Source: Candidatus Parcubacteria bacterium (lineage in GTDB: Bacteria > Patescibacteriota > Patescibacteriia > Patescibacteriales > BM507). From it: 41,674 bases of DNA. The notes below the pieces were generated by a model. It searched no databases. It had not been told where the DNA came from and worked only from the letters and a program-made list of their open reading frames with translations. The stretch is taken from assembly GCA_002869265.1 (NCBI GenBank), contig PKTH01000011.1:74843-116516 (forward strand), read 5' to 3'. Both the position numbers and the translations under genes were made by a program. Below are positions 1-41,674 of the stretch, in pieces (the first letter of the stretch is position 1; every line of letters starts with the position of its first letter).

Positions 1-1
1 A

Positions 2-211
2 ACACTTAGAGATGAAAGTAGTCTATTAAAAAAATTCCATAGAAAAATTAAAGGCAGCAATCAAAAAGAAAGAAATGGTAATTCTATAAATGTTAACAAT
101 AGTGAGCAAAAAAGTTTAATTAAAAATCTAAATAAAATAAAGTTATTCCGTTGGTTCTTCGGCCATATGATAATTTTAACTTTAAAGAATGATAAAAAAG
201 ATATTATTTAA
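2..211 (+). CDS. 3' end of a truncated CDS, product unknown (possibly glycan-locus protein)
   Basis: Open frame from position 2 (TLRDESSLLKKFHRKIKG...FRWFFGHMIILTLKNDKKDII*) to TAA at 209-211, overlapping the start of the next gene; absent from the ORF track because no start codon is in the window. Confidence 0.45.
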   Translation, partial: TLRDESSLLKKFHRKIKGSNQKERNGNSINVNNSEQKSLIKNLNKIKLFRWFFGHMIILTLKNDKKDII

Positions 212-869
212 AATATATTTAATAGTAAGAGAGTCTTTTCTGAGAAAGCACCTTCTTAGATTCTTGATTTTTGTAAATAATTATTCTTACGGTTGGATTA
301 AACTTTTTGTAATCGAGAACGGTAAGCACCCCAAACATGAAATATTGAGATATGATAAGTTTTTTGCTAAGCACTTGAATAAGGAGAGCACCGTACTTGA
401 TCTTGGTTGTGGAAATGGCAGCTTGGCTAAAAAGATTTCAGGGGAAGTTAAAAGGGTTGTTGCAATCGATATCTCGGAAAGAAATATAGAAGAAGCTGAA
501 AAAATCAATAGTCGAGACAACATTACTTATATAAAAGGGGACGCCACGTCATTTGATTTTAAAGACAAATTTGATTCGATAGTCCTTTCGAATGTTTTGG
601 AGCATATAGAAGATAGAATAGAGTTTTTAAAAAAATTACATCAACTTTCAGATATTATCTTGATAAGAGTTCCTATGTTGGACAGAGACTGGCTGTCGGT
701 ATATAAAAAAGAAAATGGGTATGAATATAGATTGGATAATACTCATTTCGTTGAATATACGACCAAACTTCTCAAGGAAGAGTTGAGAGTATCAAGTTGG
801 AGGCTCAAAGAGTACTCTATCCAATTTGGTGAGTTTTGGGGAGTGCTTATTAATTTTGACAAACAATAA
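189..869 (+). CDS. Class I SAM-dependent methyltransferase
   Basis: VLDLGCGNGSLAKKI SAM-binding motif and SNVLEHIED; 226 aa. Confidence 0.85.
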   Translation: MIKKILFKIYLIVRESFLRKHLLRFLIFVNNYSYGWIKLFVIENGKHPKHEILRYDKFFAKHLNKESTVLDLGCGNGSLAKKISGEVKRVVAIDISERNIEEAEKINSRDNITYIKGDATSFDFKDKFDSIVLSNVLEHIEDRIEFLKKLHQLSDIILIRVPMLDRDWLSVYKKENGYEYRLDNTHFVEYTTKLLKEELRVSSWRLKEYSIQFGEFWGVLINFDKQ

Positions 870-870
870 A

Positions 871-1767
871 ATGACAGAAAGTAGTAAAGAAATCTTTATC
901 CATATTGGATTCCCAAAATCAGCAAGTACATATTTGCAAACGGAGGTGTTTCCAGAAATTGATGCAGAATATTTTTTTGTTTTAGGAGATCTTAATATTA
1001 TTACGGAATTAATTAAGAACTTAAAAGCGCAAGTTGCAAAAAGTAAAAAGAAAAAGATTGTCATATCGCAGGAAAGTCTTTCGGGTCATCCGCATGGTCA
1101 TAATGCTCCTATTGGCTTTAATAAAATTGCAGATGCACTGAAAGAAAACTTTCCAAATGCGAAAATATTAATAATTATTAGAAATCAATTTGAGTATATC
1201 AAGTCTGTGTATTCCTATTCTACTGCTACGGAAGGAATGCTTTCATGCAATTTTGAAAATTATTTAAATAAAATTGGTGATAATTATTTATTTCCAAAAT
1301 TACAATACAATATTTTAATAGAATATTATATAAAATATTTTGGTAAGGATCGGGTCTTGGTTGTTCCTATGGAAATGATAAAAAACAAAACAGAATTTAA
1401 CAACAAATTAATGAACTTTTTTGGGGTTAGTTCCTTACCTTTTGTGAATTCAAAAAAGGTCAACACCTCAACAAAAAATTTGTGTATCATTAATTTTTGG
1501 AGACCATTTAATTATTTTCTTAAAAAAGCAGTGTCGTTACTTGTTGTTCTGGGGCTTATTCAAAAAGAAAAAATCAGAGCTGTTAAGAATTTTTACTATC
1601 GTTTTAAAATTATCTCTTTGCCGATATTAGAAAAAATATTTTTCCTTTCAGGTGATTTAAAAATTCCAAAAGAAAGAGAAAAAAAATTAAGTACTATTTT
1701 TAGTAAATCAAATAAGGACACAGAAAATTTAATTGATATTGATTTAAATAAATATGATTATCCATAA
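871..1767 (+). CDS. Sulfotransferase-family protein (PAPS-dependent)
   Basis: N-terminal IHIGFPKSASTYLQ resembles the 5'-phosphosulfate-binding loop; ILIIIRNQFEYIKSVYSY resembles the 3'-phosphate-binding motif. ATG at 871 preferred to the 826 start in the ORF track. Confidence 0.75.
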   Translation: MTESSKEIFIHIGFPKSASTYLQTEVFPEIDAEYFFVLGDLNIITELIKNLKAQVAKSKKKKIVISQESLSGHPHGHNAPIGFNKIADALKENFPNAKILIIIRNQFEYIKSVYSYSTATEGMLSCNFENYLNKIGDNYLFPKLQYNILIEYYIKYFGKDRVLVVPMEMIKNKTEFNNKLMNFFGVSSLPFVNSKKVNTSTKNLCIINFWRPFNYFLKKAVSLLVVLGLIQKEKIRAVKNFYYRFKIISLPILEKIFFLSGDLKIPKEREKKLSTIFSKSNKDTENLIDIDLNKYDYP

Positions 1768-3004
1768 AAATATTTTAAAAATACTAGACCTTGCCGAAAG
1801 ATGGATAAAAACAGACATTAGATTTCTTCTTAAAAATGGAGGGTGGATATTTTTGGGACAGTTTTTTTCTACCTTATTTTCTTTGGTTCTTGTATATGTT
1901 TTCGCAAATTATTTACCAACTGAAATATATGGAACTTATAAATATATTATTTCCATTATTTCAATTCTATATATCTTTAGTCTTTCCGGACTAAACCAAT
2001 CTTTAACTATTGCCATTGCAAAAGGCAAAGAAGGCAATTTGTTTATTGCGACTAAAACAAAATTTTTATTTTCTTTGGTGGGAACTTTAATTGGAATTCT
2101 CTTGTCTTTGTATTATTTTTTTCAAGGAAACATTGAGTATTCAATTCTAGTTTTGTTATCTTCTGTTTTTATCCCGTTTATTGGATCGTTTAATATTTAC
2201 GGCTCATATCTTCAGGGTAAAAAAAAGTTTAAAGAAAATTCAATATTAATAATATTTTTTTCTTTTATCCATTCTTTGTTGCTTGTACTAACTGTCTATT
2301 TCTCTAATAATTTATTTATTATTATTACTGTTTATTATTTAGTTTTGGCATTTTTAAATTATCTATTCTTTACTTTTTCAATTAAAAAACATCCACCAAA
2401 TACAGTTTCTGACCGTAGCTTTATCGGGTATGGTAAACATTTGAGTTTAATGTCAGTTACAAACACAGTTGCAACCCATGTTGACAAAATAATTATTGGA
2501 CATCTTTTTGGTCCGATTGATGTGGCAATATACGTATTTGCGAACGCTCCGATTAGAAAACTATTGGAGCTGTTTGGAAAAATTTTAGGTCCTTTAGCTT
2601 TTGTGAAGTTTTCGGAAACCAGTGTAGCTGTCCTTAAGAAAACCTTAATTATAAAAATACTTAAATCATTTCTTTTGGTAATTCCTATTTTTATCCTTTA
2701 TGTTTATTTTTCTCAATATTTGTATAACATATTTTTCCCGCAATATTATGCATCAATAAAATATACTAGATGGTTAGCATTAATCATCTTGGCGATGCCC
2801 TTCATGTTTCTTGGGACAGCAATCACAGCCCAAGCCCAAAAGAAGATGCTCTATTATTATAAGTTTTCTACAAACCTTTTCTTAATTATCCTGATGTTAA
2901 TTTTGTCTCCAATCTTTGGAGTCTGGGGTATTGTTTGGTCAAGAGTTGTTTATCACTTTGTAAGCATTTCTATTCTAATGTACTTCTTTAAAAGAATGAA
3001 TTAG
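1754..3004 (+). CDS. Oligosaccharide flippase / polysaccharide biosynthesis membrane protein (Wzx/MATE-like)
   Basis: 416 aa, many hydrophobic segments; GGWIFLGQFFSTLFSLVLVYVFANYLPTEIYGTYKYI is typical of the Wzx N-terminus. Confidence 0.85.
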   Translation: MIIHKNILKILDLAERWIKTDIRFLLKNGGWIFLGQFFSTLFSLVLVYVFANYLPTEIYGTYKYIISIISILYIFSLSGLNQSLTIAIAKGKEGNLFIATKTKFLFSLVGTLIGILLSLYYFFQGNIEYSILVLLSSVFIPFIGSFNIYGSYLQGKKKFKENSILIIFFSFIHSLLLVLTVYFSNNLFIIITVYYLVLAFLNYLFFTFSIKKHPPNTVSDRSFIGYGKHLSLMSVTNTVATHVDKIIIGHLFGPIDVAIYVFANAPIRKLLELFGKILGPLAFVKFSETSVAVLKKTLIIKILKSFLLVIPIFILYVYFSQYLYNIFFPQYYASIKYTRWLALIILAMPFMFLGTAITAQAQKKMLYYYKFSTNLFLIILMLILSPIFGVWGIVWSRVVYHFVSISILMYFFKRMN

Positions 3005-4101
3005 AGGTCTTTTAGAGCGTCTTTTATTACGTTAATGTTAAAGTTGTCTTTCATAAACTTGCTAGCCCCGAGAGATAGCTGCTTTCTAAAATTATTATCT
3101 TTGAGTAACATTATTTTTTTAATCCATTGTTCCGGTTTTTCAGCCACTAAATAGTGCTTGTTGTCCTCTCCACCAAAAACATCATGCACTCTCTTAGAGA
3201 CGATGGTTGGGAAGCCTCTTTTAAGAGACTCGTAGGCTTTAATTTTCATTCCATATCCAATCTTCACTGGTATTATTGAGATGTCCATTTTATCTAGGAA
3301 TGTATCAATGTCATCAATGAAACCCGTGGGACTTAAATTTTCTGCCTTGAAGTGTTGCGGACAATTTCTTCCCAGAATATGGAATTTTATTTTTTCTTTT
3401 TTTAACTTGGGGATTAGTTTATTGTAAATAAAAAGCAGTCCAGACAAGTTGACAGAATTATTAAAATTGCTGCCAAAGTAAAAGATGTTAAGGTTGAGAT
3501 CATTTTTATTTCTATATACAAAATCATATTTTTTGTAGAAGGGGAGATAAGTTGCTTTATTTGAAAAGTACTTTTTTTCAAAAAGATTTTGATCAAGCTT
3601 AGAAATGAAAAATATTTGATCTGAAATTTTAGCCATTTCTTTTTCCATCTTTTTTATTTTAAAATAAGTATAAAAAAAGATTAAAATAATTTTTAAGTTA
3701 CCATCCTTAAAAATAGAATAAAGAGCCTTCTCGTAGTAGTGAGCTGATTCAAGATTGTGGTTTCTGAAATAAATTTTCTTTTTTGGGAAACTTGAACTTA
3801 TTTCTCTAGCTACTTTCATGCTTTTTAGATATTCGAACCAGAAAATATCAGGGTTTAATTCCTTGCACAAATTGATAATTTTGTCTTTATCGGCTTTAAA
3901 ATTGTTTGTCTTAGCAACTTTTATTACATTTACATCATCTTCAACAACAGTTTCTTCCAAATTTTCCTTGTACTCAATTAGAGTGACTTTGTAGCCCAGC
4001 TCAAGAAATATTTTTATTCTAAAATATATATCTTGCTGGTTGGCCATCTCAACAGGGAACACTTTAAGCGGAGCAAAAATGAGAATGTGTTTATTTGTCA
4101 T
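3001..4101 (-). CDS. Glycosyltransferase (GT4/GT1-like)
   Basis: 366 aa; FAPLKVFPVEMANQQDIYFR N-terminus and C-terminal KIKAYESLKRGFPTIVSKR acceptor/donor-site-like region. Confidence 0.7.
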   Translation of the reverse strand: MTNKHILIFAPLKVFPVEMANQQDIYFRIKIFLELGYKVTLIEYKENLEETVVEDDVNVIKVAKTNNFKADKDKIINLCKELNPDIFWFEYLKSMKVAREISSSFPKKKIYFRNHNLESAHYYEKALYSIFKDGNLKIILIFFYTYFKIKKMEKEMAKISDQIFFISKLDQNLFEKKYFSNKATYLPFYKKYDFVYRNKNDLNLNIFYFGSNFNNSVNLSGLLFIYNKLIPKLKKEKIKFHILGRNCPQHFKAENLSPTGFIDDIDTFLDKMDISIIPVKIGYGMKIKAYESLKRGFPTIVSKRVHDVFGGEDNKHYLVAEKPEQWIKKIMLLKDNNFRKQLSLGASKFMKDNFNINVIKDALKDL

Positions 4102-5413
4102 AAATTTCTCTTAGTATTTTATAATATTTTGATCCTAAAACATTCCAATCGTATTGGTCTAAGGTTTTTCTCCGGGCTTTGATCCCCATTTGTATGAAGT
4201 TTTTTTCTGAATTTACGCAGGCGGCTATTTGTTTTTCATTCTTTCTATCAATAATAAAGCCAGTCTCTTTATCTACACATTCAGCACTTCCGCAATTTTT
4301 AGTAACAATTACAGGTGTTTCACAAGCCATTGATTCAATGGTTACATACCCAAAAGTTTCTAACCATATAGATGGCACTACAGTCAAAAGGGCTCCAGAA
4401 TAAATTTTTCTCATTTCTTCAAAATTTAGCATTCCAGTGAAAATTACTCTTTTTTCCAGTTTGTTTTGTCGGACTATTTGTTTTATTTCTTGTCCATATT
4501 TCCCCAGGTCTTCCTTGCTTCCAGAAAAAAGATTAGAACTGCCAACAAAGACGATTTTGAGATTATCATCTTTTAAATACTTGATAGCTTTGACTAGGTA
4601 TTCTTGTCCCTTTATTCTGTTAATTCTACTAGTACAAAGAAGATATTTTTTTTCAGTTAAATTATATTTTTTTAGGAATTTTTTATCGATGTCTTTGTAA
4701 TAATGATTGTGAATGTTTTTATTAGACGAATTAATAGGTAAGGGGAGTCCCCATAAATTATTTTCTTTTTTAAAAAGACTAGCCGTTAATTTTGAGTTTC
4801 CGATAATTCCTTTAGCTGACAAAAGAGTTTTATATGATTTTTTGTAAAGCCAATAATTTTTTTGTGTATTATATTTTCTTATATTAATTTTATTGGCATA
4901 GGGGGTGAAAAAAATGATAGTTGCAAATACCTTTTTCCAATTAGCCAAGTTTTCTTTCCATAGCCAGATCAGGGATTTTTTGATAGTGGGAAAGCCTCGT
5001 GATATTTCATCATTTGGCATTAAAAATTTTCTTTTAAAGGGGTCGATAAGACCTACTCCATGACAGATATAAACTATTGGTAATTTTGCTATTTTTGCAG
5101 CCTTTATCCATGCGAGGGAGTTATGATTGTTCGCAATGATATAATCAAAATTATTTTTTATTAAAAAATCAGCAAATTTCCTTTTATTTTTAATAACTGA
5201 AAAAGGGTCTCTTAATGACCCGTTCATTAGCGGTGATCTTATAATTTTTCCTTCTTTCCTTGTCTCTTCTTTGTGAGCGCTGTTAATAGTGCTTGTATAT
5301 ATAGACACATCATTATTGTTTTTTGTAAGGAACTCAGCTAGTCCTCTGACAAACTGTTCAATACCCCCTCCTTTCGGATAATAATTTTCTGTAGTAATTA
5401 GTATCTTTTTCAT
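4091..5413 (-). CDS. Glycosyltransferase family 4
   Basis: ENYYPKGGGIEQFVRGLAEFL; VVPSIWLETFGYVTIESMACETPVIVTKNCGSAECV (GT4 E-x7-E-like motif). Confidence 0.9.
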   Translation of the reverse strand: MKKILITTENYYPKGGGIEQFVRGLAEFLTKNNNDVSIYTSTINSAHKEETRKEGKIIRSPLMNGSLRDPFSVIKNKRKFADFLIKNNFDYIIANNHNSLAWIKAAKIAKLPIVYICHGVGLIDPFKRKFLMPNDEISRGFPTIKKSLIWLWKENLANWKKVFATIIFFTPYANKINIRKYNTQKNYWLYKKSYKTLLSAKGIIGNSKLTASLFKKENNLWGLPLPINSSNKNIHNHYYKDIDKKFLKKYNLTEKKYLLCTSRINRIKGQEYLVKAIKYLKDDNLKIVFVGSSNLFSGSKEDLGKYGQEIKQIVRQNKLEKRVIFTGMLNFEEMRKIYSGALLTVVPSIWLETFGYVTIESMACETPVIVTKNCGSAECVDKETGFIIDRKNEKQIAACVNSEKNFIQMGIKARRKTLDQYDWNVLGSKYYKILREIYDK

Positions 5414-6360
5414 TATTTCGTTTCTTTATAAGCTAAAAGTTTTGTTATAAATAATATTCTGAAAATAGAAAAAAGCAAGAAGAAAAAAATGAGTGGATTG
5501 TGTCTTTTTTTAATTATCAGAGCAGCTCCCGGAACTTTTCTGGTGCCTATTAATAGTTGAAAGAAAAACCATTTCAACTTATTGAGTTTTAAATTTTTTA
5601 ACACGAACAATGAATGTGTTAGATACACATAGTACATTCTTTTAAATTTGTCATTTCTAGCTATAACCCTTTTTGGCCTCATAGCCCCTCGGTGTACATA
5701 TGAAATCTTTTTGGTAAGAAAAATTTTAGCCCCAATGTTTTTAATTTTTATACAAAAGTCAGTTTCTCCCCTGAAACCCATTCCAGAAGTTAGGTCATCA
5801 TAGTAACAGTCAAAACCATTGATTTTTTTAAAGACACTAGAACGATAGGCTAGAAAGCATGATCTAGCATGATCAATTTCAATTTTGCTTGCTTCCTCAA
5901 ATTTTGCATCAGAAAAATTGGTATTTACTATTCCATAATTGGTAATTCTTCCGATTCCTTGTACCTTGCTTCTCTCAGGAATTGCCCAATCAACTTTTTC
6001 TGATCCAGTGAGGGCTGATATTTCTTTGTTCTCAAATAATGAAATTAATAAAGATAGAGTATCTTCTTGGACTAAGGATGTGTCATCATCTATTTGTAGA
6101 TGGATATTAAAATTTGCATTTACTGAACCCAGTTCCCTAGCGTAGGTAACGCCTGGTTTTGATGTTTTTATGTATACAATATTTCTATATTTTTCTTTGT
6201 AGGTCAGTACGATCTTTTCAGTATTGTCGCTTGAAGGACCATTGTCTACTATAATGACTTCAAAATTGTCTCTACTTATCTTTTGTTTATAAATGTGTAA
6301 CAATGTCTCTTCGAGGTCTGTAGCTCTATTAAATGTGGGTATAATAATTGATATTTTCAT
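5413..6360 (-). CDS. Glycosyltransferase family 2
   Basis: MKISIIIPTFNRATDLEETL; IDDDTSL (DXD-type); FRGETDFCIKIKN. Confidence 0.9.
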   Translation of the reverse strand: MKISIIIPTFNRATDLEETLLHIYKQKISRDNFEVIIVDNGPSSDNTEKIVLTYKEKYRNIVYIKTSKPGVTYARELGSVNANFNIHLQIDDDTSLVQEDTLSLLISLFENKEISALTGSEKVDWAIPERSKVQGIGRITNYGIVNTNFSDAKFEEASKIEIDHARSCFLAYRSSVFKKINGFDCYYDDLTSGMGFRGETDFCIKIKNIGAKIFLTKKISYVHRGAMRPKRVIARNDKFKRMYYVYLTHSLFVLKNLKLNKLKWFFFQLLIGTRKVPGAALIIKKRHNPLIFFFLLFSIFRILFITKLLAYKETK

Positions 6361-6456
6361 TTTTGGATAGAATTATTTTCGGGTTATTTGAGTCGTTTGA
6401 CGGTTATTTGCGCTAATACTATAATACTATCACAGCAATAAATAGTAAAGAAGTAA

Positions 6457-7263
6457 ATGATAGACAATTTTTTAAAAAATTACGATGAATATGAGAAGGT
6501 AGGCAGGGCTTATATTCTGAAAAAAAGGGGCAATGAGGCTTTTGAAAGTTTTTATTTAGATAGTTATGGAGGAAACAGCTTAGATAATAATGAAAATGAT
6601 TTAATTTCTAAGACTTTAAGTGATGAAAGGTCAAGAAAGACTGTAGAAAACTTAAAGGACATTAAGGGGGCAGTATTGGACCTTGGTACTGGGCAAGGTT
6701 TTCTTTCCGGTGCACTAAAGAGGATTAATGATAAGATTAAGGTTGTTGGTTATGATATTTCTCCGAAAGCTTGTATGAAGTCTGTAGAAAATGATTTTGT
6801 TGACTATAGTGTTCAGGGTTCCGATTCTTTGCCTTTTAGGGATTCTATTTTTGATGGGGTGATAATGGGTGATCTGATTGAGCATTTATTGATGCCAGAG
6901 ACATTCTTGGAAGAAATATTCAGAGTACTTAAAGATGGAGGAGCTTTGTCTTTGTCTACCCCTAATGTTTCATTTTTGGATAATAGATTGAAGATGTTGA
7001 AAGGGGAGTTTCCTAAAACCGAATGTAATAAAGACGTAGAAGTTTGGAATGCGCAACATATTAGGTTTTTTAATTTTTATACAATAAGAAGTATTTTAGA
7101 AAAAAAAGGTTTTTCGGTTGAGAAGATCGAAGGGGTAAGATTTATGAAGTCATATAAAATAAGAAGGCCTATTAAAAAAATATTTAAATATCTACCAGAT
7201 AATCTCACCCACCAAATGATGGTAGCTAAAGCATTTAAAAAAAATGAAAAACAATATTACTGA
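6457..7263 (+). CDS. Class I SAM-dependent methyltransferase
   Basis: VLDLGTGQGFLSGAL; DGVIMGDLIEHLLMPETFLEEIFRVLKDGGALSLSTPN. Confidence 0.88.
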   Translation: MIDNFLKNYDEYEKVGRAYILKKRGNEAFESFYLDSYGGNSLDNNENDLISKTLSDERSRKTVENLKDIKGAVLDLGTGQGFLSGALKRINDKIKVVGYDISPKACMKSVENDFVDYSVQGSDSLPFRDSIFDGVIMGDLIEHLLMPETFLEEIFRVLKDGGALSLSTPNVSFLDNRLKMLKGEFPKTECNKDVEVWNAQHIRFFNFYTIRSILEKKGFSVEKIEGVRFMKSYKIRRPIKKIFKYLPDNLTHQMMVAKAFKKNEKQYY

Positions 7264-8002
7264 GGATGAAAAAAAATACCATGATAAGGTTGCATTAGAT
7301 TATAGTAAGAGGCAGAAGAGTTTAAATGGGTGGCAGATTTGTGAAATGATTTTTATTTGGAAAAAAATTCACCAAATATATAAAACCAATAATTCAATTA
7401 AAATTCTAGATATTGGTTGCGGCCCCGCTGTCAATGCATCAAAAAATATTGATTATTTTAAAATTTATAAGAATCAGTATACAGGTCTAGACTTAAGCGA
7501 TGAGTTTTCTAGAATTGCGGCAAATGAATTTGGATTAAATGTTATCTCAGCTGACTTTCTCACTGAAAACGAATTTCTAAAAAATAAAAAGTATGATGTA
7601 GTCTTGGCTTTGGGGTTTTTGCACCATCTAGAAAGCATAGATATAGCTCTAGAAAGAATTTCAAGTTTAGCAAACAAGGGGGCTTATATTTTTTTTAGAG
7701 ATCCAAATGAAAATGCCTTTAAAAAATGGACAGGGGATTCACCTCATGAGCATCCCATAAATCCAGATATTTTAGTAAAGAAAGCAAGGGACAATGGACT
7801 CCTTCTAGATAAAATTTTTTATATAAACTCTTTTTTTACAAAAAAATTTATTGAATCTACTTTTTTGAAATTTATTTTAAAATACAGAATGGGATGGATA
7901 ATTAAGTTTTATATTGATGTTTATGTTTCCAAAATGTTTAAAAATGATTTTTTAGTAGGGAGAGATTGCATCTATATTTTGAGAAAAGATGAAAATAATT
8001 AG
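7244..8002 (+). CDS. Class I SAM-dependent methyltransferase
   Basis: ILDIGCGPAVNAS; YDVVLALGFLHHLESI. Confidence 0.85.
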   Translation: MKNNITEDEKKYHDKVALDYSKRQKSLNGWQICEMIFIWKKIHQIYKTNNSIKILDIGCGPAVNASKNIDYFKIYKNQYTGLDLSDEFSRIAANEFGLNVISADFLTENEFLKNKKYDVVLALGFLHHLESIDIALERISSLANKGAYIFFRDPNENAFKKWTGDSPHEHPINPDILVKKARDNGLLLDKIFYINSFFTKKFIESTFLKFILKYRMGWIIKFYIDVYVSKMFKNDFLVGRDCIYILRKDENN

Positions 8003-9137
8003 TATATCATGGCTTAATAATGCCTTTTTTGGAGGAGTTGAAAGAAGGGCACATGAATTTTCGATTGTTGCGAATAATTACCATGAAGTTAGTTTTTACG
8101 CAATTAAAACTCCTTGGTCCAAGAAAAGTGCTAACAATGATTATAACGAGAATGACATTTTCCTGCCTGTTAATCCATATAGATTTGGATTAAAGTATTT
8201 TTGGGAAACATTTTTTTTAAAGAGAGTAACAAAAAAACTTAAAAAAAAGAACCATAATAATACCATTGTTCATGGTCAAGGCGTTAATGGCTATCCTGGG
8301 GTTGCCAATGGATTACCCACTGTTATTTGCATGCATGGTGCAGAAAATGATTACAATAGAAAAGGAAAGATTGGAACTATGTGGAGGGAAACAATTGATA
8401 AATGTGATCATATTTTTTCAATTTCTGAAAATGTCAGAGAGAGGCTTGTTAAAATTGGAGTTGATGCAAAAAAAATTACGACTGTTTATAATGGGATAGA
8501 TATTAAAAAATTTCAAAACGTTACCAAAACGGACATAGAAAAGGTTTTTAAAAAATTTTCTCTTAATCAGAAAACTAAATACATACTTTCTGTACATAAT
8601 TTGATTAATGAAAAAAGAACCAAGGAAATGCTCGATGTGTTTTTGTCGGTTCAAGAAAAATTCTTGGACCGCGAATTGCTTATTTGTGGTGATGGTTATA
8701 ACCGGGCAGTATTAGAAAGATATTCTAGAAGCAAGAAAATTAGAGTGAGGTTTCTCGGGAGACTAAATGACAAGGATTTATTGCCGATTTATCGATTATC
8801 AGATGTTTTCGTTTTAAATAGCTCAAAAGAAGGCTTGCCTATATCTATAGGTGAAGCAATGGCTTCAAAATGTGCCTTGGTAGTGGGGAATGTTGGTTCA
8901 ATAGGGGAGATTCTAAAGAATAATGTGAACTCTTTGTTAAATGACAGATGTGACGATGAAGCTTTTCGGAAAAATCTCATTAGAGTATTAAGTGATAATG
9001 TTTTGAGAGAGAAAATTTCAGAAAGAGCTTGCAGTGATAGTTTTGAATTATCCTGGGAAAATCAATTTACTAAAATAAATAAGGTTTATAATGATATTTC
9101 TCTGAAAAAGTCTTTTAGAACTAGTGTGGATGGTTAA
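7989..9137 (+). CDS. Glycosyltransferase family 4
   Basis: NNAFFGGVERRAHEFS; FVLNSSKEGLPISIGEAMASKCALVVGNVGSIGEI. Confidence 0.9.
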   Translation: MKIISISWLNNAFFGGVERRAHEFSIVANNYHEVSFYAIKTPWSKKSANNDYNENDIFLPVNPYRFGLKYFWETFFLKRVTKKLKKKNHNNTIVHGQGVNGYPGVANGLPTVICMHGAENDYNRKGKIGTMWRETIDKCDHIFSISENVRERLVKIGVDAKKITTVYNGIDIKKFQNVTKTDIEKVFKKFSLNQKTKYILSVHNLINEKRTKEMLDVFLSVQEKFLDRELLICGDGYNRAVLERYSRSKKIRVRFLGRLNDKDLLPIYRLSDVFVLNSSKEGLPISIGEAMASKCALVVGNVGSIGEILKNNVNSLLNDRCDDEAFRKNLIRVLSDNVLREKISERACSDSFELSWENQFTKINKVYNDISLKKSFRTSVDG

Positions 9138-9154
9138 GATTTTTATATTCAGTC

Positions 9155-10246
9155 TCACGATTCCTGGAATACCAAATTGGTTTTCTTTTCAATCTTTAAA
9201 ATTTTTGCAATCATTGAAAGGCCCCATAGGAACATAAAGGTCCCGTGGATATCTGGCTCATTTTTAGCTTTAGTGATGATGGTTCCATAATAATAAAACC
9301 CGGATTTATTTAGATGAAATGAGAATCCACCTTTCTTCTGATGATAATAGTTTTTGTATATTTTTATTCTGTCGGATGCAAAACGTCTAATTTCATCTTG
9401 TCTGTAGTTTCCTTCAACTACTTCATTGGCTTTGTAAATGTTATATATAACGTTGAAATTATCACATGCTTGACTGTCGTTTTTTGCCTTAAGGCAGCCG
9501 TCAATAATTTTTTTTGGGGATTGAAATGATTTATATCCGGCAAAAGTTAAACCTCGTATTATTTTCATAGCCCCGTTTATTTTCTGCTGTGTAGAAGGTT
9601 TCCCTGTATACCAAAACCCATCATTCTTTTGAATGTTATTAACCCAGTTTATTGCATAGTCTATAAGTTGTCTTTTATTTTTTAAATCAGAATTATTTAG
9701 GAAGAAACATAGGTGAGCAAAATGACTTCCTGCTCCCCATGGTTTGGACCAGTCAAGATTATTGAGATATTTAGAGATTTCTTGAAAATTGTTGGGAACA
9801 ATTTTTTCTGGAGAACTGATATGGACATTTAATAGCTTAAGAGTAGAAATAGCTTGTTTCGTTTCAGCAATTTTTGTTTTTTTATTGAAAAAATTTGCAA
9901 GATCTCTATTTTTTATAGCGGAAAGCTTTTTTCTTAGAAATGATTTTCTCAATAAATTATTATCGTAAAACATGCCGTTTTTGTCTTTAAAGTTAAGGAT
10001 AAAATTAGACAATATTTTTTTATCGGTTGTAGAATAGTTATTTAAGACACCTAAAGTATATAATAGCTTTACTGCGAAAACTGTATTTCCGAGTCCCCAT
10101 TTCTTTTTATCAGAAAGAATATCTCCGGATAAAGAATACTTATAGAAACCGGGAGTTAGTTCAGATTTTAGCTCATTAAGAAAAACAGGTACTTCCTTTT
10201 GGAGATTAAAAATCCATTCTATTTCTTTATTGTTTGTGGAATTCAT
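9155..10246 (-). CDS. Hypothetical protein, possibly alpha/alpha-toroid (squalene-cyclase/prenyltransferase-like repeat)
   Basis: Repeated KWGLGNTVFAVKLLYTLG, KPWGAGSHFAHLCFFL, WVNNIQKNDGFWY segments resemble helical toroid repeats. Overlaps and is probably coupled to the deacetylase-like gene. Confidence 0.4.
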   Translation of the reverse strand: MNSTNNKEIEWIFNLQKEVPVFLNELKSELTPGFYKYSLSGDILSDKKKWGLGNTVFAVKLLYTLGVLNNYSTTDKKILSNFILNFKDKNGMFYDNNLLRKSFLRKKLSAIKNRDLANFFNKKTKIAETKQAISTLKLLNVHISSPEKIVPNNFQEISKYLNNLDWSKPWGAGSHFAHLCFFLNNSDLKNKRQLIDYAINWVNNIQKNDGFWYTGKPSTQQKINGAMKIIRGLTFAGYKSFQSPKKIIDGCLKAKNDSQACDNFNVIYNIYKANEVVEGNYRQDEIRRFASDRIKIYKNYYHQKKGGFSFHLNKSGFYYYGTIITKAKNEPDIHGTFMFLWGLSMIAKILKIEKKTNLVFQES

Positions 10247-11162
10247 TTATTTTGATTGAGTTATAATCTTTTTCATTAATGTATCTAAATATTTCTTCTA
10301 GAAAGTAATAGAGATATTCTATCTCCTCTTTAGTTTTGAAGTAAGAGTTTGTTTTATGGTCTAACTCATTAGAATGTAGAAACATGACAAGAGTGTCATT
10401 TTTGTGTTTTTCGATCATTTGGATAACTTGTTGGGGTGTGATATCAGTAGCCGGTCTAAGCCATATCGGCTTTGAAATTAAATTTACAACTTTCCTTAGA
10501 TATATATTCTTGGAAAAGGAATTGAGAATATTTCTGAGGCCCGAAGAAAAGATTGTAACCGGTAATTCAAGAATTGAGTTTTCTTTATCTCTAGTAATCA
10601 AACCATTTTTGTCGACATAGAAGGCTTTTTCTGAATAGCTCGTGAAGTCAGGACCAATTTTATTTTGCCCAACAAAACTTCTAAAATCTGCCTTTGCAGC
10701 TATTGAGCTATCATATCTGAAGCCCTCATTAACTAATAACTCAAAATCGTTGTTGATATCAATCCCAAATCGACCAGCTCTAAATGATAATGGATATTCT
10801 CCAGTAATATTTTTAATCGCATCTTTTAAAAATGATATCTTTTCTTTCTTAACTTCCTCGTTATATTCATACATGAATGGCCTTGTGTTTTTAAGGTCAT
10901 TTGATTGGAAAGGAGGGTTTGCCCATGAGTGCAGATGAGCAGCAATTTCAACTTTGTCTATAGAGCAGTTATTGTAAAAATCAATAAAGTGATTATTTTT
11001 TAATGCTCCATAAGTAGTGAAATAAGTTTGCTTTATAGCAAATTTATTACAAAAATTGTGAAATCTATTCAACTGTTTTAAGTTGCTGTATTCAAAGGAA
11101 TTTTTGTTTTTTAATCTATCCTCTTCAGTATCAATTGTTAATATAAAATGATTCATGTCCAA
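10227..11162 (-). CDS. Polysaccharide deacetylase-like (NodB-type) protein
   Basis: FILTIDTEED; EIAAHLHSWANPPF; SFRAGRFGID; GFRYDSSI; VMFLHSNELD. Confidence 0.7.
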   Translation of the reverse strand: MDMNHFILTIDTEEDRLKNKNSFEYSNLKQLNRFHNFCNKFAIKQTYFTTYGALKNNHFIDFYNNCSIDKVEIAAHLHSWANPPFQSNDLKNTRPFMYEYNEEVKKEKISFLKDAIKNITGEYPLSFRAGRFGIDINNDFELLVNEGFRYDSSIAAKADFRSFVGQNKIGPDFTSYSEKAFYVDKNGLITRDKENSILELPVTIFSSGLRNILNSFSKNIYLRKVVNLISKPIWLRPATDITPQQVIQMIEKHKNDTLVMFLHSNELDHKTNSYFKTKEEIEYLYYFLEEIFRYINEKDYNSIKINEFHKQ

Positions 11163-11938
11163 ATATTTGTTTTATTTAGAAAGTTAAATAGTTTTTCATT
11201 CTCTGGATGAAAGTAATTATCAAGATACTCCTTATCCTCTTTTTTTAGCTTTTTTGATTTGACTTTAGTGATTTTAACAAAATTTCTATAAAGTGTCGAA
11301 GGGAGAATCCTTTCGAATTTATTTATAATATTATCATTGAAATTTTTCCCAAACATTCTGTGAAATTCCTTTGAAGCATTTCTTTTTCTATTTTCAACAT
11401 CTATTATCCTGATATCTAGAAAAGTGAATATTTCGGCAAAGCAATCTTTGGGTTTGTTTTTTATGTCGTCAAATAAAATTATTTTAATATTGTTTTTAGC
11501 GAAATATTTTAAATAATTATCAAGGAGATTCTTGTATTTACCCATTTCTAGAATGTCGGGAAACTGTTTTGTTGTGTCTAGGAATGATTTTTCTTTTGAT
11601 ATAACACCAAGCTTTATCCAATTAGTGTAGTGTGAGTAGGCTCTTTCGCTGGGGTTTCTTAAAACGCATATTAGTTTGGTTTTTTCTCCTAAGGTATTAA
11701 AAATGTTTTTCGGTGCACTAGTGTCGAAAAGGTAGTTTGCGGTTTTTTCACCAACGATTTTTTTCTCGCAGTTAACAAAATATTTCTCGTACCATTTAGT
11801 CCCCTTATAAAAATTTCTGTCAAAATAATGAACCTCCCTTGATTTGGCCATGCAAATTTCGGGGTGTTTTTTTAGTGTATAGTAGAGAGTGTCTGTTGCT
11901 GCTCTAGCGGTGCCAATAATTAAAAAGTTTGGTAACAT
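11153..11938 (-). CDS. Sulfotransferase-family protein
   Basis: MLPNFLIIGTARAATDTLYYTLKKHPEI (5'-PSB-loop-like) and CVLRNPSERAYSHYTNWI (3'-PB motif). Start at internal Met (11938) preferred to 11986. Confidence 0.85.
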   Translation of the reverse strand: MLPNFLIIGTARAATDTLYYTLKKHPEICMAKSREVHYFDRNFYKGTKWYEKYFVNCEKKIVGEKTANYLFDTSAPKNIFNTLGEKTKLICVLRNPSERAYSHYTNWIKLGVISKEKSFLDTTKQFPDILEMGKYKNLLDNYLKYFAKNNIKIILFDDIKNKPKDCFAEIFTFLDIRIIDVENRKRNASKEFHRMFGKNFNDNIINKFERILPSTLYRNFVKITKVKSKKLKKEDKEYLDNYFHPENEKLFNFLNKTNIWT

Positions 11939-12923
11939 AGCCTTTAATTTTTGTATATATTTTGTAGATTTCAATTTGTATAGCAAAAAAAATAAATTTG
12001 TAAGTTTCGACCTCCTTGTTATTTTTATTGTTTATCATGAAATGATAATAGTCATTGCTCGCAGATTCAATTTTGAAAATAGGTAGATTATCTTTATATT
12101 CATTTCGTTGACTTGAAACCTTTTCTAATTTTTCTATTACGTCATCAGATGAATCAAAAACTTCACCACCTTTTTGAATGAGCTCTGGGTGCCCTCCGCT
12201 ATTTTTTACAACAGCTGGTAATCCTGAGCATATAGCCTCAATTAAGGAGTTTGAGCACGAATCATCAATACTAGCAGTTATAAAAATATCATTCTTTTTG
12301 AGTTCTCTAGATAAATTTATACTATCTAATGCCTTGATGTGTTTAATGTTGTTGAATTTTAATGGTGAATTACCAACGAAAGTCATCTCGTACTTCTGGA
12401 AATCTAGTTTATTGTCAAGGTATTCATAGATATCAAAACCCTTACTGTAGTAGTTTCCGGACCAACTCGTCGCAATTATTTTTATCTTTTTTGAATCATT
12501 ATTTTCCTTATCTGGTGAAAATATTTTTGGGTTAGGTGCATTATAAATTACAGTGTTTGAGTTTTTGCATAGCTTAACATTGTTCATTTCATTTCTAGTC
12601 CAATATGATTGAAAAATACAATTGCAATTTGTAATATTTGCGAAATGGATTATTGCACTGTCTATAAACTTATTTTTAACTCTAAAAAAAACGGGGCCAT
12701 CAATTCTTAAAAAGACCGGACACCCTTTTTTTCTAAGAGTGTATGCCTTTAGGTAATAATCTAAAAAAGTTTTTTTGTCACAATTCACTAGAAAAAGGTC
12801 AGCATATTTGGGGTTGTCTTCATAAAGATTTTTATGTTCAAGGTTGTCTTTTAAGGCTTTTAAAAACTGATTACCGCCACCCCAAGCTCCTTTTTTGAAG
12901 TTGTATAAAATGTTTACTTTCAT
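11904..12923 (-). CDS. Glycosyltransferase (GT4-like)
   Basis: YNFKKGAWGGGNQFLKAL; FITASIDDSCSNSLIEAICSGLPAVVKNSGGHPELI. Confidence 0.85.
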   Translation of the reverse strand: MKVNILYNFKKGAWGGGNQFLKALKDNLEHKNLYEDNPKYADLFLVNCDKKTFLDYYLKAYTLRKKGCPVFLRIDGPVFFRVKNKFIDSAIIHFANITNCNCIFQSYWTRNEMNNVKLCKNSNTVIYNAPNPKIFSPDKENNDSKKIKIIATSWSGNYYSKGFDIYEYLDNKLDFQKYEMTFVGNSPLKFNNIKHIKALDSINLSRELKKNDIFITASIDDSCSNSLIEAICSGLPAVVKNSGGHPELIQKGGEVFDSSDDVIEKLEKVSSQRNEYKDNLPIFKIESASNDYYHFMINNKNNKEVETYKFIFFAIQIEIYKIYTKIKGYVTKLFNYWHR

Positions 12924-12925
12924 AA

Positions 12926-13939
12926 TTAAATTGTATTGAATATTTTTGAATACATTTTTTTATAATTAGTTTCGTTGAAAAAAGAAACTGATTTATCATA
13001 GTTTTTTTCTACAGACTTTAAAGCACTCGTAACAAGTGTTGATAAATGGAGTGTGCTATTTAATTTTTGTAAATCGATTATTTGAGATTTTTCCAAAAAG
13101 TCCCTAGCTAGTCCGACATCAGTTGATATTATGGGAGTTTTTGTTAAGCTAGCTTCAATAATTGCCTTTGGGCCACCTTCACTTTTTGAAGAAACTACAT
13201 ATAAATCTAGCATATTGTAAACTTTATTGATCATTTTTTCAGATAAGTTGTTTACAGTTATATCGTCCTTTTTTTCATTAATTAATTTTTCGTTCCCGAT
13301 GTAAAGATAGGGAATGTTTTCTTTTCGGCATCTCTCGATTAAGTAATGTCTTCTGGGACCAGCTAAAACCAGAAGTTTATTTTCTTTGGGTATTTTTTTA
13401 AATATTTCAAAAAGAAGATCCGGATTTTTTTGCCACTTTGGTTTTAGAAGGTTGTTCCCAGTTGAATCTCTCTGGATAGATCCAATTAAAAATTTATTTT
13501 TAATTTTTTCAAACTCAACCCCAAATTCATTAATAATTTCTTTTTTGCTAGTTTTAATTTTATAAAATGTTTTTGGGTTTACAAAAAATGGTATCTGAAT
13601 AAATTTCACGTTTTCTTGTTTAAAATATTTAGAAATTTTTGAGTTAGGGGAGATCCAAATATCGACCACATTTCTTAATTTTTTAAACTTTTCTGGGTAT
13701 TCTCTGATATCGTTACTTGAGACAGCTATTATTTTTTTAAGAAAAAAATACTTAAGAGCTTTTACTGCAAAAAAATGATAGAAAATTACGTCATACCAAA
13801 CAAAAAACATGTAACTAGAAAATATGCAGCTAGCGGTTTTACTAACTTTATCAATTTGTGAAATAAAATAAGAGATATTTTTTCTATCTTTATCAATTGA
13901 CCAGTTCATATTATCTTTGCCTATAACTTTTACTCTCAT
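12926..13939 (-). CDS. Glycosyltransferase (GT4-like)
   Basis: DLYVVSSKSEGGPKAIIEASLTKTPIISTDVGLARDFL. Confidence 0.8.
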   Translation of the reverse strand: MRVKVIGKDNMNWSIDKDRKNISYFISQIDKVSKTASCIFSSYMFFVWYDVIFYHFFAVKALKYFFLKKIIAVSSNDIREYPEKFKKLRNVVDIWISPNSKISKYFKQENVKFIQIPFFVNPKTFYKIKTSKKEIINEFGVEFEKIKNKFLIGSIQRDSTGNNLLKPKWQKNPDLLFEIFKKIPKENKLLVLAGPRRHYLIERCRKENIPYLYIGNEKLINEKKDDITVNNLSEKMINKVYNMLDLYVVSSKSEGGPKAIIEASLTKTPIISTDVGLARDFLEKSQIIDLQKLNSTLHLSTLVTSALKSVEKNYDKSVSFFNETNYKKMYSKIFNTI

Positions 13940-13941
13940 TC

Positions 13942-14190
13942 TTACCAGTTTTTAATTTTTTTAACAGCTCGCCCCTTCACCTCAAGGTATCTTTTTGTCG
14001 CTTTTCTTTCTACTTCCGGGGAGATGAGTTTTAAGATTTCTTTTCCTAAAATTCTATATTGTTTCCCCACCTTGTTTGCTCTAAGAACGCCCTTTTTTAA
14101 AAGGCGTTTTATTGTGCTTTCGCTAATTCTTAAAATATCTTTAGCTTCGGCTGTGGTGTAAACAGCATTGGGCTTGATTTCCTTTGACAT
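13942..14190 (-). CDS. Small HTH DNA-binding protein (excisionase/BldC-like HTH_17 type)
   Basis: YTTAEAKDILRISESTIKRLLKKGVLRANKVGKQYRILGKEILKLI; ATG at 14190 preferred to 14223. Confidence 0.75.
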   Translation of the reverse strand: MSKEIKPNAVYTTAEAKDILRISESTIKRLLKKGVLRANKVGKQYRILGKEILKLISPEVERKATKRYLEVKGRAVKKIKNW

Positions 14191-14213
14191 TACATAATTT
14201 ATTAATATTTTTA

Positions 14214-14243
14214 ATTGTATCACTAGGTATCATTGGGTGTCAA
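14214..14243 (-). promoter_or_regulatory. Sigma70-like promoter of the HTH gene
   Basis: Minus strand TTGACA (14238-14243) - 18 nt - TACAAT (14214-14219), upstream of the ATG at 14190. Confidence 0.6.
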
Positions 14244-14246
14244 TAA
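14217..14246. repeat. Three consecutive 10-bp direct repeats (candidate operator)
   Basis: GTATCACTAG | GTATCATTGG | GTGTCAATAA, core GTRTCA at exact 10-bp spacing. Confidence 0.6.
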
Positions 14247-14286
14247 TATTCTGTACATTTTTTTAAAATATGATATTATTATTTTG

Positions 14287-15201
14287 ATGAATAAAAATAA
14301 TAATTTCAGTTTAACACATTTAGAAAGGCTCGAGTCTGAGGCTATTTTTATTATACGGGAGGCAGTGGCTGAGTTTGGGAAACCTGTGATGCTTTACTCT
14401 ATTGGTAAAGACTCTTCGGTTCTTTTGCATTTGGCGAAAAAGGCTTTTGCTCCTGGGCGGATTCCTTTTCCGGTTTTGCATGTTGATACTGGTTTTAAGT
14501 TTTCTGAGATGATTGATTTTCGCGAGAAAATGCGAGAGAAATTTGATCTAGATATGATAGTTGAGAAGAACATGAGCAAGGAAGCTCAGAGTTTTGGTCC
14601 AGAGGATGCACATAGTGAGGAATATATATTTCATAAAAAAACAACTCCATTACTCAAGGCTCTTGAGGAAAATGAGTTTGATGCTGCTTTTGGTGGAGCT
14701 CGTCGTGATGAGGAAAAGTCTCGGGCTAAGGAAAGAATATTTTCACACAGAAACGTAGATGGAGTATGGGACCCGAAGAACCAAAGGCCAGAGCTCTGGA
14801 ATGTATATAATTCCCGAATAAAAAAAGGGGAGTCGATGAGAGTTTTTCCAATAAGTAATTGGACTGAGTTTGATATCTGGGAATATATAAAAAGAGAGAA
14901 TATTGAAATAGTCCCCCTCTACTTTGCTCAGAAGACTAAACTTCTAGATAGGAATGGTGTCTTGGTTCGGGTGGATGAATATAATGTGCCAAAGGAGGGT
15001 GAAAAGATAATAGAAGAGATGGCACGATTTAGAACTCTCGGTTGCTCACCATCTACGGGGGCTGTTCTGTCGGAAGCGACCACTCTGGATGAGATAATAG
15101 AAGAACTAAGACAGTCAACAATATCTGAAAGAGGAACCAGAGCGATTGATAATAACAAAGACTCTTCGATGGAAGACAAGAAACGCGAGGGTTATTTTTA
15201 A
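14287..15201 (+). CDS. cysD: Sulfate adenylyltransferase subunit 2
   Basis: [78 protein letters not shown] at 14287 preferred. Confidence 0.95.
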
Positions 15202-15299
15202 CGTAGTTAAAAATAACTGTAGAAAGTGCAAAGCTGAAAGTAGAATGTTTTTTAAAGAAATGAAAAGTATTATAAATAAAGTAAAAAGCTATAAAATAG

Positions 15300-15644
15300 A
15301 TGAAAATAGAAAAGTTTGAAGACATATTGTCTTGGAAAAAAGGAAAAAATATGGCAGTAGATATTTATAGAACCTTTTCTAATCATAAAGATTTTGGTTT
15401 TAAGGACCAGATACAAAGAGCGGCAGTGAGTATTTCTAATAATATTGCAGAAGGATTTTAGAGGCAAAGTAATAAGGAATTCAAGCACTTTTTATATATT
15501 GCCAAAGGCTCTTGTGGAGAAGTTAGATCAATGTTGAACATAGCCCTTGATTTAAAATACATTAACAGTAATGAATATAAAAAATATCATGATGAATGTT
15601 TTAATATATCAAGACTGATATCGGGATTAATAAAAAGTTTATGA
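15300..15644 (+). pseudogene. Four-helix-bundle (S23/23S rRNA intervening-sequence type) protein interrupted by one in-frame TAG
   Basis: [88 protein letters not shown]...LIKSL*; TAG at 15459-15461 with family-like sequence in the same frame on both sides. Confidence 0.8.
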
Positions 15645-15874
15645 TGGATAAAAACACTAGAAGTATAGTAAAATCAATTACTTGGAGGTTATCGGCTACT
15701 TTGGCTACTATTATTTTGGTTTATGTTGTTACGAGAGATATTAAAGCTTCTTTGGGGATTGGTTTGATTGAGGTGTTTTTGAAATTATTTTTATATTATT
15801 TACACGAAAGGGTTTGGAATAAAATTAAATGGGGAAGAAAAGTATTAGTAGAAAGTGAGAAAGTAGAAAGTTAA
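15641..15874 (+). CDS. DUF2061-like small membrane protein
   Basis: RSIVKSITWRLSATLATIILVYVVTRDIKASLGIGLIEVFLKLFLYYLHERVWNKIKWG; position between cysD and cysNC. Confidence 0.8.
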   Translation: MMDKNTRSIVKSITWRLSATLATIILVYVVTRDIKASLGIGLIEVFLKLFLYYLHERVWNKIKWGRKVLVESEKVES

Positions 15875-15881
15875 AAGTTTT

Positions 15882-17708
15882 ATGAATAAAAAAAATAAAA
15901 AAGATAGAGATTTGGTGGTTCTGGCTACCTCGGGCAGTGTTGACGATGGGAAGTCTACTTTGATCGGTAGGCTGCTTTATGATTGCAATGAATTATATGA
16001 TGATCAATTGGCAAAACTAGAAAAGGATGAAAATGGGAAGGTCAAAGGAGAATATTTAGCACATATTACAGATGGTCTTTCCGATGAACGTGAGCAAGGG
16101 ATAACTATTGATGTTGCCTATAGGCATTTTTCCAGACCAGAGCGAAAATATATAATAGCTGATGTCCCGGGACACGAACAATATACTCGCAATATGGTAA
16201 CTGGTGTATCGAAGGCTAGTATTGCGATGATACTTATTGATGCCCGTAAAGGCTTGCAGACTCAAACCAAGAGACATCTTTTTATCGCTGGGCTTCTAGA
16301 AACGCCTCATATTGTTATTGTTATCAATAAAATGGACTTGGTTGACTATAGTGAGGAGCGGTATAGGGAGATAAAAAAGGATGTGACAGCCTTTTTGTCT
16401 AAAATGAGTGTTCGTGACTTGCAGTTTATCCCAGTGTCGGCCTTTAAGGGTGATATGGTTGTGAATAGGGGTGAAAACATGCCGTGGTATCAGGGACCGA
16501 CTATTTTGAGCTATTTAGACAATATTGAGGTTAGTACAGACAATAATCTGATAGATTTTAGGTTGCCAATCCAAATGACCATAAAGATAGCCCAAGACAA
16601 GAGAGGGTCTCTGGGACAAATACGAGGTGGGGTTATAAATGTTGGTGATGATGTTGTCATCCTTCCCGCAAAGACTAAAACGAAAGTAAAAGAAATTTAT
16701 GTTTCAGGCGAAAAAAGAGAACAAGCCTTCAATGGTCAGTCTGTATTGCTTAGTTTTGAAAATGAAGTAGATGTTAGCCGAGGGGATGTGATAGCTAGAG
16801 CAAATAATCTTCCAATCATCAGTAACGAGCTAGAAGCGAGCGTTTCCTGGTTTGACGACGAAGAAGACTTAAACATCGATAAGACGTATTTACTGAAACA
16901 TGGAACGAAAACGACCAGAGCAAAAATTACAGATATTAAATATAAGATTGATATAGAGACCCTGCATAGTGAGAAAACTAAGAAATTATCCTTGAATGAA
17001 ATAGGAAGAGTTGCCTTGCGAACTAACGACACTCTTGGTTTTGATGTGTATGCCAAAAATAAAAATATGGGGAGTTTTATAATTATTGATGAGCTTAGTA
17101 ATAAGACTGTAGGGGCCGGAATGATTATTAGTAGAGGTTTATTCCAAAAAGATAAAAAAGTTGAGATAGATTCATATAAAAATAAAGGGGCTCTATTGTG
17201 GTTTACAGGTCTTTCTGGATCTGGGAAATCAACCATTGCAGATAGGCTACATGAAAGACTTTCTGAAATTGGTTTGCAAACTGAGAGACTAGACGGAGAT
17301 GTTGTTCGAGAGGGTCTTTCGAGTGATCTTGGTTTTTCAAAGGAAGATAGAGATAAAAACTTAGACAGAATTTCTTTTATCTCTAGTTTGCTCGAAAAAC
17401 ATGGAGTTTTGGTCTCGGCCACTTTTGTTTCTCCTTATGAAAAGAAAAGAAAAGAAATAAGAAAGAAACATAAAAACTTTATAGAAATATTTGTTGATAC
17501 TTCTCTAGGGGAATGTGAGAAACGTGATGTGAAAGGTTTATACAAAAAAGCGAGAGCAGGGGAGATAGAAAACTTTACAGGAATAAGTGACAAATACGAA
17601 AAACCGAAAAATCCTGAAATTCATATAAAAACAGAAAAGGCCAGTATCGATGAATGTGTAGAGCAGATAGTTAGTTACTTAGAGGCGAATAATATTATTT
17701 CAAAATAA
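15882..17708 (+). CDS. cysNC: Bifunctional sulfate adenylyltransferase subunit 1 / adenylylsulfate kinase
   Basis: GTPase part: ATSGSVDDGKSTLIGRLLYD, DVPGHEQYTRNMVTG, NKMD; APS kinase part: ALLWFTGLSGSGKSTIADRLHERL, LDGDVVREGLSSDLGFSKEDRDKN. Confidence 0.95.
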   Translation: MNKKNKKDRDLVVLATSGSVDDGKSTLIGRLLYDCNELYDDQLAKLEKDENGKVKGEYLAHITDGLSDEREQGITIDVAYRHFSRPERKYIIADVPGHEQYTRNMVTGVSKASIAMILIDARKGLQTQTKRHLFIAGLLETPHIVIVINKMDLVDYSEERYREIKKDVTAFLSKMSVRDLQFIPVSAFKGDMVVNRGENMPWYQGPTILSYLDNIEVSTDNNLIDFRLPIQMTIKIAQDKRGSLGQIRGGVINVGDDVVILPAKTKTKVKEIYVSGEKREQAFNGQSVLLSFENEVDVSRGDVIARANNLPIISNELEASVSWFDDEEDLNIDKTYLLKHGTKTTRAKITDIKYKIDIETLHSEKTKKLSLNEIGRVALRTNDTLGFDVYAKNKNMGSFIIIDELSNKTVGAGMIISRGLFQKDKKVEIDSYKNKGALLWFTGLSGSGKSTIADRLHERLSEIGLQTERLDGDVVREGLSSDLGFSKEDRDKNLDRISFISSLLEKHGVLVSATFVSPYEKKRKEIRKKHKNFIEIFVDTSLGECEKRDVKGLYKKARAGEIENFTGISDKYEKPKNPEIHIKTEKASIDECVEQIVSYLEANNIISK

Positions 17709-17716
17709 TACAATAG

Positions 17717-17747
17717 AAAACCCGAGACTAAAGTCTCGGGTTTTTTT
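17717..17747. terminator. Rho-independent terminator, probably serving both converging genes
   Basis: aaaa-cccgagact-aa-agtctcggg-ttttttt. Confidence 0.85.
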
Positions 17748-18273
17748 ATTCTCTGTGGTAGAGTGCTTTTTGGGTGTGTAGTCGGGGGACTAGTTCGAAT
17801 AGTACTAGAGCAATAATTGATTCAAACTCATCGGACGCTGGTTCGAAAAGATAATCAAAATTGAATTTTTGTCTATCGAAACAGGTTCCAATGTTTGCCA
17901 TGTTCCCAGTTCTTTGGGCCTGGCCACCCCAGTTCATTCCTCCTACTTCAATTTGTATGTAGGGGATAGTGTTTCCTTGTTCGTCCCAGTAGTCATCGAC
18001 ATCGAGATCTTCTAGATATTCCCAGCCATTTCCAATGCCATTGGCGAAGAGGACTCGGAACCATTTTTTATTATTATCGTTTTCGGACATGGAACCATCT
18101 ACCCAGTCGTAGAGATCTAGAAAAATGAAAAGTCCTTCGTACTTTAAAACTTTTGTCGATAATACAACTTCGTCTGGTGGGTTTGAGATGTCTCTGGGGT
18201 AGCGACAGTCATCGGCCATTGTTAGTTGCGGGAGAAAAAACAATAGGGACAGAAGAATAAATAACTTTTTCAT
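17746..18273 (-). CDS. Secreted protein of unknown function (paralogue of next gene)
   Basis: Signal peptide MKKLFILLSLLFFLPQLTMA; shares LDVDDYWDEQGNTIPYIQIEVG and GNMANIGTCFDRQK with the neighbour. Confidence 0.75.
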   Translation of the reverse strand: MKKLFILLSLLFFLPQLTMADDCRYPRDISNPPDEVVLSTKVLKYEGLFIFLDLYDWVDGSMSENDNNKKWFRVLFANGIGNGWEYLEDLDVDDYWDEQGNTIPYIQIEVGGMNWGGQAQRTGNMANIGTCFDRQKFNFDYLFEPASDEFESIIALVLFELVPRLHTQKALYHRE

Positions 18274-18794
18274 AATCCTTCTCCTTGTTTTTCTTGTTTG
18301 GCAAGAAGGGGAATCAGTTTGCGATTGATATTTGTAATAATATCAGCATAAGTTCCAGAAACTACATCGAAGGCTTTGCCCTTTTGCCTGTCGAAACAGG
18401 TTCCTATTTTTGCTGTGTTACCAATGTATTTATACTCGTCGTTGAGAAATGAGGCTCCTAACTCTATTAAGATATAGGGAGTTGGATTTCCTTCTTTGTT
18501 CCAGAGATCGTCTACATCGAATTCTTCTGGATGTTCCCAGTTTTCTTTGGCTAGCCTTACGAGGCTTCTGAAGTTGGCACGATTGAAAATCCTAACCCTT
18601 TTTCTTACTTTAGAGTATTCGTGCAGGTCGATTACAATAAGATAGCCGGCATAACGGAATATCTCTCTCTTTGACAAGAGTTGATCACTATAATCTCGGT
18701 AGTCTGTGGGGAAGTAGCACTCATCGTATTCTGCGCAGGCCTGCATGGTAGGTACTAAAAGACATAGTATGAGTAGAAGTAGAAAAGTTTTCAT
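18270..18794 (-). CDS. Secreted protein of unknown function (paralogue of previous gene)
   Basis: Signal peptide MKTFLLLLILCLLVPTMQACA after an AGGAGGAG-type RBS; FDVDDLWNKEGNPTPYILIELG and GNTAKIGTCFDRQK. ATG at 18794 preferred to 18875. Confidence 0.75.
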   Translation of the reverse strand: MKTFLLLLILCLLVPTMQACAEYDECYFPTDYRDYSDQLLSKREIFRYAGYLIVIDLHEYSKVRKRVRIFNRANFRSLVRLAKENWEHPEEFDVDDLWNKEGNPTPYILIELGASFLNDEYKYIGNTAKIGTCFDRQKGKAFDVVSGTYADIITNINRKLIPLLAKQEKQGEGL

Positions 18795-18911
18795 TTGTCT
18801 CCTCCTTTGAATTTGAATGATCAATTTCTCTATTTTTAGCATAAAAGAATGATTTTGTCTAGCTAGTATTAGCAAAAAAAAGAAATTGTTCTAAAAATGG
18901 CTCTTTTATTG

Positions 18912-18940
18912 TTGACAAATATATTTCATTGTTGTAATAT
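18912..18940 (+). promoter_or_regulatory. Sigma70-like promoter of the GH5-like gene
   Basis: TTGACA (18912-18917) - 17 nt - TAATAT (18935-18940), ~30 nt before the ATG at 18970. Confidence 0.75.
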
Positions 18941-18969
18941 CCAGGGTTATTTATTAAATAAGAAAACAT

Positions 18970-21783
18970 ATGTTTTTCAACAAAAGTTTTGTAAAAATTG
19001 TAGTTTTATCCCTACTGCTTACATCTTTTTTTGTTATGAAGCCGAATATGGCAGCTAATAATGAATATGTTATTAGAACTGCTGTATCTGAGGGCTGGGA
19101 AGCGGGTCAAGATGAGTATTGGCACTTGCAACCGGTTAACGAAAAAAACAATTATTCTTTCAGAGAGAAAATTCACTTTTTTGTACAAAGTGACTATATA
19201 AATATTCCACACACCTGGACTATAAGGGTGTACACGGGAGACTCCTTGGTTAAAGAGATGAGCGCTAATTATGATCCTGGCAACTATGGTTGGCAGTATA
19301 GTAATTTTACTCCTTGGATAAACAATCTTGACCCTGGTAATTACCGAGTGGAGTATTACTTAAATTCTGGTGCTGGTGAAGAGCTAGCAAATTCACTAGA
19401 ATTTAGCGTTTCTGATAATTTGCTTAATGGTCTTGAGCCATACAAGTTCTCAAAGGCAGAGACAGCCACCACATGGGCTCATGGAGATAAAGAAGAGCAT
19501 TGGAACCTACAGGCGGTTGGTAAGAAAAACAGATTTAGCGTTGGTGAGAACGTTCAACTAATTGCTCAAGTAAAAGATATTTATGTAGATCATAGGTATA
19601 GAGTTGAATTACGTGAAGGAGGAATCACTCAATGGGATTATGAATCTGAATGGATGCAAGTAGGTGATAAATGGGATTATGGTAATTTCTTTCCAAGCTA
19701 TCAAGTTAATAAAGCTGGTAGTTATGAATTCAGAGTATTTATTGATACTGGAGAAGGATATAAACACCTAGCGAATGTTCCTTTCACTGTTGAGGGAGAA
19801 ATCCCAAAATACTCTTATAGCCACACCGACTTAGCTACTGGCTTTGAATACGGTGCTGGTGAAGAGTATTGGAACATGCGAGCTGTAAATCAGAAAAATG
19901 TTTTCCAAAAAGGAGATACAATCTATGCCATGTCACAGGTTAGAAATATTAAACATAACCACCAGTGGAAAGTTGAACTATATAAAGGAGCTGATTTGAT
20001 GTGGGAGTATGAAGATGAATGGAGAGGTGTTGGGAATGGTTGGATTTACGGAAATTTTTATCCAGCTTTTCATGACGCTCAACCAGGTGAATATACTTTC
20101 AAAATATATCTAAACATCGGAGACGGTTATGAGCTACTAGAGTCTAAGGCTTTCAGTGTTGAGGGAACAGTCGAAAAACCAAAATTTGACCATGCAATTC
20201 TTGCAAGTGGTTGGATGCATGGAGTAGATGCCGAGCATTGGAACTTGGTACCAGTTGGTAATAAAAGTGTTTTCACCGAAGGTGAAGATGTTCATTTGGT
20301 AGCACAAGTTAGAAATATACAGGTTGATCATAGATATAGAGTTGAACTTCACCAGGGAGAAGAAACCATGTGGGGTTATGATACAGAGTGGTTAGATGTT
20401 GGTCCTGGATGGAAATATAGTAATTTCTTCCCGGTATATACAAACGCCGAAGTAGGTAGTTATGAATTTTGGTATTATCTAGATACTGGTGAAGGCTTTG
20501 AGTATTTTGGAAAGAAAGCATTTGAGGTTGTTCCTCAGACTCCAGACCCAGAGACCCCTCCAGTCGTTGACCCTCCTGTTGTTGAAGAACCACCAGTTGT
20601 TGATCCTCCAGTGGTAGAAGAGCCGCCAGTAGTTGATCCTCCCGTCGTTGAAGAACCGCCAGTAGTTGAACCACCAGTGGTAGAACCACCAGTTGTTACT
20701 TATAAAGATTACAACCGTGGTGTAACTGCTTATAACACAATAGATAAAAATGATTTTGCATATTTTAGAGATAATGGGATCTCAACAGTTAGACTGATGC
20801 TGATGGACGGTGATTTACTTCCGCCTAGTGCAGAGTTTGATGTAGACTCATCTTCACGTTCTATATCACCTGAGAATGTTACTGAACTGAAAAACATGAT
20901 TTCTCTAGCAAAGGAATATGAGATAAAATTAGTTGTTGATGTTCACGAAGTTCCTGGTTTAAATAGATGGTTCTTGTCAGAAACAAAACCAAAAGATACT
21001 CGTCTTTGGGAGGAAACAAGTGAAGGAGAAAAGTATAGAGATGTTTTAGTAACTCTTTGGGATCAGTTGTCAGAAGTAATGAAAAATGAAGACGTAGAAC
21101 TAGTTTCATATGAACTTCTAAATGAACCAGAGCCAAAAACTGATATTGATCCAAATGAAAATAAAGCATATCTTTGGACAGACACTCAAGATAGAATCAT
21201 TAACGCGATCAGAGCTAATGGTGATAGTCACTTGATTATCGCTTCACCAGCTTATGCTTGGAGGACAGAATCTCTAAGTGAATGGGTTCCTTCTGATGTT
21301 GTGATGAATGACGAGAATATTATCGCTTCTGTTCATGGTTATAGACCAATCCAATTTACTATCCAGGAAGAAGCTTGGTATGGTAATACTGAATACAATA
21401 CTTATCCAAGCCTTCTAAATGAAGAACATTATGGAGAGACTGAGTGGAACTATACAATGATAGATAGTGTTTTCACTGACGTGGTTGATACTTTTTATGA
21501 CACATATAACATGCCAGTATATATCGCTGAGTTTGCAGTCAATAGAGAAGCTCCAGGAGCAGAGCAGTGGTTGCTTGATATGATGAATATCATGAATAAG
21601 AATCACTCAGAAGAAGTTTGGGGATGGTCAGTACACGTTTGGGAAGAAGATCAGTATGCTAGACTTAATCACCTTGATTATGATTGGAGTAGGGCAGGAA
21701 TGAATGACTTCTCAGCTGATCCCGCACAACTCGAAGCAGTTCTAGCGGGGATTAATAACACCGAAGAAACTTTGATGCAGTAA
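18970..21783 (+). CDS. Secreted multidomain glycoside hydrolase (GH5/cellulase-like) with four tandem N-terminal modules and Pro-rich linker
   Basis: Signal peptide; four ~115-120 aa repeats; PPVVDPPVVEEPPVV linker; C-terminal TIM-barrel-like region with YELLNEPEP (acid/base) and MPVYIAEFAV (nucleophile) motifs. Confidence 0.8.
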   Translation: MFFNKSFVKIVVLSLLLTSFFVMKPNMAANNEYVIRTAVSEGWEAGQDEYWHLQPVNEKNNYSFREKIHFFVQSDYINIPHTWTIRVYTGDSLVKEMSANYDPGNYGWQYSNFTPWINNLDPGNYRVEYYLNSGAGEELANSLEFSVSDNLLNGLEPYKFSKAETATTWAHGDKEEHWNLQAVGKKNRFSVGENVQLIAQVKDIYVDHRYRVELREGGITQWDYESEWMQVGDKWDYGNFFPSYQVNKAGSYEFRVFIDTGEGYKHLANVPFTVEGEIPKYSYSHTDLATGFEYGAGEEYWNMRAVNQKNVFQKGDTIYAMSQVRNIKHNHQWKVELYKGADLMWEYEDEWRGVGNGWIYGNFYPAFHDAQPGEYTFKIYLNIGDGYELLESKAFSVEGTVEKPKFDHAILASGWMHGVDAEHWNLVPVGNKSVFTEGEDVHLVAQVRNIQVDHRYRVELHQGEETMWGYDTEWLDVGPGWKYSNFFPVYTNAEVGSYEFWYYLDTGEGFEYFGKKAFEVVPQTPDPETPPVVDPPVVEEPPVVDPPVVEEPPVVDPPVVEEPPVVEPPVVEPPVVTYKDYNRGVTAYNTIDKNDFAYFRDNGISTVRLMLMDGDLLPPSAEFDVDSSSRSISPENVTELKNMISLAKEYEIKLVVDVHEVPGLNRWFLSETKPKDTRLWEETSEGEKYRDVLVTLWDQLSEVMKNEDVELVSYELLNEPEPKTDIDPNENKAYLWTDTQDRIINAIRANGDSHLIIASPAYAWRTESLSEWVPSDVVMNDENIIASVHGYRPIQFTIQEEAWYGNTEYNTYPSLLNEEHYGETEWNYTMIDSVFTDVVDTFYDTYNMPVYIAEFAVNREAPGAEQWLLDMMNIMNKNHSEEVWGWSVHVWEEDQYARLNHLDYDWSRAGMNDFSADPAQLEAVLAGINNTEETLMQ
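20550..20697 (+). repeat. Coding tandem repeat for the Pro/Val/Glu linker
   Basis: Repeated cctccagtngttgannnn units encoding PPVVDPPVVEEPPVV. Confidence 0.85.
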
Positions 21784-21801
21784 TAGCTTACATATTTAAA
21801 A

Positions 21802-21830
21802 AGAACAGTCGAAAGACTGTTCTTTTTTTT
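21802..21830 (+). terminator. Rho-independent terminator
   Basis: agaacagtc-gaaa-gactgttct followed by a T tract. Confidence 0.9.
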
Positions 21831-21834
21831 GGAT

Positions 21835-21862
21835 AAAAAAAGCCCAGACTTTTGTCTGGGCT
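21835..21862 (-). terminator. Rho-independent terminator on the minus strand
   Basis: agcccagac-tttt-gtctgggct (21841-21862) with an A tract on the + strand at 21835-21841. Confidence 0.9.
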
Positions 21863-21869
21863 TGGTGGC

Positions 21870-22292
21870 CTAGAGGCCTAAATACCGAATGACTTGCTGT
21901 TCTGTTTCGCCAGCTGAAATATTCGGAAGGAAGTGAGTCTCTAAATTGCCGCCTCGATTTTTTAAGAACTCGAGTTTTATTCCACGGTTTTCTGTAATTT
22001 CTATACTTACAATAGCCCCAGAATCAGTGGAAGAAGCAACTTTTTCGAATAAGTAATTTGGGATGACAGTGTAGAACCTCTCAATGAATGATAGATTTGC
22101 ATAGTAGCAATTTTCTACGGCCCGCATATTGTTCTTACTAGCCTTGTCGTAGTAACACCCAACTATAAATATTCCTTTGTCTGAAAGATAGAAAGTGGGG
22201 TATTGGTGTGAAAAACCATTTTTCGCCGCGAGTGCTGTGGAGGACAAGAACAATAGGATTGAAATACTGAAAAGTATGATGTATTTTTTCAT
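21870..22292 (-). CDS. Small secreted protein of unknown function
   Basis: Signal peptide MKKYIILFSISILLFLSSTALA after AAGGAG; ATG at 22292 preferred to 22352; ends in TAG just before a terminator. Confidence 0.7.
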   Translation of the reverse strand: MKKYIILFSISILLFLSSTALAAKNGFSHQYPTFYLSDKGIFIVGCYYDKASKNNMRAVENCYYANLSFIERFYTVIPNYLFEKVASSTDSGAIVSIEITENRGIKLEFLKNRGGNLETHFLPNISAGETEQQVIRYLGL

Positions 22293-22501
22293 TATCTTTC
22301 TCCTTAAAATTGAATGGGGTTTTTCTCCCTTAGGATAACAATATATAATCACATTTATACTTTTTTTCTTATTTCGTGTAATTTTTTCAGGAAAGAGGTT
22401 GAAAGAAATTCAGCAGAATGCCTTTTTCAGTTTTTAGATTAGAATATTTGCGGTTATGAACCTCCTTTTGAATGGGTTTTTAATGACCAAATTGTATTCG
22501 C

Positions 22502-22530
22502 ACTATAGCATAAAACTAAATATATGTCAA
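22502..22530 (-). promoter_or_regulatory. Sigma70-like promoter for the minus-strand secreted-protein gene
   Basis: Minus strand TTGACA (22525-22530) - 17 nt - TATAGT (22502-22507). Confidence 0.65.
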
Positions 22531-22589
22531 TAGCTTGATTTTATGTATAATTAAAGGTAGTATAGAAATAGGCTAAAATAAAAGAAAAT

Positions 22590-23384
22590 ATGGAAAAAAT
22601 ATTAGAAAAAGTTAAAGAAGTTGTCAGAAGATCTGGTAAGGAAATAATGAAAAATTATGGAGATGATAATGAGGTGACTACCAAGAAAGACAAAACGCCA
22701 GTTACTGAAATAGATCTTCTGAGTGAAAAAATCATCATTGATGGTTTATCTGAACTTGGGTATGGCTTTTTGTCTGAGGAGAGGTTGGGCAGTAAGGATA
22801 GATTGGATGATGAGAGGATTTGGGTTATTGATCCGATTGATGGAACTAAAGATTTTATAAATCAAACTGGAGAGTTTTCTGTAATGGTTGGCCTGGTGGA
22901 AAACAATGAATCAATTCTCGGTGTGGTCTATCAGCCAGCTTTTGACAAATTGTATTTTGCGACCAAGGGCGGAGGGGCTTATCTAGAGGAAGCTGGTAAG
23001 ATAAAAAAGATGAATGTTTCGAGAACAGATGATTGTGGAGATATTAAAATGCTAGCCAGCAGGTATCATATGATGGACCTTGAGCAAAACTTGTCTCGAG
23101 AAATGGATATTACAGATTTTTTAAGTCACGGGTCGGCTGGTTTAAAGATTGCCTTAATTGCAGAGCAGAAAGCAGACCTCTATATAAACTCTAGTGATAG
23201 AACAGCGGAATGGGACATTTGTGCGGCTGATATTATAATAAGAGAAGCCGGGGGAATGATAACAGATATGAATGGTAGTAGAATTATGTATAATAAAGAA
23301 AATTATTTGAATTTGAAAGGCTATGTAGTGAGCAATGGTCTGGTACATGATAAGGTGCTTGCCAAAATTAAGGAATTGAGGTAA
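22590..23384 (+). CDS. cysQ: 3'(2'),5'-bisphosphate nucleotidase / inositol monophosphatase family (CysQ-like)
   Basis: EIDLLSEKIIIDGL; WVIDPIDGTKDFINQTGEFSVMVGLVENNESILGVVYQP; AEWDICAADIIIREAGG. Confidence 0.88.
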   Translation: MEKILEKVKEVVRRSGKEIMKNYGDDNEVTTKKDKTPVTEIDLLSEKIIIDGLSELGYGFLSEERLGSKDRLDDERIWVIDPIDGTKDFINQTGEFSVMVGLVENNESILGVVYQPAFDKLYFATKGGGAYLEEAGKIKKMNVSRTDDCGDIKMLASRYHMMDLEQNLSREMDITDFLSHGSAGLKIALIAEQKADLYINSSDRTAEWDICAADIIIREAGGMITDMNGSRIMYNKENYLNLKGYVVSNGLVHDKVLAKIKELR

Positions 23385-23434
23385 AAATAGCAAACAAACA
23401 AATAATAGAACCTTAAAATAGAGAGGAGGCCGTC

Positions 23435-24157
23435 ATGGCTAAGAATGTTTGGAAGAAAATGCCAGAACGAAAGAAGTTGATATTTACTGTTGGTCAGCTG
23501 GTGGCAAAAACAATGACAAAAGCAGAGGCTAAAACATTAGGACTGACTGAAGTGAATTTATTTCCTGTTTTTGAAAGGGTTGGCAGTATAAAAGACTACA
23601 GTGTTAGTGTTCAGGATGTAAAAAGCAGGGAAACCCCATTTTTGGATGAAGTTATGATAATGAACCGAGGTGACTTGGTAGCAATGTCTAGGGAAATGAA
23701 GCAAAGTGATGTATTGGCAGCTGTAACGAGCATGGCCGCTGGTAAGAGACAGATTGATTGGAGAATGCTTGAAAGGAAGAAAATCACTAGAGAAAAATTG
23801 CTGCCGTTAGCAATGAGCTCCCTTGTTTTATCAAAGATAAAACTATGTGAAAATGATCTAGTGAAACTCGGGGTGGGTGATTACTTTGCCCGTGGTTGCG
23901 ATCGTCGGTGGATAGGCATAACTCTGCGTTATGTGTCAGACAAGGATGGAATTCTAAAGCCCGAGAAATGCCCTCTCAGTGTTTATTGTAATCGCTGTCT
24001 TAACGCGATTAGTGAGAACCGAATCGACAACTTTTCTTGTGATAATTGTGGAATCTACAAATTTATTGTCGAGAGAATGAAACATGCCGATAATCGGGAT
24101 CCAACTGATTTTCTTTCAATGAATTCCAGTCTCTCAAATACCAGTGATATGACATGA
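23435..24157 (+). CDS. Hypothetical protein with a C-terminal Cys cluster (possible zinc ribbon)
   Basis: 240 aa; CPLSVYCNRCLNAISENRIDNFSCDNC; AGAGAGG-type RBS. Confidence 0.6.
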   Translation: MAKNVWKKMPERKKLIFTVGQLVAKTMTKAEAKTLGLTEVNLFPVFERVGSIKDYSVSVQDVKSRETPFLDEVMIMNRGDLVAMSREMKQSDVLAAVTSMAAGKRQIDWRMLERKKITREKLLPLAMSSLVLSKIKLCENDLVKLGVGDYFARGCDRRWIGITLRYVSDKDGILKPEKCPLSVYCNRCLNAISENRIDNFSCDNCGIYKFIVERMKHADNRDPTDFLSMNSSLSNTSDMT

Positions 24158-24164
24158 GAATCTT

Positions 24165-24193
24165 TTGACAAAGCACTTTATTTAGGCTAATAT
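24165..24193 (+). promoter_or_regulatory. Sigma70-like promoter for rmlD-rmlA
   Basis: TTGACA (24165-24170) - 17 nt - TAATAT (24188-24193). Confidence 0.7.
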
Positions 24194-24222
24194 TAATACA
24201 GCCGATAGAAGTGCTTTTTTTT
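24171..24222 (+). terminator. Possible terminator overlapping the promoter
   Basis: aagcactt (24171-24178) / aagtgctt (24209-24216), 30-nt loop, then a T tract. Confidence 0.4.
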
Positions 24223-24253
24223 ATTTTTTATTTAATATTGGCTAAAAAAAATT

Positions 24254-25117
24254 ATGAAAATATTGATTTTAGGAGCAAACGGTAACCTAGGGACACAGTT
24301 AACAAAAGTGTTTGGAGACGATCCAGAAAATGAAGTAATAGCCTGGGATAGGGAGCAGATAGATGTTACAGATCAAGAATTGGTAGACAAGAAAGTAGCT
24401 GACATAAAGCCAGAGTTGATAATAAATGCTGTTGCCTATAATGCTGTAGATAAGTGTGAGGACGATGAAGATGAATATGATCTGGCAAAGGAGTTGAATA
24501 TTGATGTGCCACGTTATTTGGCAAAGGCGGCCCTTACAAATAAAGCAATTATTATTCACTACTCAAGTGACTATGTTTTTGAAGGAAATGGCGAAGGTGA
24601 GTACGAAGAGGACTATGAAACAAAGTCTGTAAATAGGTATGGTAAAACTAAATTAATGGGTGAGCGCGATGTGATAAGGATGAGCGGGATGGGACTTAAG
24701 TGGTACTTGATAAGGACTTCAAAACTGTTTGGACCAAAGCCTGAAAACCAAGATGCTAAAGAGAATTTTTTTGATATCATGCTCAAGCTATCAGAGAAAA
24801 AGGACGAATTGAATGTTGTTGATGGGGAGCGTAGCTGTTTTACCTATGCCCCAGATTTAGCCAAAGCGACTAAGGAGTTAGTGGAAAGCGAGAAGGGATT
24901 TGGTATATACCACCTTGTAAACGAAGGACCGGCTACTTGGTATGAAGGTGTTAAGGAATTATTTAGACTGAAAAACATTGAAACAAAAGTTAATCCCATT
25001 GCTTCTGAAGACTTAGAAAGGCCCGCTAAGAGACCAAAGTCTTCTGTTTTAAAAAACACAAAATTATCACCTCTAAGGTCTTGGAAAGAGGCTTTGGCGG
25101 AATATGTAAATTTATGA
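24254..25117 (+). CDS. rfbD: dTDP-4-dehydrorhamnose reductase (RmlD/RfbD)
   Basis: KILILGANGNLGTQL; IINAVAYNAVDKCEDD; YSSDYVFEGNGEGEYEEDYETKSVNRYGKTKLMGE. Confidence 0.88.
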   Translation: MKILILGANGNLGTQLTKVFGDDPENEVIAWDREQIDVTDQELVDKKVADIKPELIINAVAYNAVDKCEDDEDEYDLAKELNIDVPRYLAKAALTNKAIIIHYSSDYVFEGNGEGEYEEDYETKSVNRYGKTKLMGERDVIRMSGMGLKWYLIRTSKLFGPKPENQDAKENFFDIMLKLSEKKDELNVVDGERSCFTYAPDLAKATKELVESEKGFGIYHLVNEGPATWYEGVKELFRLKNIETKVNPIASEDLERPAKRPKSSVLKNTKLSPLRSWKEALAEYVNL

Positions 25118-25851
25118 GCAAAAAAATGAAAGGAATAATCCTCGCTGGAGGAAGTGCAACTAGACTGAGACCGTGCACTAAGGTAACTTCAAAACAATTA
25201 CTGCCGGTTTATAATAAACCAATGATTTATTATCCTCTAAACACTTTGATCAAAGCGGGGATAAAAGATATTTTAATAATTGTCTCTCCAGAAAGGGCTG
25301 GAGATTTTCTTAATTTGCTTGGTTCAGGCAAAGAGTTCGGTGTTAATTTTACTTACGAGATCCAAGACACTCCGAGAGGCTTGGCTGATGCTTTTATTGT
25401 TGGTGAAAATTTTATAGGGAGTGATAATGTGGCTATGATTCTGGGAGATAATATTTTTGAAGATGATTTATATGAAAGCATTGAGAATTTTGAAAAAGGG
25501 GGAATGGTTTTTGCTAAGAAAGTTTCTGATCCTGAGAGATTCGGAGTGGTCAAGTTTGATAAAAATATGAAGGCAGAAAAGGTGGTTGAAAAACCGAAAG
25601 AGTGGATAAGTGATTATGCTCTTGTTGGTTTGTATGTTTTTGATAATAGAGTGGTTAAGGTGGCTAAGGAAGTTGAGCCGAGTGAGAGAGGAGAAATAGA
25701 AATAACTGATTTGCAAAATTTTTATTTACAAAAAGGCGAGTTAGAAGTGGCTATGATAAACGGGGCTTGGTTGGACGCCGGAACTTTTGATAGTCTGCTT
25801 GAAGCACAGATTTTGGCCAAGGAGAAACTTCAGGACAAAATGGTTATCTAA
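25114..25851 (+). CDS. rfbA: Glucose-1-phosphate thymidylyltransferase (RmlA/RfbA)
   Basis: KGIILAGGSATRLRPCTKVTSKQLLPVYNKPMIYYPLNTL; GDNIFEDD; ATGA overlap with rfbD. Confidence 0.9.
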   Translation: MSKKMKGIILAGGSATRLRPCTKVTSKQLLPVYNKPMIYYPLNTLIKAGIKDILIIVSPERAGDFLNLLGSGKEFGVNFTYEIQDTPRGLADAFIVGENFIGSDNVAMILGDNIFEDDLYESIENFEKGGMVFAKKVSDPERFGVVKFDKNMKAEKVVEKPKEWISDYALVGLYVFDNRVVKVAKEVEPSERGEIEITDLQNFYLQKGELEVAMINGAWLDAGTFDSLLEAQILAKEKLQDKMVI

Positions 25852-25865
25852 GAAGTCTTTTCGAT

Positions 25866-26798
25866 ATGAATCAGGCAAACAATAAAATTACAGTAGGACT
25901 AATAACATACGGTAAATTGACCTTTAGGTACTTACCGTATTTTTTGGATAGCTTATATAAGCAAAGTCATAGAAATTTTTCAGTTATAGTTTTTGACAAC
26001 TCGGAAGATTATTCAAAAAACGCTGATTTTATTAAAGAAAAGTATCCAGACATTAAATTGATAGAAAATAAAAAAAACGTTGGTTTTGCTAGAGCCTATA
26101 ACAAGATGATTGCCCTAGCCAAAAGTGGTGGCGCAAAATATTTTCTAGCTCTAAACCCTGATATGATTCTGGATGAAAAGGCTGTAGAAGAAATGTATAA
26201 GAGAATGGAGGGGAGGGACGACCTAGGATCAGTAAGCCCACTGGTTTATCGTTGGGATTTTGAGAACAAGATTAAAACAGATATGATAGATACCTGCGGA
26301 ATAGCTCTTTTACCTGGTTTGCGTTTTGTTGATATAGCGCAAGGGGTAAAAAAGATTGATGAAAATTCTTTGAAAAAAATGATTGGCCCTTCTGGGGCGG
26401 CGGCTTTTTATAGAATAAGTTCATTGGATTCAGCCTCCATTAGTGGGGAATATTTTGATGAGGGAATGTTTATGTATAAAGAAGATTGTGATTTGGCCTA
26501 TCGACTTTATAGAGCAGGTTTAAAATCGGAGTGCGTGAGAGAGGCGGTGGTGTTTCATGACAGGACAGCATCATCGATTGGTGGATTGGCTAAGATATTT
26601 AAAAATAGAAAAGGGAAGAGTGAGAAGATACGAGAGTGGTCCTTTTTGAATCAGCATATTATTTATAAAAAATATTTTAGAGAGCAGAACATTATGAATA
26701 AGATTTTTGTTCTTGCTCATGGGGTGAGAATGTTTTTGTATGTCATTCTATTTGAGAGGTTTTTATTGAAACAATATATTTTCTTATTTAAAAAATAA
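25866..26798 (+). CDS. Glycosyltransferase family 2
   Basis: FSVIVFDNSEDYS; NKKNVGFARAYNKM; LALNPDMIL; YKEDCDLAYRLYRAG. Confidence 0.88.
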   Translation: MNQANNKITVGLITYGKLTFRYLPYFLDSLYKQSHRNFSVIVFDNSEDYSKNADFIKEKYPDIKLIENKKNVGFARAYNKMIALAKSGGAKYFLALNPDMILDEKAVEEMYKRMEGRDDLGSVSPLVYRWDFENKIKTDMIDTCGIALLPGLRFVDIAQGVKKIDENSLKKMIGPSGAAAFYRISSLDSASISGEYFDEGMFMYKEDCDLAYRLYRAGLKSECVREAVVFHDRTASSIGGLAKIFKNRKGKSEKIREWSFLNQHIIYKKYFREQNIMNKIFVLAHGVRMFLYVILFERFLLKQYIFLFKK

Positions 26799-26801
26799 AG
26801 C

Positions 26802-27662
26802 ATGGACGTATCAATTATAATAGTTTCCTGGAAAGTTAAGGAGCTATTGAGAGAAAACTTAAAAGCACTGTTTAGGAGCACAGGAGACTTGTCTTTTGAA
26901 GTTTTTGTTGTTGATAATCATTCGGCAGACGGAACACTTGAGATGGTGGCCAAAGAATTTCCCCAGGTAAACTTAATCGCCAATAACTATAATGCTGGTT
27001 TTGCGGCTGCTAATAATCAGGCGATGGAAATGGCCCAGGGAGATTTTATTCTACTTTTAAATCCTGACATGAGAGTATTCCCAGACACTTTATTGAAGAT
27101 GCATGCTTTTATGAAAAAAAATAAAGAGGTTGGAGTAGCCTCTTGTCGTTTGGTAGATGAAGAAGGTGGAAACATAGACCATGTTAGAAAATTTCCAACA
27201 TTACTAAATCAGCTAGCCGTTGTTTTAAAGATCCCACATATTTTCCCTGGGGTTTTGAATAATTATTTAATGAAAGGTTTTGACTATGATAGGGAGGCTG
27301 AAGTGGATTCTGTTCGGGGAGCCTTTTTTATGATAAGTAGAGAAGTTATAGATGCTATAGGAAAACTAGATCCAATATATTTTATTTGGTTTGAAGAGGT
27401 AGATTATTGTATGAGAGTGAAGAGTGCCGGCAGGAAAGTGGTATATACTCCTGAGGCAAAATGCATCGATTATGTTGGAAAAAGCTTTTCTCAAGTTGCG
27501 AGAGGGGAGACACAGAAATACTTTAGAGACTCAATGTTGAAATATTTCAAAAGATGGCATTCTTTTTGGTCATGGTTTTTTCTGTATTTGGCCTGGCCCC
27601 TAGGGATACTACTTGCAAATCTTGCTGACATGATTAAGATAAAAAAAAGAATCAAAACATAG
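26802..27662 (+). CDS. Glycosyltransferase family 2
   Basis: VSIIIVSWKVKELL; VVDNHSADGTLEMV; LLLNPDMRV; WFEEVDYCMRVKSAG. Confidence 0.92.
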   Translation: MDVSIIIVSWKVKELLRENLKALFRSTGDLSFEVFVVDNHSADGTLEMVAKEFPQVNLIANNYNAGFAAANNQAMEMAQGDFILLLNPDMRVFPDTLLKMHAFMKKNKEVGVASCRLVDEEGGNIDHVRKFPTLLNQLAVVLKIPHIFPGVLNNYLMKGFDYDREAEVDSVRGAFFMISREVIDAIGKLDPIYFIWFEEVDYCMRVKSAGRKVVYTPEAKCIDYVGKSFSQVARGETQKYFRDSMLKYFKRWHSFWSWFFLYLAWPLGILLANLADMIKIKKRIKT

Positions 27663-27663
27663 T

Positions 27664-28737
27664 ATGACAAAAAAGGTTGGTATTATAATGGTAAATTTTA
27701 AGGATTACGCTCAGAGATATCTTGATGATTTTCGTGATAGTCTTTTGGCACAGACTTATCCTCGTGAGCTGGTGGAATACTATATGGTTGATAATTCTTC
27801 TTCTGCGCCTTCTTATAAATACTTGAGTGAAAATTTTTCAGAGGCAAAAATCATCAGAAGAGATGACGGAAATTATGCCCAGGCAAATAATGAAGGGGCC
27901 AGACAGGCTTTTAAAGATGGTTGTGAATACATTGTTATTGTAAATATTGATACAACGATGGACAAAAACTGGTTAAGTGAATTGGTTGCGAGTCTGGAAG
28001 CAAATAGTGAGGCAGGGATAGCTCAGTCGAAAATATTGTTATTTCCAAAGACCAAGGAAGAAACTTTGAAACCGAGAATAAACACCCTGGGGAACATCAT
28101 TAACTTTTTAGGTTTTGGTTTCACTAGTGCCTATCAAGAGGAGGATCGTCCGCTAGAGGGGTATCCAGAAATAAAAGGTTATGCGAGTGGCTGTTCATTT
28201 ATTATAAGAAAAAATGTTTTTGATGAAATTGGTGGTTATGATTCAGAGTATTATATGTACCACGATGATGTTGAGGTGGGCTGGAAGACTAGAATGTGTG
28301 GTCATAAGATAATCTTAGCTCCTAAATCGATAATCTTTCATAAATATGAGTTTTCAAGAAGTGTCAGAATGTTATACTATATGGAGCGGAACAGATTATT
28401 GCTTGTTTTGCAGTTCTATAAAACCCCAACGCTGTTTTTGGTATCTCCGGCATTAGTTTTTATGTCTATGGGAATGTGGTTCTTTGCCATAGTTAATTCT
28501 TGGCTTGGAACAAAAATTAAAACTAGCATGTATTTTTTTCAAGTAGCTACTTGGAAAAAAATATTTAAAAAGAGAAAGTTTATTCAAAGCATAAGAAAGG
28601 TGAGTGAGAAAAGTATTATTAAAAATTTTGAGGGCAGGGTTTTGTTTCAAGAGGTGGATAATCCAGTTCTAAAATATATCGCCAATCCAATTTTTAATAT
28701 TTATTGGAAGCTAATTAGAATAATGATCGTTTGGTAG
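27664..28737 (+). CDS. Glycosyltransferase family 2
   Basis: VGIIMVNFKDY; MVDNSSS; YIVIVNIDTTMD; MYHDDVEVGWKTRMCG. Confidence 0.9.
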   Translation: MTKKVGIIMVNFKDYAQRYLDDFRDSLLAQTYPRELVEYYMVDNSSSAPSYKYLSENFSEAKIIRRDDGNYAQANNEGARQAFKDGCEYIVIVNIDTTMDKNWLSELVASLEANSEAGIAQSKILLFPKTKEETLKPRINTLGNIINFLGFGFTSAYQEEDRPLEGYPEIKGYASGCSFIIRKNVFDEIGGYDSEYYMYHDDVEVGWKTRMCGHKIILAPKSIIFHKYEFSRSVRMLYYMERNRLLLVLQFYKTPTLFLVSPALVFMSMGMWFFAIVNSWLGTKIKTSMYFFQVATWKKIFKKRKFIQSIRKVSEKSIIKNFEGRVLFQEVDNPVLKYIANPIFNIYWKLIRIMIVW

Positions 28738-28738
28738 T

Positions 28739-29569
28739 ATGTATGATTTAAATATTGTAATTGTAAATTATAAAACAAGGGATGATGTTGAGATTTGTCT
28801 GTCTTCAGTTTTTCGCGATCTGGCAAACTCTGATTTGAATGTAGTTGTTCACTTGATGGATAATTCAGAGAATGTTGATGGAGTGAAAAACATGTTAGCT
28901 GATAAATTTCCTCAAGTTGTTTATATAGATAATGGTGGCAACATTGGCTTTGGAGCTTCGCAAAATATAGGCCTAAAAAAAGAGCAGGCTAGATATTATT
29001 TGGTTCTAAATCCTGATGTTGAGTTTATAGAAGGAGAGAATGTCTTAGAAGAAAAAATAAAATATATGGAGGAAAATCCAGAAGTAGGAATAGCGGCTCC
29101 TAAAACCTATAATGCTGATGGAACTGTCCAGCTTTCCTGTTCTAGAAATTTTAATTTTTTTGATCAGGTGGCCAGAAGGGTTAAATTAGATGAAAGAAGT
29201 AAACATTTTAGAAAAAAAATAGATAGATATTTGATGAGAGACTTCGATCACAATGAAACAGTTGACGTTGACTGGCTGATTGGTTCTTTCTTGTTTATTC
29301 GGCCAGAGGTTTTTCGTGATATTGGATATTTTGATGATAGGTATTTTATGTATTTTGAAGATTGTGATTTATGCAGGAGGGCCTGGGAGGCTGGTCACAA
29401 GGTGAGATATGTACATCATCTAGGAATAAAGCATAAGCACAAAAGAGACTCGGCTGAAGCAAATGCCTTAAGTTCAATATTTACAAATAGAGTAACTAGA
29501 ATACACCTAAAAAGTTGGTTGAAGTATTTTATTAAGTGGGGATTGAAAAGAAAACATTTTGGAAAATAA
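28739..29569 (+). CDS. Glycosyltransferase family 2
   Basis: LNIVIVNYKTRDDVEICL; NGGNIGFGASQNIG; LVLNPDVEF; MYFEDCDLCRRAWEAG. Confidence 0.92.
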   Translation: MYDLNIVIVNYKTRDDVEICLSSVFRDLANSDLNVVVHLMDNSENVDGVKNMLADKFPQVVYIDNGGNIGFGASQNIGLKKEQARYYLVLNPDVEFIEGENVLEEKIKYMEENPEVGIAAPKTYNADGTVQLSCSRNFNFFDQVARRVKLDERSKHFRKKIDRYLMRDFDHNETVDVDWLIGSFLFIRPEVFRDIGYFDDRYFMYFEDCDLCRRAWEAGHKVRYVHHLGIKHKHKRDSAEANALSSIFTNRVTRIHLKSWLKYFIKWGLKRKHFGK

Positions 29570-29601
29570 TTTTTTAAAAATAGAATTAATTTAAAAAGCT
29601 T

Positions 29602-30480
29602 ATGAAAAAAGTTAAAAAAGCTATATTACCGGTTGCTGGTTTCGGAACTAGATTTTTACCAGCTACAAAATCATCCCCCAAGGAAATGCTCCCTGTAGTA
29701 GACAAGCCAGTTATTCAGTATTTGGTGGAACAGTCCTCGGAGGCGGGGATAAAGGACATCACTTTTGTGACTGGACGGGGTAAACGTGCGATCGAAGATC
29801 ATTTTGATAAATCTTTTGAACTTGATCATAATCTTGTAGAAAAAGGAAAACATGAATTAGTAAGTAAGGTGAGAAAAATTTCTAGCCTAGCAAGGTTTTC
29901 ATATGTTAGACAACCAGAGCCACTTGGTGACGGTCATGCCATAGCTTGTGCTTCACACCTGATGGGCAAAGGAGATCCTGTATTAATATTTTTTGGAGAC
30001 ACCCTCTATGATGCTGAACCAAATATTGCTACTCAGGTTATTCAGGCTTTTGAAAAATATCAAGCACCAATTATTGGTCTGGCTGAAGTTCCGATGGAAG
30101 AGGTTTCAAGCTTTGGTGTTATAGATGGTGATGATTTAGGGGGCGGGGCTTATAAGATAGGTGGTATGGTAGAAAAACCGGCGGCTGATGAAGCGCCCTC
30201 AAATCTTGTTGCTGTGGGAATTTATGTTATTACCCCAGAAATTTTCAAAATATTAGCGGGGATGAATGATGGAAAGTCGGGAGAGATTAGATTGGCTGAT
30301 GCATTCGATATATACCTAAGAGAAGGAGGAGAACTCTATGGACAAAAACTTGAAGGGGAATGGTTGGATACTGGAAATAAATTAAGCTTTATAAAAGCAA
30401 CCATAAAGCTAGGGATAAAACATGATGAAATAGGAGAGGACTTAAAAGATTTTGTCAAAAAGACAGCTAAAGAGCTTTAA
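29602..30480 (+). CDS. galU: UTP--glucose-1-phosphate uridylyltransferase
   Basis: KKAILPVAGFGTRFLPATKSSPKEMLPVVDKPVIQYLVEQ. Confidence 0.95.
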   Translation: MKKVKKAILPVAGFGTRFLPATKSSPKEMLPVVDKPVIQYLVEQSSEAGIKDITFVTGRGKRAIEDHFDKSFELDHNLVEKGKHELVSKVRKISSLARFSYVRQPEPLGDGHAIACASHLMGKGDPVLIFFGDTLYDAEPNIATQVIQAFEKYQAPIIGLAEVPMEEVSSFGVIDGDDLGGGAYKIGGMVEKPAADEAPSNLVAVGIYVITPEIFKILAGMNDGKSGEIRLADAFDIYLREGGELYGQKLEGEWLDTGNKLSFIKATIKLGIKHDEIGEDLKDFVKKTAKEL

Positions 30481-30502
30481 GTTCTAGCAATAAATATTTT
30501 TC

Positions 30503-30530
30503 AAAGCACCACGAAAGTGGTGTTTTGTTT
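30503..30530 (+). terminator. Rho-independent terminator
   Basis: caccac-gaaa-gtggtg followed by ttttgtttt. Confidence 0.75.
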
Positions 30531-30706
30531 TGCATAATTTTTTAACTTTTTTAAGTATTTTGTATAATATTTTAGTTATATTTTTTGTCTTACTCTAACA
30601 AAGGTGATTTAGAAAATATTGTTGAGGGAGACGAGTCTTTGACAGAAAGTGATATGGATAATCAAAGCGATGTAAGGGGGTAGGGAGAAAATACTAAAAT
30701 AAAGAC

Positions 30707-30735
30707 TTGCAATATTATATTTTTTGTATTATAAT
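30707..30735 (+). promoter_or_regulatory. Sigma70-like promoter of the CAP-domain gene
   Basis: TTGCAA (30707-30712) - 17 nt - TATAAT (30730-30735). Confidence 0.7.
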
Positions 30736-30776
30736 AAAATATCGATTTTTGATGATTTGTGTTATAATATGGAAAG

Positions 30777-32165
30777 ATGAGTAAAAACAAGAGAAAAAAT
30801 AGAAAATGGCTAAAATTCCTTCTTTTTGGAGGGTTTTTCTTGTATTTATTTAAAAAAGAAGAAAAAGAAAAAGGTTTTACACTAGCAGATGTTGAACACA
30901 ATTTTCTTGATTTTTTCAATAAAGAAAAGAAAGAGATAGATGAGTTAGTTCATCATAAAGAGGACGTTGTGGAATATATTGAAGATTCTGAATCAATTTT
31001 TAAAGACTATTTTATACCTAGCCATTCAAATAATCACCATCCAAAGATTTTGCGGAAAAGACCATTGATTGCAATTTTTATTTTGGCGCTATTCCTAAAA
31101 TTTTCTTTGATTTCTTATTTGTTTTTTATATATCCAAATAATGGACAAATGAGTGAGGATATCCAACAAGGAGTTTTGAATATGCTAAATGAAGAAAGAG
31201 TATCGATTGGTCTCGAACCCCTGGTTCTAAATGACGCCCTTATAGCCTCTGCGACCGACAAGGCGGAAGATATGCTTGCTAATGATTATTTTGCTCATGA
31301 AAGCCCTGATGGCCGAATGCCTTGGGACTGGGTTTCTAGAAGAGACTATCCCTATATATATATCGGTGAAAATCTTGGGATGAGCTTTACCTCTGCCGCT
31401 TCTGTCCATAAGGCCTTGATGAACTCTCCATCGCACAAAAAGAATATTTTGAATGATAAATATTCAGACGTGGGAGTGATTGTCAGAAGGGGGATGATCA
31501 ACGGAAAGGAAACTAATATATTAGTTCAGCTTTTTGGTAGTGAAAAAAGAGTGGAATTAATTCCGAACCCTGTTTTGGCAGCAGCTGTTAAAACAGAAGA
31601 AAAAGCCAAAGAGGACACCACGATAATTGAATTGGATACTGGAGAAAAAGAAGAACTAAGTGCCGGCAGTTCTGAAGAGCTGGTCCCCGAAGTACTGGAA
31701 GAAGAAAATGTGGAGAAAGAGGAAGTAATTAGAAATATAGAGCCTGATGAAAAAGTGCTTCAACTAAAAGAACAGCTCGAGAGAGAACAAGAACAAGAAG
31801 TAATAAGACAATCAAGTAGCAGTCCCTTGATGCTTGGTGATGCTGCTAAGACATATATAGAGAAAAAAACTCTTGAACCAGACTTAGAGAAAGAGTTAAA
31901 CTATGAAAAAAAATATGTTGTAAGTACAGACATTAAAGATAAATATACTATTGCTGCTAGAGTTTCCGATTTTGTGAACATTATCCTTTTGGCTGCTCTG
32001 GCAATACTGAGTATTTCTCTTTTTATAAATATAATAGTAAGAATGAGAGTACAGCATAAGCCCGTTATAGTACAGACTCTAATCCTGCTTATATTTTTGT
32101 TCGGAATGTATTCAACTAAACTGCATTTTTTTGAGCAACTTCCAAACTACATCACTATTTTTTAG
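30777..32165 (+). CDS. CAP (SCP/PR1-like) domain membrane protein
   Basis: LNEERVSIGLEPLVLNDALIASATDKAEDMLANDYFAHESPDGRMPWDW...IGENLG...SPSHKKNILNDKYSDVGV; N-terminal and C-terminal TM segments. Confidence 0.88.
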   Translation: MSKNKRKNRKWLKFLLFGGFFLYLFKKEEKEKGFTLADVEHNFLDFFNKEKKEIDELVHHKEDVVEYIEDSESIFKDYFIPSHSNNHHPKILRKRPLIAIFILALFLKFSLISYLFFIYPNNGQMSEDIQQGVLNMLNEERVSIGLEPLVLNDALIASATDKAEDMLANDYFAHESPDGRMPWDWVSRRDYPYIYIGENLGMSFTSAASVHKALMNSPSHKKNILNDKYSDVGVIVRRGMINGKETNILVQLFGSEKRVELIPNPVLAAAVKTEEKAKEDTTIIELDTGEKEELSAGSSEELVPEVLEEENVEKEEVIRNIEPDEKVLQLKEQLEREQEQEVIRQSSSSPLMLGDAAKTYIEKKTLEPDLEKELNYEKKYVVSTDIKDKYTIAARVSDFVNIILLAALAILSISLFINIIVRMRVQHKPVIVQTLILLIFLFGMYSTKLHFFEQLPNYITIF

Positions 32166-32257
32166 TTGACTATTTCCTTGTAAGCAGTAAACTAAGTATA
32201 AATTTAGAATAGATCTTTCAAATAAGATATTATTATTTTACCGAAAGGAGAATCGAG

Positions 32258-32854
32258 ATGGCAGAAGCTACTCAGAGGGGAAGTTTTTGGAAAAAAGTAA
32301 TTGTTGACTTTAGTCGAAATTTCGTTGGTGACTGGACTGAAGAAGAACTTTTTGAGACAGTCAGATTGTTCAACGCTACAGCCCGAGAAGATTTAGAAAA
32401 ACGTCACGAGTATTTAAGCAGGTTCTTCTATGCCTATGCAATTGATCATTTTTTTATTGAAGGACTTGGTAGATTTGAGTCTGAAAGGCTCAATGATATG
32501 AAAATAAGAGATGCAAAGTTTGATGAATTGGAGCAAGAAAGAGTAAGGAATGATGAGTTTGTGAGAAGGGGATTTAATCTAGGGGGTCCCTTGAATGATT
32601 TTCTGAAACAAACTGAGAATCTGCCTCCGGTTATCAGAAAAAGGGTTATAGTCCCTGATAAACTTCTTGGTTTTGATGTAAATAGGATTTTTGTTCTAAG
32701 TAGGTTTTTGGAAAGGCCAGCTGGAATGTGTGCCTGTGTGGCGAAACAGGAGGTCTGGAGATCTTCAGATTATATTGAAATTAGGCAAATAGAAAACATC
32801 TCATTGCTAGAGTTGGGGGAGAATCTTTTTTCCCTGCATATTAGCGTCTTTTAA
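32258..32854 (+). CDS. Hypothetical protein
   Basis: 198 aa after a GAAAGGAG RBS; followed by a terminator. Confidence 0.65.
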   Translation: MAEATQRGSFWKKVIVDFSRNFVGDWTEEELFETVRLFNATAREDLEKRHEYLSRFFYAYAIDHFFIEGLGRFESERLNDMKIRDAKFDELEQERVRNDEFVRRGFNLGGPLNDFLKQTENLPPVIRKRVIVPDKLLGFDVNRIFVLSRFLERPAGMCACVAKQEVWRSSDYIEIRQIENISLLELGENLFSLHISVF

Positions 32855-32874
32855 AATTTCTGACATAGTATCAA

Positions 32875-32902
32875 GCACCCTAGAAATAGGGTGTTTTTCT
32901 TT
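32875..32902 (+). terminator. Rho-independent terminator
   Basis: caccc-ta-gaaa-ta-gggtg followed by tttttctttt. Confidence 0.8.
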
Positions 32903-33010
32903 TTAAATTGCAATTTGCCAGAGATGCTAAAATAGGATAAAATTGTAGAAGAATTAATACTAAAAGGGGTTTAGTCCTTGTGCTAGGATTGGACCTTATA
33001 TTTTTAAATA

Positions 33011-36000
33011 ATGAGTTTTGTCCACATTCATACGCACTCCCATTATTCATTGCTTGACGGTCTGACAAAGATTGATGAGCTGGTTCGAACTGCCAAAGAA
33101 AATGGAGCCCCGGCTGTAGCCTTAACAGATCATGGGACAATGTATGGGACAATCGAATTCTATAAAGAATGCAAGAAACAAGGAATAAAGCCACTGATTG
33201 GAGTGGAGACATATTTTGCTCCAAACTCTAGGCATGACAAGGTAACCAGAAGTGAAGAGAAGAGTTCGTATCACATGCTATTGATTGCTAGAAACAATGC
33301 GGGCTATAAAAATCTTATTAAATTAGTTTCAATTGCCCACTTGGAGGGCTTCTACTATAAACCAAGGATTGACTGGGAAGTTTTGTCAAAATATTCTGAG
33401 GGGCTTATTGGATCGACTGCTTGTTTGGGTGGAGAGATTCCTAGATTAATACTATCTGGAAAAATTGATAGAGCCAGAGAGCGTATTCTTGAATTTAATG
33501 AGCTATTTGGACAAGACAATTTTTATTTGGAGATAATGCCACACTTCCAACTGGAAGGACAAAAAGAAGTGAACGAGCAGATGATAAAGTTCTCAAAAGA
33601 ACTGGGGATTCCTGTAATTGCTACCAATGATATTCATTACCTGAACAAAGATGATGCCGAAGCTCAAGATATTTTATTGTGTCTGCAGAACAAGAAAAAG
33701 TTGACTGACACTGACAGAATGAATATGCAAGAGGGTAATTTTTCCTACATCACAGAGACTGAAATGAGAAAAGCTTTCCCAGATGTTCCAGAAGCTATAG
33801 ACAACACAGTGAAACTCGCTGAGAGGTGTAACGTTGAGATAGAGCTTGGTAAATATCATTTGCCGCATTTTGATGTCCCGGAGGGATTTGATGACAAGAG
33901 CTATTTGGAACACTTATGTATAGAAGGATATGAAAAAAGATACGGCAAAAAATACGAAGAAGCAAGCAAGGAGCAAAAAGAGAGGATGGAATATGAACTC
34001 TCGGTTATTAATGGGATGGGTTGGCCGGCATACTTTTTGATTGTGGCTGATTTTGTAAATTGGTCAAAAGACAACGGCATAGTTGTTGGACCAGGGCGTG
34101 GGTCAGCGGCTGGGTCTTTTGTTTGCTATCTTGTAGGGATTACCAACCTAGACCCTCTCCATTATAATTTGCTTTTTGAAAGATTTTTAAATCCTGATCG
34201 TATTTCGATGCCAGATATTGACCTTGATTTTGCAGATATTCGTCGCGATGAGGTTATTAGATATGTGGAGAATAAATATGGTAAAGATCATGTTTCGCAA
34301 ATTATTACTTTTGGAACCATGGCGGCTAAGGCGGCAATTAGAGACGTTGGTCGTGTTTTGGATTATCCTTATGACTATTGTGATAGGATTTCAAAGATGA
34401 TCCCAATGTTTACTGACCTGAAAACCTCTATTGAAAAAGTGCCAGAAGTTCGTGATATCTACAACAACGAAGATGGAGCAAAAAAAATACTAGACTATGC
34501 TATTCGACTAGAAGGTGTTTCTAGACATTCTTCAACTCATGCTTGTGGAGTCCTCATCACCGGAGAACCTCTAACCGATCACACTCCTATTCAGTATGCA
34601 TCTTCTTCAGATCAGAGTATAGTTTCTCAATACTCACTACATCCAGTTGAAGATTTGGGTCTTCTGAAAATGGATTTTTTAGGTCTGAAAAACTTAACTA
34701 TTATTGAGTCTGCTATAAATATTATAAAAAATACTCGTGGCGTAGAGATAGATATCGATAAAATACCTCTAGACGACGAAAAGGCCTTTGAACTTTTTCA
34801 GAAAGGGGAGACCACGGGTGTATTCCAGTTTGAGTCGAGCGGAATGAAAAGATATTTAAAAGAACTAAAACCTACTGAGTTTGAGGATATTATCGCTATG
34901 GTGGCTCTATATAGACCAGGTCCAATGGAGTGGATTCCAGATTATATCAATGGAAAACATGGCAAGAAAAAGCTTGAATACCTACACCCCAAATTAGAGC
35001 CAATTTTGAGAGTAACTTATGGGGTGGCTATTTACCAAGAACAGGTTATGCAAATGGCTAGAGATTTGGCTGGTTTTACAATGGCCCAGGCCGATGTTTT
35101 ACGTAAGGCTGTGGGTAAAAAGATTTTAAAACTACTTGAAGAACAAAAAGAGAAATTTATAGACGGTTGTGTGAAGAATGGTATTTCCAGTGATCTAGCT
35201 AAGACCATCTTTTCATTTATTGAGCCTTTTGCAGGCTATGGTTTTAATAGAAGTCATGCCGCTTGTTATGCTATGATCGGTTATCAAACAGCTTATCTTA
35301 AGGCGCATTGGCCTACAGAATTTATGGCAGCCTTGTTGACCGCTGACCAGCAAAATACAGATAGGGTAGCTATTGAGATTGATGAATGTCGGAACATGGA
35401 TATAGAAGTTAAACAGCCAGATATTAACCAATCATATGATTCATTTACCGTTGTTACCAGTGGGACTGCTAAAGGCGAGATAGTTAGTTCTGACGAAAAA
35501 ATAAGCGTAATTCGATTTGGGCTAAATGCTATAAAAAACGTTGGTGAGAATATAGTAAATGTGATCATTAAGGAGAGAAAAGAAAATGGTCCCTACAAAG
35601 ACATATCTGATTTTCTTTCAAGGGTTATGGATAAAGATTTGAATAAGAAGTCTTTAGAGAGTCTTATAAAAAGTGGGGCTCTTGATTTATTTGAGGATAG
35701 AGCAGCGCTTCTGGGAAACCTAGAAAATCTCCTTCGTTTTCACAAAGAGGTGAGTGAAGAATTGAGCACCAAGCAGACTAGTCTTTTTGGTGACATGCCA
35801 ACAATGGAGAATAAGGTGAGACTTGAGCCTCATGAAGAGATTGATAGACAGGTTAAACTCGCCTGGGAGAAAGAGCTATTAGGTCTTTATATTACAGAAC
35901 ATCCTTTTTCAGATTATAGAAAAAAAATGCACAATAAAGTAAGAATAATCCCTCTGTCGTATTTGGGAGAGTATGTTGGCGATGAAAATGTTAAAATTTC

Positions 36001-36571
36001 AGGTATTATATCTACTATTAAAAAAATAATGACCAGAAAAAACGAAACCATGCTTTTTGTAAAGATAGAAGACACTGTTTCCAATACAGAGATTTTGGTA
36101 TTTCCAAAACTTTATCAAAAAAACATGGAAATCTGGCAAGAAGGGAATGTGGTTATTTGTTCTGGAGCCGTCTCTGATAAAGATAATGAAATTAAGTTCT
36201 TAGCCAACTTGGCAACAAAGCTTGATTTAGCTAATATCGATAAATCTATAGATGAGTTTAAAAGAGAGGTCATGGACGCTCCAGCTAAAAAAAGATGGCA
36301 AAAAAAAGAGCCAGAAAACACAGCTGCTAGCCCTCAGGAAAGCAGACCAGCAATGAAAAACAATCCCTTGAAGATAGTTTTTAATGGCGAATTGGATGAG
36401 CAAGCCTACACAAACTTAAAAGACATACTAACTGGCAGTCCTGGGAACGATAAAGTATTTTTTAAAGTCAATGAAAATGTTATAGAAGCTGGCTTTATGG
36501 TTGATAACAACGAACTACTCAAGACAAAAATTGAAGAGAAGTTTAATGATTCTGTTTCAGTGGTGGAATAG
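33011..36571 (+). CDS. dnaE: DNA polymerase III subunit alpha
   Basis: FVHIHTHSHYSLLDGLTKIDELV (PHP domain); GPGRGSAAGSFVCYLVGITNLDPL; PDIDLDFADIRRDEVIRYV; 1186 aa. Confidence 0.97.
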   Translation: MSFVHIHTHSHYSLLDGLTKIDELVRTAKENGAPAVALTDHGTMYGTIEFYKECKKQGIKPLIGVETYFAPNSRHDKVTRSEEKSSYHMLLIARNNAGYKNLIKLVSIAHLEGFYYKPRIDWEVLSKYSEGLIGSTACLGGEIPRLILSGKIDRARERILEFNELFGQDNFYLEIMPHFQLEGQKEVNEQMIKFSKELGIPVIATNDIHYLNKDDAEAQDILLCLQNKKKLTDTDRMNMQEGNFSYITETEMRKAFPDVPEAIDNTVKLAERCNVEIELGKYHLPHFDVPEGFDDKSYLEHLCIEGYEKRYGKKYEEASKEQKERMEYELSVINGMGWPAYFLIVADFVNWSKDNGIVVGPGRGSAAGSFVCYLVGITNLDPLHYNLLFERFLNPDRISMPDIDLDFADIRRDEVIRYVENKYGKDHVSQIITFGTMAAKAAIRDVGRVLDYPYDYCDRISKMIPMFTDLKTSIEKVPEVRDIYNNEDGAKKILDYAIRLEGVSRHSSTHACGVLITGEPLTDHTPIQYASSSDQSIVSQYSLHPVEDLGLLKMDFLGLKNLTIIESAINIIKNTRGVEIDIDKIPLDDEKAFELFQKGETTGVFQFESSGMKRYLKELKPTEFEDIIAMVALYRPGPMEWIPDYINGKHGKKKLEYLHPKLEPILRVTYGVAIYQEQVMQMARDLAGFTMAQADVLRKAVGKKILKLLEEQKEKFIDGCVKNGISSDLAKTIFSFIEPFAGYGFNRSHAACYAMIGYQTAYLKAHWPTEFMAALLTADQQNTDRVAIEIDECRNMDIEVKQPDINQSYDSFTVVTSGTAKGEIVSSDEKISVIRFGLNAIKNVGENIVNVIIKERKENGPYKDISDFLSRVMDKDLNKKSLESLIKSGALDLFEDRAALLGNLENLLRFHKEVSEELSTKQTSLFGDMPTMENKVRLEPHEEIDRQVKLAWEKELLGLYITEHPFSDYRKKMHNKVRIIPLSYLGEYVGDENVKISGIISTIKKIMTRKNETMLFVKIEDTVSNTEILVFPKLYQKNMEIWQEGNVVICSGAVSDKDNEIKFLANLATKLDLANIDKSIDEFKREVMDAPAKKRWQKKEPENTAASPQESRPAMKNNPLKIVFNGELDEQAYTNLKDILTGSPGNDKVFFKVNENVIEAGFMVDNNELLKTKIEEKFNDSVSVVE

Positions 36572-36627
36572 TTAGACACTTCTTCTTAAAAATGTTATAG
36601 TATTAGAAAGAATAATTCTAAATAATT

Positions 36628-38199
36628 ATGACCGCAGGTAAAATAAAAATCTCAATAGACAACCTTGATGATGCTGAAGGGGTTGTTCATGATCTCGAAA
36701 AAAAAGAGTCTGAAAAACCAAAAAAAGTAACCAAGAAAAGGGCTGTTTCCAAAAAAGAAGAAGTTCCAGTAAAAAAACCTAAAAAAAGAGGAAGACCACC
36801 AAAAAAGAAACCGGTAGAAAAACCTGTGGAAAAAAAGGAAGAAGAGTCGGTAGAAAAAGAAATTGAAGAAAAAATTGATGTTGTGGGAGATTTCATGAGT
36901 AAAATAAATGTCACTGATTCCGAGAAAAAAGAAGTGATGGAAGAGATAGAAAAAAAAGAAAAAACGCAAGAAGAGGGTGAACTAAAATTTAGTTCTTTGG
37001 CTCCAGAGGAAGAGGACGATCAAACAAACGAAGAAGTAGAGACTGATGAAGAAATTCTTGAAGATGAAGTTCACTCCAAAAGATCAATCGGATTATATAA
37101 AAAAATAGCAATATTTTTCCTAATTGCAACAGTCTTTTTAATCTCTTTCGTTTCTTATTTCTTATTCGCTAGTGTTACTATTACAATAGTCCCTGATCAA
37201 GAGAGGATTAATAACAATATGATTATTGATATCTACGATAAGGATAATGAGGTTTTTGAAGGTGAAAAGATAGCTGGTGTTGTTAAAAAGACTAGTATGG
37301 ACTTAACTGAAACTTACCAGGCTACCGGAGAAGATGTTATTGGTTAGGAGGTTGCAGGAGAGGTTGTTATATATAATTACTATACAAAGAATCAACCATT
37401 GGTGGCGACAACCAGATTAATGTCTCCAGATGGAAAGATTTATAGAATTGAAGAGACGGTAAATGTTCCCGCCGGTGGAGAGGTAAAAGCTAGGGTGTAT
37501 TCAGATGATCCAAGTATTGATATGGAAATAGGTCCAACCAAGTTTACCATCCCAGGACTCTGGGCAGGTCTACAAGATAAGATATATGCTGAGAGTGAAG
37601 ACAGAATTGAATACTCGCAAAAAGTGAACAAGTTTGTTACTCAGTCAGATATAGACAATGCGATTAGAGATTTGAAACAACAGTTAGTTCAAAAGGCAAA
37701 AGTTGAGATAAATAAAAAGTATGAAGAGTATAGCCAAGTAATTTATAGCATCGATGACAACTCTGTATTTTCAGAAGTTGAGGCAGAGAGGGAAGACTAT
37801 ATAGACGAGTTTGATGCTACAATTACTGCAAATGTTGTAGCCGTTGCTTTTGATGGCCAGTCTGCTGCTAATTTGGCCGAGAAAAAATTTACAAGCACAC
37901 TTGATCCGCAAAAAGAGCTTATAGAATTCAATAGAAACAACATAATATATACACTTGATAGTTTTGACTATCGAGAAGGCACAGCATCTATAAACGCCAC
38001 TTTCGAGGGTAAAGTTAGTCTTGATTCTGAGAGTGATGTTATAAAGAAAGAAGAAATTCTAGGATTAAACAAAGGAGCCCTAAACGCATATTTAATGGGT
38101 AAGGAAAATATCTCAGGGTATGACATAGAATTCTTTCCATCGTTTATAAAAAGAGTTCCTGATATTCCAGATAAGATAATAATAAAAACAAAGAGATAA
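36628..38199 (+). pseudogene. Membrane-anchored protein with K/E-rich AT-hook-bearing N-terminus, interrupted by one in-frame TAG
   Basis: ORFs 36628-37347 and 37399-38199 are in the same frame. TAG at 37345-37347 is followed immediately by EVAGEVVIYNYYTKNQPLVATTRLMSPDGKIYRIEETVNVPAGGEV and no further stop until 38199. One TM segment (IAIFFLIATVFLISFVSYFLF). Confidence 0.8.
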
Positions 38200-38228
38200 T
38201 TGACAATATTAAATATATATTTTAATAT
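38200..38228 (+). promoter_or_regulatory. Sigma70-like promoter of the thrS leader
   Basis: TTGACA (38200-38205) - 17 nt - TAATAT (38223-38228). Confidence 0.8.
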
Positions 38229-38254
38229 AGATTAAAATATATATTAAGTGTGAA

Positions 38255-38457
38255 TAAGGTGATTGCCGTGGCTACCAACCGCGGAGATAAAATCTTTTTA
38301 CTAAGGTAAAACTAAGCTAAGTTTGCACAAAATGAGAGCCCCTCCCCAGTTTGGACAATTAATTGCCCAAACTGGGGAGGGGAATCTAGGTGGAACCGCG
38401 AGGTTTATAGCCCCGTCCTAGTGTATCATGTTTTGGTACATTTGGACGGGGTTTTTT
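38255..38457 (+). promoter_or_regulatory. T-box riboswitch leader (tRNA-Thr sensing) of thrS
   Basis: T-box sequence AGGTGGAACCGCG (38388-38400); antiterminator pairing CTAGG 38386-38390 / CCTAG 38417-38421; competing terminator CCCCGTCC 38411-38418 / GGACGGGG 38444-38451 plus T6; hairpin with ACC in its loop at 38266-38284; thrS immediately downstream. Confidence 0.92.
38411..38457 (+). terminator. Regulated intrinsic terminator of the T-box leader
   Basis: ccccgtcc...ggacgggg followed by tttttt. Confidence 0.9.
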
Positions 38458-38478
38458 GATTTATAAATTAATAAATAT

Positions 38479-40281
38479 ATGATTGACGAAAATTTAGAAA
38501 AAAAGAGACATTCGTTGTCTCACATAATGGCTGCAGCCATAAAAGAGCTTTATCCGGAGGCGGAGTTTGCTATAGGCCCCGTTGTAGAGAATGGTTTTTA
38601 CTATGATATAGATTTTGCTGAGACTAAGGTTAGTGAGGACGACCTGAAGACAATCGAGAAAAAAATGAAACATCTTCTAAAAAACAATGCAAAAATGGAG
38701 ATGAGTGAAAAATCTATCGACGAGGCAATTAAGGAGGAAGAAAAAAACAAAGCTATCTATAAAAAAGAACTTTTAGATGATTTGAAAGAAGAGGGGGAGA
38801 AACAAGTTTCATATTATGAGATTTATGGCTTTAAAGACTTGTGTCGAGGCCCACATATTGAAGAAACTAAAGAAATAGAGGCAGGGAGTTTTTCACTACA
38901 AAAAATTGCTGGAGCGTATTGGAGGGGTGATGAGACAAATAAAATGCTTACTAGAATTTATGGTTTAGCTTTTAACACAAAGGCGGAGCTGGAGAGCCAT
39001 TTAAAATTCTTGAAAGAGGCAGAAAAGCGCGATCACAGAAAAATTGGTAAAGAGCAGGAATTGTTTATGATTGACCCGATGGTTGGCTTGGGGCTTGCCA
39101 TGTGGCAACCAAAAGGAGCTCTTTTGTGGAGAATAATGGAAGAGTTTTGGTATAAAGAGCACCTAAGGGGCGGATATGAACTTGTAAGAACTCCACATAT
39201 TGGTTCTAGAAAGCTCTGGGAGACCTCAGGTCACTGGGGATTTTATAGTGACAGCATGTATCCAACAATTGAAGTTGGACAAACCCTGAAAGCAGCCCAG
39301 GAGGGCCAAGAAGTTGATAAGGAAAGTAAAGAAGAGTATCTTCTTAAACCAATGAATTGCCCTTTCCATGTAATGCTTTATAATAATAAACCACGGAGTT
39401 ATCGAGATCTGCCTGTTAGGTGGGCTGAGACTGGGACAGTTTATAGATATGAGAAACATGGTGAATTGTCTGGCTTGACTAGAGTGAGGGGCTTTACACA
39501 GGATGATGCTCATATAATATGTACCAAGGAGATGGTGAAAGATGAGCTGAAAAGGGTGGCTCGTTTTATAGCATTTATTTTTGAGTCTTTTGGTTTCAGA
39601 GAGTATAAGGTTTATCTTTCTTTGCGAGACCCTAAAAATAAAGAAAAATATGCCGGCAATGATGAAGGCTGGGACTTTACTCAAAAGGTCTTAAAGGAGG
39701 TTGCAGATGAGGAAAATCTTGATTACACAGTAGAAGAAGGTGAAGCAGCTTTTTATGGTCCAAAACTAGACTATAAGATTAAAGATTGTCTGGGACGTGA
39801 ATGGCAATGTTCTACCCTTCAATTTGACTTCAACTTACCCGAAAGATTCGATATGACCTTTGTTAATGATAAGGGGGAGAAGGAGAGGCCATATATGCTT
39901 CATCGAGCCCTATTTGGATCCTTTGAGAGGTTTATTGGTGTCTTGATTGAGCATTATGAAGGAGCTTTTCCTGTTTGGCTTTCTCCAACACAGGTAAAAA
40001 TAATATCTGTTGGTGAAGCCCATAGAGAGTATTGTGAAAAGCTAGCAGATGAATTTAGGGCTCAAGATATAAGAGTTGAAGTTGATAGTGAAGATGAAAC
40101 TGTTAGCTCAAAAATCAGGAAGGCAACGAGTGAAAAAGCGCCGTATATGCTAGTAGTTGGCGACAAAGAAATGGGTGGTTCTGTATTGGCTGTCAGAGAT
40201 AGAGGTCAAAGAGAATCTCGGGAAATTGAAAAGGAAGAATTTTTTAAAGAAATTGAAGAAAAGGTTAAATTAAAGCAATAA
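38479..40281 (+). CDS. thrS: Threonyl-tRNA synthetase
   Basis: RHSLSHIMAAAIKELYP; YGFKDLCRGPHIEET; MNCPFHVMLYNNKPRSYRDLPVRWAETGTVYRYEKHGELSGLTRVRGFTQDDAHIIC. Confidence 0.97.
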   Translation: MIDENLEKKRHSLSHIMAAAIKELYPEAEFAIGPVVENGFYYDIDFAETKVSEDDLKTIEKKMKHLLKNNAKMEMSEKSIDEAIKEEEKNKAIYKKELLDDLKEEGEKQVSYYEIYGFKDLCRGPHIEETKEIEAGSFSLQKIAGAYWRGDETNKMLTRIYGLAFNTKAELESHLKFLKEAEKRDHRKIGKEQELFMIDPMVGLGLAMWQPKGALLWRIMEEFWYKEHLRGGYELVRTPHIGSRKLWETSGHWGFYSDSMYPTIEVGQTLKAAQEGQEVDKESKEEYLLKPMNCPFHVMLYNNKPRSYRDLPVRWAETGTVYRYEKHGELSGLTRVRGFTQDDAHIICTKEMVKDELKRVARFIAFIFESFGFREYKVYLSLRDPKNKEKYAGNDEGWDFTQKVLKEVADEENLDYTVEEGEAAFYGPKLDYKIKDCLGREWQCSTLQFDFNLPERFDMTFVNDKGEKERPYMLHRALFGSFERFIGVLIEHYEGAFPVWLSPTQVKIISVGEAHREYCEKLADEFRAQDIRVEVDSEDETVSSKIRKATSEKAPYMLVVGDKEMGGSVLAVRDRGQRESREIEKEEFFKEIEEKVKLKQ

Positions 40282-40290
40282 TTTATTGGT

Positions 40291-40326
40291 AAAAAAAGGG
40301 ACTCTGTTAAAGAGACCCTTTTTTTA
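40291..40326 (+). terminator. Rho-independent terminator
   Basis: agggactct-gttaa-agagaccct followed by a T tract (imperfect stem). Confidence 0.75.
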
Positions 40327-40442
40327 ATTATTTTTTAATAAATGTAACAAAAATGGATTTAGTTTGTATTATTAAGTAGAGTATTTAAAAAACACATAAA
40401 TAATGTTATAATATCAATTGTAAAAATAATTAATTATTAATA

Positions 40443-41674
40443 ATGAGTATGAAAAAAAGCTTATTTCTTTCTTTGGTCATTTCTCTTTTTGGCCTTGGGA
40501 TGATTGCACTATCAGCAAGCGCGGTTGAGGTAACAACAACAGCCAATCTTGATGGTGAATTAATTAAAGGGGAGTCTTATCAAACAGTCTATTATTTGGC
40601 TGAGGATGGTAAACGTTACGTTTTTCCTAATTCAAAAACTTATTTTTCTTGGTTCGACGATTTTTCTGAGGTGACAGAAATCCCTGACGAAGAATTGTTT
40701 TCTTATCCATTGGGAGGAAATGTAAGATATAAGCCAGGTTCATTGCTTGTTAAGATAACTACTGATCCTAGAGTTTACGCTGTTGGCGAAAACGGGACTC
40801 TAAGGTGGGTAAAGAGTGAGAACGTTGCAAAAGCACTATACGGCGCTAACTGGAATAAATTAGTAGACGATCTTCCAGATTCTTTTTTCACTAATTACGA
40901 GGTGGGAGCTGAAATCGATAGTGATGAGGACTATGATCCAACTGAAGCTGAACAAGAAATCCCTTCTATCAGTCACAATAGAGGATTCAAAGCAAAAGTA
41001 GCTATTCAAAACAGAATTCAAGATGTTAAAGAAAGACAATGTAATAGACTAGAAGAGGCTGTTAACAAATTACAAAGAAGGGCAGCAATGTACGGCTTAG
41101 AAATAGAAGGAGCTGGCGATGACTTTATTAGTGAATGTATTGAAAATAATCAAGTTAGAAAAAGAGAGAAGATTACAATTTGTCACACAAATAGAGATGG
41201 TGTACAAAAAACATTGAATGTTGCTCCAACTGCCCTAAGAGGAATGTTGGCTGAAAGAGCTACTTTAGGAGAGTGTGAAAATGCGACTGAAGAAGATGAT
41301 AGTTCAGATGAAGGTGAAGACAGTGAATGTCTTGTAGATTCTGATGACTATAGCTCATGCATCGCTATTGAGGAAGCTCAAGCAGAAGTTGCTTCAACAA
41401 CAGAGGCTCTTGATTTGGCTAAAGAACTAGCTTCATCAACAGCTCTAGCACTTGAGGAAGCTCAAGCAGAAGCTGCTTCAACAACAGAGGCTCTTGATTT
41501 GGCTAAAGAACTAGCTTCATCAACAGCTCTAGCACTTGAGGAAGCTCAAGCATCGGCATCATCAACACAATCAGAAATTGATGACGCACAAACTGCTGCT
41601 GATGACGCTGAGAGCGCACTAGAGTTGGCACAAACTGCTGCTGATGACGCTGAGAGCGCACTAGAGTTGGCACA
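40443..41674 (+). CDS. Secreted surface protein, 3'-truncated by the window, with C-terminal Ala-rich repeats
   Basis: Not in the ORF track (no stop in window). MSMKKSLFLSLVISLFGLGMIALSASA signal peptide; GESYQTVYYLAEDGKRYVFPNSKTYFSWFDDF; KITICHTNRDGVQKTLNVAPTALRGMLAERATLGEC; repeats to the end. Confidence 0.85.
   Translation, partial: MSMKKSLFLSLVISLFGLGMIALSASAVEVTTTANLDGELIKGESYQTVYYLAEDGKRYVFPNSKTYFSWFDDFSEVTEIPDEELFSYPLGGNVRYKPGSLLVKITTDPRVYAVGENGTLRWVKSENVAKALYGANWNKLVDDLPDSFFTNYEVGAEIDSDEDYDPTEAEQEIPSISHNRGFKAKVAIQNRIQDVKERQCNRLEEAVNKLQRRAAMYGLEIEGAGDDFISECIENNQVRKREKITICHTNRDGVQKTLNVAPTALRGMLAERATLGECENATEEDDSSDEGEDSECLVDSDDYSSCIAIEEAQAEVASTTEALDLAKELASSTALALEEAQAEAASTTEALDLAKELASSTALALEEAQASASSTQSEIDDAQTAADDAESALELAQTAADDAESALELA
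41373..41540 (+). repeat. 84-bp coding tandem repeat, two near-identical copies
   Basis: Encodes EEAQAE(V/A)ASTTEALDLAKELASSTALAL twice, with a partial third EEAQAS. Confidence 0.85.
41589..41674 (+). repeat. 42-bp coding tandem repeat, two copies running off the window
   Basis: caaactgctgctgatgacgctgagagcgcactagagttggca twice (QTAADDAESALELA). Confidence 0.85.

Follow-up and report, generated by a model that had tools for sequence, protein, structure and literature searches.

The question that this locus raises is how a threonyl-tRNA synthetase gene can be governed by a T-box riboswitch whose 5' region is so short that the codon to be read sits at the tip of a small hairpin. An earlier note on the window (the whole stretch of DNA analysed here, 41,674 nucleotides from a Candidatus Parcubacteria genome) had proposed just this, and a thrS T-box with Stem III, T-box, antiterminator and terminator is indeed present, at about 38248-38457, directly 5' of thrS. 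That the genome looked like one of the CPR also agrees with its threonyl-tRNA synthetase, the nearest relative of which in the named collection, at 60% identity, is that of Ca. Portnoybacteria. We consider it very probable, judging from sequence and conservation, that the leader is a transcriptional T-box riboswitch controlling thrS by sensing the charging of tRNA-Thr, with its specifier hairpin (P2) held in a junction closed by a helix, P1. The folding energy of the leader is -93.7 kcal/mol, that of shuffled sequences -56.6 on average (z -8.1), and the promoter places the expected transcript start at about 38235. The features that frame the 5' domain are the following:

38200-38228, + strand: sigma-70-like promoter TTGACA-17-TAATAT, with 10 of 12 matches and hexamers identical in the same-genus leader L088
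38334-38384, + strand: purine string GAGAG, Stem III (38339-38382) and AA, following the RRRxG-StemIII-AA pattern; Stem III covaries
38386-38421, + strand: antiterminator, with helices A1 (38386-38390/38417-38421) and A2 (38398-38400/38414-38416), from the fold; A1 and A2 are conserved
38391-38397, + strand: T-box bulge UGGAACC, its UGGA complementary to the tRNA 3' end UCCA, from the sequence and from U73 in the tRNA-Thr genes
38411-38457, + strand: intrinsic terminator plus U6, from fold energies
38479-40281, + strand: thrS, threonyl-tRNA synthetase, 600 aa (TIGR00418, 692 bits, E 8e-208)

Upstream of the promoter, positions 36628-38199 hold a single gene-length frame with one in-frame TAG at 37345-37347 (VIG*EVAG), either a pseudogene or a sequence error.

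The 3' half is that of a T-box. RRRxG-StemIII-AA is the T-box Stem III pattern (PMC7583486), RNAalifold on 46 loci (see below) recovers Stem III together with A1 and A2, and the base of A2 carries the pair G38398-U38416. The 5' arm of the terminator, which had been correctly recognised as transcriptional, overlaps the 3' strands of A1 and A2, and the fold energy is -35.2 kcal/mol when free and -15.6 when the antiterminator is enforced: the two structures are mutually exclusive in this leader. The discriminator is equally consistent. The earlier note had deduced from UGGA that tRNA-Thr ends in a discriminator U, and had staked its reading on that base; the three tRNA-Thr genes found in the genome (GGU, UGU, CGU) all have U73. 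tRNA-Thr(GGU) reads ACC while its U73 pairs with the A of UGGA, and ACC, thrS and tRNA-Thr(GGU) agree, the specifier fitting both the downstream gene and the genomic tRNA. The leader thus displays the general features of a T-box, namely a UGGN matched to the discriminator, exclusive 3' folds, agreement of codon, gene and tRNA, a purine string at Stem III and a G-U pair in A2. Within this genome the variable T-box base follows the discriminator in each case, with UGGA/U73 for thrS, UGGC/G73 for aspS and UGGA/U73 for glyS, and in leaders of the same order the loops of aspS show GAC or AAC (Asn) and those of glyS GGC, instead of ACC.

Two minor observations concern this 3' half. Six leaders of the Thr class (L154, L155, L162, L202, L203 and L205) lack the usual A2 sequence GCG...CGU after UGGAACC and seem to use other A2 helices instead. 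The 14-mer CCCCTCCCCAGTTT has only three copies in the 1.27-Mb genome, two of them being the arms of Stem III in the thrS T-box (window 38339-38382) and the third one Stem III arm of the aspS T-box (G000:C37:41292-41305), as if the Stem III sequence had been copied between the two.

Standard annotation would overlook this element. RF00230, the one T-box model found in Rfam, matches the window leader at 40.4 bits (E 1e-7), and at its gathering score of 93 bits it has no match, because the model fits the 3' half only; that score is a curators' threshold, dominated by the Stem I of class I, and not a functional criterion. The 3' half alone is truly recognised, and the Stem I part of the alignment lands on an AU-rich stretch containing the promoter, so that this model does not move the specifier to some other internal loop, the second outcome on which the earlier proposal depended. 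At E<=10, the only Rfam matches in the window leader other than the T-box are microRNA-type models that hit the palindrome of Stem III by chance.

Comparison with relatives reveals what stands in place of Stem I. Within the order, RF00230 finds T-boxes in 74 of 98 genomes, the cut-off being passed in only 2. All 114 matches were fetched, and 46 lie directly upstream of thrS, picked by the protein alone. In 45 of these 46 leaders the same succession is found: a closing helix, GAUUG, a 6-bp hairpin with an ACCA loop, variable hairpins, CUAA and the closing helix again. When leaders that do not abut thrS are included, the order has 51 loci of this layout, spread over 50 genomes; in the seven checked leaders that have another called ORF in first place, thrS follows beyond it, several times after an acetyltransferase gene. 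The exception among the 46 is L133 (G045:C4:11692-11837, - strand), a thrS-linked T-box without the hairpin of the Thr class. A gene for a GNAT-type acetyltransferase stands between T-box and thrS at L102, L140, L123 and L155. In the window the 5' domain covers 38248-38328, or 81 nt, and is made of these parts:

38248-38260, + strand: 5' strand of P1, GUGUGAAU-AA-GGU, the closing helix of the 5' domain, from the MFE and swapped-partner pairing
38261-38265, + strand: GAUUG, 5' junction strand, in 49 of 51 loci and in 24 of the 29 later loci described below
38266-38284, + strand: specifier hairpin P2, CCGUGG-CUACCAA-CCGCGG, from RNAalifold covariation over 46 loci
38274-38276, + strand: specifier ACC (Thr), then A38277, from conservation across relatives
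38285-38295, + strand: weak hairpin P3, AGAU-AAA-AUCU, from the MFE
38296-38311, + strand: hairpin P4, UUUUAC-UAAG-GUAAAA, abutting CUAA on its 5' side, from the MFE
38312-38315, + strand: CUAA, 3' junction strand; CUAA in 47 and CCAA in 4 of 51 loci
38316-38328, + strand: 3' strand of P1, GCU-AA-GUUUGCAC, on the same basis as the 5' strand

The hairpin and its terminal loop, with ACC followed by A, are exactly as first described, and this is the layout common to the 51 loci. What had gone unnoticed is that the hairpin does not stand alone: it lies in a junction closed by the covarying helix P1, with GAUUG and CUAA, and the conserved element begins at about 38248 rather than 38255, the 5' strand of P1, GUGUGAAU, having been missed. 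This strand pairs with GUUUGCAC at 38321-38328. Because MAFFT misaligned CUAA and P1 in one family, we located P1 by the motif and compared its pairing with that of swapped partners: the mean is 4.88, against 2.31 +/- 0.20 for swapped partners and 3.04 for the largest of 200 swaps, and at the three innermost positions standard pairs, of several types each, occur in 49, 49 and 51 of the 51 loci. Variants of GAUUG among the leaders picked by thrS are few (GAUGG in one locus, AAUUG or AAUUA in two more). Between P2 and CUAA there are two hairpins in 28 of the 51 loci, which makes a four-way junction, and one in 21, which makes a three-way junction. The GAU and UAA of the junction may be akin to the UAA/GAN internal-loop motif. 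Within the 81 nt of the window's 5' domain we find neither a distal stem that could bind the tRNA elbow nor the Stem II S-turn or the IIA/B pseudoknot.

P2 itself is under evident constraint, each of its pairs showing 9-27 double compensatory changes (RNAalifold, 46 loci). Its apical loop has 7 nt and exposes ACC plus A. The presence of ACC in 51 of 51 loci is partly by construction, since the motif search demanded it; the count of ACC-loop hairpins among T-boxes chosen by downstream thrS alone, 45 of 46, is free of that requirement. ACC lies exactly 8 nt past GAUUG in 49 of the 51 loci, and the length of P2 is therefore fixed; the base that follows ACC is A in 50. By strict fold, a 7-nt loop with ACC at positions 3-5 is obtained in 33 loci, and most of the others fit this frame once a mismatch at the pair closing the loop, or one extra such pair, is allowed. 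Up to five consecutive pairs (UACCA/UGGUA) are conceivable between the loop CUACCAA and the anticodon loop AUGGUAA; as the U of UACCA is kept in 33 of 51 loci and is not strictly conserved, three pairs and a stacked A make the safer reading.

There is another threonine codon in the domain. One might argue that this is a canonical T-box with ACU as its specifier, carried by the 3' strand of an internal loop (AACUAAGC, about 38311-38318) close to the domain's base, as class I would have it, and that the ACC hairpin is incidental. This ACU is the end of P4, and it is not conserved, since the base 5' of CUAA varies over the 51 loci (A 20, C 19, G 8, U 4), while ACC is conserved in a covarying hairpin; conservation leads us to reject ACU as the specifier, a reading which we hold to be highly improbable.

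The ACC hairpin in its junction extends well beyond the order. A covariance model, R1, built from the first set of loci and used to search the class and the phylum, gave 29 further loci, checked by eye, 26 of which are in genomes outside the order; three genomes with such loci (G327, G387, G403) belong to other classes of the phylum. In these later loci the pairs of P2 are standard in 25-29 of the 29, CUAA is present in 25 beside the GAUUG counted above, P1 has 5.9 contiguous pairs against 2.1 +/- 0.3 with swapped partners, and a thrS-like ORF lies downstream in 28. R1 scores 102.2 bits on the window and 18.5 bits on a canonical thrS leader from Clostridiales, L145, the only leader compared from outside Patescibacteria. 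Some non-Thr T-boxes reach 50-55 bits through the shared 3' half, and class membership was therefore judged by motif, not by score. A Thr-specific and putatively transcriptional variant is thus widespread in the class.

Four classes of T-boxes, I to IV, have been published (PMC10482949), and the window T-box fits none of them, for the elbow stem, the S-turn and the IIA/B pseudoknot are absent, and the loop counts 7 nt and not 5-6. With a class I leader such as L145 it shares thrS, the codon ACC, UGGA, the purine string of Stem III and the antiterminator/terminator pair, but not the long Stem I, the internal-loop specifier, the double T-loop distal module or the S-turns; L145 is a canonical T-box that scores 116.7 bits with RF00230, against 40.4 for the window. 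Class II (glyQS) is likewise transcriptional and devoid of the Stem II S-turn domain, but keeps a long Stem I with its elbow module and is glycine-specific; the features common to classes I and II (long Stem I, distal double T-loop, internal-loop specifier) are absent from the window. In class IV an intermediate Stem I bears the specifier in a bulge at its side, whereas here the specifier occupies an apical loop.

Class III comes closest. Its short Stem I carries the specifier in an apical loop of 5-6 nt (PMC10482949), and, as in the ileS leaders of Nocardia farcinica and M. tuberculosis (PMC10482949, PMC7583486), the window has a short specifier hairpin with codon plus A in the apical loop, no long Stem I or distal elbow-binding module and the same 3' discriminator. 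The leader might accordingly be seen as a member of that class, of the actinobacterial ileS type, acting on transcription, the more so as the order also has aspS T-boxes whose S-turn and F-box sequences give them a class III-like look. Yet class III is mostly translational and those ileS leaders respond to Ile, whereas the window has the strong terminator 38411-38457 and Thr. The earlier note had recognised the geometry of the actinobacterial ultrashort Stem I T-boxes, and here it went astray: the loop has 7 nt instead of 5-6 (PMC10482949), the hairpin is enclosed by P1 and the GAUUG/CUAA junction, and both the Stem II S-turn and the IIA/B pseudoknot, which class III requires for binding, are missing. 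The Stem II S-turn pattern occurs in 2 and the F-box CGUUA in 3 of the 51 Thr leaders, against 11 and 12 of 15 aspS leaders by similar but slightly looser patterns. Membership in class III is thus unlikely, without being negligible. The 3' half and the logic of the specifier put the Thr T-box in the T-box family, but as a separate architectural variant. We lean towards seeing it as a fifth class, found in this class of Patescibacteria and reaching other classes of the phylum, in which a P1-closed GAUUG/CUAA junction presenting an anticodon-arm-like 7-nt hairpin would replace the kink-turn, the elbow module and Stem II, and still drive antitermination. In the open-access literature searched we found no report of T-boxes in CPR, Patescibacteria or Parcubacteria; a search of this scope does not establish priority.

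Starting from the observed anatomy, its covariation, the match of codon, gene and discriminator and the two exclusive 3' folds, we infer the binding of tRNA, the direction of the switch and the role of the junction as follows. The anticodon of uncharged tRNA-Thr(GGU) would pair with ACC in the 7-nt loop of P2, U33 facing the A that follows, and the free 3' UCCA of the tRNA would pair with UGGA of the T-box bulge, stabilising the antiterminator, so that RNA polymerase would read into thrS. Charged tRNA-Thr could not pair there, the terminator would form and thrS would be off. The P1/GAUUG/CUAA junction, with its one or two extra hairpins, would position P2, a task that in other T-boxes falls to the kink-turn together with the distal double T-loop or Stem II. 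How a contact of three codon-anticodon pairs holds with neither an elbow-binding stem nor an S-turn to stabilise it is unexplained by this scheme, and the RF00230 score below the curated cut-off and the thrS T-box L133, which has no hairpin, also speak against it. It could then be asked whether the element is a decayed or non-regulatory remnant kept by chance, as a distal Stem I that is gone and a score under the Rfam cut-off might suggest; such decay is scarcely credible, since many families show compensatory changes in P1, P2, Stem III and A1 and have the same gene downstream.

The Thr T-box family appears to have neither of the tRNA-gripping parts of textbook T-boxes, and yet dozens of CPR genomes have kept it ahead of thrS. 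If tRNA is bound as proposed, the minimal tRNA-recognition unit of a T-box would have to be redefined, structural work would gain a compact system, CPR bacteria would be seen to sense amino-acid starvation through tRNA charging, and a blind spot of Rfam-based annotation would be exposed, as illustrated by the 74 genomes of 98 matched and the 2 above the cut-off.

Other T-boxes of the clade deserve mention. Several aspS T-boxes (L100, at G000:C37:41228-41407 on the - strand, and L034, L036, L037, L042, L043 and L050) have a kink-turn-like base, a 6-nt specifier loop, a Stem II S-turn, a IIA/B F-box and a terminator downstream, and are class III-like; aspS T-box loops display GAC in some cases and AAC (Asn) in others, as if they regulated a non-discriminating AspRS. 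L176 (G000:C37:131016-131154, - strand) has the hairpin GGGG-AGAUUGGCA-CCC with GGC in its loop and a UGGA that matches U73 of tRNA-Gly(GCC); it is a probable glyS T-box. In the glyS leaders L159, L161 and L170 of the phylum, the base of the hairpin reads kink-turn-like (GUUGA/GA) and no Stem II is visible, so that each reads like a very small T-box. These aspS and glyS cases suggest that T-boxes of the lineage generally present their specifier in short hairpins. Trp-type T-boxes before trpB or trpS (L039, L049, L092, L093, L117 and others) have UGG, a conserved CCGUAACCAUAGG element and a distinct 5' architecture.
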